From NCBI RefSeq assembly GCF_035984415.1, contig NZ_CP130720.1:7626001-7690000 (forward strand): a stretch of DNA of 64,000 nucleotides. The letters are read 5' to 3'. The notes beneath the pieces are model-generated. The model made no database searches, had not been told where the DNA came from, and saw nothing but the letters and a program-made list of their open reading frames with translations. Below are positions 1-64,000 of the stretch, piece after piece (position 1 is the stretch's first letter; each line of letters opens with the position of its first letter). Source of the stretch: Streptomyces sp. NBC_01296. GTDB lineage: Bacteria > Actinomycetota > Actinomycetes > Streptomycetales > Streptomycetaceae. A program made the position numbers and the translations under genes.

Positions 1-86
1 GCGTGAATGATGTGACGGATGAGCAAATTCGAAAGGACGGGATGTCAGACGGTGCCCGCCGGGCCGATTCCAGGGGGATCCAGACC

Positions 87-797
87 ATGACGCAGCATCA
101 GAACAGCACGTCAGCACCCATGGTGACGGTGCAGGACCTCCACCGGAGCTTCGGCAGCGGCCCCCGGGCCGTCCACGCGCTGCGCGGGGTGTCGTTCGAG
201 ATTCGCCGCGGCGAACTCACCGCGCTCAAGGGCCGGTCCGGCTCCGGCAAGACCACCGTGCTCAACCTGGTCGGCGGCCTCGACACCCCGACCGGCGGCA
301 CGGTCACGCTCGACGGCACCGACCTCGCCGGGCTGGACGAGGCCGCACTGCTCGCCCTGCGCCGCGACCGGATCGGCTTCGTCTTCCAGTCCTTCGGGCT
401 GATCCCCGTACTGACCGCCCTCGAGAACGTCGGCATCCCGATGCGGATGCGCAAGGTACCGGCGCAGCAGCGCGAGGAGCGCGCCCGCACCCTGCTGGCC
501 CTGGTGGGCCTGGCCGACCACATGGACCAGCGCCCCGGCGAGCTCTCCGGCGGCCAGCAGCAGCGGGTCGCCGTCGCCCGCGCCCTGGCCAACGAGCCCG
601 CGCTGATCATCGCGGACGAGCCGACCGGCCAGCTCGACTCCGAGACCGGCCGCTCGATCATGCAGCTGCTGCGCGCGGTGGTGCGCAGCGAGGGGGTCAC
701 CGTGCTGGTCGCCACCCACGACCAGAACCTCATCGAACTCGCCGACCGAGTGGTGGAGTTGCGCGACGGCCGGATCGTCGACGGCCCGGGCGCCTGA
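87..797 (+). CDS. ABC transporter ATP-binding protein, MacB/LolD type
   Basis: This is a 236-residue nucleotide-binding subunit. The P-loop GRSGSGKTT lies at residues 49-57, followed by a Q-loop region (GFVFQSFGLIP), the ABC signature LSGGQQQR, Walker B LIIADEPTG and the switch His in ATHDQ. The GGLDTPTGG stretch and the FQSFGLIP form are typical of the LolD/MacB/FtsE-like subgroup, which powers lipoprotein or peptide extrusion through FtsX-type permeases rather than solute import. The ATG at 87 is preferred because a G-rich ribosome binding site (GGGGGAT) precedes it and because homologous sequence begins near residue 13; in-frame upstream GTG and ATG codons exist from position 3. No permease is visible downstream, so a partner should lie before the window. 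Substrate unknown. Confidence 0.85.
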   Translation: MTQHQNSTSAPMVTVQDLHRSFGSGPRAVHALRGVSFEIRRGELTALKGRSGSGKTTVLNLVGGLDTPTGGTVTLDGTDLAGLDEAALLALRRDRIGFVFQSFGLIPVLTALENVGIPMRMRKVPAQQREERARTLLALVGLADHMDQRPGELSGGQQQRVAVARALANEPALIIADEPTGQLDSETGRSIMQLLRAVVRSEGVTVLVATHDQNLIELADRVVELRDGRIVDGPGA

Positions 798-827
798 GCG
801 GCGGTCCGACGCCCCGTCCCGTTCCCC

Positions 828-2405
828 CTACCGGTCCGCAAGCCGGCCCGCGAGCAGGTCCGTCATCACGTCGACCGGAAGGGAAGGGTTGGCGGCCGCC
901 GCCCCCGCCACCTCGGGATCGGCGTCGGTGAGCAGGCCGACGAGGACGGCCGGGGGCAGGGCCGGGTGACGGGCGGCGCGGGGCCGGGCCCTCTCGTCGT
1001 CCAGGCAGGGCAGCAGCGCCCCCGCCGTCGCGTTCGGGTGGCCGGCGATCTCGCGCAAGACCCGCCGCACCGGCGGATCGTGCCGGGCCAGCTCCTCCAG
1101 CAGGGCCGCAGGGGCGTCCGGGTTGGCCGCCACCCGCGCGAGGACCCGTACGCCGTGCAGTGCGACCATGGCGCGCAGCTGCGCCTCGGAGAGACCCGGA
1201 TGCGGGGCGACGGCCTTGACGACCGCCGCATCAGGATCGGCGGCCAGGGCGTCGCGCAATTCCGGTGCCAGATCGCGCCGTTGGCCCACGAGCATCCGTA
1301 CGCGGGCATCCGCGGACGCGGCCGGCCCGGAGAGCTCGGCGGGCGAGGCATCGGCGATCCGCGGCAACAGGGTGGGCCCGATCCGGGCCGCCCGGACCAG
1401 GTGCGCGAGGACGTCGAGCGGCACCCGCGGGTGCCGGGCGAGGCCGTGGGCGACCTCGTCCCCGCCGGTTCCGCCCTTTCCGCCGTTCCGGCCGTTCTCG
1501 CAGCGGGCGGCCATGGCGCGGATCAGGGGTTCGCCGATCGCAGGGTTCCCGGCCACCTCGGCCCGCACTGCCGGGATAGGGTCCTCGGCGAGCCGTGCGT
1601 ACAACTCCTGTGACAGGTCGGCCCGTTCGGCCAGCGCCCAGCGGATCAGCAGGGACGGATGGCCGGCGAGGGATGCCGCGGCGGCCGGCGGCGCGGCCGG
1701 GTTCCGCGCGGCCTGCTGCCGGATCTCGTGCAGGGTGGATTCGTGCCCGCCCGCGCACGCCGCGCCACCGCGCAGGTCGCAGTCCGTCCGGGGACAGTAC
1801 GGATCGTGCGTGAACGGGATCTCCTCGCGGTCGCAGACCAGGCAGGAGCGGGCCGGAGCGAGCCCCTCGCCGGTGATCAGCGCGGCCAGCGCGGCGGGCG
1901 GGGTCGCCTCGTTGGCCGCGGCGCCCCTGCGCACCTCGGCGTGCGGATGCGCGGCGAGCCGGGCGGCTACGGACGGCTCGGTCGTCCACCGGGCCAGCTC
2001 TGCGACCACCCCGACCTCCGGATCGGCGGCCAGGGTCTCCCGTACGTCGGGCGGCAGGCCGGGCCGGGAGGTCAGGGCCTCGCGGATCTCCCGGTCCGGA
2101 TGGGCCGCCAGCAGCCGGGCCCACGCGGGAAGCCCGGCACCCTCGTCCAGCAGGGCCAGGGCCACCGAAGGCCGGGCCACCGGGTCCACGTCGGCGGCGC
2201 GCAGCAGACCGGCGTGGGCGAGGTGGAGCGCGGCGGGCTCGTCGTGCGCCGCCAGCGCGGCCACCCGGGCGGGACCGAGGTCGGTGCGCCCGCTCAGCGC
2301 ATCGGCGAGCTCCGGGTCCGAGGCGGCGCGCTCGACCAGCCGGTCGAGCAGTTCCGCCGGCAGCGCCGGATTGGCGCCGAGGCCGGGCAGCAGGTGCCCG
2401 GTCAC
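828..2405 (-). CDS. Leucine-rich-repeat-variant (LRV)-like protein with Cys cluster
   Basis: The 525-residue protein is built from repeats of about 24 residues of the form (A)xxPxLPxxxLxxLLxDxDPxVRxxxA, seen for example in ANPSLPVDVMTDLLA and ARHPRVPLDVLAHLV. This resembles the LRV/HEAT-like solenoid family, which usually acts as a binding scaffold. Near the middle a cysteine-rich insert (CLVCDREEIP..., then PYCPRTDCDL... and CAGGHES) looks like a metal or Fe-S site; LRV proteins are known that carry a Cys-ligated cluster. The GTG start at 2405 overlaps the TGA of the upstream LysR gene by 4 bp, so translation is probably coupled. The open frame continues upstream, but that part reads as an Arg/Pro-rich shadow of the LysR gene. 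Function unknown. Confidence 0.75.
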   Translation of the reverse strand: MTGHLLPGLGANPALPAELLDRLVERAASDPELADALSGRTDLGPARVAALAAHDEPAALHLAHAGLLRAADVDPVARPSVALALLDEGAGLPAWARLLAAHPDREIREALTSRPGLPPDVRETLAADPEVGVVAELARWTTEPSVAARLAAHPHAEVRRGAAANEATPPAALAALITGEGLAPARSCLVCDREEIPFTHDPYCPRTDCDLRGGAACAGGHESTLHEIRQQAARNPAAPPAAAASLAGHPSLLIRWALAERADLSQELYARLAEDPIPAVRAEVAGNPAIGEPLIRAMAARCENGRNGGKGGTGGDEVAHGLARHPRVPLDVLAHLVRAARIGPTLLPRIADASPAELSGPAASADARVRMLVGQRRDLAPELRDALAADPDAAVVKAVAPHPGLSEAQLRAMVALHGVRVLARVAANPDAPAALLEELARHDPPVRRVLREIAGHPNATAGALLPCLDDERARPRAARHPALPPAVLVGLLTDADPEVAGAAAANPSLPVDVMTDLLAGRLADR

Positions 2406-3286
2406 CCCGTCACCGCCGCGGCCAGGGCCTCGGTCAGGGCCTCGGCGTACGGGTCCGGGCGCCGCCGGCGCGGGGTGACCACCCCGATGTGGCGGGCCGG
2501 GCGCGGCGGTTCGACCCGTACGACCGCGAGTGACGCCTCCGGAGCCAGCGACACGTGCGGGATCAGGGCGACCCCGACACCCGCGGCGACCAGGGTCTGC
2601 GCGAAGAAGTAGTCGGTGGTGGAGGCCGCCACCCGCAGGTCGAAGCCGGCGAGCCCCGCGTACCGGCGCAGGAACGCCTCCGTCTTCAGGCAGCCGATGA
2701 CCCAGCGGTCGGCGTCCAGTTCGGCGAGGCCGAGGGAGCCGCGCCCGGCGAGCCGGTGCTCGCGCGGCAGGACCAGCCACAGCGGATCGTCCATCAGCGG
2801 CGTCCAGGCGAGCCCGGCCTGCAGGGGCAGCGGACCGTCGAAGTGATAGGTCAGCGCCAGGTCGGCGCCGCCGCTGCGCACCAACGGCACCGCGGCCTCC
2901 GGTTCGGCCTCCCGTACGGTCAGCTCGACATCGGGGTGCGCGGCCACGAACCGGGCCAGCGCCGCCGGCAGCAGACGGCGGCCGCCGCTGGTGAACGTGG
3001 CGACCGTCAGCCGGGGCCGCTGCGCCGTCAGCCGGTCGATCTCGTGGCGGACCTGGTCCAGCTCGGCGGAGATCGTCTCCGCCGCTTCCACCAGCAGCCG
3101 CCCCGGCTCGGTCAGGGTGACCCCGCGGGTGCTGCGCAGTGCCACCGGGTGGCCCAGACTCCGCTCCAGCGAGGCGATGTGCTGAGAGACGGCCGAGGGG
3201 GTCAGCCGCAGGGCCCCGGCCGCCTTGTTGAAGCTGCCGTGCTCGGCGACGGCGCGCAGGATGCGCAGCCGCTGCACATCGATCAT
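2402..3286 (-). CDS. LysR family transcriptional regulator
   Basis: A 294-residue LysR regulator. The N-terminal winged helix-turn-helix is clear (residues 1-60: RAVAEHGSFNKAAGALRLTPSA, then VSQHIASLERSLG). A linker helix and a periplasmic-binding-like effector domain follow from about residue 90 (LTVATFTSGGRRLLP). It is divergent from the epimerase gene at 3358, with 71 bp between, the usual arrangement for a LysR protein controlling its neighbour. It is followed with a 4-bp overlap by the LRV-like repeat protein, so the two are one transcription unit. Effector unknown. Confidence 0.9.
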   Translation of the reverse strand: MIDVQRLRILRAVAEHGSFNKAAGALRLTPSAVSQHIASLERSLGHPVALRSTRGVTLTEPGRLLVEAAETISAELDQVRHEIDRLTAQRPRLTVATFTSGGRRLLPAALARFVAAHPDVELTVREAEPEAAVPLVRSGGADLALTYHFDGPLPLQAGLAWTPLMDDPLWLVLPREHRLAGRGSLGLAELDADRWVIGCLKTEAFLRRYAGLAGFDLRVAASTTDYFFAQTLVAAGVGVALIPHVSLAPEASLAVVRVEPPRPARHIGVVTPRRRRPDPYAEALTEALAAAVTG

Positions 3287-3357
3287 CAGTTTTCCTTCAT
3301 ACCCGTTCAGCAGGTGATCGGTTCCGCTGGGGACGATACAGCGGCACAGTCGAGGCC

Positions 3358-4284
3358 ATGCAGAAGATTCTTGTGATCGGCGGAAGCCGGTACTTCGGAA
3401 AGCACCTGGTCACCCTGCTGCGCGACACGGGCGACGAGGTCACCGTCCTCAACCGCGGCTCCGCCGCCCCGCCGCCCGGCGTGGGCCGTCTCGTCGCCGA
3501 CCGCGACGACGCGGCGCAGCTGCTCGAGGCCCTGGGTGCGCGCACCTTTGACACCGTCGTCGATCAGGTCTGCTACACGCCGCTGCAGGCGGCCGTGGCC
3601 CGCCGGGTCTTCGCGGGCCGGACCGAGCGGTACGTGATGACCTCCACGATGGAGGTCTACGACCCCGCGCCGCCCACCCCCGAGGCCCGCGCCTACGCCG
3701 AGGGCAAGCGGCGGGCCGAAGCCGTCTTCCGGGGCGGCCCGGAGGCCGGGGGCCCGGTGGCCGGACGCCCGGAAACCGGCGGCCCGGAAACCGGCGGCCC
3801 CGCGGGCGGGGGTCCCTTCGACGGCGGTCCCGCGCCCTTCGGCTTCGCCGCCGTACGGACCGCGCACGTCCTCGGCGGCGGCCGGGAGGATTTCACCGGG
3901 CGTCTCGCGCACTACGTCGGGCGGATCGCGGCCGGGACCCCGGTGGACGTCCACGCAGCCCCGTACGCCACCTCCTTCATCCACCACCGGGAGATCGCCC
4001 GCTTCCTGCAGTGGGCGGCCGGGCAGTCCTTCACCGGCGCGGTCGACGCCGCCTCCCACGGAGCGCTCGACGTCCTCGGGCTGTGCGAGCTGGTCGCCGA
4101 CCGGGTGGGCCGGCCCGCTCGCCACCGGGTCGTCGAACAGGGCGCTCCGGCCTCGCCGTTCTCCTTCGACCGCTCCTACGCCCTGGACAACAGCCGGGCC
4201 GCCGGCCTGGGTTTCGGCTTCGGCCGGGTCGCGGACTGGCTGCCCGGGGCGATCACCGCGGAGCTCGCCGAGATGGCCCGCTGA
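3358..4284 (+). CDS. NAD-dependent epimerase/dehydratase (extended SDR)
   Basis: A 308-residue short-chain dehydrogenase-like protein. The nucleotide-binding turn is at residues 5-14 (LVIGGSRYFG) and is followed by an acidic/Asn cofactor-binding strand (VTVLNRG). A candidate YxxxK pair lies at Tyr113-Lys117 and the family-typical TSTMEVY segment at 95-101. Sugar nucleotides are the usual substrates of this fold, but the true substrate cannot be read. Between residues 126 and 158 it carries a Gly-Pro-rich repeat insertion described separately. It is divergent from the LysR gene, which may regulate it. Confidence 0.8.
   Translation: MQKILVIGGSRYFGKHLVTLLRDTGDEVTVLNRGSAAPPPGVGRLVADRDDAAQLLEALGARTFDTVVDQVCYTPLQAAVARRVFAGRTERYVMTSTMEVYDPAPPTPEARAYAEGKRRAEAVFRGGPEAGGPVAGRPETGGPETGGPAGGGPFDGGPAPFGFAAVRTAHVLGGGREDFTGRLAHYVGRIAAGTPVDVHAAPYATSFIHHREIARFLQWAAGQSFTGAVDAASHGALDVLGLCELVADRVGRPARHRVVEQGAPASPFSFDRSYALDNSRAAGLGFGFGRVADWLPGAITAELAEMAR
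3733..3831 (+). repeat. In-frame GGP-type repeat insertion in the epimerase
   Basis: A short tandem repeat encodes units such as GGPETGGP; the 15-base unit containing cggaaaccggcggcc is present twice in direct succession. The stretch keeps the reading frame and lies where an SDR fold would have a surface loop after the YxxxK helix. It looks like slippage-generated low complexity. Confidence 0.6.
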
Positions 4285-4288
4285 CCCC

Positions 4289-5035
4289 TCACCCGTCGCC
4301 CGTACGGCGCTCCAACGGGGTGGCTACCGCAGAGTTGCTCACACTGAACGTCACGCTCCCCGCGCGGTAGCGGTCGTCCGTCCACTCGATCGGGCGACCG
4401 GTTGCGGTGGCGGAAACATGCCGTTGGCGCAGCAGCGGGCTCCCGCGCCGGATCTCCAGCAGCCGGGCGTCCTCGCTGCCGGCCGGAAGGGCGTCGATGA
4501 GGTGTTCGCCGTAGTGGGCGACGATCCCGGAGTCGTTCGCGAGGCCGTCCATCACCGAGCGGACGTCGTCCGCCATCGCCTCCACCGCGGCCGCGACCCA
4601 GTCGGCGTACGCGGTCCGCTCCACCATGGTGGGCTCCCCGTCGAGGAGCCGCAGCCGCACCACGTACAGGATGCCGGTGCCGGGCGGGAGCGCGAGCCGC
4701 TCCGCCTCCTCGGCGGTGGCCGGCCGGCGGGTCCGGGAGAGGAAGCGGCTGGTGACCTCTTGGCCGAGCCCCTCGGCCCACTGGGCGAAGCTGTTCAGCT
4801 CGCCGAAGCTGTGCCGGCGCTCGTGGCGCAGAACGATCCTCCGGGCGCCCTGGCGGGAACCGATCAGCCCTTCCGCGGCGAGCGTGGCCACCGCCTGGCG
4901 GACGGTTCCGCGCGAGGCGGACCAGCGCGCGGCCAGATCGCTCTCCGAGGGCAGCTGGGCGCCCACGGCGTACTCGCCGGACAGGATCGCCGAGCGCAGT
5001 GCCCCGGCGATCTCCAGATACCGGACCGTGCCCAT
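4289..5035 (-). CDS. GntR family regulator, HutC subfamily (UTRA domain)
   Basis: A 248-residue GntR regulator. The winged helix occupies residues 1-70 (IAGALRSAILSGEYAVGAQL, then SESDLAARWSASRGTVRQAV), and a UTRA ligand-binding domain follows from about 90 to 235 with the typical signatures ALPPGTGILYVVRLRLLDGE and PLLRQRHVSATATGRPIEW. HutC-type proteins repress transport and catabolism genes and release DNA on binding a small metabolite. It is divergent from the ABC import operon starting at 5279 and a palindrome of the right form lies between them, so that operon is the likely target. Confidence 0.9.
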   Translation of the reverse strand: MGTVRYLEIAGALRSAILSGEYAVGAQLPSESDLAARWSASRGTVRQAVATLAAEGLIGSRQGARRIVLRHERRHSFGELNSFAQWAEGLGQEVTSRFLSRTRRPATAEEAERLALPPGTGILYVVRLRLLDGEPTMVERTAYADWVAAAVEAMADDVRSVMDGLANDSGIVAHYGEHLIDALPAGSEDARLLEIRRGSPLLRQRHVSATATGRPIEWTDDRYRAGSVTFSVSNSAVATPLERRTGDG

Positions 5036-5227
5036 TCCGTGCCGCCCCCTCGCTGTCGGATCTGCCGACGACCGTAACCCGAAGTCCCCGCCAGGCTAGG
5101 CCTCGAAGATCATTACACCCCTCCTGTCACGACTTCTTTCGGTCATTCTCTTCTCTTCGTCGAGCCGTGCCCCGCGGTCCAGTCCCCGTTCACCGTCCGT
5201 ACAGGGAGGCCGGGCGAACTGGAGCCA

Positions 5228-5243
5228 ACTTGTTCAGACAAGT
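5228..5243. promoter_or_regulatory. Probable GntR/HutC operator
   Basis: The 16-mer ACTTGTTCAGACAAGT has perfect 6-bp arms (ACTTGT/ACAAGT) around a 4-base centre, the form typical of HutC-subfamily operators. It lies 35 bp before the start of the substrate-binding protein gene and about 190 bp before the divergent GntR gene. Confidence 0.65.
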
Positions 5244-5278
5244 AGACCCCCGTCAGGAACCCGTCTCCGGGAGAGACC

Positions 5279-6439
5279 GTGCTCAGTTCCTCCGCCCGCC
5301 GTGGTGCAGCCGTACTGCTCAGCGCCGCCGTCCTCACCACGCTCAGCGCGTGTGGCGCCGCTCCGGACCAGGCCGCCGGTGCTGCCGACGGCAAGTCCAA
5401 GGTCCAGCCGGGCGCCGCCGCCTCGCTCACCGACCTCGGCGGCATGGACGCCCTCGTCGCGGCCGCCCAGAAGGAGGGCCAGCTCAACGTCATCGCGCTG
5501 CCGCCGGACTGGGCGAACTACGGCGAGATCATCAAGGCCTTCGAGGCCAAGTACAAGATCAAGGTCAACAGCGAGAACCCGGACGCCTCCAGCTCCGACG
5601 AGATCGCCGCCGTGAAGTCCCGCAAGGGCCAAAAGCGCGCCCCCGACGTCATGGACCTCGGCATCGCCTTCGCGCGCAGCGGAGCCGGCGAGAACCTGTT
5701 CGCCCCGTACAAGGTCACCGCCTGGGACAAGATCCCGGCCGGCCAGAAGGACGCCGACGGCCGCTGGTACAACGACTACGGCGGCTACATCTCCATCGGC
5801 TGCGACGCGGCCAAGATCCCGAACTGCCCGACGACCTTCGCGGACCTGCTGAAGCCCGAGTACAAGGGCAAGGTCGCCCTCAACGGCAACCCGACCAAGT
5901 CCGGTTCGGCCTTCGGTGGCGTCTACGCGGCCGCCCTCGCCAACAAGGGCTCCTTCGCGGACATCCAGCCCGGCATCGACTTCTTCGGCCAGCTGCGCAA
6001 GAGCGGGAACTTCATCCCGGTCGAGTCCACCCCGGCCACCGTCGAGAAGGGCGAGACGCCCATCTCCATCGACTGGGACTACCTGAACGCCGGCTACGCC
6101 GAGCAGTTCAAGGGCAAGGGCGTCGACTGGAAGGTCGCCGTCCCCGCCGACGGCGTCTACGCCCAGTACTACTCGCAGGCCATCAACAAGGAGGCCCCCA
6201 ACCCGGCGGCCGCCCGCCTGTGGATGGAGTTCCTGTACAGCGCCGAGGGCCAGAACCTGTGGCTGAAGGGCCACGCCCGCCCGGTCCTGCTCCCGGTCAT
6301 GACCCAGGACGGCACCGTCGACAAGGATGCCGCCGCCAAGCTCCCGCAGATCCAGGGCACCCCGGCCTTCCCCGCCTCCGCGGAGCTGGACAAGGCCAAG
6401 GCGACCCTCGCCGAGAAGTGGGACAAGGCCCTCTCCTGA
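5279..6439 (+). CDS. ABC transporter substrate-binding lipoprotein
   Basis: A 386-residue extracellular solute-binding protein. The N-terminus is a lipoprotein signal peptide with lipobox LSAC (Cys at about residue 22), so the mature protein is membrane-anchored on the outside. The body matches the family that binds polyamines, iron(III), thiamine or 2-aminoethylphosphonate (for example the WDYLNAGYAEQF and LWMEFLYSAEGQ regions). The GTG start follows a GGGAGAG ribosome site. It is the first gene of an import operon with two permeases, an ATPase and a HAD phosphatase. Context with a HutC regulator and a HAD enzyme favours an organophosphonate or phosphate-ester substrate; this is inference only. 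Confidence 0.85.
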   Translation: MLSSSARRGAAVLLSAAVLTTLSACGAAPDQAAGAADGKSKVQPGAAASLTDLGGMDALVAAAQKEGQLNVIALPPDWANYGEIIKAFEAKYKIKVNSENPDASSSDEIAAVKSRKGQKRAPDVMDLGIAFARSGAGENLFAPYKVTAWDKIPAGQKDADGRWYNDYGGYISIGCDAAKIPNCPTTFADLLKPEYKGKVALNGNPTKSGSAFGGVYAAALANKGSFADIQPGIDFFGQLRKSGNFIPVESTPATVEKGETPISIDWDYLNAGYAEQFKGKGVDWKVAVPADGVYAQYYSQAINKEAPNPAAARLWMEFLYSAEGQNLWLKGHARPVLLPVMTQDGTVDKDAAAKLPQIQGTPAFPASAELDKAKATLAEKWDKALS

Positions 6440-7347
6440 TGTCCCCCTCCACCCCCGCCTCCCACTCGGAGGGCACCGCCGGCGGCAGCACCGGCCGCCG
6501 CCGGCGGCGCGGCCCGCGCACCTGGCTCGCCGCCCTCCCGCTCCTCGTCTTCACCGGGCTCTGCTTCGGCGTCCCGCTCGGCGCCATCGCCTTCGGCGCG
6601 GTCACCCGGACCGACCCGTCGAGCGGCGCCACCCGGCTGACCGGCGAGCACCTCGCTCGCTCGCTCCAGGGCCCCTACCTCGGCTCGCTCATCGGCAGCG
6701 TGCAGCTCTCCGCCCTCACCGCTCTGATCGGCGGCGTGCTCGGGGTCCTCATCGCCCAGGCCGTGGTCACCTCCCGCTCCCAAGCCCTGCGCAGTGCCGC
6801 GCTGACCGCCTCCGGCGTCCTCGCCAACTTCGGCGGCGTGCCGCTCGCGTTCGCGTTCATCGCCACCGTCGGCATCTCCGGCGTCGTCACCCAGCTCGCC
6901 GACCTCACGAGCCTCGGCTGGAGCCTGTACTCCTTCACCGGCCTCGCCGTGGTCTACCTGTACTTCCTGATCCCGCTCATGGTGCTCGTGATCGCCCCCG
7001 CGCTGGACGGACTGCGCCCGCAATGGCGCGAAGCCGCCCAGAACAACGGGGCCACCGGACGGCAGTTCTGGCGCCACGTCGGACTGCCCGTCCTGGCCCC
7101 CTCGCTGCTCGGCGGGTTCGTGCTGCTCTTCGGCACCGCGTTCGCCGCGCACGCCACGGCCGCGGCCCTCGTCGGCGGCTCCGTACCGCTGGTCACGCTG
7201 AAGATCGCCGACGCGCTGTCCGGCAACGTACTGACCGGACAGGAGAACGTGGCGCTCGCCCTCGGCCTCGACATGATCCTGATCGCCGGCCTCGTCATGG
7301 CGGTCTACCTGCCCCTCCAGCGACGGAGCGCCCGATGGCTGCGATGA
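6439..7347 (+). CDS. ABC transporter permease subunit 1
   Basis: A 302-residue binding-protein-dependent permease with six or so hydrophobic segments; an Arg-rich cytoplasmic N-terminus (GRRRRRGPR) precedes the first membrane helix. The EAA loop that contacts the ATPase is visible as WREAAQNNGATGRQFWRHVGLP. The ATG shares one base with the stop of the preceding gene, and the end overlaps permease 2, consistent with a tightly coupled operon. Confidence 0.88.
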   Translation: MSPSTPASHSEGTAGGSTGRRRRRGPRTWLAALPLLVFTGLCFGVPLGAIAFGAVTRTDPSSGATRLTGEHLARSLQGPYLGSLIGSVQLSALTALIGGVLGVLIAQAVVTSRSQALRSAALTASGVLANFGGVPLAFAFIATVGISGVVTQLADLTSLGWSLYSFTGLAVVYLYFLIPLMVLVIAPALDGLRPQWREAAQNNGATGRQFWRHVGLPVLAPSLLGGFVLLFGTAFAAHATAAALVGGSVPLVTLKIADALSGNVLTGQENVALALGLDMILIAGLVMAVYLPLQRRSARWLR

Positions 7348-8279
7348 CCCCGACGCCCGCACCGACCGCCCCGGACACCGGGGCGGCGCCCGCCGGCACC
7401 ACGGCGCCGGCTCCGGCCTCCCGGCCGGGCCGCCGCCCCCGTCCCCGGGTCTGGCGCGGAGCCGTACTCCTGCTGGCGGGCGCGTACTTCCTCGTCCCGC
7501 TCATCGCCTCCTTCGTCTTCACCGTGCACGTGCCCGGCCAGGGCATCAGCTTCGAGGCGTACACCCAGCTGCTCTCCGCCGACGGGTTCACCGAGAGCAT
7601 GCTGCTCTCCCTCGGGCTGGCCGCCGCCACCATCGCGCTGTCGCTGCTGCTCGCCGTGCCCGCACTGGTCGCCGTACGGCTCGGCTCGCCGCGGCTGCGC
7701 CCGGTCGTGGAAGTGATGTGCATGCTGCCCCTGGTGGTCCCGCCGATCGCGCTGGTCACCGGTATCACCACCGTGCTGCGCTGGGGCCCCGAGCACCTGT
7801 CGCGGACGCCCTTCTACCAGACCTTCCTGGCCGTGCAGAACGAGCAGTTCCCCGTCGTCCTGGTCCTCGCGTACACCGTGCTGGCGCTGCCCTTCGTCTA
7901 CCGCTCGCTCGACGCGGGACTGCGCGCCGTCGACGTGCCGACCCTGGTCGAGGCAGCCCGCAGCTGCGGCGCGAGCTGGCCGTACGTGGTCCTGCGCGTG
8001 CTGCTGCCCAACCTGCGGTCCTCGCTCGCCGGAGCCGCCTTCCTCACGCTGGCCCTGGTCCTCGGCGAGTTCACCATCGCCTCCCTGCTGGGCTTCCGGC
8101 CCTTCGCCGTGTGGATCGTGACGATCTCCGGAGCCCACGCCCGGATGTCGGTCGCCGTCTCCATCCTCAGCCTGCTCATCACCTGGCTGCTGCTGCTCGT
8201 CCTCTCGCGGGCCGGGACCAACCCCGCCACGGTGTCCTCCGCCCCCCGTACGTCCCCCACCTCCCGCAAGGAGTCCTGA
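7335..8279 (+). CDS. ABC transporter permease subunit 2
   Basis: A 314-residue second permease with a Pro/Ala-rich N-terminal 45 residues and then six membrane segments. The EAA loop is visible as LVEAARSCGASWPYVVLRVLLP. The ATG at 7335 has a GGAGC ribosome site 6 nt upstream. An alternative ATG at 7344 would make a 4-bp ATGA overlap with permease 1. Either start keeps the genes translationally coupled. Confidence 0.88.
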   Translation: MAAMTPTPAPTAPDTGAAPAGTTAPAPASRPGRRPRPRVWRGAVLLLAGAYFLVPLIASFVFTVHVPGQGISFEAYTQLLSADGFTESMLLSLGLAAATIALSLLLAVPALVAVRLGSPRLRPVVEVMCMLPLVVPPIALVTGITTVLRWGPEHLSRTPFYQTFLAVQNEQFPVVLVLAYTVLALPFVYRSLDAGLRAVDVPTLVEAARSCGASWPYVVLRVLLPNLRSSLAGAAFLTLALVLGEFTIASLLGFRPFAVWIVTISGAHARMSVAVSILSLLITWLLLLVLSRAGTNPATVSSAPRTSPTSRKES

Positions 8280-8284
8280 CCTCC

Positions 8285-9385
8285 ATGTCCACCACCCTTC
8301 CCGCGGCCAGGAAGCCCGAGGAGCCCGCGAGCTCCGCGCCGGGCGCGCGCGTCGAATTCCGCGGCCTGCGGCGGGCGTTCGGCTCCACCGTCGCCCTCGA
8401 CGGGCTCGACCTGACCATCGAGCCGGGCGAACTCGTCGCCCTGCTCGGCCCGTCGGGCTGCGGAAAGACCACCGCCCTGCGCGTGGTCGCGGGCTTCGAA
8501 CAGCCCGACTCCGGTGAAGTCCTGGTCGACGGCGAGGACATCACCCGCGTACCGGCCAACCGGCGTGACGCCGGGATGGTGTTCCAGTCGTACAGCCTCT
8601 TCCCGAACCTCAGTGCACGCGACAACGTGGCCTTCGGGCTGCGCGTACGCAAGGTCGGGGCGGCCCAGCGCCGCGAGCGGGCCGCCGAACTCCTCGACTT
8701 GGTCGGCCTGCCGGACCACGGCGACCGCTACCCGCACCAGATGTCGGGCGGCCAGCAGCAGCGCGTCGCACTCGCCCGCGCCCTGGCGCTGCGCCCGCGC
8801 GTGCTGCTGCTCGACGAGCCGCTCTCCGCGCTCGACGCCAAGGTACGGGCCAACCTGCGCGACGAGATCCGCCGGCTCCAGCTCTCCCTCGGCATCACCA
8901 CCGTGTTCGTCACGCACGACCAGGAGGAGGCCCTGTCGATGGCCGACCGGGTCGCCGTCCTGAACGCAGGCCGGCTGGAGCAGTGCGCGGCCCCGGCCGA
9001 GCTGTACGAGCGCCCCGCGACGCCGTTCGTCGCCGAGTTCGTCGGCACGATGAACCGGCTGCCCGGACAGCTCACCGACTCCGGGCTGGTGGAGGTGGCC
9101 GGCGCCCGGCTGCCCGTCGACGGCCCGGTCCCGACGGCGACGCGCGAGGTGGAGGTGCTGGTCCGGCCCGAGAACGTCACCGCGACCGCCGACCCCGAAG
9201 GCGCGGCCACCGTGGTCTCCGCGTCCTTCTTCGGCGCCGTGACCCGGCTCCACCTCGAACTGCCCGGCGGCACCTCCGTCAAGGCGGACCTGCCCTCGCG
9301 GGACGCGGGCGAGCTGGCGCCGGGGGCGCGGGCCGCCGTCGGCCTGGCCGAGCGTCCGGCGCTCGTCGTGGCCCGGTCCGCGTGA
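8285..9385 (+). CDS. ABC transporter ATP-binding protein with TOBE domain
   Basis: A 366-residue ATPase of the importer class. It shows Walker A GPSGCGKTT, Q-loop VFQSYSLFPNL, signature MSGGQQQR, Walker B VLLLDEPLSALD and switch His in FVTHDQEEAL. After about residue 260 a C-terminal TOBE domain follows, the regulatory domain usual in polyamine, iron and phosphonate uptake ATPases. It follows permease 2 after 5 bp and overlaps the HAD gene by GTGA, completing the importer. Confidence 0.92.
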   Translation: MSTTLPAARKPEEPASSAPGARVEFRGLRRAFGSTVALDGLDLTIEPGELVALLGPSGCGKTTALRVVAGFEQPDSGEVLVDGEDITRVPANRRDAGMVFQSYSLFPNLSARDNVAFGLRVRKVGAAQRRERAAELLDLVGLPDHGDRYPHQMSGGQQQRVALARALALRPRVLLLDEPLSALDAKVRANLRDEIRRLQLSLGITTVFVTHDQEEALSMADRVAVLNAGRLEQCAAPAELYERPATPFVAEFVGTMNRLPGQLTDSGLVEVAGARLPVDGPVPTATREVEVLVRPENVTATADPEGAATVVSASFFGAVTRLHLELPGGTSVKADLPSRDAGELAPGARAAVGLAERPALVVARSA

Positions 9386-10095
9386 GCGGCCTCGCGGCGG
9401 TCCTGTTCGACATGGACGGCACCCTGGTCGACACCGAGGTGCTGTGGTGGAGGACCACCGAGCGGATCGCGCAGGGCCTCGGCCACGAACTGACCGGCGC
9501 GGACGCGCCCGAGGTCGTCGGCCGGGCCGTCGAGGACACCGCCGCACACCTCGTACGGGTCTCCGGAGGGGGAGATCCGTCCGAGGTGGCGCAGGACCTG
9601 ACCGCGGACTTCTTCCGCCGGGTGGAGGCCGGGGCGCCGATGCGGCCCGGCGCCCAGCGGCTGCTGACCGCGCTCGAGGCCGAGGGCGTGCCCTTCGCCC
9701 TGGTCAGCGCCTCGCCGCGGCTGGTCGTCGACTCGGTCGTCGGCGGTTCGCTGGCCCATGTCCCGTTCGCGTTCACCCTGTCCGCCGACGACACGGACCG
9801 GACGAAGCCGCACCCGGACCCGTATCGTGCGGCCGCCGAGCGGCTCGGCGCCGCGGTACGGGACTGCGTGGCGGTGGAGGACTCGCCCGACGGGGCGGCC
9901 TCCGCCGAGGCCGCCGGGTGCGCGGTGCTGGTGGTCCCGTCGCTGCTGGAGGTGCCGGCCTCGCCCGTACGGACCTTCGCGCAGTCCCTGGAGGACGTGA
10001 CTCCGGACCTGCTGCGGCGCTGCCTCGGCGGGGGCGTCCCGCGGCAGGACCGTCAGGAACCCAGGCCGAGCAGCTCCACGACGCCGTCCACGTAG
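9382..10095 (+). CDS. HAD superfamily hydrolase (subfamily IA)
   Basis: A 237-residue haloacid-dehalogenase-type phosphatase. Motif I is FDMDGTLVD with nucleophile Asp10 and acid/base Asp12, motif II is LVSAS, the Lys of motif III is in DRTKPHPDPY, and motif IV is VEDSPDG. The DMDGT and GAxxLL features point to a phosphatase or phosphoglucomutase-like member; it lacks obvious hallmarks of phosphonoacetaldehyde hydrolase. Its GTG overlaps the ATPase stop by 4 bp, so it probably processes the imported substrate. Its 3' end overlaps the convergent hypothetical gene by 43 bp. Confidence 0.85.
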   Translation: MSGLAAVLFDMDGTLVDTEVLWWRTTERIAQGLGHELTGADAPEVVGRAVEDTAAHLVRVSGGGDPSEVAQDLTADFFRRVEAGAPMRPGAQRLLTALEAEGVPFALVSASPRLVVDSVVGGSLAHVPFAFTLSADDTDRTKPHPDPYRAAAERLGAAVRDCVAVEDSPDGAASAEAAGCAVLVVPSLLEVPASPVRTFAQSLEDVTPDLLRRCLGGGVPRQDRQEPRPSSSTTPST

Positions 10096-10532
10096 GCGGC
10101 CGACACGGAGCCCGGAGCGACGGCGGCCGCGCGGCGCAGCGAGGGCAGACCGGCCCGGACGAACGCCGCGCACTGCCCGTACAGCCCGGCCTCGTGCGAG
10201 GACCCGTCGTCCTCGCTGCCGAGCAGGGACAGCAGGGTCCACAGCAGCGCCTCGCGGGTGGCCAGCCGCGGCGGGCCCGCCGACCAGACGGCCATCAGCA
10301 CCCCGCACACCGCCGGAGCGGGCGGGTGCAGGTGCCCGGACAGGAAGGCGTGGCCCTCCAACGCGCGGAAGGCGGCCGGGTGTCCCTCGGCCACCGCCCA
10401 CAAGGTGTCCACGAGATGCCCCGCACTGCGGCCGCAGCCGCACGTGACGCTCTCCCAGTCGTGCCGGGCGATCTCCGCCCCCACCGCGTCGGGCACCAAG
10501 GGGCTGCTGCGCGGCTTGTCCGTCCCTCTCAT
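10053..10532 (-). CDS. Conserved-looking hypothetical protein
   Basis: A 159-residue protein with no domain I recognise. It has an N-terminal Cys-Gly-Cys cluster (VTCGCGRSAGH) after an acidic segment, then alternating hydrophobic helices (LVDTLWAVAEGHPAAF, ALLWTLLSLLGSEDD) without a signal peptide, so it is probably soluble and cytosolic. Codon use is typical of the neighbours, and the longest competing frame in this stretch is not gene-like. It is convergent with the HAD gene and overlaps it by 43 bp. Confidence 0.65.
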   Translation of the reverse strand: MRGTDKPRSSPLVPDAVGAEIARHDWESVTCGCGRSAGHLVDTLWAVAEGHPAAFRALEGHAFLSGHLHPPAPAVCGVLMAVWSAGPPRLATREALLWTLLSLLGSEDDGSSHEAGLYGQCAAFVRAGLPSLRRAAAVAPGSVSAAYVDGVVELLGLGS

Positions 10533-10655
10533 GCGAGCAGTATGGGGATCGGGAACCGGCCTGACCAGGGGGTTCCGCCAGTCGGAACGGCCCCGTGACC
10601 AGGGGCGGGAGCGGGGCCCGCAGCGAGCCCGGGACCGGGCCCCGGCGTCGGACCC

Positions 10656-10708
10656 GGTCCGGGCCCTTGTCCGGGCTTCGCACCGTGTCCCGGACAGGGG
10701 CCCGGATC
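10656..10708 (+). other. 20-bp stem hairpin upstream of the DUF2330 gene
   Basis: Arms at 10656-10675 and 10689-10708 pair along their full 20 bp (the only non-Watson-Crick positions are two G-U pairs) around a 13-nt loop. It lies in the divergent interval between the hypothetical gene (start 10532) and the DUF2330 gene (start 10750). There is no T-tract, so it is not a simple terminator; it may act in the 5' leader. Confidence 0.5.
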
Positions 10709-10749
10709 ATGGCCGGAACCGGATCGCGGGGGCCCACGTCTGAGACCCC

Positions 10750-11826
10750 GTGTGGATGAAACGAAGAATTGCCGCCCTGCTCCTGGCCCTGCTCGCGACG
10801 CAGCTGGGATCCCTGATCAGCCCTGCGTACGCCTGCGGCTGCGGGGCGATGATCCCCGAGGGCTACGCCCGGATCGGCGTCGAACGGGAGACCTCCGTCG
10901 TGCGCTTCGACGGCCGTACGGAACAGATCGTGATGCGGTTCGTCGTCCGCGGGGACGCCCCGCGAGCGGCCTGGATCATGCCGGTACCCGGGCGGGCCAC
11001 GGTGGAGCTGGGCGACGAGGAGATGTTCCGGCAGCTGACCTGGCTGACCCGGCCCGAGTTCAAGACCCGCAGCTACTTCTGGCCGCGCGACCGGGACTGG
11101 CCGTTCTCCTCCCGTACGGGCGACTCAGTGGGGGCCCCGATGCCCGGTGCGGGCGCCCCCTCGGTCGGTGTCGTAGGCCGCGAACAGCTCGGCGATTTCG
11201 ACGTCGCACGCCTCACCGCGACCGACCCCGGCGCACTGCGCAACTGGCTCGAGACCAACGGCTTCAAGCTGCCCGACGGCCTCACCGGCGAACTGAAGCC
11301 GTACGTCGACCAGAAGTGGGAGTACGTCGCCGTACGCCTCGCCCCCCGGGAGCCGGGCAAGAAGCTCACGGGCACCCTCGACCCGCTGAAGATCCGCTTC
11401 GACAGCAACCGGCTGGTCTACCCGATGCGGCTGTCCCGGCTGGCCAAGACCCCGCAGTCCCTCGGGCTGTACATCCTGGCCGATCACCGCATGGAGCCGG
11501 CCTCCGCGATCGGCGGCGCCAAGCCGAAGATCACCTTCGCCGGCACGGTCACCCCGGAGGGCGGGCTCGCCACGCTCACCGGCGGCAAGCCGGCCTTCCT
11601 GACGGCGATCGACCAGGAGTTCCCGGAGCCGGGCCGCATCGACGGCGACCACGAACTGCGCGCCACCGCCGCCGACACCCCGTACCGCAAGGTGATCTAC
11701 ACCAACGAACTGCTCACCGTCGGCGGGATCCCGGCCTGGCTGCTGACCGTCGGGGCCGTTCTCGTCGCCCTCGCGGCGGGCGCCTTCACCCTGCGCCGCC
11801 GCAGGTCCCGCAGCGCGAGCGCCTGA
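10750..11826 (+). CDS. DUF2330 domain-containing membrane-anchored protein
   Basis: A 358-residue exported protein. A Sec signal peptide (residues 1-27, ending ISPAYA) is followed at once by a CGCG motif. The body has the DUF2330 pattern (residues VVRFDGRTEQIVMRFVV and AAWIMPVPGRATVELG). A C-terminal membrane helix (GIPAWLLTVGAVLVALAAGA) and a basic tail (LRRRRSRS) would anchor it with the domain outside the cell. GTG at 10750 or ATG at 10756 could start it. Family function is unknown to me. Confidence 0.82.
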   Translation: MWMKRRIAALLLALLATQLGSLISPAYACGCGAMIPEGYARIGVERETSVVRFDGRTEQIVMRFVVRGDAPRAAWIMPVPGRATVELGDEEMFRQLTWLTRPEFKTRSYFWPRDRDWPFSSRTGDSVGAPMPGAGAPSVGVVGREQLGDFDVARLTATDPGALRNWLETNGFKLPDGLTGELKPYVDQKWEYVAVRLAPREPGKKLTGTLDPLKIRFDSNRLVYPMRLSRLAKTPQSLGLYILADHRMEPASAIGGAKPKITFAGTVTPEGGLATLTGGKPAFLTAIDQEFPEPGRIDGDHELRATAADTPYRKVIYTNELLTVGGIPAWLLTVGAVLVALAAGAFTLRRRRSRSASA

Positions 11827-11843
11827 CCGACCCGATGCGCAGC

Positions 11844-11886
11844 GCGGCCGCGGCCCGCGATCCTCGAGATCCCGGGCCGCGGCCGC
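11844..11886. terminator. Bidirectional terminator between convergent genes
   Basis: A 14-bp GC-perfect inverted repeat (arms 11844-11857 and 11873-11886) encloses a small GATC inner pairing. It lies between the stops of the DUF2330 gene (11826) and the convergent carboxylesterase (11913). Streptomyces terminators often lack a U-tract, as here. Confidence 0.75.
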
Positions 11887-11912
11887 CCCCGTAGCACTGC
11901 GCTCGGCCGGAT

Positions 11913-13523
11913 CTACACCGGCCGGGGCGGCTGCGTCCGCCAGAACGCGCACTGGTGGTCCGACCCGAACGAGGTGCCGGTCCGCGTCGCCGCGGGGTCG
12001 AGGGTGAGCACCGTGGCAGCGGCCCCGGCCCCGGTCGCCGGCCACGCCGTCTGCCCCGCCGCCGCCGGGACGCCGTAGCGCGCGAACGCACCCCAGTAGC
12101 GCTTCATCCGGGTCGCGAGCGCGACCTGCTCCGCGGTCAGCGGCCGGTCGCCCATGGTGAAGTCGTGCAGATAGGCCAGCTCCGCACTGTGCGCATTCGA
12201 CTCGTCGAGACCGGGCACCTGCGCCCCGGCCAGCGTCGGCGAGTTCGGATCGTCGAACTCGTAGAAATACGTGGGCACTTGCGCGGCGAACAGCTGCGCC
12301 GTCCACGCCGTCTGGCAGGCGAACGTCGAGTCCGTCGTGAGCGCCGACAGCGCCAGGTACGGGGACCCGTACGCCGACACCGGATACCGGGCGAGCACCT
12401 CCGGGCCGGCCGCCCCGTACCCCGCCAGGACCTGCGCGGTGTACTGCTCCTGCGTCAGGTGCGGCTGGGTCAGCGCGACGAACAGGCGCGCCTCGGACCG
12501 GGTGCTCCCGATCAGTACCGGCACCTTGTTCCAGTGCCCGCTCCCGATGGCCGTCGCCGGATCGACCGGCAGCAGCCCGTCACCGGAGGCCGGACCCGAG
12601 GTGGGCACCGTACGGGCCGCCTCGACCAGCGCCGCCCCGGAGGCGGCCCGCAGGCACGCGGCCGGCGCGGCCGGATCCGTGCAGCCCGCGGCCATGGCGA
12701 AGGCCCGTGCCTGCGACTCGGCCTGCGCGCGGTCCGGCGGACGCAGCAGCGTGCACGGCCCGCTCTGCAGCACCGCCCGGTGGAACAGCCCGGCCGCCGA
12801 AGGCGCGGCCAGCAGCGCACAGACGGAACCGCTGCCCGCCGACTGCCCGGAGACCGTGACGTTCCCGGGGTTCCCGCCGAACGCGGCGATGTTCTCCCGG
12901 GTCCAGCGCAGCGCCGCCATCTGGTCCATCAGCCCGAAGGAGCCGGAGCGCTGCGCATTCTCCCCGGCGAGCTCGGGCAGCCCGAGATAACCCAGCTGCC
13001 CCAGACGGTAGTTGATGCTGACCACGACAGTGCCGGTGAGATCGGCCATGGTACGGCCGCCGAACTGCGTGCCCGTGCCCTGGCTGTACGCACCCCCGTG
13101 CATCCACACGATCACCGGCAGCCGGGCTCCGGCACGGGCCGTGCGGGGCCGGTACACGTCGAGATACAGGCAGTCCTCGCTGACGGCCTGCGGATCACGC
13201 AGCCCGAACGGCGAGAACTGCAGGCACGCCGGGGCCTGCCGGACCGCCTCCCGGACCCCGGTCCAGCGGCGCGGCTGCTGCGGCGCGCGCAGCCGCGCGT
13301 CCCCGACCGGGGGAGCGGCGTAGGGGACGCCGAGGAACTCCTGGGCGCCCGAGCCGTCGTCGTTCCGCCCGCGCAGCACGCCCTGCGCGATGGTGGCCTG
13401 CGGGCGCGCAGACCCGCCGGACGAAGCCGCGGTGGCCGCCGCTGCGGGGAGCGCCGGGGCGAGCAGGGCCGCCAGCGCACAGGCGGCGGCGAGCAGCGAC
13501 CGTGCCGTACGCGGCCGACTCAC
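11913..13523 (-). CDS. Secreted type B carboxylesterase
   Basis: A 536-residue esterase of the carboxylesterase/cholinesterase family. An N-terminal Sec signal peptide (residues 1-30, ending PAAAA) shows export. The nucleophile elbow GQSAG places the active Ser at 228, the oxyanion-hole HGG is at 142-144 and the family signature EDCLYLDVY at 116-124. It hydrolyses carboxylic esters outside the cell; the substrate is unknown. Its GTG overlaps the stop of the SurE-like gene by 4 bp, so it is the last gene of an MFS-surE-esterase operon preceded by a probable LacI site. Confidence 0.9.
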   Translation of the reverse strand: MSRPRTARSLLAAACALAALLAPALPAAAATAASSGGSARPQATIAQGVLRGRNDDGSGAQEFLGVPYAAPPVGDARLRAPQQPRRWTGVREAVRQAPACLQFSPFGLRDPQAVSEDCLYLDVYRPRTARAGARLPVIVWMHGGAYSQGTGTQFGGRTMADLTGTVVVSINYRLGQLGYLGLPELAGENAQRSGSFGLMDQMAALRWTRENIAAFGGNPGNVTVSGQSAGSGSVCALLAAPSAAGLFHRAVLQSGPCTLLRPPDRAQAESQARAFAMAAGCTDPAAPAACLRAASGAALVEAARTVPTSGPASGDGLLPVDPATAIGSGHWNKVPVLIGSTRSEARLFVALTQPHLTQEQYTAQVLAGYGAAGPEVLARYPVSAYGSPYLALSALTTDSTFACQTAWTAQLFAAQVPTYFYEFDDPNSPTLAGAQVPGLDESNAHSAELAYLHDFTMGDRPLTAEQVALATRMKRYWGAFARYGVPAAAGQTAWPATGAGAAATVLTLDPAATRTGTSFGSDHQCAFWRTQPPRPV

Positions 13524-14446
13524 GGGCGGAGCCCGGCGATGAGGGCCGAGGTGACCGCGAAGTCGGCGGGCCCGGTGTTCCAGTCGGCGTTCATCGGGCT
13601 GACGGCGATCTTGCCGGCACTCACCGCCTCCACGTCACCGCCCTTGGCGGCCGGCTGCGGGCGGACCTGCACCGTCACCTTCCAGGTGCCGTCCCCGGAG
13701 TCGGTGAAGTCCGCCTGGAGCGGGGCCTGGGGGTCTTGGAAGGTCGCCGCCACACCGGCCGCCGTTCCCTTGCCGTCCGCGCCGACGATCGGGTGGTTGA
13801 CGTTGAGGCCGACGCCCTTCGGCAGCAGCGGGCCCGACCTCGCCCGGCTGCGCAGCCGGTCGATCAGCTTCACGGCGAAGTCGAGGGTGGGGCCCATCGC
13901 GTTGACGGTGGCGGTCGGATCGGGCACGGCCAGGCCGCCGGTGCTCAGCGCGATCGCCGGTACGCCGCTCTCGAGGGCGGTGACGGCGCCGCCGACCGTA
14001 CCGGAGTGGGTGGCGAGACCGGCCACGTTCGGGCCGAAGTTGGTGCCCGAGACCACCAGGTCGGGGGCGCGTCCCTCGAAGACCTCGGAGAGGCCGAAGG
14101 CGACGGAGTCGCCGGGCGTGCCGTCCACGGCCCACACCTTCGGCTCGGGGTGTTTCACCGCGATGGTGGGGGCGCTCATCATCTTCGTGCCGGTGCCGCT
14201 CTGGTTGGTGAGCGGGGCGACGATGGTGACGTCGTACCCGGCGGCGGTGAGCCGCTCGAACGCCTTGCGGATGCCGGGTGCGTTGTACCCGTCGTCGTTC
14301 GTGAGCAGGATCCGCAGCGGGGCCGCGGGAGCCGCCGTACTCGCCGCGGGCGCGGTCTGCGGCGAGGCGACCGCGGGCGCCGTACCCGCGAGGGCTGCGG
14401 TGCACACGATGAGGACGGCCGGCGGCAGAACTCGCTTGCGTCTCAC
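13520..14446 (-). CDS. Secreted SurE-like 5'/3'-nucleotidase
   Basis: A 308-residue SurE-family phosphatase. The metal site is intact: NDDGYNAPGI (Asp pair), SGTNFGPN (Asn), and the family GTPGDSV segment. SurE removes phosphate from nucleoside monophosphates and is normally cytosolic, but this one begins with a Sec signal peptide of about 28 residues (VRRKRVLPPAVLIVCTAALA then GTAPAVAS), so it should act outside. The GTG start at 14446 has an AAGGAG ribosome site. It lies between the MFS gene and the secreted esterase; overlap with the latter implies a shared job, perhaps scavenging phosphate esters. Confidence 0.85.
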   Translation of the reverse strand: MRRKRVLPPAVLIVCTAALAGTAPAVASPQTAPAASTAAPAAPLRILLTNDDGYNAPGIRKAFERLTAAGYDVTIVAPLTNQSGTGTKMMSAPTIAVKHPEPKVWAVDGTPGDSVAFGLSEVFEGRAPDLVVSGTNFGPNVAGLATHSGTVGGAVTALESGVPAIALSTGGLAVPDPTATVNAMGPTLDFAVKLIDRLRSRARSGPLLPKGVGLNVNHPIVGADGKGTAAGVAATFQDPQAPLQADFTDSGDGTWKVTVQVRPQPAAKGGDVEAVSAGKIAVSPMNADWNTGPADFAVTSALIAGLRP

Positions 14447-14604
14447 AGGGAACTCCTTGGAAGGGGAGGGGAGGGAGGCGAGGGTGCGGTACGGGTGGTG
14501 CGAGGAGGGTGTGGTGCAGGACCGGCGGGCGCACGACCCTCGGCATGCGCCCGCCGGAGTTCGAGCCGGGCCGCCGCGATGCGGCAACGGCGGCCCGGCG
14601 CCGG

Positions 14605-15852
14605 TCAGCGCACGCTGCGGATCGGGAGGATGGCGAGTGCGCCGATCAGCGACAGGGCCCCGCCGACGAGGAAGAGCGGGGTGTAACCGCCGAGGGCGGT
14701 CACCACGGCCGAGGCGACGAAGGGGGCGATGATCTGCGGCCCGGCGTTCGCGATGTTGAGGACGCCCATGTCGCGGGCGGCGTCCTCGGCGCGGGGCAGG
14801 ACCAGGGTCACCAGCGCGGTGTCGACGGCCATGAAGCAGCCGAACGCGAGCCCGTTGAGCGCGCTGAAGACGAGCATGCCGGTCCAGGTGGGGCTGATGA
14901 CGGGGACCACCATGACGAGCCCGGCGAGGGCCGCCGAGACGCCGACGAACACCTTGCGGCGGTCCCACCGGTCGGAGAGCATCCCGCCCACCACGGTCGA
15001 GAGGGCCATCGCGACCATCGACACGGGGGTGAGCACCGCCATCGCGGCGGGCGGGGTCAGGCCGGAGGGCAGGCTGATGTGGTCGTCCAGGATGTACAGC
15101 TGGTAGCCGACGACGGAGAAGTAGCCGAGGACCATCAGGGCCCGGCCGATGAACGCCCACCGGAAGTCGTGGTTCGCCAACGCCGAGAGGAACGCGGCGA
15201 GTTGGGCCCGCTTCGGGGCGGCGGCCGGTGCGGGGCCGGTGCGCGGGACGTCCCGGCACAGCAGGGTGAGCAGCAGTGCGGAAGCGGCGACGATCGCGCC
15301 GAAGACCAGGTACCCGGTCTGCAGGTGGTCGGCGGTCTTGGAGGCGATGAGCACTCCGACCGTGCCGCCGATCGGCAGGCCCAGCCCGACCAGCGCGGAC
15401 GCGGTGCCGCGCCGGGCGACGGGCACCCGGTCGGGGACGATCGCGGTGACCGCGGCCTGGTAGACGTTCATGGTCGCCTGGACGAGGCACCAGCCGATGC
15501 CGACGAGGAGCGCGGTGGTCGCGTATCCGACGAAGGCGAGCGCGGCGAGCGAGGCGAAGGCGCCGCCGAGGATCCACGGGTTGCGGCGGCCGCTGCGGTC
15601 GGAGAGGGCGCCGGCGATCGGGTTGAAGGCGGTCGCGAAGACCGCGCTGATCCCGCCGATCACCCCGAGTACGGCGACCTTGTCGGCGGGGTCGATCTCC
15701 GCGACCTGAGTGGGCAGCAGGATCGATCCGACGCCCATGTAGACGGCCAGCAGGGCGGAGTTCGCGACCAGCAGCAGGGGCAGGAGCGCGCGCTGGCGGG
15801 GAGGTTCGGGATCCGCCGGGGCGGGTGAATCGATCAGTTCGTTCTGGGCCAT
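14605..15852 (-). CDS. MFS transporter
   Basis: A 415-residue major facilitator with about 12 hydrophobic segments. The conserved loop motif GALSDRSGRRNPWILGG occurs after helix 2 and a second copy, GGMLSDRWDRRKV, lies in the C-half. The ATG is preceded by GAGGAG. It is the promoter-proximal gene of the operon with surE and the carboxylesterase, so it probably imports the product those secreted enzymes release, or exports a compound linked to them. The closest functional class is sugar or drug transport; this is not resolvable by reading. Confidence 0.85.
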   Translation of the reverse strand: MAQNELIDSPAPADPEPPRQRALLPLLLVANSALLAVYMGVGSILLPTQVAEIDPADKVAVLGVIGGISAVFATAFNPIAGALSDRSGRRNPWILGGAFASLAALAFVGYATTALLVGIGWCLVQATMNVYQAAVTAIVPDRVPVARRGTASALVGLGLPIGGTVGVLIASKTADHLQTGYLVFGAIVAASALLLTLLCRDVPRTGPAPAAAPKRAQLAAFLSALANHDFRWAFIGRALMVLGYFSVVGYQLYILDDHISLPSGLTPPAAMAVLTPVSMVAMALSTVVGGMLSDRWDRRKVFVGVSAALAGLVMVVPVISPTWTGMLVFSALNGLAFGCFMAVDTALVTLVLPRAEDAARDMGVLNIANAGPQIIAPFVASAVVTALGGYTPLFLVGGALSLIGALAILPIRSVR

Positions 15853-16430
15853 GACGACTCCTCGGGGGACGGGGCGAGAAGGGGTGCGGAGGCTCGGCGC
15901 GGGGGGCCCGTGGCGGAGAGGCGTGCACCGTGCGTGGGGCTGCGGCGAGGTGCTGCCGCCCGGGGAAGGCTCGGCGGGCGGCTGTGGTTCACATGATGTT
16001 GTTACACGTGTCACCTTCGGCGCTTGGACACTGTGTAGCACCCATTTCGGGGCGTTGCTAGAGGCCGGGACGTGGCGATGTGCGGATCGTGACCGACCGG
16101 CGGGTAACTCTGCGAGGACGTGTAACCACCACCTCAAGCCACTGAGCTGGGCTGTTGTGTCCAAAATCCCTCTTGCGCTTGTGGCGGCAGTCACGCATCC
16201 GCAATACTCCGGTGCCGCATCGCGAAGACTCCCGTCACCGCTCGCCGCAATAGGCCGCGGCCGGCGTCTCCTGGTGCCTGCCGTCCCGGGCCCCCGCTCC
16301 TGGGCCACCGCTCCCGGGCCCCTGTCCGGGGCACCTGCCCCCGGCCTTCGGCCCCGTGAAGTCCTCCACCGCCTGTGCCTGCTCTCCGCGTGCCCCCACC
16401 GCCTGGGGAGACCACCGTGAAAGGCCTGTC
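15853..16430. other. Gene-free 578-bp divergent intergenic region
   Basis: No open frame here has coding character. It holds one full LacI-type site (16002-16013), a half-site ACGTGTAA at 16118-16125, and otherwise GC-rich sequence. It must contain the promoters of the MFS operon (minus) and of the PAP2 gene (plus). An in-frame GTG at 16356 could extend PAP2 by 25 residues, but ATG 16431 fits better. Confidence 0.6.
16002..16013. promoter_or_regulatory. LacI-type operator A (TTACACGTGTCA)
   Basis: This near-palindrome matches the three other sites at 18840, 23712 and 23788. It lies 150 bp upstream of the MFS-surE-esterase operon, with a half-site 105 bp further away at 16118. Shared with the LacI gene's own leader, it suggests control by that protein. 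Confidence 0.65.
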
Positions 16431-17162
16431 ATGCCACGTTCCTCCGCCGTGCCCCGGTCCGGGCACCGCGCGTCCCCGCCCCTGATCCCCGCTCCCCGGC
16501 ACCACCTCCCGGCGGTCCCGCCCCGCCATGCCGTACCCGTCGGAGCAGGTCTCCTGCTCGGGTCGCTGCTGATCGGCCTCCTGGTCTCGGTCGGTGAACG
16601 CCCCGTTTTCCAGGGGCTCGACGACAGCTGGGCCGCATCCATGGACGGCTCGCGCGCCGACGCCCTCACCGGCCTCGCCACCGTCTTCGACCGGCTCGGC
16701 GGCCCGCTCGGCCTGGTCCTGCCGCTCGGTCTGATCGGCTGCCTCTGCGTCTACGGGCGCTGGCGGTCCGGGCTGTTCGCCTTCGCCGCCGGCATCGTGG
16801 CGAACGTCCTCCTGGTGCTCCCGCTCAAGCAGCTCGTCGACCGTCCCCGCCCGCCGCACCCGTGGGTGCTGGTCAATGACGGCTCGTTCCCCTCCGGCCA
16901 GGTGTTCAGTGCCGTGACGCTGGTGTTCGTGGCCGCCGTCCTGGTGTTCCCGCCGCGGGCGCGCCGCTGGTGGTGGCTCTTCGCGGCGCTGTACGTCGTC
17001 GCCATGATGGGCAGTCGGACCTGGCTGCACGCGCAGTGGCTCAGCGACACCGTCGCCGGGGCGCTGGCCGGCGCCGGCAGCTGCATGCTGCTGTGGAGGG
17101 CGTTCGCGCCGCTGCTGCGGGTCGAGGCCGAGCGGGTCGAGGCCGGCAGCCTGTGGCTGTGA
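16431..17162 (+). CDS. PAP2 superfamily membrane phosphatase, His-to-Gln variant
   Basis: A 243-residue membrane protein with five to six hydrophobic segments. The PAP2 motifs are recognisable: KQLVDRPRP (motif 1) and SRTWLHAQWLSD (motif 3, with the nucleophilic His). Motif 2 reads PSGQ instead of PSGH, so the general-acid His is replaced. The paralogue at 21760 keeps PSGH. PAP2 enzymes dephosphorylate lipid phosphates on the outer membrane face; this copy may be slow, have altered chemistry or be a binding protein. The start at 16431 is chosen because an AAAGG ribosome site precedes it. Confidence 0.82.
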   Translation: MPRSSAVPRSGHRASPPLIPAPRHHLPAVPPRHAVPVGAGLLLGSLLIGLLVSVGERPVFQGLDDSWAASMDGSRADALTGLATVFDRLGGPLGLVLPLGLIGCLCVYGRWRSGLFAFAAGIVANVLLVLPLKQLVDRPRPPHPWVLVNDGSFPSGQVFSAVTLVFVAAVLVFPPRARRWWWLFAALYVVAMMGSRTWLHAQWLSDTVAGALAGAGSCMLLWRAFAPLLRVEAERVEAGSLWL

Positions 17163-17180
17163 GACCCGCAGGCCCACCGC

Positions 17181-17223
17181 ATATCGAGAATCATTGACGG
17201 TCGTCCAATAATCGCCATATCCT
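17181..17223 (+). promoter_or_regulatory. PaaX-type promoter/operator before the carboxylesterase
   Basis: ATATCGAG (17181-17188) is followed after 5 nt by -35 TTGACG (17194-17199) and after 18 nt by -10 TATCCT (17218-17223). The same layout recurs at 24423 and 26679, which argues for a shared regulator and identical promoter geometry. Confidence 0.7.
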
Positions 17224-17286
17224 CGATCCGGAGCCGGCGTGCGTCCACCGCGCCGCCGGCCCCCGGAGCAACAAAGGAAGGCCCCC

Positions 17287-18837
17287 ATGGCACACACCGA
17301 GAACCGCACCCCGCCCCCCGTGGTCGACCTGCCCGCGGGCCGGCTGCGCGGCGCGATCGAAGACGGGCTCTGCGTCTTCCGGGCGGTCCCGTACGCCGCA
17401 CCCCCCGTCGGCGACCTGCGCTGGCGGCCCGCCCGGCCGCATCCCGGCTGGAGCGGCACGCGCGACGCGAGCGCCGACGGCCCCAGCGCCCCGCAGATGT
17501 ACGTGGAAGGCGGCGATCCGGTCCTCGGCGGCCACGGGTCACCCCCCTTCGACGAGGACTGCCTCACCCTCAACGTCTGGACGCCCGCGGCGGACGACGC
17601 CCGACGCCCGGTACTGGTGTGGATCCACGGCGGCGGCTTCGTCTCCGGATCGGGCTCGCTGCCCGGCTACGGCGGCGCGACCTTCGCGCGGGACGGCGAC
17701 CTGGTGTTCGTCGGCATCAACTACCGCATCGGGCCGCTCGGTTACCTCCCCCCGGAGGGCAGCGACGGCGACGGGGGCGACGAGGTGGCCAACCCCTGGC
17801 TCTCCGACCAGCTCGCCGCCCTGCACTGGGTGAAGGAGAACATCGCCTCCTTCGGCGGCGACCCCGACCGCATCACCGTCGCCGGCCAGTCCGGCGGCGC
17901 CGTCTCCACCGCGGCCCTCGCCGGGCACCCGCAGGCCGCCGGCCTGATCCGCCGGGTGATCCTGCAGAGCCCGCCGTTCGGGCTCGACCTCCCCGACCCC
18001 GACACGTACCGGGAGCGCACCGAGGCCTATCGGGAGCTGGCCGGCGCCAAGACCGCGCAGGAGCTGCGCGCACTGCCCTGGCCGGCCCTGATCGGCGCGG
18101 CCGGCGGCCTGTTCGCCCGCACGATGCGGTGGGGCCACTGGCCGACGCCGTTCCTGCCCGTCGTCGACGGGGAAACGCTCGAGCGCCATCCGGCGCAGGC
18201 CCTGCTGCACGGGGCCGCGGCCGGCATCGACGTCATGATCGGGTGGACCCGCGAGGAGGCCAACTTCGGCTTCGGCCTCGACGAGGGGTACGCGGCCGCC
18301 ACCCGGGAGCAGGTGACCGACCGGATCGCGGAGACCTTCGGGGCCGAGGCCGCCCCCGAGGTCTATGCCGCGTACGAGACGGCCCGCCCCGGCGCCGGTC
18401 CGGCCGGCGTCCTCATGGACCTGATCACGGACGAGCTCTTCCGGGTCCCCTCCGTCGCCCTGGCCGAGGCCAGGGCCGGTTCGGAGCACCCGGTCTGGGC
18501 CTACCAGTTCGACCTCCCCACGCCCGCGTACGAGGGCCGGCTCGGCGCCGCGCACTGCCTCGAACTCCCCTTCGTCTTCGACAACTTCGAGCAGTGGTCG
18601 CACGCACCCTTCCTCTCCGGGCTCACTCCCGCCGTCCGCGACGGCCTCGCGCAGACCATGCACCGGGCCTGGATCGCGTTCGTCCGCACCGGCGACCCGA
18701 ACCACCCGGGCATGCCGCCGTGGCAGCCGTACGGAGCGCAGTCGCGGATCACGATGCGTTTCGACTCGGTCGTCACCGCCCTCGATGACCTCGCAGGGGC
18801 CTCGCGGCGCTTGCACGAAGGCCGCAGAGGCCAATGA
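17287..18837 (+). CDS. Type B carboxylesterase (cytosolic)
   Basis: A 516-residue carboxylesterase. The elbow GQSGG puts the nucleophile at Ser202, the oxyanion loop is HGGGF at 114-118, EDCLTLNVW is at 90-98, and the family His region is GAAHCLELPFVF. There is no signal peptide, unlike the esterase at 11913. The ATG follows an AAGGAAGG ribosome site. Its promoter carries the same operator as the aromatic degradation operon, so it probably releases an aromatic acid (such as salicylate) from an ester for that pathway; this is inference from the promoter. A LacI-type site lies directly after its stop. Confidence 0.9.
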   Translation: MAHTENRTPPPVVDLPAGRLRGAIEDGLCVFRAVPYAAPPVGDLRWRPARPHPGWSGTRDASADGPSAPQMYVEGGDPVLGGHGSPPFDEDCLTLNVWTPAADDARRPVLVWIHGGGFVSGSGSLPGYGGATFARDGDLVFVGINYRIGPLGYLPPEGSDGDGGDEVANPWLSDQLAALHWVKENIASFGGDPDRITVAGQSGGAVSTAALAGHPQAAGLIRRVILQSPPFGLDLPDPDTYRERTEAYRELAGAKTAQELRALPWPALIGAAGGLFARTMRWGHWPTPFLPVVDGETLERHPAQALLHGAAAGIDVMIGWTREEANFGFGLDEGYAAATREQVTDRIAETFGAEAAPEVYAAYETARPGAGPAGVLMDLITDELFRVPSVALAEARAGSEHPVWAYQFDLPTPAYEGRLGAAHCLELPFVFDNFEQWSHAPFLSGLTPAVRDGLAQTMHRAWIAFVRTGDPNHPGMPPWQPYGAQSRITMRFDSVVTALDDLAGASRRLHEGRRGQ

Positions 18838-18839
18838 TC

Positions 18840-18851
18840 TAACTCGTGTAA
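18840..18851. promoter_or_regulatory. LacI-type operator B (TTACACGAGTTA on minus strand)
   Basis: The plus strand reads TAACTCGTGTAA. It lies 45 bp before the LacI start codon and 2 bp after the esterase stop, the position expected for autoregulation. Confidence 0.7.
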
Positions 18852-18896
18852 CCTGGGAGGAGAGGTGTAGGTCGACCCGAGGGAGCGCCGAGGACC

Positions 18897-19922
18897 ATGC
18901 CCAGGGAGCCCAGGGAGACGAGCACCCCCGCGTCGCCCGTGTCGATCACCAGCGCGGACGTGGCCCGGCTGGCCGGGGTGTCACGCGCCACCGTGTCGTT
19001 CGTGCTGAACGACACCCCCGGCCACCGCGTCAGCGAGGGCACCCGCACGCGGGTGCTCGACGCCGCCCGGCAGCTCGGTTACGTACCGCACGCCGCAGCC
19101 CGGTCCCTGCGGGCCGGCCGCAGCAACCTCGTCCTGATGCCCGCCTCGATCTCCGCGATCGGCCGGCTCGTCAGCGACTGGGTCGACGACCTGCACAGCG
19201 AGCTCGACCGCCACGGCTACACGGCCGTCCTGCACGCGGGCCGCTTTGCCGACCCCCTCGACGCCGCCCGGGCCTGGGCCGAACTGCGCCCGGCGGCCGT
19301 CATCGCCCTCGACGGCGACCGCTTCACCGCCCAGGCGGCCGAGCTGCTGAGCCGCGCCGGAGTGCGCGCCCTGATGGCCTTCGCCGCCCGCCCGGTCGAG
19401 GGCGTCCACACCATCGGCTTCGACCACGCGGACATCGGCGCCGCCGCGGCCGAGCACCTCATCGCCCGGGGCCGGAGCCGGATCGGCGTGGTCATGCCCC
19501 AGGAACGCGGCCTCGGCACCCTCGCCGGCCCGCGCCTCGCCGGGGCCGAGTCGGTCGCGGCCCGGCACATGGCGACGGTGACCCCGGTGGAGCTCGCGTA
19601 CACCCGGGAGTCCGCCACCGCCCTCGCCCGGCGCTGGCCGAGCCTGGGCCTGGACGCGGTCTTCGCGTACAACGACGAGTACGCGGCGCTGCTGCTGCAC
19701 GCCCTCCAGGCCGAGGGCATCGCCGTACCGGACGAGGTCGCGATCGTCGGCTCCGACGACCTGGTCCTTGCCTCCCTCCAGCAACCGCCCCTCACGACGG
19801 TCCGGCTGGACCTGCCGTCGGCAGCCCGCGTCGCCGACGCCCTCCACGAGCTGATCGAGACGGGGAACACGCCCCCGGTCCCCGCGACAGAGGCCCGTCT
19901 CGTCCACCGCGCCACGTCCTGA
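18897..19922 (+). CDS. LacI family transcriptional regulator
   Basis: A 341-residue LacI/GalR repressor. The helix-turn-helix and hinge are at residues 16-70 ([20 protein letters not shown], then [18 protein letters not shown]), followed by the periplasmic-binding-protein-like ligand domain ending in the typical [20 protein letters not shown]. It is flanked upstream by its own operator-like site and downstream by the convergent enolase gene (18-bp gap). The ligand is not evident; the genes near the four matching sites suggest a signal linked to ester or phosphate-ester breakdown. Confidence 0.92.
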
Positions 19923-19939
19923 GCCCTCGCTCGCCCCCG

Positions 19940-21349
<1,410 letters not shown>

Positions 21350-21404
21350 TGGCTGTGCAGATGAGGTGGCCCGCTTTGCTGGTGAGCACCGGTTAAAGTG
21401 CCCT

Positions 21405-21827
21405 ATGACCACCCCGGAACCCGCCGCCGTCGCCACCGAACTGCGTACCGCGATGGGCAAGCTCACGCGGCGCGTGAAGCACGAGGACCGGATCCCGCTC
21501 GGCCACGCCTCGGTGCTCGGCACCCTCGATCGCGACGGGGCCATGACCACCAGCGATCTGGCGGCGGACCAGCGCGTACGGCCCCAGTCCATGGCCCGCT
21601 CGGTCGGGCTGCTCATGGAACAGGGGCTCGTCGTCCGCCGGGCGCACCCCACGGACGGCCGCAAGTCCCTGGTGGAGCTCTCCCCTGCGGGGCGGGCCGC
21701 TCTCGAGGCGGAGCGCGGACGCAGGGCGGGCTGGCTCGCCCAGGCCATCGAGGGCGAGCTCACCGGCGAGGAGCGCGAGGTGCTGGCGCGCAGCGCCGTC
21801 CTGATGGAGCGGCTCGCCGCGCGCTAG
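21405..21827 (+). CDS. MarR family transcriptional regulator
   Basis: A 140-residue MarR-type winged-helix dimer. The recognition segment MTTSDLAADQRVRPQSMARS and the wing VVRRAHPTDGRKSLVEL are clear. ATG 21405 is preferred over in-frame codons from 21324 because that earlier stretch contains the tandem repeat and lacks coding character. It overlaps the convergent PAP2 gene by 68 bp. Targets are probably itself and perhaps the divergent enolase. Confidence 0.88.
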   Translation: MTTPEPAAVATELRTAMGKLTRRVKHEDRIPLGHASVLGTLDRDGAMTTSDLAADQRVRPQSMARSVGLLMEQGLVVRRAHPTDGRKSLVELSPAGRAALEAERGRRAGWLAQAIEGELTGEEREVLARSAVLMERLAAR

Positions 21828-22533
21828 GGAGTCGATCGCGACCACGGGCCTGTTCCCGGGCGAGGGCGGGGGCGAAGGCCCACCACGCCAGCAGTGCGGC
21901 CCCCGCGCCGGCCGCTGCGCCGGCCACCGTGTCGGTGAGCCAGTGGGCATGGAGCCAGGTGCGGCTCCACATCATGGCCAGGGTGAACAACACGCCGCCG
22001 GCCCACCACGCCCGCCGCCGGGCCGCCGGGACCAGCAGGACACCGACCAGTACGACGAGCAGGGCCGCCCCCGCCGCATGGCCCGACGGGAAGGAACCGT
22101 GGTCGACGCGGACCAGCGGGTGCGCCGGGCGCGGGCGGTCCACCAGGTGCTTGAGCGCCTGCACCACCAGCATGCTGCCCACGAGGTAGACCCCGAGCAG
22201 GAAGCCCGCCGAAGTCCAGCGCCTGCGGACGAGCAGGAAGACCAGCATCCCGAGCGGCACGACGACGCCCAGCGGGCCGCCGAACCAGTTCAGGACGGCC
22301 GCGGGGGCCGCAGGGAGCCCGTCGTGCGGGCCGCCCATCCAGCGCAGCCACCGGTCGTCCGCGCCCTGGAACGGCGGGTTCGCGACGTCCGTACGGACGG
22401 TGAGGGCCAGCGCCGCGGTCAGGCCGAGCAGCAGTGCGGCCAGGAGCAGGGTGCCGGGGTGGCGGCGCAGGTCCGCCGCCTCCGGCCGGGCCGCCGCGGT
22501 GGGGCGGGCCGAAGTGACTGTGTGCCGGGACAT
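21760..22533 (-). CDS. PAP2 superfamily membrane phosphatase
   Basis: A 257-residue lipid-phosphate phosphatase-like membrane protein with all three PAP2 motifs intact: KHLVDRPRP, PSGH and SRTWLHAHWLTD. Five to six membrane segments flank them. It resembles the protein at 16431 along its length and so gives the reference for that variant. The C-terminal 35 residues are Arg/Pro-rich and overlap the 3' end of marR by 68 bp, so the true end may be a late stop acquired over marR. Confidence 0.88.
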   Translation of the reverse strand: MSRHTVTSARPTAAARPEAADLRRHPGTLLLAALLLGLTAALALTVRTDVANPPFQGADDRWLRWMGGPHDGLPAAPAAVLNWFGGPLGVVVPLGMLVFLLVRRRWTSAGFLLGVYLVGSMLVVQALKHLVDRPRPAHPLVRVDHGSFPSGHAAGAALLVVLVGVLLVPAARRRAWWAGGVLFTLAMMWSRTWLHAHWLTDTVAGAAAGAGAALLAWWAFAPALAREQARGRDRLPSARRAAPSGRRCAPAPRAPRR

Positions 22534-22629
22534 GGCTGCCTTTCGACGTACGCGTGGGGGCGCGGCGCGGCCGCGCCCCCACGGTGGGACCGGTCTGTGG
22601 AGTGGTGTGTCCGGGGACGGGGGCGGGGC

Positions 22630-23592
22630 TCAGGCCCCCGCGTCCAGGTGCCGGGCCAGGAACGCGACGCTCCCCGCGACGATCGCGGGGATGTCGGGGG
22701 AGCCGAGGAAGATGTGGTCGGCGCCCTCCACGGGCTGCAGCGTCACCTCACCCCCCGCGCCCGTCAGTGCCTCGGCGAGGGCCTCGCTCTGGCTGTACGG
22801 GACGAGCCCGTCCGCGGTCCCGTGCACCAGCAGGAACGGCGGCGGGTTCGAGCCCGGGACGGCGTACGTGACCGGGCTCGCGGCCCGGGCCGGCTCCGCC
22901 TGCTCGGCCGCGGGTACGCCCAGCAGGGCGTCGTACGGGTTGGGGAACTCGGCGCCGGTCGGCATCGGCAGCGGGTGCGCGGCCAGGGCGGGCAGGTCGT
23001 GGACCCCGTACCAGTCGACGACGGCCAGGACGTCGGTGTCGCCGGAGCCGACGCCGTGGGCACCCTCCAGTGCCGCCAGGGTCCCGGAGTCCGTGCTGCC
23101 GGGGCGGACGAGGCCGGCGAGCGCGGCCAGGTGGCCGCCCGCCGACTCGCCCCAGACGCCGATCCGGTCCGGGTCGATGCCGAGGGCGGGGGCGAACTGC
23201 CGTACGTAGCGGATGGCGGCCTTGACGTCGTGCAGCTGCGCGGGGAACGGGGCCTCGAGGCTGTGCCGGTAGTCGATGGAGACGAGCGCGAGCCCGGCGC
23301 CGAGGACGGCGCCGTGCAGCAGGGCGGCGGGCACGGTCGGCGGCGGGTAGCGGCGGTCGCCGTCCAGCCAGCCGCCGCCGTGGATCCAGACGACCGCCGG
23401 GAAGGGGCCCTCGCCCGCGGGGAGCTGTACGTCGAGGAGGCGGGGGCGGTAGCCCGGGGTGGTCGCGTAGGTGATCCCGTCGAAGCGGCGTATGCCGTCC
23501 GCGCCGGTCACGGGCGCGACGGGCTGCCGGTACGGCGGGGGTGGCCAGGTCATGTCGGCGATGTCGAACTCGGCCGGGGGAGACTGCGTCAT
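22630..23592 (-). CDS. Alpha/beta hydrolase (HSL-type esterase)
   Basis: A 320-residue esterase/lipase of the hormone-sensitive-lipase group. It has the oxyanion motif HGGGW, the elbow GESAGGH with the nucleophile Ser, and a C-terminal LVHGTADGLVPYSQSEA segment holding the acid and leading to the His in ADHIF. No signal peptide is seen. Its upstream region has LacI-type site C 120 bp before the start. Confidence 0.88.
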   Translation of the reverse strand: MTQSPPAEFDIADMTWPPPPYRQPVAPVTGADGIRRFDGITYATTPGYRPRLLDVQLPAGEGPFPAVVWIHGGGWLDGDRRYPPPTVPAALLHGAVLGAGLALVSIDYRHSLEAPFPAQLHDVKAAIRYVRQFAPALGIDPDRIGVWGESAGGHLAALAGLVRPGSTDSGTLAALEGAHGVGSGDTDVLAVVDWYGVHDLPALAAHPLPMPTGAEFPNPYDALLGVPAAEQAEPARAASPVTYAVPGSNPPPFLLVHGTADGLVPYSQSEALAEALTGAGGEVTLQPVEGADHIFLGSPDIPAIVAGSVAFLARHLDAGA

Positions 23593-23711
23593 TTACGGCT
23601 CATCCCATTCGGTGTGCGGCCTCGGAGGCCGGCGGGTCCCGGTGCGGGCGGCCCAGGCTTCGTAACGTTTGTCCGAAATGCTTGCGCGGGGCACCGGGGA
23701 GGCATAGCGTG

Positions 23712-23723
23712 TTACACGTGTAA
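23712..23723. promoter_or_regulatory. LacI-type operator C (perfect TTACACGTGTAA)
   Basis: A perfect 12-bp palindrome and the best match among the four sites. It lies 120 bp before the alpha/beta hydrolase start (minus) and 114 bp before the ATPase start (plus). Confidence 0.7.
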
Positions 23724-23787
23724 TCACGACTCTAGCGACGCATTTCCGCTGACCACAAGCCCATTGGGTACCCGAGTTCCTGGGTAG

Positions 23788-23799
23788 TTACACGAGTCA
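23788..23799. promoter_or_regulatory. LacI-type operator D (TTACACGAGTCA)
   Basis: This matches operators A-C at 10 or more of 12 positions. It lies 37 bp before the ATG of the HATPase gene, with a 64-bp gap to site C, so a looped or cooperative arrangement is possible. Confidence 0.65.
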
Positions 23800-23836
23800 C
23801 TTCGGAAGCGTCGCATTCCCCCTCCGGGAGCGCGTC

Positions 23837-24379
23837 ATGTTCACCACCGCCACCCTTCCCGCCGGAGCCGCCTCGGCCGCCGCCGTCCCTGCGCAGCCCG
23901 CCGGCGCCCCGGCCCTGGCCCTGGCCCTGGCTCCGGCTCCGGCCCCGGCTCCCGCCCGGGTCCGCAGCTTCGCCCACTGGGCGGTCGAGCCCACCGCGGT
24001 CGCCGTCCCGCTGGTGCGGGCCCGCGTCCGGGCCGTGCTGGAGGGCTGGCGCATCGCCGCCGAGGCCGTGGACGTCCTGCTGCTGGCCGTCAGTGAACTC
24101 GCCGGGAACGTCGTCCAGCATGCGGCCGCCGCCACCGGGCGGATGCGGGTCGGGGTGGCCTTCGGCGGGGGATGGCTGCGGCTGGAGGTCACCGACCAGG
24201 GGACCGGGCTGCCCCGACTGCCCCACCCTGCCGCCGAGATCGACCCGGATGCCGAAAGCGGCCGCGGGTTGCTGATCGTCCAGCTGCTCACGGCCGAGGC
24301 GGGTGGCGAACTCTCCGTCGTGGCAGCTGAGTTCGGTACTTCCGTGCGGGTCTGCCTGCCGGTCGCGCCGACCGTCTGA
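23837..24379 (+). CDS. ATP-binding protein, anti-sigma regulatory factor type
   Basis: A 180-residue GHKL ATPase of the RsbW/SpoIIAB-like class common in Streptomyces. The N box is ELAGNVVQHA, the G1 box DQGTGL and the G2 box GRGLLIVQ. The first 45 residues are a low-complexity Ala/Pro linker (LALALAPAPAPAPA). Such proteins bind an alternative sigma factor or an anti-anti-sigma partner and phosphorylate the latter; no partner gene is next to it. It lies downstream of two LacI-type sites and upstream of the degradation operon promoter. Confidence 0.85.
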   Translation: MFTTATLPAGAASAAAVPAQPAGAPALALALAPAPAPAPARVRSFAHWAVEPTAVAVPLVRARVRAVLEGWRIAAEAVDVLLLAVSELAGNVVQHAAAATGRMRVGVAFGGGWLRLEVTDQGTGLPRLPHPAAEIDPDAESGRGLLIVQLLTAEAGGELSVVAAEFGTSVRVCLPVAPTV

Positions 24380-24422
24380 ACCGGTTCGCGGGTGGTCCGG
24401 AGGCTGCCCGGCGTTCATCGAA

Positions 24423-24465
24423 ATATCGAGCAACGTTGACGGACGTAAAAATATCGAGATAACTT
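24423..24465 (+). promoter_or_regulatory. PaaX-type promoter/operator before the CoA ligase
   Basis: ATATCGAG at 24423-24430, -35 TTGACG at 24436-24441, -10 TAACTT at 24460-24465 (18-bp spacer). A second ATATCGAG copy (24451-24458) lies inside the spacer just before the -10, which would let a bound repressor block polymerase. Confidence 0.72.
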
Positions 24466-24508
24466 GCTCCGCATCTCCCCCGCTGCTCCCTGATTGAGGT
24501 GCCGCCCC

Positions 24509-26695
24509 ATGGAGCTCTCCCCTTCCGCCCACGCCGACCCCTTCTGCAGGGACCGGCTGCCGGCCTTCCCCCTCTGGCCCGAACTCCACTTCGATCTCCC
24601 GGAGTTGGCCTACCCCGACCGCCTCAACTGCGCCGGACGCCTGCTCGACGATGCCGTCGAGCGCTGGGGCGCCGACCGCACCTGTCTGCTGACCCCGACC
24701 GAGCGCTGGACCTACGGCGAGCTCCAGCAGCGCGCCAACCAGGTCGCCCAGGTCCTCACCGAGGACTTCGGCCTCGTCCCCGGCAACCGCGTCCTGCTGC
24801 GCGCCCCCAACAACCCCTGGCTCGTGGCCGCCTGGTTCGGCGTCCTCAAGGCCGGCGGCGTCGCCGTCACGACGATGCCGCTGCTGCGCGCCGCCGAACT
24901 CGCCGAGCTGTGCGAGATCAGCCGCCCCACCGTCGCCGTGTGCGACCACCGCTACGTCGACGAGCTCGCCGCGGCCGCCGGCCAGGGCCTCGCCGGCCAG
25001 GGCCTCGCCGGCCTGCCGGTTCTCGCCTACGGCGGCCCCGGGGTCATGGACCTGACCGCGCGCTGCGCGGCCAAGAGCGGCGTGTTCGCCACCGTCCCCA
25101 CCGCCGCGGACGACGTGGCGCTGATCGCCTTCACCTCGGGTACGACCGGGCGCCCCAAGGCGACCCTGCACTTCCACCGCGACGTGCTCGCCAACGCGGA
25201 CACGTTCTCGCGGCACGTGCTGAAGCCGCGCCCCGACGACGTCTTCACGGGTACGCCGCCGCTCGCCTTCACCTTCGGCCTCGGAGGGCTCGTGGTCTTC
25301 CCGCTGCACGTCGGGGCCGCGACCCTGCTGATCGAGCAGGCGACCCCGGAGCAGCTGGCCGACCTCGTCGCCGAGCACGGCGTGAGCGTGCTGTTCACCG
25401 CGCCCACCGCCTACCGCGCGATCATGGCGGCCGGGGCAGTGGGCCGACTGGCCGGGCTGCGCCGCTGCGTGTCCGCCGGAGAGGCGCTGCCCGCCGCCGT
25501 GTGGGAGGAGTTCCACGCCGCCACCGGACTGCGCATCATCGACGGCATCGGCGCCACCGAGATGCTGCACGTCTTCATCTCCGCCGCCGACGGGGACATC
25601 CGGCCCGGTGCCACGGGCCGGCCCGTGCCCGGGTACCGCGCCGCCGTGGTGGACCAGTACGGCGAACCCGTCCCCGACGGGCAGCCCGGCCTGCTGGCGG
25701 TCACCGGACCCACCGGCTGCCGCTACCTCGCGGATCCGCGCCAGACGGCGTACGTGAGGAACGGCTGGAACATCACCGGCGACACCTACATCCGCGATGC
25801 CGACGGCTATTTCTGGTACGTGGCCCGCAGCGACGACATGATCGTCTCCTCCGGCTACAACATCGCGGGCCCGGAGGTCGAGAAGGCCCTCGTCGCCCAT
25901 CCGTACGTCGAGGAGTGCGGGGTCGTCGGCGCCCCCGACGACCGGCGCGGCATGCTGGTCAAGGCGTACGTCGTGCTCGGCGCCGGTGTGCCGGCGGACG
26001 AGGCGACGGCCCGTGAGCTGCAGGCCCACGTCAAGGGGGCCATCGCCCCGTACAAGTACCCGCGTGCCGTCGAGTTCGTCACACGGCTCCCGCGCACCGG
26101 CAACGGAAAGCTCCAGCGCGGCGAGCTGCGCGAGTGGGCCCGCTCCGCCGCCGAGGCCCCGGCCCCGGCCCGGATCCCGGCCCCCGCCCCCGCCCCGGCC
26201 GAAGCCGGGACCGGCGCCGACGGCGGCTGCGCCGCCGGCTGCCCCGAGGCCCTCGTTCCGCACCTGCCCAGCGTGGTCGTCGAGCGCCGCGTCGAGTGGC
26301 CCGACACCGACGCCGCCGGGCACTACCACCACTCCACCGTCGTGCGCTGGGTCGAGGCGGCCGAGGCCGTGCTGCTGCGCCGCCTGGGCCTGGCACACCT
26401 CTTCGGCAGCACCCCCCGCGTCCACTTCGAGGCCGACTACCGGGCCCGGCTCTGGTTCGGCGAGGCCGTGCGCATCGAGCTGAGCGTCGCCAAGGTCGGC
26501 GCCAGCTCCCTGCACTACGTGTTCACGGTCCACGGCGAGGGGGACGTGGAGGCCGCCGCCGGGCGGATGGTCATCGCCCACTCCGCCTCCCGTGCGACCG
26601 GGACCACGCCCTGGCCCGCCGACGTACGCGAGGTGCTGACGAAGTCGGGCCCCCAGGCACCGGAACTCCTCACGAGGGATATCGAGCATTGTTGA
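24509..26695 (+). CDS. Fused aryl-CoA ligase / thioesterase
   Basis: A 728-residue two-domain enzyme. Residues 1-545 are an AMP-forming aryl-CoA ligase of the benzoate-CoA ligase type (FTSGTTGRPK near 210, GATEM, YVARSDDMIVSSGYNI, and the C-terminal catalytic Lys534 in TGNGKLQRG). An Ala/Pro-rich linker (about 545-580) leads to a hot-dog thioesterase (590-720) of the 4-hydroxybenzoyl-CoA type (WPDTDAAGHYHHSTVVRWVE). With a salicylyl-CoA-type hydroxylase and gentisate dioxygenase downstream, the ligase should activate salicylate and the thioesterase free gentisate from gentisyl-CoA, so steps 1 and 3 sit on one polypeptide. The ATG at 24509 fits; an in-frame GTG lies at 24494. Confidence 0.88.
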   Translation: MELSPSAHADPFCRDRLPAFPLWPELHFDLPELAYPDRLNCAGRLLDDAVERWGADRTCLLTPTERWTYGELQQRANQVAQVLTEDFGLVPGNRVLLRAPNNPWLVAAWFGVLKAGGVAVTTMPLLRAAELAELCEISRPTVAVCDHRYVDELAAAAGQGLAGQGLAGLPVLAYGGPGVMDLTARCAAKSGVFATVPTAADDVALIAFTSGTTGRPKATLHFHRDVLANADTFSRHVLKPRPDDVFTGTPPLAFTFGLGGLVVFPLHVGAATLLIEQATPEQLADLVAEHGVSVLFTAPTAYRAIMAAGAVGRLAGLRRCVSAGEALPAAVWEEFHAATGLRIIDGIGATEMLHVFISAADGDIRPGATGRPVPGYRAAVVDQYGEPVPDGQPGLLAVTGPTGCRYLADPRQTAYVRNGWNITGDTYIRDADGYFWYVARSDDMIVSSGYNIAGPEVEKALVAHPYVEECGVVGAPDDRRGMLVKAYVVLGAGVPADEATARELQAHVKGAIAPYKYPRAVEFVTRLPRTGNGKLQRGELREWARSAAEAPAPARIPAPAPAPAEAGTGADGGCAAGCPEALVPHLPSVVVERRVEWPDTDAAGHYHHSTVVRWVEAAEAVLLRRLGLAHLFGSTPRVHFEADYRARLWFGEAVRIELSVAKVGASSLHYVFTVHGEGDVEAAAGRMVIAHSASRATGTTPWPADVREVLTKSGPQAPELLTRDIEHC

Positions 26696-26721
26696 CGGTC
26701 GCCAAATCTGAACCATATGTT
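26679..26721 (+). promoter_or_regulatory. PaaX-type promoter/operator before the hydroxylase
   Basis: ATATCGAG (26679-26686), -35 TTGACG (26692-26697) and -10 TATGTT (26716-26721) with an 18-bp spacer, as at 17181 and 24423. The element overlaps the last codons and stop of the ligase gene (26695), so the hydroxylase operon has an internal promoter of its own. Confidence 0.7.
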
Positions 26722-26747
26722 GTTCCGGAACCACGAGGAGGTACGCC

Positions 26748-29051
26748 GTGCGCGTAGCAGTCATCGGAGGAGGGCCCGGCGGGCTGTACTTCGCAGCCCT
26801 GGCCAAGCAGCTCTCCCCCCACTGGGACGTCACCGTCTGGGAGCGGGGCGCCCCCGACGACACGTTCGGCTTCGGGGTCGTCTTCTCCGACGAGACCCTC
26901 GACGGCATCGCGCAGGCCGACCCCGAGGTCTATGCGGCCATGTCGGCGGAGTTCGCCCGCTGGAGCGACATCGACGTCACCCACCGGCGCCGGACCCTCA
27001 CCTCCGGCGGCCACGGCTTCGCCGCCCTCGGCCGCCGGCAGCTGCTGCGGATCCTCCAGGAGCGCTGCGCCGCCCTCGCGGTGGACGTCCGCTACCGCAC
27101 GCAGGCCCCGCCCGCCGCCGAGCTGGCGGCCGCGTACGACCTCGTCGTCGCCTGCGACGGCGTACGGTCGGCCACCCGCGCCGCCTACGCGGACTCCTTC
27201 GGGCCCGACCTGGACGAACGCTCCGGCCGCTACATGTGGCTCGGCACGGACAAGGTCTTCGAGGCCTTCACCTTCCTCGTCGAGGAGCGGGACTTCGGCA
27301 CCCTCCAGGTGCACGCCTACCCCTACGACTCCACCCGCTCCACGTTCATCGTGGAGATGGACGAGGCCGCCTGGCGGCGCGCGGGCTTCGCGCAGTTCGC
27401 GGACCGCGACCACCCGCCCGGCACCAGCGACACGGACAGCATCCGCCGCTGCGAGGAGATACTCGCCGGCCATCTGGACGGGCACCGGCTCCTGCCCAAC
27501 AACTCCAAGTGGCTGCGCTTCACCACCGTGCGCAACCGCTCCTGGCGGCACGAGAACGTCGTCCTCCTCGGGGACGCCGCCCACACCGCCCACTTCTCCA
27601 TCGGCTCCGGCACCAAGCTGGCCATGGAGGACGCCCTCGCGCTGGCGGCCTGCCTGCACGAGCACCCGGACGTGCCCGGCGCGCTCGCCGCGTACGAGGA
27701 AGAGCGCCGCCCGGTCGTGGAATCGACCCAGCGCGCCGCCCAGGCCAGCCTCGAGTGGTTCGAGAACATCGGCCGCTACACGAGTCAGGAACCGCCCCAG
27801 TTCGCGTTCAACCTGCTGACCCGCAGCCGCCGCGTCACCTACGACAACCTGCGCGTGCGCGACGAGGAGTTCACCACCATCGTCAACTCCTCCGCTCCGG
27901 TGCCCCCGATGTTCCGCCCCTTCCCGCTCGGCGGGCTGCTCCTGCGCAACCGGGTCGTCGTGCCGCCCACCGCCCTCGGCACGGCGCGCGACGGCATCCC
28001 GGGGGACTTCGACCTCGTCCACCTGAGCACCCAGGCGCTCGGCGGCTCCGGCCTGGTGCTCGCCGGGATGACCGCCGTCAGCGCCGAAGGCCGGGACGCC
28101 CCCGGCTGCCCCGGCCTCTACACCGACGAACAGGAAGCCGCCTGGCGGCGGATCACCGACTTCGTCCACGGCCAGTGCGACACCTGCCTCGGCATCCAGC
28201 TCACCCACGCCGGCCGCCGCGCCGGTACCGGGGACGGTCCGCCGATCGCCGCGTCCGCCCTGGCCTGGGACGAGCGCAGCCCGGCCCCGCGCGAGGCCAC
28301 CCGGGCCGATATGGACCTTCTCGTACGGGACTTCGTCCGCGCGGCCCGACGCGCCGACCGGGCGGGCTTCGACGTGCTGGAACTGCAGTACGGGCATGGC
28401 CAGCTGCTGTCCGGGTTCCTCTCGCCGCTGACCAACCTGCGCACCGACGCGTACGGCGGCGACCTCGCCGGGCGGCTGCGCTTCCCGCTGGAAGTGTTGG
28501 ACGCCGTAAGGGCGGTGTGGCCCGCCGGCAAGGCCCTGCTCGTCCGGATCTCCGCGGCCGACTGGGCCGAGGGCGGGCTGACCGAGGCCGACGCCGTGGC
28601 CATCGCCCGCGCCCTCGCCGAGGCCGGCGCCGACGGGATCGACGTCTCCACCGGCGAGGTCGTCGCCCACGAGCGGCCCCGCTACGGGCGCAGCTACCAG
28701 ACCCCGTACGCCGATCTGATCCGCAACGCCACCGGGGTCCCCACGATCGCCGTCGGTGCGATCTCCACGTACGACGACGTGAACTCGATCGTCCTGGCCG
28801 GCCGGGCCGACCTCTGCGGGGTGGGCCGCGCCCAGCTGCACGACCCGCTCTGGACCCTGCACGCCGCGGCCGCCCAGGGCTACCACGGGCCCGCCGCCCC
28901 GTGGGCCCCCTCCTGGAAGGCGGGCAGCGGCAGACCGCCCGCCGCCCGCACCGACCGGGTCCCGCCGCGCCTGCAGCTGTTGCGGCAGCCCGCCGCGCCG
29001 GTGCACCAGCGCTGGCTGCCGCGCCTCGCCGCCACCGCGCCGGCCAACTGA
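26748..29051 (+). CDS. Salicylyl-CoA 5-hydroxylase-type monooxygenase/OYE fusion
   Basis: A 767-residue bifunctional flavoenzyme. Residues 1-380 are an FAD aromatic hydroxylase (AVIGGGPGGLYFAAL at 3, LLGDAAHTAHFSIGSG near 280). From about 385 a second domain follows that is an old-yellow-enzyme-type NADH:flavin oxidoreductase (FRPFPLGGLLLRNRVVVPP, LELQYGHGQLLSGFLSP). This two-part layout is known in salicylyl-CoA 5-hydroxylases and 2-aminobenzoyl-CoA monooxygenase/reductases. Gentisate dioxygenase downstream favours salicylyl-CoA to gentisyl-CoA with NADH and O2. The OYE half may supply reduced flavin or reduce the ring; that is not decided here. Confidence 0.87.
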   Translation: MRVAVIGGGPGGLYFAALAKQLSPHWDVTVWERGAPDDTFGFGVVFSDETLDGIAQADPEVYAAMSAEFARWSDIDVTHRRRTLTSGGHGFAALGRRQLLRILQERCAALAVDVRYRTQAPPAAELAAAYDLVVACDGVRSATRAAYADSFGPDLDERSGRYMWLGTDKVFEAFTFLVEERDFGTLQVHAYPYDSTRSTFIVEMDEAAWRRAGFAQFADRDHPPGTSDTDSIRRCEEILAGHLDGHRLLPNNSKWLRFTTVRNRSWRHENVVLLGDAAHTAHFSIGSGTKLAMEDALALAACLHEHPDVPGALAAYEEERRPVVESTQRAAQASLEWFENIGRYTSQEPPQFAFNLLTRSRRVTYDNLRVRDEEFTTIVNSSAPVPPMFRPFPLGGLLLRNRVVVPPTALGTARDGIPGDFDLVHLSTQALGGSGLVLAGMTAVSAEGRDAPGCPGLYTDEQEAAWRRITDFVHGQCDTCLGIQLTHAGRRAGTGDGPPIAASALAWDERSPAPREATRADMDLLVRDFVRAARRADRAGFDVLELQYGHGQLLSGFLSPLTNLRTDAYGGDLAGRLRFPLEVLDAVRAVWPAGKALLVRISAADWAEGGLTEADAVAIARALAEAGADGIDVSTGEVVAHERPRYGRSYQTPYADLIRNATGVPTIAVGAISTYDDVNSIVLAGRADLCGVGRAQLHDPLWTLHAAAAQGYHGPAAPWAPSWKAGSGRPPAARTDRVPPRLQLLRQPAAPVHQRWLPRLAATAPAN

Positions 29052-29061
29052 GGAGACCCTG

Positions 29062-30096
29062 ATGCAGACCCCGTCCCCGAACCGCCCGCCCCTGCACCAC
29101 CTGCCCCGCTTCACGGCGGCGGCCGTCCAGGCCTCGCCCGTCTACCTGGACCCCGCCGCCACTGTCGACAAGGCCGTCGCGCTGATCGCCGAGGCGGCCG
29201 CGAACGGCGCCGAACTCGTCGTCTTCCCCGAGGTGTTCGTCCCCGGCTACCCCTACTGGAACTGGACGATGAACCCCGTCCAGGGCTCGCCCTGGTTCGA
29301 GCGACTCCAGCGCGCCTCGGTCGACATCCCCGGCCCGTACGTCGACACCCTGCGCGCGGCGGCCCGCCAGTACGGGGTCGTCCTCGTCATCGGCGTCAAC
29401 GAGCGCGCCGCGCACAGCCTCGGCGTCCTCTACAACACCCTGCTCACCATCGGACCCGACGGCGGACTCCTCGGCATCCACCGCAAGCTGGTGCCCACCT
29501 GGGCCGAGAAGCTCACCTGGACCGGCGGCGACGGCAGCTCCCTGCGGGTCCACCCCACCCCCGTCGGCCCGCTCGGCGCCCTCGCCTGCGGCGAGAACAC
29601 CAACACGCTGGCCCGCTTCACCCTCCTCGCGCAGGGCGAACTGGTCCACGCCTCCTGCTACATCGCCCTGCCCGTGGCCCCGGCCGACTACGACATGGCC
29701 GACGCCATCGCCGTCCGCACCGCCGCCCACAGCTTCGAGGGCAAGGTCTTCTCCGTCGTCGCCTGCTCCACCGTCTCCCCGGAGATCGTGGACCTGCTCG
29801 CCGGGGACGACGAGGAGCTGCGCGCCCTGTTCCAGCGGCCCCGCAGCGCCCTGTCCGGGATCTTCGGCCCCGACGGCCGCCCCGTCACCGAACCGCTCGT
29901 CGACGACGAGGGCATCGTCTACGGCGAGATCGACCTCGGCCGCTGCATCCAGCCCAAGCAGATGCACGACATCACCGGCCACTACAACCGCTTCGACATC
30001 TTCCGCCTCGAAGTCGACAACCGCCCCCGCCTGCCGGTGACCTTCACCGCGCCGCCCGCGGGCCCCCAGATCACCACGCCTGAGGAGGACGTATGA
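29062..30096 (+). CDS. Nitrilase-family carbon-nitrogen hydrolase
   Basis: A 344-residue nitrilase-superfamily enzyme with the Glu-Lys-Cys triad: Glu57 in VVFPEVFVPGYPYW, Lys142 in HRKLVPTWAEKLTW and Cys176 in LGALACGENTN. The length and the GYPYW and CGEN forms match true nitrilases (nitrile to carboxylic acid and ammonia). It starts 10 bp after the hydroxylase and overlaps the gentisate dioxygenase by ATGA, so it is a member of the operon. It may feed an aromatic nitrile (such as a hydroxybenzonitrile) into the acid pathway. Confidence 0.87.
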   Translation: MQTPSPNRPPLHHLPRFTAAAVQASPVYLDPAATVDKAVALIAEAAANGAELVVFPEVFVPGYPYWNWTMNPVQGSPWFERLQRASVDIPGPYVDTLRAAARQYGVVLVIGVNERAAHSLGVLYNTLLTIGPDGGLLGIHRKLVPTWAEKLTWTGGDGSSLRVHPTPVGPLGALACGENTNTLARFTLLAQGELVHASCYIALPVAPADYDMADAIAVRTAAHSFEGKVFSVVACSTVSPEIVDLLAGDDEELRALFQRPRSALSGIFGPDGRPVTEPLVDDEGIVYGEIDLGRCIQPKQMHDITGHYNRFDIFRLEVDNRPRLPVTFTAPPAGPQITTPEEDV

Positions 30097-31229
30097 CCAC
30101 CCCGCAGGACGACACCATGCTCGGCCGCGCCCGGGTCTTCGACACCCCCGAGCTCACCGCGTACTACGGCGAGCTCGAAGCCCTGGACGCCGGCGCGCTG
30201 TGGACCGTCGCCAACGACATCGAACCCTGGTACCCGCAGCCCAAGTCGGTTCCCGTGCTGTGGCGCTACGAGGAGCTGCGGCCCCTGGTCCACAAGGCCC
30301 TCGGCATGGTCAAGGCCGACGACGCCGGCCGGCGCGTCGTGATGCTCGTCAACCCCGGCCGCAAGGACGTCAGCGCCGCCGCCGGGCTCCTCTACACCGG
30401 GCTCCAGATCATGGGCCCCGGCGAGGCGATGACCGCCCACCGCCACCAGGCCGCCGCCCTGCGCTTCGTCCACGAGGGCACCGGCGCCTGGACCGTCGTC
30501 GACGGCCAGAAGCTGAAGGTCGGCCCGCGCGATTTCGCGATCACGCCCAACGGCACCTGGCACGAGCACGGCAACGACGCCGAGGACGCCCCCGTCATCT
30601 GGCAGGACGGCCTCGACATCCCCCTCGTCAACGCCCTGGACGCCGGGTTCTACGAGGTCCACCCCGAGCTCCACCAGACGCCCGGCAAGGTGGTCAACTC
30701 CTCCGTGCTCCAGTACAGCGCGAACCTGCTCCCGTACGGCTCGGAGCGGTGGAGCCGGCCCTACTCACCGCTGCTCGCCTACCCCTGGGAGCCCACGTAC
30801 GAGGCCCTGCTGGGCCTCGCGAAGGCGAGCGAGGGCTCCCCGTACGACGGGATCATCGCCGAGTACACCAACCCGGTCACGGGCGGCTCCGTGATGCCCA
30901 CCATGGGCGCCCACATGCAGCTGCTGCGCCCCGGGCAGGCCACCCGCGCCCACCGGCACACCGGCTCGGTGATCTACACGGCCGCCAAGGGGCACGGGGT
31001 CTCGGTCATCGCCGGGCAGCGCTTCGCATGGCGCCAGGGCGACATCTTCTGCGTCCCCTCCTGGGCCTGGCACGAGCACCACAACCTCGACCAGTCCGAG
31101 GACGCCTGCCTGTTCTCCTTCAACGACTTCCCGGTCATGCGCTCGCTCGGCTTCCACCGCGAAGAGGCGTATCCGGACAACGACGGCCACCAGCCGATGC
31201 CGGCCGCCGCCCCGACCGCCACCGCCTGA
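30093..31229 (+). CDS. Gentisate 1,2-dioxygenase
   Basis: A 378-residue bicupin that opens the ring of gentisate with O2 to give maleylpyruvate, using Fe(II). The first cupin (about 100-180) carries the metal ligands in MTAHRHQAAALRFVHEG and a later WHEHGND; the second (about 275-345) has THAHRHTG-like TRAHRHTGSVIY and WAWHEHHN. The length and both HxH patterns are typical. It overlaps the nitrilase by 4 bp and is followed by the hydrolase and maleate isomerase. Confidence 0.9.
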   Translation: MTTPQDDTMLGRARVFDTPELTAYYGELEALDAGALWTVANDIEPWYPQPKSVPVLWRYEELRPLVHKALGMVKADDAGRRVVMLVNPGRKDVSAAAGLLYTGLQIMGPGEAMTAHRHQAAALRFVHEGTGAWTVVDGQKLKVGPRDFAITPNGTWHEHGNDAEDAPVIWQDGLDIPLVNALDAGFYEVHPELHQTPGKVVNSSVLQYSANLLPYGSERWSRPYSPLLAYPWEPTYEALLGLAKASEGSPYDGIIAEYTNPVTGGSVMPTMGAHMQLLRPGQATRAHRHTGSVIYTAAKGHGVSVIAGQRFAWRQGDIFCVPSWAWHEHHNLDQSEDACLFSFNDFPVMRSLGFHREEAYPDNDGHQPMPAAAPTATA

Positions 31230-31246
31230 CCCCGAGGAGCCCCACC

Positions 31247-32164
31247 ATGCGTCTGCTGACCTTCACCACCGCCGCCGCCACCGGCGAGGCCGCCCCCCGC
31301 CTCGGCGCCGACGTCGACGGCCTCGTCCTCGACCTCGGGGTCCTGGCCGACCACGCCGGCGTGGACCTCCCGCGCGATCTGCTCGCGTTCGTCCAGGCGG
31401 GCCCCACCGCCCGGGAGGCCGCCCGCCGCCTCGTCGACGCCGACCCCGCCGCCCGCCCGGCGGGGGCCGTCCACCGGCTCGAAGACGTCACCCTCGCCGC
31501 CCCGCTGCGCCCCGGCAAGATCATCGGGGTCGGCCTCAACTACGTGGAGCACGTCGAGGAGTCCAGCCGCAGCCTGGACACCGACAAGGAACTCCCGCCC
31601 CGCCCCGTGCTGTTCAGCAAGCCCGCCACCGCCGTCACCGGCCCCGGCGCGCCCATCCTGCACAACGGGGACCTCACGCAGCAGCTCGACTGGGAGTGCG
31701 AACTCGCCGTCGTCATCGGCCGCACCGCGTTCCGGGTGAGCGAGGAGGACGCGTACGACCACATCTTCGGCTTCAGCATCGTCAACGACATCAGCGCCCG
31801 CGACCAGCGCCGCTCCGGCCAGTGGTTCTTCTCCAAGGGGCAGGACTCGTACGCGCCGTTGGGCCCGGTGGTGGTCACGGCGGACGAGATCCCCGACCCC
31901 ATGGTCCTGGACCTCTCGCTGCGCGTCAACGGCGTCACCAAGCAGAAGTCGAACACCCGGCACATGCTGTTCCCGATCGCCCGCCTCATCGCCGACATCA
32001 GCTCCGGCGTGACCCTGGAGCCCGGCGACGTCATCGCCACGGGATCGCCCTCCGGCGTCGGCGCCGGCATGGTGCCGCCGGAGTTCCTGGTCCCCGGTGA
32101 CACGGTCGAGGCGACCGTCGAGCGCATCGGCACCCTGGCCAACCCCGTCGTCGACGCCCGCTGA
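31247..32164 (+). CDS. FAH-family acylpyruvate hydrolase
   Basis: A 305-residue fumarylacetoacetate-hydrolase-family enzyme. The C-terminal domain shows GKIIGVGLNYVEHVEES, WECELAVVIG (metal-binding Glu), FSIVNDISARDQR and DVIATGSPSGVGAG. In this operon it should split maleylpyruvate or fumarylpyruvate into pyruvate and maleate or fumarate. Since a maleate isomerase follows and no maleylpyruvate isomerase is present, direct hydrolysis of maleylpyruvate to maleate plus pyruvate is the simpler reading. The ATG at 31247 follows a GAGGAG site. Confidence 0.88.
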   Translation: MRLLTFTTAAATGEAAPRLGADVDGLVLDLGVLADHAGVDLPRDLLAFVQAGPTAREAARRLVDADPAARPAGAVHRLEDVTLAAPLRPGKIIGVGLNYVEHVEESSRSLDTDKELPPRPVLFSKPATAVTGPGAPILHNGDLTQQLDWECELAVVIGRTAFRVSEEDAYDHIFGFSIVNDISARDQRRSGQWFFSKGQDSYAPLGPVVVTADEIPDPMVLDLSLRVNGVTKQKSNTRHMLFPIARLIADISSGVTLEPGDVIATGSPSGVGAGMVPPEFLVPGDTVEATVERIGTLANPVVDAR

Positions 32165-32198
32165 TCCCCGTACGCCCAGCAAGCACCGAGGAGCACCC

Positions 32199-32978
32199 GT
32201 GCCGCCCCGCACCTACCGCATCGGCCAGATCGTGCCGAGCTCGAACGTGACCATGGAGACCGAGGTCCCCGCCATCCTGCGCGCCCGCCAGGCGGTCCTG
32301 CCCGACGAGAGGTTCACCTTCCACTCCAGCCGGATGCGCATGACCCATGTGACACCGGAACAGCTCAAGGCCATGGACGCCGACTCCGACCGCTGCGCCG
32401 TGGAACTGTCCGACGCCCGGGTCGACGTGCTCGGCTACGCCTGCCTGGTCGCCATCATGAGCATGGGCCTCGGCTACCACCGCACCTCCGAGCAGCGGCT
32501 GCACACCCGTACGGTCGAGAACGGCGCCCCCGCCCCTGTCGTCACCAGCGCGGGCGCCCTCGTCCACGGACTGCACACCATCGGCGCCCGCAAGATCGCG
32601 CTGCTCGCCCCGTACATGCGCCCGCTGACGCGGACCGTCGTGGACTACCTCACCCACGAGGGCATCGAGGTACTCGACTACGAGGCCCTCGAAATCCCGG
32701 ACAACCTCGACGTGGCCGCCCACGACCCGGCCGAGCTGCCCGGTCTCGCCCGCGCGCTGGACTACGCGGACGCCGACGCGGTCGTGCTCTCCGCCTGCGT
32801 GCAGATGCCCTCCCTGGGCGCCATCGAGGAGGCCGAACAGCTCCTGGGCAAGCCGGTGGTGTCGGCGGCCGTCTGCACCGCCCACCAGATGCTGCGCGCC
32901 CTCGACCTGCCGGCGGTGGCCCCGGGGGCGGGACACCTGCTCTCCGGCGCGTATGCGGAGGCCCCGCTGCCGCAGTAG
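32199..32978 (+). CDS. Maleate isomerase (Asp/Glu racemase superfamily)
   Basis: A 259-residue maleate cis-trans isomerase. The catalytic pair fits: Cys82 in LGYACLVAIMSMG and Cys200 in VLSACVQMPSLG, equivalent to the two Cys residues known in this family; SSNVTMETEV near the N-terminus is a typical signature. It converts maleate to fumarate for the TCA cycle. The GTG start has GAGGAG upstream. It is the last catabolic gene before a terminator and the PaaX-like regulator. Confidence 0.9.
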   Translation: MPPRTYRIGQIVPSSNVTMETEVPAILRARQAVLPDERFTFHSSRMRMTHVTPEQLKAMDADSDRCAVELSDARVDVLGYACLVAIMSMGLGYHRTSEQRLHTRTVENGAPAPVVTSAGALVHGLHTIGARKIALLAPYMRPLTRTVVDYLTHEGIEVLDYEALEIPDNLDVAAHDPAELPGLARALDYADADAVVLSACVQMPSLGAIEEAEQLLGKPVVSAAVCTAHQMLRALDLPAVAPGAGHLLSGAYAEAPLPQ

Positions 32979-33009
32979 GGGTGCCGGCGGTGATCCGCCG
33001 GACACCCCT
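32977..33009 (+). terminator. Terminator after the catabolic operon
   Basis: Arms at 32977-32990 and 32995-33009 form a stem with one bulged A around a TGAT loop. It starts at the stop codon of the maleate isomerase gene and ends before the PaaX-like gene promoter, so it separates the operon from its regulator. Confidence 0.65.
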
Positions 33010-33034
33010 GGGTCCCCGTCAGGCCCGGGGCGGG

Positions 33035-33045
33035 CTCGATATGAT
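33035..33045 (+). promoter_or_regulatory. PaaX-type operator overlapping the -10 of the regulator gene
   Basis: CTCGATAT (33035-33042) is the inverted copy of the ATATCGAG motif. It overlaps a near-consensus -10 TATGAT (33040-33045) 27 bp before the regulator start. A bound repressor would shut its own gene. Confidence 0.65.
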
Positions 33046-33072
33046 CGCGACCGCGTACAACGGAAGGCGATC

Positions 33073-33906
33073 ATGTCGGACAGCCCCCTCAGGCCCAGCT
33101 CGTTGATCAACACGGTCTACGGAGCGTTCCTGCGCCGCCTCGGCGGCTGGATCTCCATCGCGGACCTGATCACGCTGATGGGCGAGCTGGACGTCGACGG
33201 CCCGGCGGTGCGGTCGGCGATCTCGCGGCTCAAGAAGCGCGGCGTCCTCGAACCGGAGCGCCGGGGTGCCACCGGCTACCGGCTCAGCCCGGCCGTGCAC
33301 CCCGTCTTCGACGAGGGCGACCGCCGCATCTTCGCCAGCCTCGAACCCGCCGACCTGGCCGACGGCTGGGCCATGGCGGTGTTCTCCGTACCGGAGTCCG
33401 AGCGCTCCCACCGCTACCAGCTGCGCACCCGGCTGACCTGGCTCGGCTTCGGCAACATAGCCCCGGGCGTGTGGCTGGCCCCGGGGCGGCTGCTCGAAGA
33501 CGCCCGCGGCATGCTCGTACGGCTCGGCCTCAGCGAGTACGTGCACCTGTTCGCCGCCGACTACGCCGCCTTCAGCGACCTGGCGCAGACGGTGAGCGAG
33601 TGGTGGGACTTCCCGGCGATCCAGACGCAGTACGCGGCCTTCACCGACACCTACGCCCCCGTCGCCGAGCGCCTCGCGGCCGAGGGGGAGCCCGGCCCGG
33701 CGGAGGCGTTCCGCCACTACGTGCCGCTGCTCACGCAGTGGCGCCGCCTGCCGTACCTCGACCCGGGCCTGCCGACCGAACTCCTGCCGGCCGACTGGAA
33801 CGCGGTGGCCGCCCGCCAGGTCTTCCAGCAGCTCCACGCGGTCCTGCTGGACCCGAGCCTGCACCACGTCCGGGAGGTCACGGGCCTGGAGGCGGACACC
33901 GCCTAG
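33073..33906 (+). CDS. PaaX family transcriptional repressor
   Basis: A 277-residue PaaX-like regulator: a winged helix in residues 5-75 (SLINTVYGAFLRRLGGWISI, then DGPAVRSAISRLKKRGVLEP) and a PaaX C-terminal domain (WAMAVFSVPESERSHRYQLR, LTWLGFGNIAPGVWLAPG). Known PaaX represses phenylacetate genes and is released by phenylacetyl-CoA; by analogy an aryl-CoA such as salicylyl-CoA could be the ligand here. ATG 33073 follows GGAAGG. Its stop codon forms one CTAG with the stop of the convergent lipoprotein gene. Confidence 0.88.
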   Translation: MSDSPLRPSSLINTVYGAFLRRLGGWISIADLITLMGELDVDGPAVRSAISRLKKRGVLEPERRGATGYRLSPAVHPVFDEGDRRIFASLEPADLADGWAMAVFSVPESERSHRYQLRTRLTWLGFGNIAPGVWLAPGRLLEDARGMLVRLGLSEYVHLFAADYAAFSDLAQTVSEWWDFPAIQTQYAAFTDTYAPVAERLAAEGEPGPAEAFRHYVPLLTQWRRLPYLDPGLPTELLPADWNAVAARQVFQQLHAVLLDPSLHHVREVTGLEADTA

Positions 33907-34295
33907 GGCAGCGGCGCGATGGTGTACTTCGGGTTGGGCGTCCAGTCGGGCGTCAGGCTGGGCCGCGGCGGGGCCGGCGGCGGGTGGGGGCCGCGGTTCG
34001 GGTTCTGCGGGTTCTGCGAGGCGCGCGGCGCGGCCGAGGCCTTCGGCCGGGCACCGGGGGTGGCCGCCGGGCCCGGGGCCTCGTCCGGCTCCGCGGAGGC
34101 GGCGGCGGGCGTGGCCGCAGGCGACGCATCAGTCGGCGAGGCCGTCGCCGGAGGGCTCGCGCTCGTACTCGGCGCCGGCGAACCGGACTTCTGCGGCGCA
34201 GAGGACGCGCCGCCGGAGCAGCCGCCGAGCAACAGGCCGCCCGCCAGCAGTGCGGTCACGGATATCGGCACTCTGCCGTGAGGGCGGACGCCCAC
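33903..34295 (-). CDS. Pro/Ala-rich lipoprotein
   Basis: A 130-residue lipoprotein: signal peptide with lipobox LLGGC (Cys at about 26), then a Ser/Pro/Ala/Thr-rich mature part and a Pro-rich tail (PHPPPAPPRPSLTPDW). The GTG at 34295 is placed 6-7 nt after a perfect AGGAGG; a later GTG at 34271 is also possible. No domain is visible; the low-complexity region looks like a wall-spanning linker. Confidence 0.75.
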   Translation of the reverse strand: MGVRPHGRVPISVTALLAGGLLLGGCSGGASSAPQKSGSPAPSTSASPPATASPTDASPAATPAAASAEPDEAPGPAATPGARPKASAAPRASQNPQNPNRGPHPPPAPPRPSLTPDWTPNPKYTIAPLP

Positions 34296-34342
34296 CAGCC
34301 ACCTCCTGGAACACGATCCGGTCAATGCGCGCAGAGCGTAAC

Positions 34343-35395
34343 TCAGGCCTGCGCGGACGCTCCCGGCAGGATGATCGTGACCCCGCGCCCGGGCGCCGTG
34401 CCCATCGCGGCGAGGGCGGCCGGGGCCGCGTCCAGCGCGATCGTCGAGGTGACCAGCAGATCGGGCCGCAGCGCCCCGGACCGGACCAGTTCCATCATCG
34501 GCGGGTAGGCGTGGGCGGCCATGCCGTGGCTGCCGAGGATCTCCAACTCCCAGCCGATCACCCGTTCCATCGGCAGAACCGTCACCCCCGCGGCTGCCGG
34601 CAGCAGCCCCACCTGTACGTGCCGCCCCCGCCGGCGCAGCCCCGCCACCGACGCCGCCGCAGTCACCGGCGAGCCCAGGGCGTCCAGCGAGAGGTGCGCG
34701 CCGCCGCCCGTCAGCTCCCGTACGGCCTCGGCCGTGCCGCCCGCCCGCGCGTCCACGCAGTGCGCCGCCCCGAACCTCCGCGCCAGCTCCAGCGCTCCGG
34801 GAGCCGTGTCCACGGCGACCACCCGCGCCCCGGCCGCCACCGCGACCATCACCGCCGACAAGCCCACCCCGCCGCACCCGTGCACGGCGACCCACTCGCC
34901 CGGCGCCACCCGCCCCTGCGCGACCACGGCCCGGAACGCCGTCGCGAACCGGCAGCCGAGCCCGGCCGCCGTCACGTACGAGAGCTCCTCCGGCACGGCC
35001 ACGAGATTGACGTCGGCATGGTCCAATGCCACGTACTGCGCGAACGACCCCCAGTGCGTGAACCCGGGCTGCGTCTGCCGCGCGCACACCTGCTGATCGC
35101 CGGCCGCGCAGTCGGCGCAGCTCCCGCAGGCGCAGACGAACGGCACGGTGGCCCGGTCCCCGGGCCGCCAGCCCACGACCCCGGAGCCCACCGCCTCCAC
35201 CACGCCGGCGAGTTCGTGCCCGGGCACGTGCGGCAGCACGATGTCCGGATCGTGCCCCATCCACCCGTGCCAGTCGCTGCGGCACAGCCCGGTCGCCTCG
35301 ACGCGCACCACGACCCCGCCCGGGGACGGAACCGGATCGGGCACCTCGAGGACCTCGGCCGGCTGCCCGTACTGCCCGAACACCACCGCGCGCAT
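34343..35395 (-). CDS. Zinc-dependent alcohol dehydrogenase
   Basis: A 350-residue medium-chain dehydrogenase. Catalytic zinc ligands are in LCRSDWHGW and GHELAG; the structural zinc site is [17 protein letters not shown]; the NAD(P)-binding turn is [10 protein letters not shown]. It oxidises an alcohol or reduces an aldehyde, substrate unknown. ATG 35395 matches the family N-terminus. It stands downstream of the EamA-like gene in the same direction, with a 55-bp gap. Confidence 0.9.
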
Positions 35396-35450
35396 GGGAA
35401 CCGCCCTCCACTCGACTGCCCGGCACGCTACCCCGCACCCGCCGTCGGCG

Positions 35451-36305
35451 TCAGGGAGCACCCGTACCGGCCCGCGCGAGGGCGACGACGCCCGCACAGA
35501 TCAGCGCCACGCCCAGCAGCTGGGGGAGCACCCACCACCCCGCCCGCAGGTGCTCCTCGTACAGGACCACGCCCAGCGCGACGCTGATGCCCGCATCGCC
35601 CAGAGTCAGCGCGGGCTGCGAGGCGACCAGCGGCCCGCCCTGCATGGCGTGTTCGAGCAGCAGCAGGGCGCAGATGCCGGTCGCGCCGAAGGCGTAGGTC
35701 TGCCACGTGGTCAGGAACGCCTCGATGCCGCCCTCGGTCAGGACGTACACGGAGTGCTTCATCAGGGCGGCCGTCAGCGCGTAGCAGACGGCGGTGGCCG
35801 CACCGAGGCAGCCGGCCCGGGCGCGCCCCGGCGGCCTGCGCAACCCGGCCACCGTCAGGGCCGCGACGACCGCCGCGCACGCGGCGAGCGCCGGGATCCA
35901 CCGGTCGATCGGCACGTGCGTCCGGTTCCCGGCGGGGGAGGCCGCGGCCAGCGCCACCCCGAGCCCGGCGACCACCCCCGCCACGGCCAGCCACAGGGCC
36001 CCGGGCAGCCGCCGCCGGGTCACCAGCGAGGCGATGAGCAGCGCGAGCGGCAGCTCCAGTACGAACAGCGGCTGTACGAGGACGAGCGCACCGGTGGCCA
36101 GCGCCGCGGCCTGCCCGACCCCGGCCGCGATCACGGCCAGGATCCCGGCGATCCACACGGGCCGCTTCAGCAGGTCGAGGACCAGACCGAACCGGAAGCC
36201 CTTGCTCTGCGGCACGGTCAGCGCGGCCCGCCGCTGGAGCACGGTGGCCAGCGCATTGCTGAGCGCCGCGAACAGCGCGAAGAGGACCGGCAGCACGACG
36301 CCCAT
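35451..36305 (-). CDS. DMT/EamA-like membrane transporter
   Basis: A 284-residue integral membrane protein with about ten hydrophobic helices (for example [39 protein letters not shown]). The two-fold repeat of five helices and the C-terminal [21 protein letters not shown] are typical of the drug/metabolite transporter fold. The start is placed at ATG 36305 because the preceding 15 codons are not hydrophobic and look non-coding. Substrate unknown. Confidence 0.78.
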
Positions 36306-36413
36306 CCGCCGATCCTCACGCCGCCCGCCGCACCCCCGCCCCGCCGACACGCCCCGCGGCGCGGATTGCCCCTGTCCGGTCCTCCGGTGACGGCGGTGAC
36401 GGCGGTGACGGGA

Positions 36414-37214
36414 TCAGCCGCGGGCGGCCCGGGCCAGGGCGAGCGCCGCCAGGGCCTGCGGGGCGCCGGCCTGGCCCCGGATGCCGGGGAAGGCGTTGAC
36501 GTCCACGATCAGCGGGGTGCCGTCGCCGGTGTCGATGAGGTCGACCCCGTAGACGTCGAGCGCGAAGACCTCGCCGGTCCGGCGGACCAGGTCCGCCCAG
36601 CCGGGCGGGAGTTCGGCCAGGGCCAGCGGCCTGGTCGGACCCCGGCCCTGCGGTGCGAGCTCGGAGCGCCGCAGGGCGGCGAAGACCCGGTCCCCGATCG
36701 CCCACAGCTTGTGGTCCCAGCCGCTGTTGGGCGCGAACTCCTGGACCACGACCGGCTCCTGCGGCCAGGCGTCCGCCAGCTCGCGCAGCCGGGCGCTGTC
36801 GTCGACCCGGGCGACCAGGTCGTGCCTGCGGCTGTGCCGGCTCTTGACCACCAGCGGCGAGGCGCCGAGCGGCTCGCCCGCCGCCCAGGCCGCGAGGGAG
36901 CCGTACGTACGGGTCCCCGCGAACGGCAGACCGCCCCGCAGGGCCAGCTCCGCCATTTCCGTGCGGTCCTGGCAGAGCGTGGTCGCCGCCGCCGAGTTCA
37001 GCACCGGGGCCCCGCGACGCTCCAGCTCCCGCGCGAGGTCCAGCGCCCGCGGCGTGCGCGACTTCAGCAGGTAGACATCGGCCAGGTCGTCGGGGGCCTC
37101 GCCCACCGCACCCGGATCCAGCGACTCCACCCGGTGCCCGGCGGCTTCGAGCAGCGCCGTCGCGGCGGCCAGCAGCGGATGGCCGGGCTCCGGCGTGACC
37201 AGGCAGACCCTCAC
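36414..37214 (-). CDS. ATP-grasp ligase, RimK-like (second of a tandem pair)
   Basis: A 266-residue ATP-grasp protein. Conserved parts visible are the ATP-binding Lys in PLVVKSRHSRRHDL, the NSGWDHKLWAIGDRV strand and the metal-binding DVYGVDLIDTGD and LIVDVNAFPGI. Such enzymes join a carboxylate to an amine via acyl phosphate (as in RimK). Its GTG overlaps the stop of the upstream ATP-grasp gene by 4 bp. The acceptor is unknown. Confidence 0.82.
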   Translation of the reverse strand: MRVCLVTPEPGHPLLAAATALLEAAGHRVESLDPGAVGEAPDDLADVYLLKSRTPRALDLARELERRGAPVLNSAAATTLCQDRTEMAELALRGGLPFAGTRTYGSLAAWAAGEPLGASPLVVKSRHSRRHDLVARVDDSARLRELADAWPQEPVVVQEFAPNSGWDHKLWAIGDRVFAALRRSELAPQGRGPTRPLALAELPPGWADLVRRTGEVFALDVYGVDLIDTGDGTPLIVDVNAFPGIRGQAGAPQALAALALARAARG

Positions 37215-38188
37215 AGGGCGGCCTCGCCGGCCCGCGCGGACGCCTGCAGGGGAGGCGCCTGTACCGGGGACGCCGGCACTGCGGACGCCTGCACCGGCGA
37301 CCCCTGCACCGGGATCGAGACGGGCAGTCCGTGCGGCGCGCGCGGCGGGCCCACGGTTGCCGCCGCGGCCGCCGGGCTGCCCGTCCGCGCCAGCCCCAGC
37401 ACGGCCCGGGCCACCCGGGCCGCCGCGTCCGGGACCTGACGGAAGCTCGGGAAGTCGTTCACGTCCACCACCACGGGCCCGTCCGGACCGAGCAGCACGT
37501 CGACCCCGTACAGGTCGAGCCCGTAGACCGCCCCCACCTGCGCGGCGATCGCCGCGACCTCGGCCGACAGCGGTACGCGCCGCTCCCGCACCGCCGGATC
37601 CGGGTGCAGGGGCGAGCAGCGCTCGGTGGCGAACAGCTCCCCGCCGACCGCGTACACCTTGATGTCGGTGCCCGAGTTGGGCACGTACGGCTGGGCGATG
37701 AGCATGTGCTCGCCCGCCAGCCCGGGCAGGACCGCCTCGAGCTCCGCGGGCGAGGACACCAGGTGCACGGCCCGCCCGGAGCTGCCGTCCGCGGGCTTGA
37801 CGACGAGCGGGTACTCCGCCGCCGGTATCTCCCGCAGCAGCTCGGGCTGCGCCACGGCGTACGTCGGGGGCATCGGAAGCCCCCGGGTCCTGCCGATGGC
37901 GGCGGCCAGCGCCTTGTCCCGCACGCCCCGGATCGAGCGGGCGTCGTTGACCGTGGTCATCCCGGCCGCGGCCGCGGCCTCGAGCAGGGTGAGCCCGGGC
38001 CCGCCCGACACCGTCTTGAGCACCCAGGCGTCGTGTGTGCCCGAGGCCACGACCTCGGTCATCCGCAGCAACGAGCCGCCCGGCCGCACCACGTCCACCT
38101 GGTGTCCCCATGCGGTGAGCTGCCGGATCACCTCGTTCGGCATGCCGTCGTGGCGGTAGTGCTCCTCCACCAGGAAGCAGAGCCTCAT
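37211..38188 (-). CDS. ATP-grasp ligase, RimK-like (first of a tandem pair)
   Basis: A 325-residue ATP-grasp protein. It carries YPLVVKPADGSSGRAVHL (ATP Lys), NSGTDIKVYAVGGELFA, DLYGVDVLLGPDGPVVVDVN (metal site) and DFPSF. The last 60 residues are a Pro/Ala/Gln repeat tail (PVQGSPVQASAVPASPVQAP). It parallels the next gene along its length, so the pair arose by duplication and may act as a heterodimer or on successive residues. No short precursor-peptide gene is visible in the 142 bp upstream. Confidence 0.82.
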   Translation of the reverse strand: MRLCFLVEEHYRHDGMPNEVIRQLTAWGHQVDVVRPGGSLLRMTEVVASGTHDAWVLKTVSGGPGLTLLEAAAAAGMTTVNDARSIRGVRDKALAAAIGRTRGLPMPPTYAVAQPELLREIPAAEYPLVVKPADGSSGRAVHLVSSPAELEAVLPGLAGEHMLIAQPYVPNSGTDIKVYAVGGELFATERCSPLHPDPAVRERRVPLSAEVAAIAAQVGAVYGLDLYGVDVLLGPDGPVVVDVNDFPSFRQVPDAAARVARAVLGLARTGSPAAAAATVGPPRAPHGLPVSIPVQGSPVQASAVPASPVQAPPLQASARAGEAAL

Positions 38189-38236
38189 CGACCTTCCCCA
38201 TATTCCCCGGACGTCCGCCGATCCCGTCCGGCGAGT

Positions 38237-38248
38237 TGTGACGTCACA
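38237..38248. promoter_or_regulatory. Palindrome TGTGACGTCACA upstream of the ATP-grasp pair
   Basis: A perfect 12-bp palindrome 49 bp before the first ATP-grasp start, between it and the HEAT-like gene's end. Probably an operator; the protein is unknown. Confidence 0.45.
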
Positions 38249-38330
38249 GGATGCCATGGAGCGCAATGTGATGATCAGTCCGGATGGTGACAGGATCGGT
38301 GACAAGATCCACCGGGCCGCCGCCCGCCGG

Positions 38331-41300
38331 TCACTCCTGGTGCGTGAACGCCACCATCGCCGCCTCCCGCACCTCCGGCTCCGCGTGCCGCCTCAGCCCC
38401 CGCAGCACCGCACGCCACTGTGCCGGCCAGTCACAGCGCCTGCCCATGGCCGCGGTGAGCGCGACGGCGAACAGCCCCGGAACCAGGGCGTCGTCGTCCG
38501 CGAGCCCGCGTACGGCCTCCAGCACCACGGCGGGATCCCGGACCAGCTCGCCGTACCAGTTCCCCTCGCGCAGCGAGTTCGCCGTCGACGCGGCCAGCCC
38601 GGGCCGGCCCTCGTGGGCCGCCACGAGGGTGTCCAGGGCCGCCCGCAGCTCCGGCAGCTCCGCGCGCAGGTCGACCGAACGGCGCAGCAGCGACACCCGG
38701 ACCGTGGCCAGGGCGGGTTCTCCGGCGAGCTGCCGCACCAGGGCCGCGCGCAGCTCCCGGTGTTCCGCCGAGACGATCTGGCACAGGAACCGGACCCGCT
38801 GGAGGGCCGGCAGGTCCCGTTCGGCCCCGGCCTCCGGGTCCGCACCGGACCGTACGACGGCCAACAGCTCGGCCACGGCACGGTGGAACTGGCTTCCGGG
38901 CTCGCCGCCGCCGACGGGGTGCGGCAGCCCCGAACCGGCGATCTTCTCCAGCGCGGTCGCCGCGGCCTTCCAACCGCGGTCCGGCGCGAGGTCGCAGACG
39001 GCCTGTCGCACGGGGTCCGCCGCCTCGGGCGCGTACGCGACCCAGTCCGGCAGCGCCGTGATCGCCTGAGCGGCCACGGACCGGTGGGGAGAGGCGGCGA
39101 GGAGCGCCACCAGCCGGGCGTAGTGCGGCCGGTGGCGCCGGTCCACCCGCAGCGTCGGGGTCTGCACGATCACGGCCCCCGCCTCGCGCGTTCCGCTCGC
39201 CGCGGCCGTCTCCAGCAGGGGCCAGACCTCCCCGGTCGACAGGAGCCCGATCGCAAGGCCCACCGCCGCGGTCACCACATCGGGGTGGCTGTCCTCGTCG
39301 CCCGTGATGCGCGCCAGCAGCGCCACGGCCCGCCGGGGTGGCAGGAACCGCACGGTCAGCCGGACCGCCTCCTTGCGGCTGGTCACCTTCACGCCCGCGG
39401 TCTTGCCCAACAGCCCGTCCAGCAGCTCCGCGAGCCGCGTCGGCGCGGTCGCGGCCGCGGCCCGCCCGGCGGCGTACACCGCGACGCGGGCATGGTCGTC
39501 ACCCGCGTGCGCGAGCAGTTCGGGCAGCACCGCCGCCGGCTCCGCCGTCCGGGCCGAGGCGGCGAGCGCGGTCTCCGCGAGCAGCGTGTCCGCCGAGCGC
39601 GCGTGCCGCCGTACGAGCTCCAGCCCGTGGTCGGGGATCCGCGCCGCGAGGCGCAGGACTGCGGCCCGTTCGTACACCGCCCGGGACTCGTCGCCGACGG
39701 CGACCTCGGCCAGCCAGGCCGCCTCCTCCTGCTGGCGGGGCACCCACCGGCCCGCCTCGGCCAGCCGGGGGAGCGGCCGAACGGAGCCCTCGCGCAGGAA
39801 CCGGCCGTACGGCGGGCGCGCGGCGAGTACGGAGTCCAGCAGATCGGTGCGGTGCGCCGACAGCACGTCCAGTACGGGCGACAGCGCGACCGCCGAAGGC
39901 TCCCGCTCCAGCAGCGCGGCCACCCGCTCGCCGCGCGTCCCCGGATCCGACAGCCAGACCCGGGCGAGCTGCGGGAACACCCCGTCGGTGCACCGCCGCA
40001 GAGCCTCGTCGAGCATCCGCTGGAGCTCCGGCATGCGGTGGCCGCGCTCTCCCAGGTGTTCCGCGAACGTGAGCAGCGGCTGATGCTCGCCCTGGGCCGC
40101 GCGTACGTCGAGCCAGGGGCGCAGGAGGTCGAAGACCTGCCGGGCCCGGCCGGGCGGCAGCACGGTCCCGTAGCCGCCGTGCACGAGGCGGCCGGTGCGG
40201 ACGGTGAGCTCGTGGAGGGTGCGCAGCGCCCAGTCGAGCAGTACGGAAGGGGGCGCCGGGTCCTGCAGCACCGCGAACACCAGCTGCTGCAGGGCCCGGT
40301 GGGTCTCGGAGGAGCAGTCGCGGGCCTCGACGGCGTCCAGGGCGATCCGCTCCAGGGAGGCGACCGCCGTCCCGGCGGCGAGCAGCGGCACCGGCACCGC
40401 CGCCAGCGCCGTCAACGCGGCGGCGCGCACGGGATCGCGGTCGTTGCGCAGCCGCCCCGTCATCAGGTCGAGCACCTCGCCGAGGGCTTCGGCGTCGCAC
40501 GCGTGCACCGCGTTCTCGACGAGCCGCGGCCAGGCCGCCCGGCGGATGTCGGCGTCGGACCGCCGTGTTGCGGCGAGGAGTTCGGGCCTGGCTTCGGCGA
40601 CCGGAAGGTACGCCACCTCTTCGAGGAGCCGTTGGATCGGCCACGGCTTGCGGCGGCCGCGGTCCGCTTCGCGCCGAGCCTCCGCCTCGCGGCGCTCGCG
40701 GGGGAGCACGGCCAGGAGGCTGCGGTCGCTGGGCCCGCGCCGGGCGGAGGTGTGCGCGGTGGCCGTGTCGTGGAACTCCTCGCGCCGGCCCGGGGGCAGC
40801 GCCTTCAGCAGCGCGGCCAGGTGCCCGGACTGCGCCCAGCGGCGGCCGAGGGCGGGCAGGGACGGCGGATCGGCGCGGACGAGCTGTCGCAGGCGGGAGG
40901 GCGCAAGGAGGTACTCCTGGTACCCGCCCGCCCGCTCGGGCGCGGTCAGCCACCGTACGAACCGCTCCGCGTCGGCGGCGATCAGATGGCCGACCCCGCC
41001 CTCCAGAGGCTGCGGCAGCCGGCCCGGTCCGTACCGCTCCAGCAGCTCGAGCACGCGCTCCGGTGCGGCGGGCAGGGCCGCGGCCACGCCCGGCGCCCGG
41101 CGGTGCCACCAGCCGGTGCGCAGGCTCTCCGGCAGCTCCTCCAGTTCGGCCGCCGCCTGGTCCAGGACCGGGCCGGGATGGCAGCGGCCCAGCCGGACCC
41201 AGTGCGTGACGGCGTGGGCCAGCTCGGGCAGCAGGGCGGAGACGAACTCCGGCCCGCAGGCCGGGAGCAGGGAAGCGGCCTCGCCGTCGCCCCACTCGGC

Positions 41301-41699
41301 CCGCAGGACGGGCGTCAGCCGCTGCGCGAGCGCCCGCCGCGAGCCGCGGAACACGGCCAGCGACAGCTCCCGGCGGATCGCGGCGGAGGCGTCCTCGTAC
41401 GCCGCCTCGATCGCCTGGTCCGGCACGGGCAGCGTGCGCACGGCCCGTAGGGCGAAGGACCGCACCACCGGGTCCGGGTCGGCCAGCCGCTGCGCCAGGT
41501 ACTCGGTCTGCCGCCCCGCCAGTGCCGCCAGCGCGGCCAGCCGCCGCTCGTACCGGCCCCGGCCGGCCAGCTCGGCCAGCACGCCGGGCAGTTCGCCACT
41601 GCGGGCGAGGTCCCGGGCGGTGGTGGCGAGCAGCCGCAGCCGGTCGGCGTACGGGAGCGGATCGAGTGCGGCGAGCAGGTGTTCGACAGGGTGTGGCAT
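38331..41699 (-). CDS. Large HEAT-repeat-like protein
   Basis: A 1122-residue protein of helical repeats. Units have the HEAT pattern (for example RLADPDPVVRSFALRAVRTL, GRGRYERRLAALAALAGRQT, RDPVRAAALTALAAVPVPLL). No membrane segment, signal or enzyme motif is seen, so it is probably a cytosolic scaffold. Codon use agrees with the neighbours. Start ATG at 41699 gives MPHPVEHLLAALDPL. It follows an anti-sigma terminator and is alone in its unit. Confidence 0.75.
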   Translation of the reverse strand: MPHPVEHLLAALDPLPYADRLRLLATTARDLARSGELPGVLAELAGRGRYERRLAALAALAGRQTEYLAQRLADPDPVVRSFALRAVRTLPVPDQAIEAAYEDASAAIRRELSLAVFRGSRRALAQRLTPVLRAEWGDGEAASLLPACGPEFVSALLPELAHAVTHWVRLGRCHPGPVLDQAAAELEELPESLRTGWWHRRAPGVAAALPAAPERVLELLERYGPGRLPQPLEGGVGHLIAADAERFVRWLTAPERAGGYQEYLLAPSRLRQLVRADPPSLPALGRRWAQSGHLAALLKALPPGRREEFHDTATAHTSARRGPSDRSLLAVLPRERREAEARREADRGRRKPWPIQRLLEEVAYLPVAEARPELLAATRRSDADIRRAAWPRLVENAVHACDAEALGEVLDLMTGRLRNDRDPVRAAALTALAAVPVPLLAAGTAVASLERIALDAVEARDCSSETHRALQQLVFAVLQDPAPPSVLLDWALRTLHELTVRTGRLVHGGYGTVLPPGRARQVFDLLRPWLDVRAAQGEHQPLLTFAEHLGERGHRMPELQRMLDEALRRCTDGVFPQLARVWLSDPGTRGERVAALLEREPSAVALSPVLDVLSAHRTDLLDSVLAARPPYGRFLREGSVRPLPRLAEAGRWVPRQQEEAAWLAEVAVGDESRAVYERAAVLRLAARIPDHGLELVRRHARSADTLLAETALAASARTAEPAAVLPELLAHAGDDHARVAVYAAGRAAAATAPTRLAELLDGLLGKTAGVKVTSRKEAVRLTVRFLPPRRAVALLARITGDEDSHPDVVTAAVGLAIGLLSTGEVWPLLETAAASGTREAGAVIVQTPTLRVDRRHRPHYARLVALLAASPHRSVAAQAITALPDWVAYAPEAADPVRQAVCDLAPDRGWKAAATALEKIAGSGLPHPVGGGEPGSQFHRAVAELLAVVRSGADPEAGAERDLPALQRVRFLCQIVSAEHRELRAALVRQLAGEPALATVRVSLLRRSVDLRAELPELRAALDTLVAAHEGRPGLAASTANSLREGNWYGELVRDPAVVLEAVRGLADDDALVPGLFAVALTAAMGRRCDWPAQWRAVLRGLRRHAEPEVREAAMVAFTHQE

Positions 41700-41765
41700 G
41701 GGGGCCAGTGTGCCCAGCGGGGCCGCTGGGGAGATAGCGGATTTCGCGGTGCCCGCGTACGGCAG

Positions 41766-41802
41766 AGAGCCCGGGCAGCCGTCGTACGGCCGCCCGGGCT
41801 CT
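41766..41802 (-). terminator. Terminator after the anti-sigma gene
   Basis: Perfect 11-bp arms (AGAGCCCGGGC at 41766-41776 and its complement at 41792-41802) form a stem 23 bp downstream of the anti-sigma stop at 41825 on the minus strand. Confidence 0.7.
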
Positions 41803-41824
41803 GGTGTGCGCCGCAGCGCGCCGG

Positions 41825-42553
41825 TTACACCGGCATGGGCACGGACACGAACCGCTTGCCCGATTCGTTCTCGACCACGACCTCCTTGACGTCGGTCGGG
41901 TCCACCGCCGCCGAGCCGTCCAGCGAGGCGCCCTTGCCCTCGCCGTTCTGGATGCCGACGACCCAGCTGCCCGCGGTCGTGCGCTTGCCGTCCTTCCCGA
42001 CGACGATCAGCAGGCAGCGCTCCCCCGGCGGGATCCCCGCCACGGCCGCGTGCACCCGGACCCACTTGGCCGCCGGTGTGACCTGTACGGTCATCCGCGC
42101 ATTGGTGCGCACGTCGGTCGCCGAGGCCACCTTCGTACCCGCCGGCGGCGGCGAAGGCTGTGCCGAGACCGACGGTGTGGGCGGCGGTGGCAGGGCCACC
42201 TGCGTGCCGTCCGCCGAGCCCAACTGCGCCCCGGCCCAGAACACGGCGGCCAGCGAGGCCGCCGCGGCCAGTCCTGTGATGCCCCATCGTCGGCGCCGCT
42301 CGCCCGACGCCTCGTTGCGCATCTGCCGCAGCGTGCGCTGGAGCAGCAGATCACCGCCCTGCGGCGGTCCGTCGAGGAAGGCCTCCGCAGGCACCTCGCC
42401 CAACGCCGCTTCCATCTCGCGCAACGCGGCCACCTCCTCACGGCATTGCACGCAGCCGCTCATGTGCTCTTCGACCCGGCGGACGTCCTCCGCCTCCAGG
42501 ACGCCGAGAACGTACGGGCCGAGCAGTTCCTCCTCGTGCCGCTGCCGGTTCAT
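41825..42553 (-). CDS. Zinc-binding anti-sigma factor
   Basis: A 242-residue anti-sigma factor: the cytosolic N-terminus has the HxxxCxxC zinc motif (His30, Cys34, Cys37 in EEHMSGCVQC); a membrane helix lies at about 92-112 (ITGLAAAASLAAVFWAGAQL), followed by a Pro-rich linker and an exported C-terminal domain. It holds the ECF sigma factor until a signal, often oxidation or envelope stress, releases it. ATG overlaps the sigma gene stop by 4 bp. Confidence 0.9.
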   Translation of the reverse strand: MNRQRHEEELLGPYVLGVLEAEDVRRVEEHMSGCVQCREEVAALREMEAALGEVPAEAFLDGPPQGGDLLLQRTLRQMRNEASGERRRRWGITGLAAAASLAAVFWAGAQLGSADGTQVALPPPPTPSVSAQPSPPPAGTKVASATDVRTNARMTVQVTPAAKWVRVHAAVAGIPPGERCLLIVVGKDGKRTTAGSWVVGIQNGEGKGASLDGSAAVDPTDVKEVVVENESGKRFVSVPMPV

Positions 42554-43146
42554 GCCACCACCTCACGCAGTCCGGCGGGCTGCTGGGGCGGCCTGCCCAT
42601 TCGATTGCCCTCCCTGGTACTGCCTTGTCGGAACACCTCGCGCAGTGCCTTGAGGGCGTAGTGCGCGCGGGATTTGACCGTGCCCGCCGGGATGCCGAGG
42701 CTGTCGGCCGCCTCGGCCACGCTGAGCTGGCGGTAGTACAACTCCTTCAGCACGTCCCGGTGCTCCGGGGACAGCTGGTCGAGCGCACCCAGCACGGTCA
42801 TCGTGTCGACCACGGAATCGGCGTGGTCCAGCTCGACCGGGGGAGCGGCTGCGGCCCCGGAAACCTCCGCGGGGCGGGCGGCCTTGGCCCGGTAGCGGTC
42901 GGTGATGATGTTGCGGGCCACCGTCAGCAGCCAGCCGCGCACCGAACCCTTTCCGTTGACCAGGACCTCGGAATGCCGCCAGGCCCGGATCAGGGTCTCC
43001 TGGACGACGTCCTCGGCCGTGGCCCGGTCACCGGTCAGCCGGGTGGCGTAGGCGAGCAGGGCGTGGCCGTGCTCCTCGTAGACCGACCTGATCAATGCCT
43101 CGTCGGTCGAGCCCCGCCGCGTGCGGGGCCACAGTGGTCCGGCCAT
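42550..43146 (-). CDS. ECF subfamily RNA polymerase sigma factor
   Basis: A 198-residue ECF sigma. Region 2 reads LLAYATRLTGDRATAEDVVQ and GWLLTVARNIITDRYR; region 4 is LSPEHRDVLKELYYRQLSVA then ADSLGIPAGTVKSRAHYALK. It directs polymerase to stress promoters and is co-transcribed with its anti-sigma factor. ATG 43146 has GGAGAGG upstream; in-frame starts at 43173 and 43215 are also possible. Confidence 0.92.
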   Translation of the reverse strand: MAGPLWPRTRRGSTDEALIRSVYEEHGHALLAYATRLTGDRATAEDVVQETLIRAWRHSEVLVNGKGSVRGWLLTVARNIITDRYRAKAARPAEVSGAAAAPPVELDHADSVVDTMTVLGALDQLSPEHRDVLKELYYRQLSVAEAADSLGIPAGTVKSRAHYALKALREVFRQGSTREGNRMGRPPQQPAGLREVVA

Positions 43147-43245
43147 CTCACCCTCTCCGTCTTCCTCGCCCATCTGGTGCGGACAGAACACGCCTCCCGA
43201 CGGGACCTGGTTCATGTGACCCCCGTCACTTCGACGGAGCGGCCC

Positions 43246-44238
43246 TCAGGTGCGGCAGCCGAGCCCCTCGTTGAGGCATTCGACGATCGCGGCCATCTGC
43301 TTGTCCGCCATGGCGTCCACGAACATCGCGTGGTCCGTCTTCGGGCTGTGCCGCTGCTCGGGGAAGGAGTCGACGGCGACCGGCACGCCCGGCGCCACCT
43401 CGTACGCGAGGGAGATGCGCAGCTGCGGCACGGCGAAGGTGCCCTGCGGGCAGACGCCGTTGGCCGCGGGGAAGCCCAGGTGCGAGCGGTGGCCCGGGCT
43501 GTCGGTGTCCAGTCCGTTCCAGCAGCTGGGGAAGACGAGCGTACGGGTGAGGCGTTCGCCGGCGGGGCAGCGCGGGTAGCGGGTGGTGAACCGGTCGGGG
43601 GAACCGGAACAGCCCCAGCGGGCGCGGACATCGGCGTCGCTCGCGGCGGTGTACGCGACCGCGTCGCCGGTCATCGCGCGCAGGAAGCGCGGCATCGGCA
43701 CGACCTTGCCCACCGGACTGCCCCGGAACTCCACGGAGACCGCCGCCTCGGGCAGGATCTCGCCCGAGTTGCCGTGCCCGGCGGAGCCCTCGTGAGGGTG
43801 GCTGCCCGCCCGGTCCAGCCGGCGCAGGACGGGCCAGTAGTACGTGGACCGGTCGCCGCCGCGGCAGCTGGTCGCGGCGGCGGACAGGGAGGCATCGGTC
43901 GACATCGCGTCCGTGGACAGGTTCCCCACGTACGCGTGGGTGTGGTGGGCGCCCGAGCGCAGTCCCGGCGACACGACCAGGTTGTCCTCGTTGTAGTGGC
44001 GCTCCTCGTTGTGTCCGCAGTCCACCGTCACGGTGCCCGTCGAGGCGTCGGGCCCGGCCGACGGCTCGCGGGGGCCGGGACGTACGTCCTGTATGTCCAC
44101 GTAGTCACGGGAGTTCATCCCGGAATGCGGCGTCCCGTCAGGGCTCGCCACCCGGGCAGCGCCCAGCACGGCGGCGGTCAGCCCGATGCCGAGCACCAGG
44201 CAGACGAGCAGTGTGAGCAGTCGGCGTTCGTTCCGCAT
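43246..44238 (-). CDS. DUF1996 domain-containing exported protein
   Basis: A 330-residue protein with an N-terminal signal anchor (LLTLLVCLVLGIGLTAAVLG). The body has the DUF1996 signatures: HHTHAYVGN, TSCRGGDRSTYYWPVL, PSCWNGLDTDSPGHRSHLGF and CPQGTFAVPQL. Six Cys residues suggest disulfides, fitting export. Family function is unknown to me. It is divergent from the DUF1838 gene. Confidence 0.82.
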   Translation of the reverse strand: MRNERRLLTLLVCLVLGIGLTAAVLGAARVASPDGTPHSGMNSRDYVDIQDVRPGPREPSAGPDASTGTVTVDCGHNEERHYNEDNLVVSPGLRSGAHHTHAYVGNLSTDAMSTDASLSAAATSCRGGDRSTYYWPVLRRLDRAGSHPHEGSAGHGNSGEILPEAAVSVEFRGSPVGKVVPMPRFLRAMTGDAVAYTAASDADVRARWGCSGSPDRFTTRYPRCPAGERLTRTLVFPSCWNGLDTDSPGHRSHLGFPAANGVCPQGTFAVPQLRISLAYEVAPGVPVAVDSFPEQRHSPKTDHAMFVDAMADKQMAAIVECLNEGLGCRT

Positions 44239-44348
44239 GCGGGTCACGGTCGCCGCTGCGCGCCGCAGCGTCAACCTGCATCCGCATGTCGGCCGGCCGG
44301 TCGCCCGGGCGCTTGCCCGGTCGGCGGCGACCGCGCACAGTACCCGGC

Positions 44349-45113
44349 ATGACACCCGCTGAGCTCCTGCACGCGTTCGCCCGCACCCGCGCCTCGCTCG
44401 ACGGCGCCGAGGTGACCTTCTGGTGGTCCGGGGACGTCCACTCCTGGGCCCCCGACCAGCCCTATCGGCGCCTCTTCGGCTTCGAAGGCGTCAACGTCGC
44501 CCGCCTCGTCGAGGACCCGGAGACCGGCGGCTTCCAACTGCTCACCAGGGAGGCCGCGTTCTACCTGGATCCGCAGACCCGGGAGATCCTGGACACCTGG
44601 GAGGGCAAGCCGGTGATCCACATCTGGAACGATCCGGCCAATCTGCGGCTGCGGCCGTTCCCGGTCCCGCTGACCGAGCTCGGGGACCAGGTCTGCTTCA
44701 GCCTGGAGATCCCGCTCGCCTACCCCTCGCCGCTGCCGGTCGCCGAGTACCCGCTGAACTCCGCCGACGACACGTACAAGGCCCTGGAGCTCTTCCAGTT
44801 CTTCGCGCCGCGCTCGGTGCTGAGCACCGACGAGCCCGGCGTCCCGTGCACCATGTCCTGGATGCGGATGTCCCCGTGGCTCCCCTGGATGGAACGGGGC
44901 CAGAGCCCGGGCGGACTCACCTACCACTGCCGGGGCCGCAAGCTCGCCTCCTACGCCGAGGTGCCGGAACGCACCCGCGCCCACATCGCCGCCCACCACC
45001 CCGAGTACGCGCACGCCCCGGAGAAGTGGACCGAACCCAACGAGACCAGCTGGACCTACTTCCGCAGGCACCACGAACCGCAGCCGCAGCCGCAGCCGCA
45101 GCCGCGGCCCTGA
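44349..45113 (+). CDS. DUF1838 family protein
   Basis: A 254-residue protein similar to DUF1838 proteins (GKPVIHIWNDPANLRLRPFP, PLNSADDTYKALELFQFFA, GLTYHCRGRKL). No signal peptide or catalytic motif is seen. The last residues are a (QP)n run encoded by a hexamer CAGCCG repeated at about 45083-45106. ATG 44349 is divergent from the DUF1996 gene with 110 bp between. Confidence 0.75.
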   Translation: MTPAELLHAFARTRASLDGAEVTFWWSGDVHSWAPDQPYRRLFGFEGVNVARLVEDPETGGFQLLTREAAFYLDPQTREILDTWEGKPVIHIWNDPANLRLRPFPVPLTELGDQVCFSLEIPLAYPSPLPVAEYPLNSADDTYKALELFQFFAPRSVLSTDEPGVPCTMSWMRMSPWLPWMERGQSPGGLTYHCRGRKLASYAEVPERTRAHIAAHHPEYAHAPEKWTEPNETSWTYFRRHHEPQPQPQPQPRP

Positions 45114-45310
45114 CCGGGCTCCGGCCCCGTACGGCGCAGCCCGGGATGCGGCCCGTGCCCGGTTCCGAAGATGATGGTCACGACCCGGCAGCGGGCTCGT
45201 ACGCGCGCGTCGATCGGTCGATCGCATGTGCCGCCGACACCCGACGCCACCGCCGTCCCGTTCGCGGCCATGAGCGGCCTCAGCCCAACAGCGCGGGTGG
45301 AGGAGGAGTT

Positions 45311-45667
45311 GTGGCACCTCTGGCTCGGATTCCCTTGGACGGCGGGCGCGGTCTTCTGATCGAGGCCCGGGCCGGATCGGAGGCGTTGGAGGGGCCGGTG
45401 AAGGCCGGTCGCCTCAGCGACGCCATCCACGACCTGCCAAAGACGCTGCAAGAGGCTCTGGTTCCGATCACGGAGGCGGTCCGCGCCACGCTCGAGCAAC
45501 TGCGCAAAGCGCAGCCCGACGAGATCGTCGTCGGATTCGGCGTGGACCTCGCCTTCGAGGCCGGGGCGGTGATCACCAAGACCGGCGCCGGCTGCCACTT
45601 GAACGTGACGGTCGCATGGAAGGCATCCGGCGCCGCCCGGCCGGGCCCGGACGGCAGCGCGGGCTGA
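45311..45667 (+). CDS. Trypsin-co-occurring domain protein (Trypco1-like)
   Basis: A 118-residue protein with the Trypco1 pattern: an N-terminal strand (PLARIPLDGGRGLLIEA), a helix (LQEALVPITEAVRATLEQLR), and the C-terminal PDEIVVGFGVDLAFEAGAVI then AGCHLNVTVAWK. Such small proteins occur next to trypsin-like proteases in conflict systems and are thought to be adaptors. The GTG follows a strong AGGAGGAG. It precedes the protease-STAND-WD40 gene by 5 bp. Confidence 0.8.
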   Translation: MAPLARIPLDGGRGLLIEARAGSEALEGPVKAGRLSDAIHDLPKTLQEALVPITEAVRATLEQLRKAQPDEIVVGFGVDLAFEAGAVITKTGAGCHLNVTVAWKASGAARPGPDGSAG

Positions 45668-45672
45668 CCCGG

Positions 45673-48600
45673 GTGGACAGCGCTGCCGAGGGGCCGGATG
45701 CCACCGGGGGGTCGCAGAGCGACCACACGCCGGGAGCGGGACTCTCGCCCGCGGTGGCCCAGATCCTCGGCGCCGACGGGACGGTGGCCGGCGCGGGCTT
45801 CCTGGTGGCCAAGGACATCCTGGTCACCTGCGCGCACGTCGTCACCGGGGCCGGATCCGGGCCCGGCGGGAGCGTACGGCTGGTCTTCCCGCAGGCGGCC
45901 GGCGCGCCCCGGGTGGAGGGACAGGTCCTCGAGGAGCCGTGGCGGGCTCCGCAGGACGAGGACGTGGCCGTCGTCCGCCTGAGCAGGGCCCTGCCGGACG
46001 TGGAGCCGGTTGCGCTGGGCCCTGCCGCAGGCAGCGAGGGCCACAAGGTGCTCTCGTTCGGGTTCCCCGCCCAAGCCCCGCCGGGCGGGCACTGGGGCTA
46101 CGGCGTGGCCGGCCCCTTGCTGGCGGCCGTCGAGGGCAGGAGCGAGCGCCTCCAGCTGACCGACGCCAACGACCTGACCACCGGGTTCAGCGGCGGGCCG
46201 ATCCTCGACACCAAGACCGGCCTGGTCATCGGCATGCTCACCGAGATCACCGCCCCGGACGTGCACGAGCGGGGGCTGGGCATCGCCTACGTCACCCCCG
46301 TACGGGTCCTGCGCGGGGTCTGGCCCGATCTGGTGGAGCAGGACAGGTGCCCCTACCAGGGGCTGGAGCCGTTCAGCGCAGAGCAGGCCCGCTGGTTCGA
46401 GGGCCGGAAGGACGCCGTACGCCAGGTCATCGCGAGCCTCGCCCGGCACCGGCGGGTGACCCTGCTGCTCGGGCCCTCCGGTTCGGGCAAGTCCTCCTTG
46501 GTCGAAGCCGGCGTCCTGCCCGTGCTGGCCGACGGCGGACTGCCCGGCAGCGACCACTGGCTGCACGTCATCGCCCGGCCGCGGCAGAACCTGCTGCTCG
46601 AAATCGAGCGCGCCGGGCTGCCGGGGGCCGCCACCGCGGGGGTCGCCGCAGCCGTCACCCGCAGGCTCGAGGCCGAACCCGTCCACGAGCGCGTCGTCCT
46701 GGTCATCGACCAGTTCGAGGAACTGCTCGCCCCGTCCGGCAACGGCAGGCAGCACGCACACCGCCAGGCCGCGACGGACCAGATCGCCGAAGCGGTGAAG
46801 TCGCAGGCCGAGCTCAGCGTGATCCTGGTCATGCGCGACGACTTCTACCCCCAGCTGGCGGCCCTGGCCCGGATCGTGGAGGCGGCGATGCCGGGGCTCC
46901 TCAACGTACCGAGTGCGCTGAGCCAGGAAGACCTGCACGACATCATCACCAAGCCCGCCGAGGACCTGGGAGCCCATTTCGAGCACGGGCTGCCCGAGGA
47001 GATCATCAGCGACGTCCTGGACATCGCGCCCGAGGGCGCTGCGACCCGCGAGGCACCCGTCACCGCGCTGCCCCTACTGGAGCTGACGCTCAGCCAGCTC
47101 TGGCAGAGGCGCCGGGACGGATACCTCACGCACGAGGCGTACCGGCGCATCGGCGGAGTCAGGGGCAGCATGACCACGTGGTGCGAGACGGCCCTCAACC
47201 GGCTGCCCCCCGACCACCGGCTCATCGCGCAGCGGATCCTGACCTCCCTGGTGCGGCCGGCCGACCCCGCCCACCACATTCCCGCCATCCGCGCGCAGGT
47301 CCCCTTGCACGAACTGCGCGACCTGGCAGCCGACCCCCACGCCGGCCCCGACGCCGGCGAGGCCTTCGACGAGGTGCTGGACGCCCTCACCGGCTACCGC
47401 ATCATCACCACGCACACGCCCCGCACTCCCGGCGGCGCCGACACACCTGCCGGCCCGCCGGTCGCCGAGCTGATCCACGACGCGCTCATCCAGGACTGGG
47501 GCACGCTGCGCGAGTGGGTCAGCCAGGACCACCGCTTCCAGGATTGGCTCGAGGGCACCCGCGAACGGCAGGAACGCTGGAAGAAGAGGAGCGATCCGGG
47601 GGACCTGCTCGGGGGAACAGCGCTCGCCGAAGGCCTGGAGTGGCAGCAGCAACGCCGTCTGCCGCGCGACATCTGGGACTTCCTCATGGCGAGCCAGCAG
47701 CGCCAGCTGGCCGTCATCCGGCGCAGCAAGATCACCATCGTGGTCCTCACCGCCCTGCTCGTCATGGCGCTCGTCGCCGTGGGCGTAGCCGTCCAGGAGT
47801 GGCGGGCGGCCGAGGTCCAACGCCGTACGGCCCTCTCCCGCGAGCTGGCCGCCCAGTCCGGCACGCTCATCACCGACAACCCCGACCTTGCCGCGCTGCT
47901 GGCCGTCAAGGCGTACCGCGCGAGGCGGACCCTCGAATCGATCAAGAGTCTGGACGTTGCCGCCGCCCTCCCGTTGCGGCGGCGCTTGTCCGACCACACG
48001 GGACCGGTGTGGTCGGTGGCGTTCAGCCCCGACGGGCACACACTCGCCACCGGCAGTACCGACAGGACGGTGCGGTTGTGGGATGTGGACGCGGGCACGA
48101 GCCGCCCCCCGCTGTCCGGCCACCGCGGCGTGGTGCGTTCGGTGGCGTTCAGCGCGGACGGTCGCACGCTCGCCACCGGCAGTGGCGACAGGACGGTGCG
48201 GTTGTGGGATGCGCAGACCGGTGCGCTGCGCAGAACGCTGTCCGGCCATACCGGCGCGGTGCGGTCGGTGGCGTTCGGCCGGGACGGCTCGCTCGCCAGC
48301 GGCGGTGAGGACGGGACGGTGCGGTTGTGGGACATGGCCACCGGTACGGCGCGTACGCTGCGCGGCCACACCGGACCGGTGGTCTCGGTCGCGTTCGGCC
48401 GGGACGGCACGCTCGCCAGCGGCGGTGAGGACGGCATGGTGCGGTTGTGGGACGTGGGCGCCGGTACGGCGCGTACGCTGTCCGGCCACACCGGACCGGT
48501 GGAGTCGGTGGCGTTCAGCCCCGACGGGCGCACTCTCGCGACGGGCAGCCTCGACGGCTCGCTGCGGTTCTGGGACGTGCGTGCAGGCACGAGCCGCCCC

Positions 48601-49803
48601 CCGCTGTCCGGCCACGGCGACGGCGTGTGGTCGGTGGCGTTCAGCCCGGACGGGCGCACTCTCGCCACGGGCAACTCCGACCGCACGGTGCGGTTGTGGG
48701 ACGTGCGAACAGGCGCGAGCCGCCCCCCGCTGCTCGGCCACGGCGACGGGGTGTGGTCGGTGGCGTTCAGCGCGGACGGCACGCTCGCGAGCGGCGGTGA
48801 CGACAAGACGGTGCGCCTGTGGGACACGGACACGGACATGAGCCGCCCCCCGCTGTCCGGTCATACCGGTCCGGTGTGGTCGGTCGCGTTCAGTCCGGAC
48901 GGGAGCGAGCTCGCGACCGGCAGCGAAGACAAGACCGTGCGGTTGTGGGACGGGAAGTCCGGCAGCCTCCTCAGAACGCTGCCGGGCCTCGGCGCGCCGG
49001 TGCGGGCGGTGGCGTTCGGCCCGGACGGGCGCACCCTCGCCAGTGGCGGTGACGACAGGGCGGTGCGGTTGTGGGACCTGGACTCCGGCACGGCCCGCGC
49101 GCTGTCGGGCCATACCGGCGCGGTGCGCTCGGTGGCGTTCAGCAGGGACGGCACGCTCGCGAGCGGCAGTGACGACAAGACGGTGCGGTTGTGGGACGGG
49201 GAGTCCGGCAAGCTCCTCAGAACGCTGTCCGTCCGCACCGGCAAGCCGGTGCGCTCGGTGGCGTTCCGCCCCGACGGGCACATCGTTGCCACCGGCAGCA
49301 CCGACGGCTCGGTGCGGTTGTGGGATGCGCAGACCGGCAAGCTCCTCAGGACGTTGTCCGGCCACACCGACGAGGTGGGCTCGGTGGCGTTCAGCCCCGA
49401 TGGCCGCACCCTGGCCACGGGCAGCCTCGACGGCACCGTGAAGTTGTGGGACGGGAACACCGGCGGGCATCTCGGCACCCTGCCGCGCTCCACGTACCCG
49501 GTGCATGCGGTGGCGTTCAGCAAGGACGGGCAAACGCTCGCCACCGGCGGCGACGACTCGGACGTGTGGTTGTGGCACGTGGCCACGCGCAAGGTCCGCA
49601 GCAGGCTGTCCGGCCACACCGCCGTGGTGGGCTCGGTGATGTTCAGCTCCGGCACCCTCGCCAGTGGCAGCAAGGACGGAACGGTGCGGTTGTGGGTCGT
49701 CCGCGATCCCGACGCGTCGATCGAGGAGATCTGCCGGTCCGTCAACCGGGTCCTCACCGAAGACGAGCGCAAGTCGGTCGGCAGCGTGTGCCCGACCCGC
49801 TGA
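45673..49803 (+). CDS. Trypsin-nSTAND1-TM-WD40 conflict protein
   Basis: A 1376-residue (from GTG 45673) multidomain protein. Residues 25-215 are a trypsin-like protease with the triad His55 (TCAHVV), Asp97 (DEDVAVVRL) and Ser173 (GFSGGP). Next is an nSTAND1 NTPase: PYQGLEPFSAEQARWFEGR, P-loop GPSGSGKS at 267-274 and Walker B LVIDQFEELL near 343-352. A membrane helix (ITIVVLTALLVMALVAVGVA) at about 688-708 is followed by 14 WD40 repeats. An ATG at 45616 would extend the N-terminus over the Trypco1 gene. The design is a sensor (propellers), switch (NTPase) and effector (protease) as in antiphage STAND systems; whether it is active here is unknown. Confidence 0.88.
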   Translation: MDSAAEGPDATGGSQSDHTPGAGLSPAVAQILGADGTVAGAGFLVAKDILVTCAHVVTGAGSGPGGSVRLVFPQAAGAPRVEGQVLEEPWRAPQDEDVAVVRLSRALPDVEPVALGPAAGSEGHKVLSFGFPAQAPPGGHWGYGVAGPLLAAVEGRSERLQLTDANDLTTGFSGGPILDTKTGLVIGMLTEITAPDVHERGLGIAYVTPVRVLRGVWPDLVEQDRCPYQGLEPFSAEQARWFEGRKDAVRQVIASLARHRRVTLLLGPSGSGKSSLVEAGVLPVLADGGLPGSDHWLHVIARPRQNLLLEIERAGLPGAATAGVAAAVTRRLEAEPVHERVVLVIDQFEELLAPSGNGRQHAHRQAATDQIAEAVKSQAELSVILVMRDDFYPQLAALARIVEAAMPGLLNVPSALSQEDLHDIITKPAEDLGAHFEHGLPEEIISDVLDIAPEGAATREAPVTALPLLELTLSQLWQRRRDGYLTHEAYRRIGGVRGSMTTWCETALNRLPPDHRLIAQRILTSLVRPADPAHHIPAIRAQVPLHELRDLAADPHAGPDAGEAFDEVLDALTGYRIITTHTPRTPGGADTPAGPPVAELIHDALIQDWGTLREWVSQDHRFQDWLEGTRERQERWKKRSDPGDLLGGTALAEGLEWQQQRRLPRDIWDFLMASQQRQLAVIRRSKITIVVLTALLVMALVAVGVAVQEWRAAEVQRRTALSRELAAQSGTLITDNPDLAALLAVKAYRARRTLESIKSLDVAAALPLRRRLSDHTGPVWSVAFSPDGHTLATGSTDRTVRLWDVDAGTSRPPLSGHRGVVRSVAFSADGRTLATGSGDRTVRLWDAQTGALRRTLSGHTGAVRSVAFGRDGSLASGGEDGTVRLWDMATGTARTLRGHTGPVVSVAFGRDGTLASGGEDGMVRLWDVGAGTARTLSGHTGPVESVAFSPDGRTLATGSLDGSLRFWDVRAGTSRPPLSGHGDGVWSVAFSPDGRTLATGNSDRTVRLWDVRTGASRPPLLGHGDGVWSVAFSADGTLASGGDDKTVRLWDTDTDMSRPPLSGHTGPVWSVAFSPDGSELATGSEDKTVRLWDGKSGSLLRTLPGLGAPVRAVAFGPDGRTLASGGDDRAVRLWDLDSGTARALSGHTGAVRSVAFSRDGTLASGSDDKTVRLWDGESGKLLRTLSVRTGKPVRSVAFRPDGHIVATGSTDGSVRLWDAQTGKLLRTLSGHTDEVGSVAFSPDGRTLATGSLDGTVKLWDGNTGGHLGTLPRSTYPVHAVAFSKDGQTLATGGDDSDVWLWHVATRKVRSRLSGHTAVVGSVMFSSGTLASGSKDGTVRLWVVRDPDASIEEICRSVNRVLTEDERKSVGSVCPTR
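47986..49710 (+). repeat. 14 tandem WD40 blade repeats
   Basis: Fourteen units of about 120 bp, each reading like LSGHTGPVWSVAFSPDG ... LATGS.D.TVRLWD. Fourteen blades equal two seven-blade propellers. The units share long identical stretches (for example gtgcggttgtgggac recurs in most), so homogenisation or recent duplication is likely. Confidence 0.85.
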
Positions 49804-50374
49804 GGCCGCGCCGCGGCGCACAGGACCTCGAGCGAACGCAGCCCTGCACGGCCTGACCCGTGACCCGGGACAGGCAGTGCTGCGCTGTGGACAGGAGTAT
49901 CGCCCGAGTTCGGGCTGACATGTTCGGCTTTGCCCCATCCCCGCTCTGCGGCTGCTGCCGGAGGCCGCCTCGAGGTGTGGTCGGCCCGCGCCGTACGGGC
50001 ACCCCCGCGGGAGGGTCCTGAGGGGCGGGAGATAGGGTCCCCGGGAGGTGTAGGGGGGCGTCAGGGGGGTGGACAAGGGTTTTCCCGGTATCGGGTTCAT
50101 CCTCGCGTTGCCTACTGTCTGCCCACCGGCGATCTCTCCCACCCCGAACGGACCCCGCGCCAACCCCACATGGTGTGAAGCCGTACGGCCGGGGAGATCG
50201 CCCGCACCGCCGTTGCCCCTGCCCCGCCGAAGCGGCCGGGGCAACGCGGCGAGCAGCGGTGGCCGGGACGGGCGTGACCAACCCGTCCCCGGCCCCGTAG
50301 CCGCCGGTTCACCTCCCACACAGCTCCAACCGCCCGCTCCGGCTTGCCCGGAAACGGCCCGCGAAGGGAACACC
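49804..50374. other. Gene-free 571-bp region upstream of the subtilase gene
   Basis: No convincing gene. Between about 50040 and 50080 the plus strand has several G-runs (two of six G) that could form a quadruplex. A TACTGT box at 50113-50118 may be a -10 of the subtilase promoter, but no good -35 is seen. Confidence 0.45.
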
Positions 50375-52198
<1,824 letters not shown>

Positions 52199-52226
52199 AA
52201 GCCCGATAGTACGGACCTTTGAGCCC

Positions 52227-52263
52227 GCGGACCTGCTGATACACCTCGTATCGGCAGGTCCGC
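52227..52263 (+). terminator. Terminator after the subtilase gene
   Basis: 16-bp arms (52227-52242 and 52248-52263) pair completely apart from one G-U, with a 5-nt loop, 29 bp after the stop. Strong intrinsic terminator. Confidence 0.8.
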
Positions 52264-52386
52264 AGCCGTTTCCTGACAGCTGACTGAATTCTGCGTCACA
52301 ATCCGTGTCCACCCGGCATCCGACCTCGTATTGTCGCCTCTCACAGGAGAGGCACAGAGTGGGGACCGAGAGGCTGGTGGCTGTGC

Positions 52387-55158
52387 GTGGTGGCGGCGAC
52401 GGGGAACGCTGACACGACCGTCGGACACGGTGAACTGATCAAGGCGGTCGAACGCGCGCTGACCGCGCACGGGCGGGCGCTCCTCACCGGACCCGCCGGC
52501 GCGGGCAAGACCGAGGTGGCGGGCGCCGTCGCGGCCGCGGCCGCGACCCGCCACGAGACCGTGCTCCGCCTCGCCCCCGAGGCCGCCGACCAGTGGATAC
52601 CGGAGGCCTCCGCCGCAGCCCTCCTCGCCTCCGTCCCGTGCGCCGCGCTCGAACGGCTCTCCGGACCCCAGCGCACCGCCATCGCCCTCCTGCGCCGCGA
52701 GGCCGACGCACCCCGGGCCGGCCGCGACCACGTCGCGCTGCGCCTCGCCGTCGTCGAGGTGCTCCGCACCCTCGCCGCCCGCACCCCCGTCCTGCTCGTC
52801 CTCGACAACGCCCAGTGGCTGGACGCGGAAAGCACCGATCTGCTCCGCTTCGCCCTGCGCCTGACCCCGCCCCGCGTACGGGTCCTCGTGGCCGAGTGCG
52901 TCCAGGGCGGCGCCCCCGTCGGCGGCCCCCTGTGCGGCCCCGGCACCCCCGAGATCCGGGTCCCCCCGCTCGGCGCCGACGAGGTGGCCGAACTCCTCGC
53001 CCGCCACGGCCTGCCCGCCCGGCTCGCCGGCCGCATCCACCAGGCCAGCGGCGGAAACCCCCGCCTCGCCCTCGCCCTCGGCCACTCCCTCGCCGAGGCC
53101 GCCGAGGCCCGCGACGCCAGCGCCCACCACGCCGACCCCCTGCCCCTGTCCGGCCAGGCCCGCGAGGTCGCCCGCCGGCTCCTCGCCGGAGCCCCGGCCC
53201 GCGCCCGCCGCACCCTGCTGCTCGCCGCCCTCGCGGCCCGCCCGACGACCGCCCTGCTGCGCCGGGCCGGCCGGCCCGACGCCGAGGCCGAGCTCGCCGA
53301 GGCGGAACGGGCCGCGCTGGTCTGCGTGGGGGAGGACGGCGCGGTCGCGTTCACCGCAGGCGCCCTGCCGATGGCCCTGGCCGCCGACGCCGGCTGGCCC
53401 GAACGCGCCGCCGGACACGCCGCTCTCGCCGCCGCCGTCGACGACCCCGTCCAGGCCGTACGGCACCGGGCGCTGGCCGTGGACACCCCCGACGAATGGC
53501 TCGCCGCCGAGATCACCGAGGCCGCCGCGGCCTGCCGGAGACGAGGCAAGCGCGCCCTGGCCGCCGAACTCGGCCTGCTCGCGGCCGAACGTACGCCGAC
53601 CAACCGGCCCGGGGACGAACTGGCCCGCCTCGTCGCCGCCGCCGAGGACGCCGGCTGGGCCGGCCGCGCCGATCTCGCACGCCGCGCCACCCGCGCCGTA
53701 CTGGCCCGCGACGCCTCGCCCGCCGACCGGGTACGCGCCCGCCTCGCCGTGATCGACGCCGCGGGGCAGGCCCTCGCCGCCCTCGACGAGACCTTCGCGT
53801 ACGCCATGGACGACGCCGCGGGCGACCCCGCCCTCCAGGCGGCCGTGCAGCTGCGGATCGCCACGAAGTACAACCTCAGCGACGGCGACCCCGTCCGCTC
53901 CCGCGACGCCGCGGCCGAGGCCGGCCGCCTCGCCGCCCGCGGCGGCGACCAGGTCGCCGAGGCCATGGCGCTGACCGTACGGGCCCGCATGGGCCGCATC
54001 CTCGGGGACCCGGACGCCGAGGACATCCTGGCCGAGGCCCTGGCCCTGCCCGCCCCCGAGGTGCCGCTCGGCATGCGCAACGCGCCGCAGTACCTCGCCG
54101 TCCGCCACGCCCTCTTCGACGACCGCCTCGCCGACGCCCGGCGCCAGCTGCTCGTCCTGCTGCCCGCCGTCCGGCGCACCGGATCCGCGGAGGACGTCTT
54201 CGAGGTGCTGCGCAGCCTCACCGAGGTCGAACTGCGGCGCGGCCGGTGCACGATCGCGTCCGCGCACGCCCGCCGCGCCCTGGACCTGACCATCGAGGCG
54301 GGCCTCTCGCCGGGCCCCGCCTGGTACGCCGCCGCGATGGCCGAGGCCATGGGCGGCAGCTTCGCGCGCGCCGCCGGATACGCCCGGCGCGGCATCCAGG
54401 CCTCCGAGGAGGAGCACGACCAGGTGTTCCTCTCGCGCAGCCTGTACGCACTCGGCCTGACCGAGCTGGCGACGGGGGAGGCCGCGAAGGCCGTGGCCAC
54501 CCTGCGCCGGGTGGCCGGACTGGAGGCGGCCCAGCAGGTCGTCGACCCCTCGATCCTGCGCTGGCACGGAGAGCTGGCCGAGGCCCTGGTGGCCGCGGAC
54601 GCGCCCGACGAGGCCGCGGAACTGCTCGGCGCCGTCCGTACGGTCGCCCTCGGTCTGGGGCGCACCACGGTGGTGGCCGCACTCGACCGGGCCCGCGGGC
54701 TGTGCCTGTCCGCACACGGCGACGCCGAGGCCGCCGTGCACCTGCTGCAGGCCACGGCCGACCGGTTCGGCGCGCTCCAGCTCCCGGTGGAGCGCGGCCG
54801 TACGCTGCTCGCCCTGGCCCGGGTGGAACGGCGCCGCCGCAGGCGCGCCCCGGCCCGCGCCGCGTTGCGGGCGGCGGCCGAGGTGTTCGCCGCGGCCGGC
54901 GCGAAGCCCTGGGCGGAACTCGCCGCCGAGCACCGGGAACCGGCGCCCGGCGGGGGCGGTACGGCCATGGCCCTGGCCGCCCTGACGGAGGCGGAGACCC
55001 GGCTCGCCCTGCTCGTCGCCGAGGGCGCCAGCAACCAGGAGGCGGCCGCGAAGCTCTTCGTCAGCGTCAAGACGGTCGAGGCCCGGCTGACCCGGATCTA
55101 CCAGAAGCTCGACGTACGCTCCCGAGCCCAGCTGGCCACCGCCCTGCGCACCCGCTGA
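52387..55158 (+). CDS. LAL-type LuxR regulator with AAA domain
   Basis: A 923-residue large ATP-binding LuxR regulator. The N-terminus has P-loop GPAGAGKT at 35-42 and Walker B VLLVLDNAQWLD near 138; a long TPR-like helical middle follows; the last 60 residues are a LuxR HTH (LTEAETRLALLVAEGASNQE, FVSVKTVEARLTRIYQKLDV). Such proteins activate antibiotic or catabolic genes. GTG 52387 or 52390 may start it. Convergent with the chitinase. Confidence 0.9.
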   Translation: MVAATGNADTTVGHGELIKAVERALTAHGRALLTGPAGAGKTEVAGAVAAAAATRHETVLRLAPEAADQWIPEASAAALLASVPCAALERLSGPQRTAIALLRREADAPRAGRDHVALRLAVVEVLRTLAARTPVLLVLDNAQWLDAESTDLLRFALRLTPPRVRVLVAECVQGGAPVGGPLCGPGTPEIRVPPLGADEVAELLARHGLPARLAGRIHQASGGNPRLALALGHSLAEAAEARDASAHHADPLPLSGQAREVARRLLAGAPARARRTLLLAALAARPTTALLRRAGRPDAEAELAEAERAALVCVGEDGAVAFTAGALPMALAADAGWPERAAGHAALAAAVDDPVQAVRHRALAVDTPDEWLAAEITEAAAACRRRGKRALAAELGLLAAERTPTNRPGDELARLVAAAEDAGWAGRADLARRATRAVLARDASPADRVRARLAVIDAAGQALAALDETFAYAMDDAAGDPALQAAVQLRIATKYNLSDGDPVRSRDAAAEAGRLAARGGDQVAEAMALTVRARMGRILGDPDAEDILAEALALPAPEVPLGMRNAPQYLAVRHALFDDRLADARRQLLVLLPAVRRTGSAEDVFEVLRSLTEVELRRGRCTIASAHARRALDLTIEAGLSPGPAWYAAAMAEAMGGSFARAAGYARRGIQASEEEHDQVFLSRSLYALGLTELATGEAAKAVATLRRVAGLEAAQQVVDPSILRWHGELAEALVAADAPDEAAELLGAVRTVALGLGRTTVVAALDRARGLCLSAHGDAEAAVHLLQATADRFGALQLPVERGRTLLALARVERRRRRRAPARAALRAAAEVFAAAGAKPWAELAAEHREPAPGGGGTAMALAALTEAETRLALLVAEGASNQEAAAKLFVSVKTVEARLTRIYQKLDVRSRAQLATALRTR

Positions 55159-55175
55159 GGGGCGCAGGGCGGTGG
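55136..55175. terminator. Hairpin spanning the LuxR stop
   Basis: Perfect 14-bp arms (55136-55149, 55162-55175) around a 12-nt loop that holds the LuxR-gene stop codon (55156-55158). It lies just before the convergent chitinase stop (55185) and can serve both genes. Confidence 0.7.
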
Positions 55176-55184
55176 CCCGACGAG

Positions 55185-56102
55185 TCAGCAGCCGAGGTTG
55201 TTGCCCGGCGTCACGCCCAGGATCTGCGTGAAGCTCTGGTACGCGTTGATCCGGCTCTGGACCTGGGCGGGGTTGCCGCCGTTGCACTCGAGGGAGCCGT
55301 TGATGGAGCGGATCGTCTCGCCGAAGCCGGCTCCGCCCACCATGGCGGCGTGGGCGGTCATCGTGCCCGGGCCGTTCTGGGTGTTCCAGTACCACAAGGC
55401 CGTCTTCATGGCGACGGCCGGATCCTGCTCCACGAGGTAGGGGTTGGCGAGCAGGTTGATGCCGAGCGCGTCGCCGGCCGCCTTGTAGTTGAAGTTCCAG
55501 CTGAGCTGGATCGGTCCGCGGCCGTAGTAGGCGGCCTGTCCGGCGGGACAGCCGTAGGGCTGGCTCGCGTCGCAGTAGTGGGGGTAGTTGGCGGTGTTCT
55601 GCTCGACGATGTACACCAGCCCGCCCGTCTCGTGCGAGACGTTCGCCAGGAAGGCGGCCGCCTCGCGCCGCTTGACGGTGTCGTCACCGGTGTTGGCGAA
55701 GGCGGGGTACGCCGACAGGGCCGAGACGAGGCCGTTGTACGTGTAGAAGGAATTCCGGTTCGGGAACATCTGGTTGAACTGGGCCTCGGAGACGACGAAT
55801 CCGGACGGGTTGCCGGGGTTCGGGTCCTGGCCGCCGCCACCGCCGCAGGTGCCGAGGTCGGACCAGACGCCCCACTGTCCGGTGGTGCCGGGCGTCTCGC
55901 CCTGGGTCCACCACTTGGCCTGCCAGTTGTGCCCGCTGTAGGAGGCGCCCATGCCGTTGGTGTAGACGGCGGACGAGGCCCACGGGGTGACGCAGGCCGC
56001 GGCCGCGGAGGCGGAGGAGGTGGGGAGGACGACCGCGAGGCCGGCGGTGGCGGCAGCGGCTGCGGCCAGGGCGAGGGCGCGGCGGCGAAGCGCACGTATC
56101 AC
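55185..56102 (-). CDS. GH19 chitinase with N-terminal chitin-binding domain
   Basis: A 305-residue secreted chitinase. Signal peptide 1-35; a CBM5/12-type chitin-binding domain (about 37-86: WASSAVYTNGMGASYSGHNW); a Gly/Pro linker; GH19 catalytic domain with the acid Glu158 (VSHETGG) and base Glu167 (VEQNT), 9 residues apart as in streptomycete family 19 enzymes. Other family motifs are AAYYGRGPIQLSWNFNY and GGAGFGETIRSIN. Tandem DasR-type sites precede it. Confidence 0.93.
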   Translation of the reverse strand: MIRALRRRALALAAAAAATAGLAVVLPTSSASAAAACVTPWASSAVYTNGMGASYSGHNWQAKWWTQGETPGTTGQWGVWSDLGTCGGGGGQDPNPGNPSGFVVSEAQFNQMFPNRNSFYTYNGLVSALSAYPAFANTGDDTVKRREAAAFLANVSHETGGLVYIVEQNTANYPHYCDASQPYGCPAGQAAYYGRGPIQLSWNFNYKAAGDALGINLLANPYLVEQDPAVAMKTALWYWNTQNGPGTMTAHAAMVGGAGFGETIRSINGSLECNGGNPAQVQSRINAYQSFTQILGVTPGNNLGC

Positions 56103-56161
56103 GTAACTGCTCCTTCAGTGGGGGGAGTTGCCGTGGGGGGCAAGTACCGCCACTGAAGCGA

Positions 56162-56193
56162 ACTGGTCTGGACCTGTCAAGGTCTAGACCAGC
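56162..56193. promoter_or_regulatory. Tandem DasR-responsive elements (dre)
   Basis: Two adjoining 16-mers: ACTGGTCTGGACCTGT (56162-56177), matching the dre consensus ACTGGTCTAGACCAGT at 14 of 16, and CAAGGTCTAGACCAGC (56178-56193), at 12 of 16. They form the direct repeat known before streptomycete chitinase genes. DasR releases on glucosamine-6-phosphate, inducing chitinase. Site 1 is 60 bp upstream of the start. Confidence 0.85.
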
Positions 56194-56289
56194 TTTTATC
56201 GCTTTCGGGCAAACGGGCAGCGCCGGGCAAACGGGCAGGGCCCGTACGCGCCATCGCGCGCACGGGCCCTGCCGGTCGTCGAGGGGCGA

Positions 56290-56703
56290 CTAGCTGAAGG
56301 CGGCGCCGTTGCCCGAGAGGACCGGGATGTTGTCCAGGATGTGCGAGAGCGGCTCGTCGCCCTTGGCCTGGGTGGAGTTCTCGGTGCACTGCTGGTTCAT
56401 CGGGTTGTGCAGGACGTTGATGTCCTGGACGCCGATGTTGGCGAGGACCGCCACCAGGGACTGGGCGTTGACCTTGGCCGGCAGGCCGACGCAGAGCTTG
56501 TTGAGGGAGCCCTGGACCAGGCTGAGCTGCGGGCTCATCGCGCCCTCGGTCTGCTGGTTGCCGTAGATCTGCGAGGCCTCGTTGCCGTTGATCGTGGTGA
56601 CGCCGTTGTCGTTGCCGATCGCCATCGCCGGGGCGGCTACCGCGGCGCCGAGGCCCAGCACGGAGGCGGTGACCGCAGTGGTGGCCATGATCTTCTTGAG
56701 CAT
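56290..56703 (-). CDS. rdl: Rodlin-family secreted protein
   Basis: A 137-residue secreted protein related to RdlA/RdlB: signal peptide ending APAMA, then AIGNDNGVTTINGN, GAMSPQLSLVQGSLNKLCVG, VQDINVLHNPMNQQCTENST and SHILDNIPVLSGNG. Rodlins form the rodlet layer with chaplins on aerial hyphae and spores. Three Cys are visible in the mature part. ATG 56703 follows AGGAGG. Only one rodlin gene is in view; no chaplin is adjacent. Confidence 0.9.
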   Translation of the reverse strand: MLKKIMATTAVTASVLGLGAAVAAPAMAIGNDNGVTTINGNEASQIYGNQQTEGAMSPQLSLVQGSLNKLCVGLPAKVNAQSLVAVLANIGVQDINVLHNPMNQQCTENSTQAKGDEPLSHILDNIPVLSGNGAAFS

Positions 56704-56821
56704 GAGGAGGTTTCCTTCTGTCGCACTGTTGCATTGGGATGGCTGCCCCCGGCGGGACGAGCTGATCAACTGCCGTCGGCGGGGTTGGTTATTGCCTGTC
56801 ACCCGAGTGGCCCAGTGCGCA

Positions 56822-56864
56822 AAGGGGGCCGCCTCCGGCTCTGTGAGCTGGAGGCGGCCCCCTT
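56822..56864 (-). terminator. Terminator after the DUF5302 gene
   Basis: 15-bp perfect arms (56822-56836, 56850-56864) with a 13-nt loop, 41 bp past the DUF5302 gene's stop, before the rodlin promoter. Confidence 0.78.
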
Positions 56865-56905
56865 GTCCGACATCTTCAGGGCATCGCCGTGGAGACCGCG
56901 GTAGG

Positions 56906-57097
56906 TCAGCCCGTCTTGCGGCGGGTCTTCTTGTTCTTGCCGCCGGCGCCACCGCTGGCGCCCTGGATCTTCGCCCGGCTCTGGTGAGCCTGCTGTGCAT
57001 GGGCACTGCGGGCGTTGCGGTCAAGGGCCTCCCGGAACTTGCGCTTGGCCTCTTCGGCCGCCGATTCGCCCTGCGGGGTGTCCGACTCTTCTGCCAT
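56906..57097 (-). CDS. DUF5302 domain-containing small protein
   Basis: A 63-residue charged protein with the DUF5302 core AKRKFREALDRN and a basic tail (GGKNKKTRRKTG). Soluble, no signal; its function is unknown. ATG 57097 follows AGGAGGA. Confidence 0.82.
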   Translation of the reverse strand: MAEESDTPQGESAAEEAKRKFREALDRNARSAHAQQAHQSRAKIQGASGGAGGKNKKTRRKTG

Positions 57098-57201
57098 GTT
57101 GTCCTCCTGGGTTGACCTGAAGCCGTTTCAGTCTGTCACCCCCCGTCCCCCCTGACCAGCGGGTTCGGTTCCCAGGGCCGAGTCGGGCCGCCTGGCGCGG
57201 G

Positions 57202-57690
57202 TCAGGAGAGGGTGGTGGGGCGGGCCCAGGCCTCCAGCTCGCCGAAGGCCGCGACGAAGGACGGCAGCATCGGCTTCAGCCGCTCCTTGTCGAGCACGAC
57301 CAGCCCGTCGGTGTGCGCACCGCCGTCGACGTGGACATATCGGTGCAGCGGCGCGCCCGGCGGCGGTGACCATCCGGTCGTACACGTCACCGAACGTGGC
57401 CGGCGGGGTCAGCGCGTCGAGCGTGCCCTGGATGCTGATCAGCGGGCGCTGGATCTTCCCGGTCAGGGAGACCCGCTCGACCGCCCGGTGCACCGACTCC
57501 GGGCGCGAGGCGTAGTCGTAGTCCGTGTCGCAGCCGGGACCGGTTCCCGCCGGGCAGAGCGGGGTGCCGCCCTGCCCGGCGCCGTCGTAGCCGGGGTCGA
57601 GCTCCTCGCGGACCACGCGCTGGAGGAGGTCCCACTGGTGGGTGTAGTGGTAGCCCCACTGCTTTTCGGAGTCCGCCGGGTAGCCGGCCG
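57202..57690 (-). pseudogene. Remnant of a secreted-type alpha/beta hydrolase (3' part)
   Basis: Minus-strand reading shows WGYHYTHQWDLLQRVVREEL, ISIQGTLDALTPPATFGDVY, then a frameshift near 57350-57362 and continuation in another frame as APLHRYVHVDGGAHTDGLVV and MLPSFVAAFGELEAW, ending at TAA/TGA-type stop 57202. The N-terminal two thirds are missing: at about 57690 the sequence changes to a plus-strand response regulator. Probably a tannase- or oligomer-hydrolase-like enzyme; the assignment is loose. Confidence 0.6.
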
Positions 57691-58053
57691 CGACGATGAC
57701 GACGAGTACGTCACCCGGGCGCTGAAGGCCGGCGCGGTCGGCTACCTCCTGAAGAACCTGCCCGCCGCCGAGCTGGCCCGGGCCGTACGCCTCGCCCAGC
57801 GGGGGTCGCCCAGTTCGACCAGACGGTCGTCGCCAACCTGGCGGCCGGGCTCCCGTCCCCCGAGCTGCTCACGCCCCGGGAGACGGAAGTGCTCCGCCCC
57901 ATCTCGGCCGGGGCCACGAACAAGGAGATCGCCTCCCGCCTCTACCTCGGCGAGGGCACCGTCAAGAACCACATCTCCCGCGTCCTGAGCCGGCTGGGCC
58001 TGCGCGACCGTACCCAGGCCGCCCTCCACGCCCGGGACAACGGCCTCATCTGA
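57690..58053 (+). pseudogene. Remnant of a NarL/FixJ response regulator (3' part)
   Basis: Plus strand reads DDDEYVTRALKAGAVGYLLK and AAELARAVRLAQRG, the end of a receiver domain; a missing base in the G-run 57801-57805 moves the frame to AQFDQTVVANLAAGLPSPEL and the LuxR HTH (LTPRETEVLRPISAGATNKE, YLGEGTVKNHISRVLSRLGL), stop 58053. The receiver N-terminus with the phospho-Asp is absent. The two fragments at this junction look like a deletion scar. Confidence 0.7.
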
Positions 58054-58077
58054 CCCGGACCGGCAGGGGGCGGCACA

Positions 58078-58114
58078 CGAAGTCCCGGGCCTCGCGGGGA
58101 GACCCGGGACTTCG
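58078..58114. terminator. Bidirectional terminator
   Basis: Perfect 12-bp arms (58078-58089, 58103-58114) with a 13-nt loop between the response-regulator remnant (stop 58053) and the convergent reductase gene (stop 58165). Confidence 0.75.
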
Positions 58115-58164
58115 CTGGTGCACTTCGCTTGACCGCCGTGTTCAACGACGGAGTGCGCCAGAGG

Positions 58165-59100
58165 TCACCCGCCGTTGCGGGGCTGCACCGCGCGCCGCTG
58201 GTGCACCCGCAGTTGCAGGGTGGCGAGGTCCAGCAGCGGGGTGGGCACGGCGAGCGCGCGGGCCCGGGCGACCAGGTCGCCGAAGACGTGCTCCACCTCC
58301 GTGGGACGCCCGGCGGCCAGGTCCCGGTACATCGACGGCGTGAGCGGGGAGCCGGGCGTGGTCACCGTCCGGGTGGTGAAGGCGAGTTCGGCCTCCGGTA
58401 CGGGATGGCCCGCGGCGGCGGAGACGGCCGCGGCCTCCGCGAGTACGGCCGGCCCGAGACCGGCGCCGCCGGGAACGGCGGCGACCTCGCCGACGGAGCC
58501 GCGCGCCAGGCAGGTGACGGCCGCGAGGGTGGTGATGAAGACCCACTTGTGCCACATCGCGGCGACGACGTCCGGGGTCTCGGGGCTGTCGATGCCCGCC
58601 CCGGTCAGCAGGGCGCGTACGGCGTCCACGCGGGCGGAGGCCCGGCCGTCGAGTTCACCGGTGAGCAGCGTGGACGGCGGGGCCATGCGCACGATGTCGC
58701 CGTGCTCGTTCATGGTGGTGACCACCTTGGCCACGCCACCGAGGACCGGCGCGCCACCGAAGTGGCCTATGAGGTGGTCGAGATGGGCCATGCCGTTGAG
58801 CAGCGGCAGGATCGCGGTCCGCGGGCCGACCGCGGGGGCCAGGTCCTTCGCCGCGCGGTCGAGCGCCGTGGACTTCACCGAGAGCAGGACGAGGTCGTAC
58901 GGGTGCGACAGCGCGTCGGCGGTCACCAACTGCGGGGTGAGGGTGAGGTCTTCGCCGAGGCCCGTGACCCGCAGCCCGCGCTCGCGCAGCGCGGCCGCAC
59001 GCTCAGGGCGGACCAGGAAGGTGACGTCCTGCCCGGCATCGGCGAGGCGGGCGCCGAACCAGCCGCCTGCGGCGCCCGCGCCGACTGTCAGGATTCTCAT
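58165..59100 (-). CDS. 2-dehydropantoate 2-reductase-like (ApbA/PanE family)
   Basis: A 311-residue ketopantoate-reductase-like NADP enzyme: MRILTVGAGAAGGWFGARLA, LVLLSVKSTALDRA, the catalytic Lys in AAMWHKWVFITTLAAVTCLA, and PSMYRDLAAGRPTEVEHVFG. PanE reduces ketopantoate in pantothenate synthesis; paralogues on other 2-ketoacids are frequent, so the substrate is open. ATGA overlap with the HxlR gene couples it to that regulator. Confidence 0.85.
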   Translation of the reverse strand: MRILTVGAGAAGGWFGARLADAGQDVTFLVRPERAAALRERGLRVTGLGEDLTLTPQLVTADALSHPYDLVLLSVKSTALDRAAKDLAPAVGPRTAILPLLNGMAHLDHLIGHFGGAPVLGGVAKVVTTMNEHGDIVRMAPPSTLLTGELDGRASARVDAVRALLTGAGIDSPETPDVVAAMWHKWVFITTLAAVTCLARGSVGEVAAVPGGAGLGPAVLAEAAAVSAAAGHPVPEAELAFTTRTVTTPGSPLTPSMYRDLAAGRPTEVEHVFGDLVARARALAVPTPLLDLATLQLRVHQRRAVQPRNGG

Positions 59101-59639
59101 ACGGGAGAGCCTTTCGTGAGGGGCAGCGGCTGCAGGAGCCGGTGCGGTCGGTGCAGGGCCGCGGTGACGGGATCGTCATCGGCGGACGGCGGCGGCAGTC
59201 CGGGCCCGGGCGCCACGAGCAGGTCGGCGACCTCGACGGGTGCGTGGCAGCCGGTGCAGCGCCCCTCGACGGCCACCGGGGCGTCGTCGGCGGCGTGCAG
59301 GAAGACCCGGCGCGGCCCGCCGGGTGCGGGCCGGTGCTCCTCGCCCCAGAGGGACAGCGCACGGACGGCCGGCCAGAGGCGGACCCCCTTGTCCGTGAGG
59401 GCGTACACCTCGCGCCGGCCGTCCCCGGGTACGCGGGCCAGCACCCCGGCCCCGGTGAGACCGGCGAGCCGGTCGGTGAGGACCGCGCGCGGGATGCCGA
59501 GGTGGGCGGCGAAGTCACCGAACCGCCGGACTCCGAAGAAGGCGTCCCGCACGATCAGCAGGGTCCACCGCTCGCCGACGACCTCCATGGCGCGGGAGAG
59601 CGAGCAGGACTGGCCGCGGTAGTCGCGGGGGAGCGTCAT
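59097..59639 (-). CDS. HxlR family transcriptional regulator
   Basis: A 180-residue HxlR regulator: CSLSRAMEVVGERWTLLIVR, DAFFGVRRFGDFAAHLGIPR and VLTDRLAGLTGAGVLARVPG form the winged helix. The start Cys is the usual redox-sensitive position. A C-terminal extension has CTGCHAPVE, a possible metal site. It is co-transcribed with the reductase and preceded by a perfect palindrome. Confidence 0.88.
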   Translation of the reverse strand: MTLPRDYRGQSCSLSRAMEVVGERWTLLIVRDAFFGVRRFGDFAAHLGIPRAVLTDRLAGLTGAGVLARVPGDGRREVYALTDKGVRLWPAVRALSLWGEEHRPAPGGPRRVFLHAADDAPVAVEGRCTGCHAPVEVADLLVAPGPGLPPPSADDDPVTAALHRPHRLLQPLPLTKGSPV

Positions 59640-59655
59640 GGGCCCACCGTAGCAA

Positions 59656-59678
59656 ATCAGTTCGGTGACCGAACTGAT
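59656..59678. promoter_or_regulatory. Perfect 11-bp palindrome upstream of hxlR
   Basis: Arms ATCAGTTCGGT and ACCGAACTGAT meet around one central base. It lies 17 bp before the HxlR start and 2 bp after the caspase-like gene's stop. Probable HxlR autoregulatory operator; the lack of a loop speaks against a terminator. Confidence 0.7.
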
Positions 59679-59680
59679 CC

Positions 59681-60481
59681 TCAGATCGTGAAGGGCTTCT
59701 GGCCGAGGAACTGCGTGTCGGGGCTGCCCGTCGTGAAGAAGTTCGGGATCTGCGTGCGGGGCATGCGCTTCTTGATGTCGCGGTGGAAGGTCTCGTAGTC
59801 GCCGCTGAAGTCCCCGCCGTTCCAGACCTTGAGCAGGGTCTCGGTGAACTTGCCGTTGACGCTGCCGTCCAGGGCGACCTGGTCGTCCTGGCAGGCGGAG
59901 ATGAGCACGACGCCGGGTTCCCCGCCGTTGCCGTTCGTACCCCTCAGCTCGCGCTGGAGGCCCTGGAAGAACGCCTTGTCCCGCTCGAAGATCTGCTGCT
60001 GCTTCAGCACCGGCATGAGGCGGACCGCATCCCCCGGGGCCGGGGTGTCGATCAGTTCGGTGGCGGTGCCGCTGTGGCAGCAGTCGAGGAAGGTGATGAT
60101 CCGGACGTCCTTGTGGAACCGCTGGAACTCCCGGTGCAGCTCGTCGTCGAGGAACTGGCGGTCGAAGAACACGAGCGTCTCGTCGAGCTCGTCCGGCTCG
60201 TCGCCCTCGCTGTCGGGCATCTGGCCGCCGTGGCCCGAGTAGGTCAGGAGCAGGATGTCCCCGTCCCCGAGCTTCCCGGCCGCCTTGCGCAGTGCGGCGG
60301 TGACGGTGTCGACGGTGGCTTCCTTCGTCAGGATCACGGTGTCGTCGAACCCGGCGCCGCGGGCCAGTTCGGCCATGTCGCGGGCGTCGTTCTCGCACGC
60401 CATGAGCTGTCCGTCCCAGCCGTCGTACTTGCGGGGGTCGACGTTGTTGAGTCCTACGTGGATGGACACGCCTGCGGGCAT
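59681..60481 (-). CDS. Caspase-like (C14) protease
   Basis: A 266-residue single-domain caspase-family protein with the His-Cys dyad: His84 in LLLTYSGHGGQ and Cys135 in FLDCCHSGT. The N-terminal strand SIHVGLNNVDP and the LISACQDDQVA segment also fit the metacaspase/caspase fold. There is no signal peptide or prodomain. It is divergent from a large two-NTPase protein at 60758, an arrangement typical of STAND-controlled bacterial caspases that cleave substrates on activation. ATG 60481 follows AGGAGGA. Confidence 0.88.
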   Translation of the reverse strand: MPAGVSIHVGLNNVDPRKYDGWDGQLMACENDARDMAELARGAGFDDTVILTKEATVDTVTAALRKAAGKLGDGDILLLTYSGHGGQMPDSEGDEPDELDETLVFFDRQFLDDELHREFQRFHKDVRIITFLDCCHSGTATELIDTPAPGDAVRLMPVLKQQQIFERDKAFFQGLQRELRGTNGNGGEPGVVLISACQDDQVALDGSVNGKFTETLLKVWNGGDFSGDYETFHRDIKKRMPRTQIPNFFTTGSPDTQFLGQKPFTI

Positions 60482-60757
60482 GAGGTCCTCCTCGGGTGGG
60501 GTGGGCACGGTGGCGCCGGATGGGGCGACACCTCGGGCATGGGTTCCGCGGCAGAGGGTCCGCCGAACCGCGCGGCGCGCAGCGACGCCCGATCGGGCGC
60601 GGCGGCCGGAGCAACGCGCGCGACGCCTGCAGCCCGCCGGTCGACCGGCGGTCGCTCCGCGACCGGCCGCCTTGCCACACAACAGACCGGGTGAAACCAT
60701 GACAGATAGCAATCAAATCCGTCTGCCGCCCGTCAAGGGTGGCCGGGTAGGTGCGGT

Positions 60758-63700
60758 ATGCCGCTCACCGAAACGGAATGGGGCCTCGTCACCAAGTGGG
60801 TGTCCGAATACTTCCTCGACACTCCGGACCCGCACGACAGGCTCGCCCAGAACGGGTTCCCCCCGGAATTCATCGGCGGTCTCGCGCTGACCAACAAGAG
60901 CGGGGAGAACGCCGTCACGCTGGTCCGCGCCTCGCGGAAGGACATCGCGGCGCAGCTCCGCCTGCTCGACGTCCTGGTCAGCCTCGACCAGCTGAGCTCC
61001 CTGCCGGCCGGCACGGAGGCCGACAGGTTCCGGGCCAGGCTGCTCGAGGACGCGAACGTGCACGCTTCCGCCCCGGACTACTTGCTCGCCGGCGTGCTCA
61101 AGAACGGCACCGAGGTGTTCATCGACCGCGCCGACCTGCGGGCACGCCTGCGGGAATTCATCACCGACCCCGAGATGACCGTGCTGGTGGTCGACGGCGA
61201 GGCCGACAGCGGGCGCTCGTACACCTACAGCCTGATCCGGTACCTCGGCCAGCACTGCGGATTCCGCCCGGTGCGGGTGACGCTGTCGCGCGCCTCGACC
61301 GCCGCCCAGCTGATCCGGCGGCTGGCCGAGTTCGTCGGGGACCACGACCCCGGCATCTCGCCGTTGAACACGACACAGTTGAACGATCCACTGTCGTGGG
61401 TCGACGACGCCGTCCACCGGATCGTCAGCCGCGCCACGGCCGCGGACGAGCGGTTCTGGCTCGTCCTCGACGAGTGCGACAAGCTCGACCCCAACTCCGA
61501 CGTCTGGGACTGCATCGGCCGGCTGGCCCTCGCCGTCTACGAGTACGCGCCCGTGCAGGAGGAGACCGTGCCCCGGCTCGTACTGCTGGGGTACGGGCCG
61601 ACGATGCGCCAGCTGCCCTACGACGTCCGCAACAACGTGTACCGGGACACGGCGCGGGTCGCCGGTCCCGACGATCTGCACGCCTTCTTCCGGACCTTCT
61701 TCGCCCAGACGCCCGCATCGGGGGACACGGCCGAGCCGCGGGACGCGGCCGGGATCGAGGCACTGACCGACGTGGCCGTGGCGACGGTCCTCGAAGCGGC
61801 GCAGCTGCCGGGGGACGACAGCTACATGCGGAAGATGTGCACGGCGGCCGAACTGACCGTACGCCTCTACCTCTCGCCGGGGTCCGGCGAGGACTTCGCC
61901 GCCCGGCTGCACGGGGAGCTGCTCGCCGCGCAGCACGAGCCCGAGCCCGCCGTCCCGGACCGCCGCAGGGCGTACCGGGAGGCCGCAAGCCTGCTCTCCG
62001 GGTTCGAACCCACGCAGCTGCGGCTGCCCGGCGAGGGGGAGAGCAGCGGCCGGGCGCCGCTGGAACTCGTCCACGACTGCACGACCCTCGGCACGCAGCC
62101 CCGGGCCGGCTGGGTCCTCAAGCAGGAGGTCCGCGAGGCGGCACTGCGCGGCATGGCCGGCCCGGAGGCCGCACGCCTCGGCCTGGAGGCCAACCTCGGC
62201 CAGGTGCCCGAGGGCCCCGGACCGGAGCGGTTCGCGCTCGCCTACCTCTCCGGTGCGCCGCCGGCCCTCGGCGAGCAGGATGTCGAGGGGCTCGCCGACA
62301 TCCTCCAGGCGGTGCTGTGGCTCGTGCAGATCCCGCACACGAGCGGGATACCGGACCCCGAGCACGTCCAGCAGCTGCTGGAGCGCGCCCGACTGCGCCA
62401 GCCGCTCGAACGCCTGGTCAGAGGCAGGTTCTGCGGGCGCGCCGCCGAGCTGGACGAGCTGCGGGCGTACGTCGGGCTGCCCCCGGCCTCCGAGCCCGCG
62501 GCCCCGCCCCCGGGCGGCGCCGACTCCGCCGACGGCTCCGTCCGCGAACCCGTCAGGGAACTCGTCAAGGATCCCCCCCTGCTCATCCACGGGCTGGGCG
62601 GCATGGGGAAGAGCACCCTGCTCGCCAGGTTCCTGATCGACCTCCCCGCGGACTTCCCCTTCGCCTATGTCGACTTCGAGCGGCCCACGCTCTCGGTCCA
62701 CGAGCCGGTCACCCTGGTCGCCGACATCGCCCGGCAGCTCGGCATCCAGTACCCCGAGCACCGCGACGCGTTCGACGCACTGGCCGGCGAGTGCGAGGAG
62801 ACCGCCCGCACCCAGCGGGAGGAGCAGAACACCGTCGACGAGATGTACCGGCTCTCCACCACCCGCTCGGGAGCCGGGCGCGGAGCCGCCGAACAGTTCC
62901 ACAGCCGGGCGCGCGCCCGTGAGACGGACCTGGTCCGCCGGGTCGGCGCATGCCTCGTCGAGGCGGTGGCGGCGGCGGGCGGCGGCCCCGAGGGCGGCCC
63001 GCCGCTGGTGATCGTGATCGACTCGTTCGAGGAGGCCCAGTACCGCGCGAACCCCGTACTCGGCCGTATGTGGGCCATCTGGTCGGTCCTCCGCGAGGGG
63101 TATCCGCGGCTGCGGTTCATCGTCGCCGGACGGGCCGGCGTCCACCACCCGGCGCAGGCCGTGGAACCGAAGACGATCGCGCTCGGCGACCTCGAACCGG
63201 ACGCCGCCGTGGACCTCCTCATGTCCAGCGGGATCGAGGACGAGGGCGTGGCCCGGGCCTTGGCCGAGCGGGTCGGCGGCCACCCGCTCAGCCTGAAGCT
63301 GGCCGCGCAGGCGGCCGTGCTCGCCGGCCAGGAGGCCGGGTCGCTCGGCGAGCTGGTCGAGAGCCTGCCCGCCCGGCGCCGGTACTTCTACCGCAAGGTC
63401 GACCAGATGCTCGTCCAGGGGATCCTGTACGACCGCATCCTCAAGCACATCGCCGATGTGGAGGCTCGCGTCCTCGCGCAGGCGGGCCTGGCGCTGCGCA
63501 CCATCACCCCCGAGCTCATCAAGGACGTCCTGGCCCCGGCGTGCGGACTGGACGTGGACTCCCCGGAGCAGGCGCGCCGCCTCTTCGGCCGACTGGCCCG
63601 GCTCGACCTGATGGAACCGGCCGGCCCGGGCGCCCTGCGGCACCGCTCCGACCTGCGGGCCATCATGCTGCGCCTGTCGGACACCGCGCGCACCGACATG

Positions 63701-64000
63701 ATGCGTACGGTCGGGCAGCGCGCGGTGAAGTACTACGCGGCCCGCGAGGGGCTCGAGGCCCGCGCCGAGGAGATCTACCACCGGCTGCGCCTGAACGAGA
63801 ACCCCCGCTCCGTGGAGCAGTGCTGGGAGCCCGGCGTCGAGCGCTACCTCGACCGCGCGGACCAGGACATGGCGCCCCGGTCGGCAGCCTTCCTGACCGG
63901 CCGCCTCGGCGGGCACATCCCCGAGGAGGCACTGCACGACGCCGACCAGGAGGACTGGGAGCGCAACGCTGCACGCGAGATCGAGGACCTGCTGGCGCAG
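60758..64000 (+). CDS. Dual-NTPase STAND-like protein (partial, runs off end)
   Basis: The frame is open for 1081 codons to the window end, so the C-terminus is missing. Residues 1-100 are a small helical domain that may be an effector-associated adaptor. An NTPase-like module follows with a degenerate P-loop GEADSGRS (147-154; Arg for Lys) and Walker B LVLDECDKL (236-244). A second, intact STAND/AAA module has P-loop GLGGMGKS at 612-619 and Walker B VIVIDSFEEA near 750-760, then winged-helix/TPR-like helices. With the divergent caspase gene it looks like a sensor-switch that gates the protease. ATG 60758 gives a hydrophilic start; the ribosome site is weak. Confidence 0.8.
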   Translation, partial: MPLTETEWGLVTKWVSEYFLDTPDPHDRLAQNGFPPEFIGGLALTNKSGENAVTLVRASRKDIAAQLRLLDVLVSLDQLSSLPAGTEADRFRARLLEDANVHASAPDYLLAGVLKNGTEVFIDRADLRARLREFITDPEMTVLVVDGEADSGRSYTYSLIRYLGQHCGFRPVRVTLSRASTAAQLIRRLAEFVGDHDPGISPLNTTQLNDPLSWVDDAVHRIVSRATAADERFWLVLDECDKLDPNSDVWDCIGRLALAVYEYAPVQEETVPRLVLLGYGPTMRQLPYDVRNNVYRDTARVAGPDDLHAFFRTFFAQTPASGDTAEPRDAAGIEALTDVAVATVLEAAQLPGDDSYMRKMCTAAELTVRLYLSPGSGEDFAARLHGELLAAQHEPEPAVPDRRRAYREAASLLSGFEPTQLRLPGEGESSGRAPLELVHDCTTLGTQPRAGWVLKQEVREAALRGMAGPEAARLGLEANLGQVPEGPGPERFALAYLSGAPPALGEQDVEGLADILQAVLWLVQIPHTSGIPDPEHVQQLLERARLRQPLERLVRGRFCGRAAELDELRAYVGLPPASEPAAPPPGGADSADGSVREPVRELVKDPPLLIHGLGGMGKSTLLARFLIDLPADFPFAYVDFERPTLSVHEPVTLVADIARQLGIQYPEHRDAFDALAGECEETARTQREEQNTVDEMYRLSTTRSGAGRGAAEQFHSRARARETDLVRRVGACLVEAVAAAGGGPEGGPPLVIVIDSFEEAQYRANPVLGRMWAIWSVLREGYPRLRFIVAGRAGVHHPAQAVEPKTIALGDLEPDAAVDLLMSSGIEDEGVARALAERVGGHPLSLKLAAQAAVLAGQEAGSLGELVESLPARRRYFYRKVDQMLVQGILYDRILKHIADVEARVLAQAGLALRTITPELIKDVLAPACGLDVDSPEQARRLFGRLARLDLMEPAGPGALRHRSDLRAIMLRLSDTARTDMMRTVGQRAVKYYAAREGLEARAEEIYHRLRLNENPRSVEQCWEPGVERYLDRADQDMAPRSAAFLTGRLGGHIPEEALHDADQEDWERNAAREIEDLLAQ

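Follow-up and report, generated by a model that had tools for sequence, protein, structure and literature searches.

A conserved Streptomyces operon with a fused CoA ligase-thioesterase, a candidate route from anthranilate to fumarate

Introduction

A gentisate branch of anthranilate breakdown, passing through 5-hydroxyanthranilate in Nocardia opaca and starting from indole in Alcaligenes, is outlined in reviews, and the older anthranilate and indole work in other genera, as summarized there, named gentisate itself as an intermediate. According to a 2018 review, the enzyme and genes of this branch had not yet been reported. The pAL1 ligase of Arthrobacter sp. Rue61a makes anthraniloyl-CoA, and the host is described as growing on anthranilate and not on salicylate in the account of that plasmid (PMC3534580). 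In Streptomyces sp. WA46, a salicylyl-CoA/gentisyl-CoA pathway from salicylate to gentisate was reported (Ishiyama et al. 2004, through a review). For Bacillus halodurans, BH1999 was described as a gentisyl-CoA thioesterase whose gene lies in a gentisate cluster, and hotdog fusion proteins treated in the same article include a Ralstonia protein that joins a hotdog to two AMP-binding domains (PMC516016).

Here we analysed a window of 64,000 nucleotides, the whole stretch of DNA under study, from Streptomyces sp. NBC_01296, and compared an operon in it with these systems. Rue61a has a ligase 61% and a hydroxylase 60% identical to those of the window, and PaaX-type regulators, an FAH protein and a separate hotdog protein. 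However, its ligase and hotdog are unfused, the reductase half of its hydroxylase is intact, and a small cupin, RidA and another acyl-CoA thioesterase stand in place of the C-N hydrolase, bicupin dioxygenase and maleate isomerase. The WA46 pathway, compared by its description, shares CoA ligation, 5-hydroxylation of the CoA ester and gentisate 1,2-dioxygenase, but a C-N hydrolase, a maleate isomerase and a fusion are missing from that description. Around the Ruegeria pomeroyi dioxygenase 3bu7, the genes for C-N hydrolase, dioxygenase, FAH protein and Asp/Glu racemase-type isomerase stand in identical order; unlike the operon, this neighbourhood holds IorAB, thioesterase and MarR genes and no adjoining ligase or hydroxylase. 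The Ralstonia fusion differs in its two AMP-binding domains and belongs to another subfamily, and the fusions in the portion of the article that treats them include no benzoate-type CoA ligase carrying a hotdog at its C-terminus (PMC516016).

Results

The operon forms a single run of genes on one strand, as the original prediction had proposed for 24509-32978, and the fusion ORF is followed by genes for a monooxygenase, C-N hydrolase, dioxygenase, FAH hydrolase and maleate isomerase (Table 1). The genes that the prediction had named are all present, but it overlooked the C-N hydrolase, the old-yellow-enzyme half of the hydroxylase and the PaaX-type regulator. The genes, their order and conservation and the residue changes in the reductase half are described below as observed. 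Profile scans of the operon proteins found no beta-oxidation genes. No maleylpyruvate isomerase was found among the seven operon proteins scanned, and the operon differs in this from the canonical actinobacterial gentisate lower pathway, which has that enzyme ahead of the hydrolase. The content fits a gene set in which CoA-dependent 5-hydroxylation precedes ring cleavage of the gentisate type; this part of the predicted CoA route was supported, whereas salicylate as its likeliest substrate was not.

Table 1. Positions in the window of the operon genes, protein domains and promoter elements, with predicted products.
Feature	Position	Strand	Details
Promoter element ATATCGAGCA-NN-GTTGACGG	24423..24442	+	Exact match, upstream of fusion gene
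Second AAATATCGAG copy	24449-24458		Upstream of fusion gene
Fusion ORF: AMP-binding ligase and 4HBT hotdog	24509-26695	+	728 aa
CoA ligase domain	24509..26143	+	Residues 1-545; PF00501 257 bits, PF13193 85 bits
Pro/Ala-rich linker	26144..26266	+	About residues 546-586, between ligase and hotdog domains
4HBT-type hotdog thioesterase domain	26267..26695	+	PF13279 residues 595-709, 42.2 bits, E 1.3e-10
Promoter element, second copy	26679..26698	+	Exact match; overlaps fusion gene stop codon
Bifunctional aryl-CoA 5-hydroxylase	26748..29051	+	PF01494 and PF00724 in one protein
C-N hydrolase, nitrilase branch	29062..30096	+	344 aa; PF00795 130.7 bits; between hydroxylase and dioxygenase
Bicupin gentisate-type 1,2-dioxygenase	30093..31229	+	TIGR02272 322.3 bits; 3bu7 520.8 bits
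FAH-family acylpyruvate hydrolase	31247..32164	+	PF01557 238.5 bits
Maleate cis-trans isomerase	32199..32978	+	4fq7 347.7 bits
PaaX-type transcriptional regulator	33073..33906	+	PF07848/PF20803/PF08223

The joining of ligase and thioesterase in one polypeptide was borne out by PF00501/PF13193 and PF13279 in the same 728-aa frame. The C-terminus has the hotdog domain and catalytic Asp motif of 4HBT-type thioesterases (DTDAAGH), with D599, T600 and D601 invariant in 28 sequences; either D599 or D601 is presumably the catalytic Asp. The best PDB match of the ligase domain is the anthranilate-CoA ligase 4wv3, and its nearest assayed relative is the Rue61a pAL1 enzyme (ARUE_113p00220, equated with ARUE_RS22905 by its position ahead of the hydroxylase gene). 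Going by this anthranilate-assayed relative, the domain is probably an anthranilate-CoA ligase.

Among 69 distinct close relatives in Streptomycetaceae, the ligase and thioesterase are fused in 46, encoded by adjacent genes in 22, and neither gene is present in one. The recurrence of the fusion means that it is not a sequencing artefact. A single fused clade was rejected (p-AU 0.0002), and the fused or split state changed at least five times; the fusion is real and changed several times in evolution. The prediction knew of no description of such a layout for this fusion, and the objection that it is a routine architecture partly holds, since the fusion is widespread for this operon in the family. 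The linker of fused relatives is 5-99 aa long. An AlphaFold2 model of the fusion had a mean pLDDT of 66.5 and a pTM of 0.38, with residues 551-583 below 50, and is too weak for claims on pockets or interfaces.

The hydroxylase combines an FAD monooxygenase half with an old-yellow-enzyme half (residues 388-706), an arrangement found in 2-aminobenzoyl-CoA monooxygenase/reductase, but its reductase active site is not intact. The active site of YqjM-type reductases is His/His/Tyr; the protein of the window has Q547, H550 and Q552 there. The first His is replaced by Gln in 69 and the Tyr by His, Gln or Arg in all of 70 sequences (68 clade A loci, the window and L020). Both residues are retained in the 57 reductase halves of clade B; the L082 and L083 clusters, which have beta-oxidation genes, keep the residues. 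Two automatic names remain unassured because both scores fall just under the cut-offs: the ligase reached 368.9 bits against 375.25 for the benzoate-CoA ligase model TIGR02262, and the hydroxylase 1036.4 against 1078 for NF006101 (salicylyl-CoA 5-hydroxylase), a name that the Rue61a protein also carries.

The C-N hydrolase has the Glu-Lys-Cys triad, with E57, K142 and C176 invariant in 74 block proteins, and its nearest solved chains are nitrilases. Its gene and that of the dioxygenase are no more than 2.5 kb apart, on the same strand, in all of 72 close loci (69 distinct). At nine remote gentisate-dioxygenase loci it was absent from every one, and so was maleate isomerase; one gentisate cluster of the family that looks canonical (L183) has a mycothiol maleylpyruvate isomerase instead. 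These nine and L174 were the remote dioxygenase matches fetched, while a fragmented close match (G075) was left out. In L174, the dioxygenase is 61-64% identical and the other block genes are absent from its stretch.

The dioxygenase scored below the TIGR02272 cut-off for gentisate 1,2-dioxygenase (442.1 bits). It is a bicupin protein whose metal-binding His motifs align with those of 3bu7, to which the Ruegeria block dioxygenase is identical and which was deposited as gentisate 1,2-dioxygenase. Twenty-five alignment columns separate block from canonical proteins and give no clear substrate reading. In the isomerase, which is near a solved enzyme, the two cysteines C85 and C203 align with 4fq7 (P0006 numbering, three residues early).

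Genes of this set occur in 49 of the 297 Streptomycetaceae genomes that were sampled. A phylum-wide search with the hydrolase (396 genomes, E 1e-80) returned only the genome of the window and one 50% match, and the spread beyond the family is therefore judged from plasmids alone. Of the proteobacterial plasmid loci examined, seven contain both hydrolase and dioxygenase, and each of these seven has the block of hydrolase, dioxygenase, FAH and isomerase genes; two of them have the order dioxygenase-FAH-hydrolase-isomerase, which is the proposed metabolic order. The fetched stretches of these loci contain IorAB in five and isatin hydrolase in three cases, and the Caballeronia protein matched the solved isatin hydrolase with 461 bits. 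The block plasmids are roseobacter, rhizobial and burkholderial. Among the best 25 of 69 plasmid records for the dioxygenase, 17 had 55% or more identity. Nine of these also show a hydrolase of 64% or more nearby, and eight have no listed orthologous hydrolase; five of the eight were inspected, and the fetched stretch held another C-N hydrolase (36-37%) in three and none in two. The survey does not extend to three records from Novosphingobium and to one of the two from Leisingera.

In four loci (L093, L172, L186 and L188), the fetched stretch lacks both ligase and hydroxylase, while the hydrolase stays with the dioxygenase, FAH and isomerase genes. Two of these, L172 and L186, are the only actinobacterial blocks found without a nearby ligase or hydroxylase, and kynureninase and tryptophan dioxygenase lie within 5 kb of both (the latter identified in L186 by tblastn only). 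Neither enzyme was found in any stretch of the clade A loci with ligase and hydroxylase; the only clade A locus with kynureninase or tryptophan dioxygenase is L172, which lacks ligase and hydroxylase there. Kynureninase occurs in 291 of 297 genomes of the family, so its co-occurrence at the genome level is uninformative. The Yinghuangia locus L020, taken at one point for an operon without thioesterase, hydrolase and dioxygenase, was dropped: a nearly complete cluster is present at another place in that genome, so L020 is a partial second copy that carries no weight.

The promoter element ahead of the fusion gene includes a -35-like TTGACG. In 53 of 68 relatives, a TTGAC-bearing match precedes the start of the ligase gene by 76-87 nt, compared to 0.3% of shuffles. 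The hydroxylase start is preceded by such a match at a distance of 67-75 nt in 20 of the 22 relatives with split genes and in 10 of the 46 with the fusion. These elements may act as operators, and the PaaX-type protein, a candidate repressor of the operon, probably controls two promoters.

Discussion

Most likely, although considerable doubt attaches to this, the operon serves the breakdown of anthranilate (2-aminobenzoate), a compound derived from tryptophan, with the hydrolase releasing ammonia. All substrates and activities given for it, like the regulatory role above, are predicted from sequence. The ligase domain would convert anthranilate to anthraniloyl-CoA, and the flavin monooxygenase half would hydroxylate C5 to give 5-hydroxyanthraniloyl-CoA. 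The old-yellow-enzyme half, thought to reduce the ring in relatives, would be inert here; because it has lost catalytic residues, the CoA ester should stay aromatic. The fused hotdog domain is expected to hydrolyse 5-hydroxyanthraniloyl-CoA to 5-hydroxyanthranilate, returning CoA. The gentisate-type cupin protein, a candidate 5-hydroxyanthranilate 1,2-dioxygenase, would cut between C1 and C2 and, because C2 bears the amino group, would yield the amide of maleylpyruvate. The FAH-family protein is a candidate maleamylpyruvate hydrolase that would split this amide into pyruvate and maleamate. From maleamate, the C-N hydrolase would produce maleate and ammonia, and the isomerase would turn maleate into fumarate.

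We know of no dioxygenase that cleaves 5-hydroxyanthranilate between C1 and C2 to an amide, and 5-nitrosalicylate dioxygenase, in the published description of its substrates, does not accept this compound. The genomic context nevertheless argues for 5-hydroxyanthranilate over gentisate as the natural substrate of the dioxygenase, and likewise for an amide, not a nitrile, as that of the hydrolase. We propose the latter as a candidate maleamate (or maleamylpyruvate) amidase; it belongs to the nitrilase and not the amidase branch, so that amidase action is our assumption. In the lower nicotinate and nicotine pathways, which share the final steps from maleamate to maleate and fumarate, maleamate is cleaved by an isochorismatase-fold amidase, unlike the nitrilase-branch candidate here. 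The isomerase of the window is closest to 4fq7, the nicotine-route enzyme of P. putida S16.

The original prediction had salicylate as the substrate, with salicylyl-CoA, gentisyl-CoA, gentisate, maleylpyruvate and maleate leading to fumarate; the C-N hydrolase would then be accessory, for example in aromatic nitrile supply. We regard this as unlikely, but it has to be taken seriously. The CoA route reported in WA46, the name of the NCBI hydroxylase model and the deposition of 3bu7 as a gentisate enzyme speak for it, and the degenerate reductase half suits any aromatic product. However, salicylate leaves unexplained why hydrolase and dioxygenase are tied in all 72 loci, and why the block is found with isatin hydrolase or with kynureninase and tryptophan dioxygenase. 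Neither the hydrolase nor maleate isomerase is present at the nine remote gentisate-dioxygenase loci. Because of this linkage, the kynureninase/tryptophan dioxygenase or isatin hydrolase/IorAB context and the anthranilate-assayed nearest ligase, we favour 2-aminobenzoate, the alternative that the prediction itself had set against salicylate. The deposition of 3bu7 and the hydroxylase model name count against the anthranilate route as well, as do the plasmid records for which no orthologous hydrolase is listed (8 of the 17 with a dioxygenase of 55% or more), the lack of kynureninase and tryptophan dioxygenase at the clade A ligase-hydroxylase loci, and the older work with gentisate as an intermediate, which the proposed route bypasses.

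It is rather improbable that the C-N hydrolase is a true nitrilase supplying the aromatic acid from 2-aminobenzonitrile or 2-hydroxybenzonitrile, with a lower pathway from either acid. Its grouping with nitrilases and its invariant Glu, Lys and Cys agree with this, but an upper-pathway nitrilase has no obvious place in the four blocks that keep the hydrolase without ligase and hydroxylase. The classical 2-aminobenzoyl-CoA monooxygenase/reductase reaction, with the ring reduced to 2-amino-5-oxocyclohexenecarboxyl-CoA and then beta-oxidation, was proposed for the Rue61a protein to which the hydroxylase is 60% identical; we rejected it as very improbable on the residue changes and the gene content, as the operon has a ring-cleaving dioxygenase and no beta-oxidation genes, while the L082 and L083 clusters with such genes retain the reductase residues. 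Hydroxylation of 4-hydroxybenzoyl-CoA with side-chain migration (NIH shift) to gentisyl-CoA, a route of Brevibacillus and some archaea, would draw on a ligase, a hydroxylase, a thioesterase and a gentisate dioxygenase by the identical logic. It is the least probable of all, given that the closest relatives found with an assayed or proposed function belong to anthranilate metabolism.

Returning to anthranilate, we tentatively suggest, at somewhat less than even chances, that the four-gene block is a cross-phylum 5-hydroxyanthranilate module. Its dioxygenase would cleave this compound directly to the amide, the FAH protein would give maleamate, and a nitrilase-branch enzyme would have turned into a maleamate amidase. 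Anthranilate might feed it through the ligase or IorAB together with the hydroxylase with the dead reductase, and isatin or, through kynureninase, 5-hydroxykynurenine might do so too; the fusion would be a repeatedly evolved front end. One idea is that IorAB might convert isatinate to anthraniloyl-CoA. In Variovorax, the nine-gene region iadC-K2 is described as sufficient for anthranilate formation, so that IorAB (iadAB) would be dispensable there for this step, as far as that description goes (PMC12633357).

The fusion poses the question of why an enzyme that makes a thioester should be coupled to one that destroys it, and more than once. It would be sensible only with a thioesterase that leaves the ester without the new hydroxyl untouched, since ATP would be wasted otherwise. 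If the module is what we suggest, it would be the gene set missing from the branch proposed in the 1960s-1980s, and the genes of that branch would be present in 49 of the 297 sampled Streptomycetaceae and on plasmids of roseobacter, rhizobial and burkholderial hosts. In these organisms, direct ring opening to an amide would replace gentisate, and the automatic name salicylyl-CoA 5-hydroxylase would be corrected for many proteins. The nitrilase-type family would gain a role, and the breakdown of tryptophan, isatin and perhaps auxin would be linked to a new route to fumarate.

Operon content

The window (G000:C1:7626001-7690000) is part of a 9.4-Mb genome related to Streptomyces. The original prediction had read the span 24509-32978 as one operon for a salicylate-gentisate-fumarate route, with the ligase fused to a thioesterase. 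The fusion is real, but the gene list was incomplete: it had neither the C-N hydrolase nor the PaaX-type regulator, and the hydroxylase was given without its old-yellow-enzyme half. The span carries six plus-strand genes rather than five, and the family of each was backed by profiles in Pfam and NCBIfam scans. A nearby alpha/beta hydrolase gene (BD-FAE/Abhydrolase_3), possibly for an esterase or formamidase of the upper pathway, also occurs in the stretches of 31 of the 69 distinct clade A loci, the close loci with a window-type operon.

Features of the operon region, with positions in the window
Feature	Position	Strand	Remark
Alpha/beta hydrolase gene	22630-23592	-	BD-FAE/Abhydrolase_3
ATATCGAGCA-NN-GTTGACGG element	24423-24442		exact match, ahead of fusion gene
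Ligase-hotdog fusion	24509-26695	+	
ATATCGAGCA-NN-GTTGACGG element, second copy	26679-26698		exact match, over fusion stop codon, ahead of hydroxylase gene
Two-domain hydroxylase	26748-29051	+	includes old-yellow-enzyme half
C-N hydrolase	29062-30096	+	
Bicupin dioxygenase	30093-31229	+	
FAH-family hydrolase	31247-32164	+	
Maleate isomerase	32199-32978	+	
PaaX-type regulator gene	33073-33906		3' of operon span

Substrate and proposed route

The pathway reading of the original prediction was supported in part, but not salicylate as its most likely substrate. The closest assayed ligase reached, 61% identical, is encoded on a plasmid of Arthrobacter Rue61a; excerpts of PMC3534580 report its anthranilate-CoA ligase activity and growth of the strain on anthranilate, not on salicylate or gentisate. 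Among solved structures the top match was the anthranilate-CoA ligase 4wv3 (301 bits), against at most 274 bits for benzoate-CoA ligases and at most 134 bits for salicylate-AMP ligases among the matches listed. The name salicylyl-CoA 5-hydroxylase does not discriminate, because the Rue61a hydroxylase bears the same annotation. Isatin hydrolase, kynureninase and tryptophan dioxygenase occurred in 8, 1 and 2 of the 57 stretches of clade B, the other hydroxylase clade. Tryptophan dioxygenase also accompanies the plasmid relatives L082 and L084, the latter together with kynureninase. A CoA route for salicylate has been described in Streptomyces WA46, according to part of a review. We lean towards anthranilate as the substrate.

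The second domain of aminobenzoyl-CoA monooxygenase/reductases is thought to reduce the ring. By alignment to solved relatives we placed the positions that we take to be the His-His-Tyr set of YqjM-type enzymes. All 57 clade B proteins have His at the first and Tyr at the last position, and the plasmid relatives L081-L084 retain both, two of them beside beta-oxidation genes. Among 70 compared proteins (those of 68 clade A loci, of the window and of the Yinghuangia locus L020), the first position is Gln in 69 and the last is His, Gln or Arg in all; the window has Q547, H550 and Q552. Two beta-proteobacterial hydroxylases linked to a block-type dioxygenase (L087, L089) show the first change and keep the Tyr. 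The changed residues fit a product that remains aromatic, whichever of anthranilate and salicylate is the substrate. Sister clusters (L081, 9149-16062; L030; L050) contain FAH, a small cupin, RidA, another acyl-CoA thioesterase and an intact hydroxylase/reductase; the cupin and RidA may represent another nitrogen-handling lower route.

If C2 bears an amino group, breaking the C1-C2 bond would give an amide, not an acid. FAH cleavage of this amide would yield maleamate, the maleamate step would need the C-N hydrolase, and the resulting cis acid would need maleate isomerase; all the downstream genes would then fit. With gentisate as substrate, the C-N hydrolase would be superfluous. In every one of the 72 clade A loci the hydrolase and dioxygenase genes share a strand and are no more than 2.5 kb apart, and E57, K142 and C176 are kept in 74 of 74 block proteins compared, the block being the set of C-N hydrolase, dioxygenase, FAH and maleate isomerase. 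The maleate isomerase is closest to 4fq7, with both cysteines kept. Neither C-N hydrolase nor maleate isomerase was found in the 13-kb stretches around nine remote gentisate dioxygenases (37-46%). At one of these loci, L183, a mycothiol maleylpyruvate isomerase occurs together with a hydroxylase that lacks the reductase half, as expected of a canonical gentisate arrangement. Two points weaken this reading: by sequence the C-N hydrolase groups with nitrilases, its amidase action being putative, and the Ruegeria block has a dioxygenase identical in sequence to 3bu7, whose deposited name is gentisate dioxygenase.

The block in other lineages

Seventeen of the 25 plasmid dioxygenase records listed reach at least 55% identity, and the closely related hydrolase lies nearby in nine of these. 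In the seven examined proteobacterial loci with both genes (L086-L088, L090, L093, L187, L188) a single four-gene block is always present, with IorAB in five stretches and isatin hydrolase in three. In the Caballeronia stretch the gene order is IorA, IorB, thioesterase, hydroxylase, dioxygenase, FAH, C-N hydrolase, isomerase, MarR (opposite strand) and isatin hydrolase, which matches 5nmp with 461 bits. IorAB could convert isatinate, a 2-oxo acid, to anthraniloyl-CoA and thus substitute for the ligase. Auxin-degradation iad loci, which yield anthranilate, also include IorA/IorB (PMC9613470, in part); in Variovorax, anthranilate is described as arising without IorAB.

Two actinobacterial blocks, L172 and L186 (Embleya sp. 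NBC_00888), have no ligase or hydroxylase in the stretch, and kynureninase and tryptophan dioxygenase genes lie within 5 kb. The L172 kynureninase scores above the NCBI cut-off; its tryptophan dioxygenase is below it (279.5 of 390.7 bits) and above that of Pfam. The hydroxylase may be missing because kynureninase acting on 5-hydroxykynurenine would supply 5-hydroxyanthranilate directly. The L172 genome holds a full operon elsewhere (L136).

Several partial arrangements were also observed. In three plasmid loci (L190, L091, L189) a related dioxygenase-FAH pair shares its stretch with a distinct C-N hydrolase (36-37%), as though an alternative amide hydrolase had taken the same place; two of them carry a flavin reductase. 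On a Cupriavidus taiwanensis plasmid (L089), hydroxylase, dioxygenase and FAH are flanked on either side by insertion elements, and the stretch has no hydrolase or isomerase match. L174 has a dioxygenase of 61-64% identity without other block genes, immediately preceded by a pyridoxal-dependent decarboxylase-like ORF. Of two Yinghuangia copies (L020, L165), one is partial, missing thioesterase, hydrolase and dioxygenase, and the other nearly full, its stretch missing the isomerase.

History of the fusion

The best 80 of 292 hydroxylase relatives were taken as loci with surrounding stretches. The gene order of the window recurs in 22 (L001-L019, L021-L023), except that L007 has no PaaX match in its stretch; ligase and hotdog form one ORF in 10 and two adjoining ORFs in 12. 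C-N hydrolase and bicupin dioxygenase are absent from the stretches of the other 58. A dioxygenase search of 297 Streptomycetaceae genomes gave matches in 99, full-length at 76% or more in 49; 50 such places were extracted with flanks (the window's own omitted, two genomes with two copies, one fragmented match excluded). The combined clade A set comprised 72 loci with 69 distinct dioxygenase sequences.

Of the 69 distinct loci, 46 are fused, 22 have adjoining separate genes and one has no ligase. On a 67-row tree built from the hydroxylase, the C-N hydrolase and the dioxygenase by a quick search without a mixture model, the state changes at least five times, and a single fused clade was rejected (p-AU 0.0002). 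A rooted FastTree that also took in the ligase and used three clade B loci as outgroup has the split state at its base. The fusion is thus widespread and was either gained or undone repeatedly. Linkers are 5 to 99 residues long. Hotdog fusions in general are already known, among them one with two AMP-binding domains (PMC516016, in part). A thioester-maker joined to a thioester-cutter would be of use only when the thioesterase leaves the unhydroxylated ester intact or when the hydroxylase docks on the fusion; the AlphaFold2 model of the fusion was weak (pLDDT 66.5, pTM 0.38).

Counting TTGAC-bearing matches with at most 7 of 18 mismatches, the element lies 76-87 nt 5' of where the ligase gene begins in 22 of 22 split loci and in 31 of 46 fused ones (shuffled controls, 0.3%). 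A match 67-75 nt 5' of the hydroxylase start occurs in 20 of 22 split against 10 of 46 fused loci (controls, 0.15%). The inner promoter thus tends to be absent when the genes are fused, a comparison confounded by shared ancestry. We infer PaaX as the putative binder of these elements.

The 5-hydroxyanthranilate/gentisate branch of anthranilate breakdown is described in reviews (parts of PMC4539516), and its enzyme and genes were stated in 2018 to be not known (parts of PMC6221969). Among the matches listed, no title or opening of an abstract of open-licence papers on the pathway intermediates, on combinations with the C-N hydrolase or on isatin/indole routes assigned these genes, nor did excerpts of later candidate papers. 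Overall, the observation in the original prediction was partly confirmed and its interpretation partly supported. Our tentative proposal, for which the odds fall slightly short of even, is that the block is a cross-phylum 5-hydroxyanthranilate module with a nitrilase-branch maleamate amidase, to which the fusion would be a repeatedly evolved front end.
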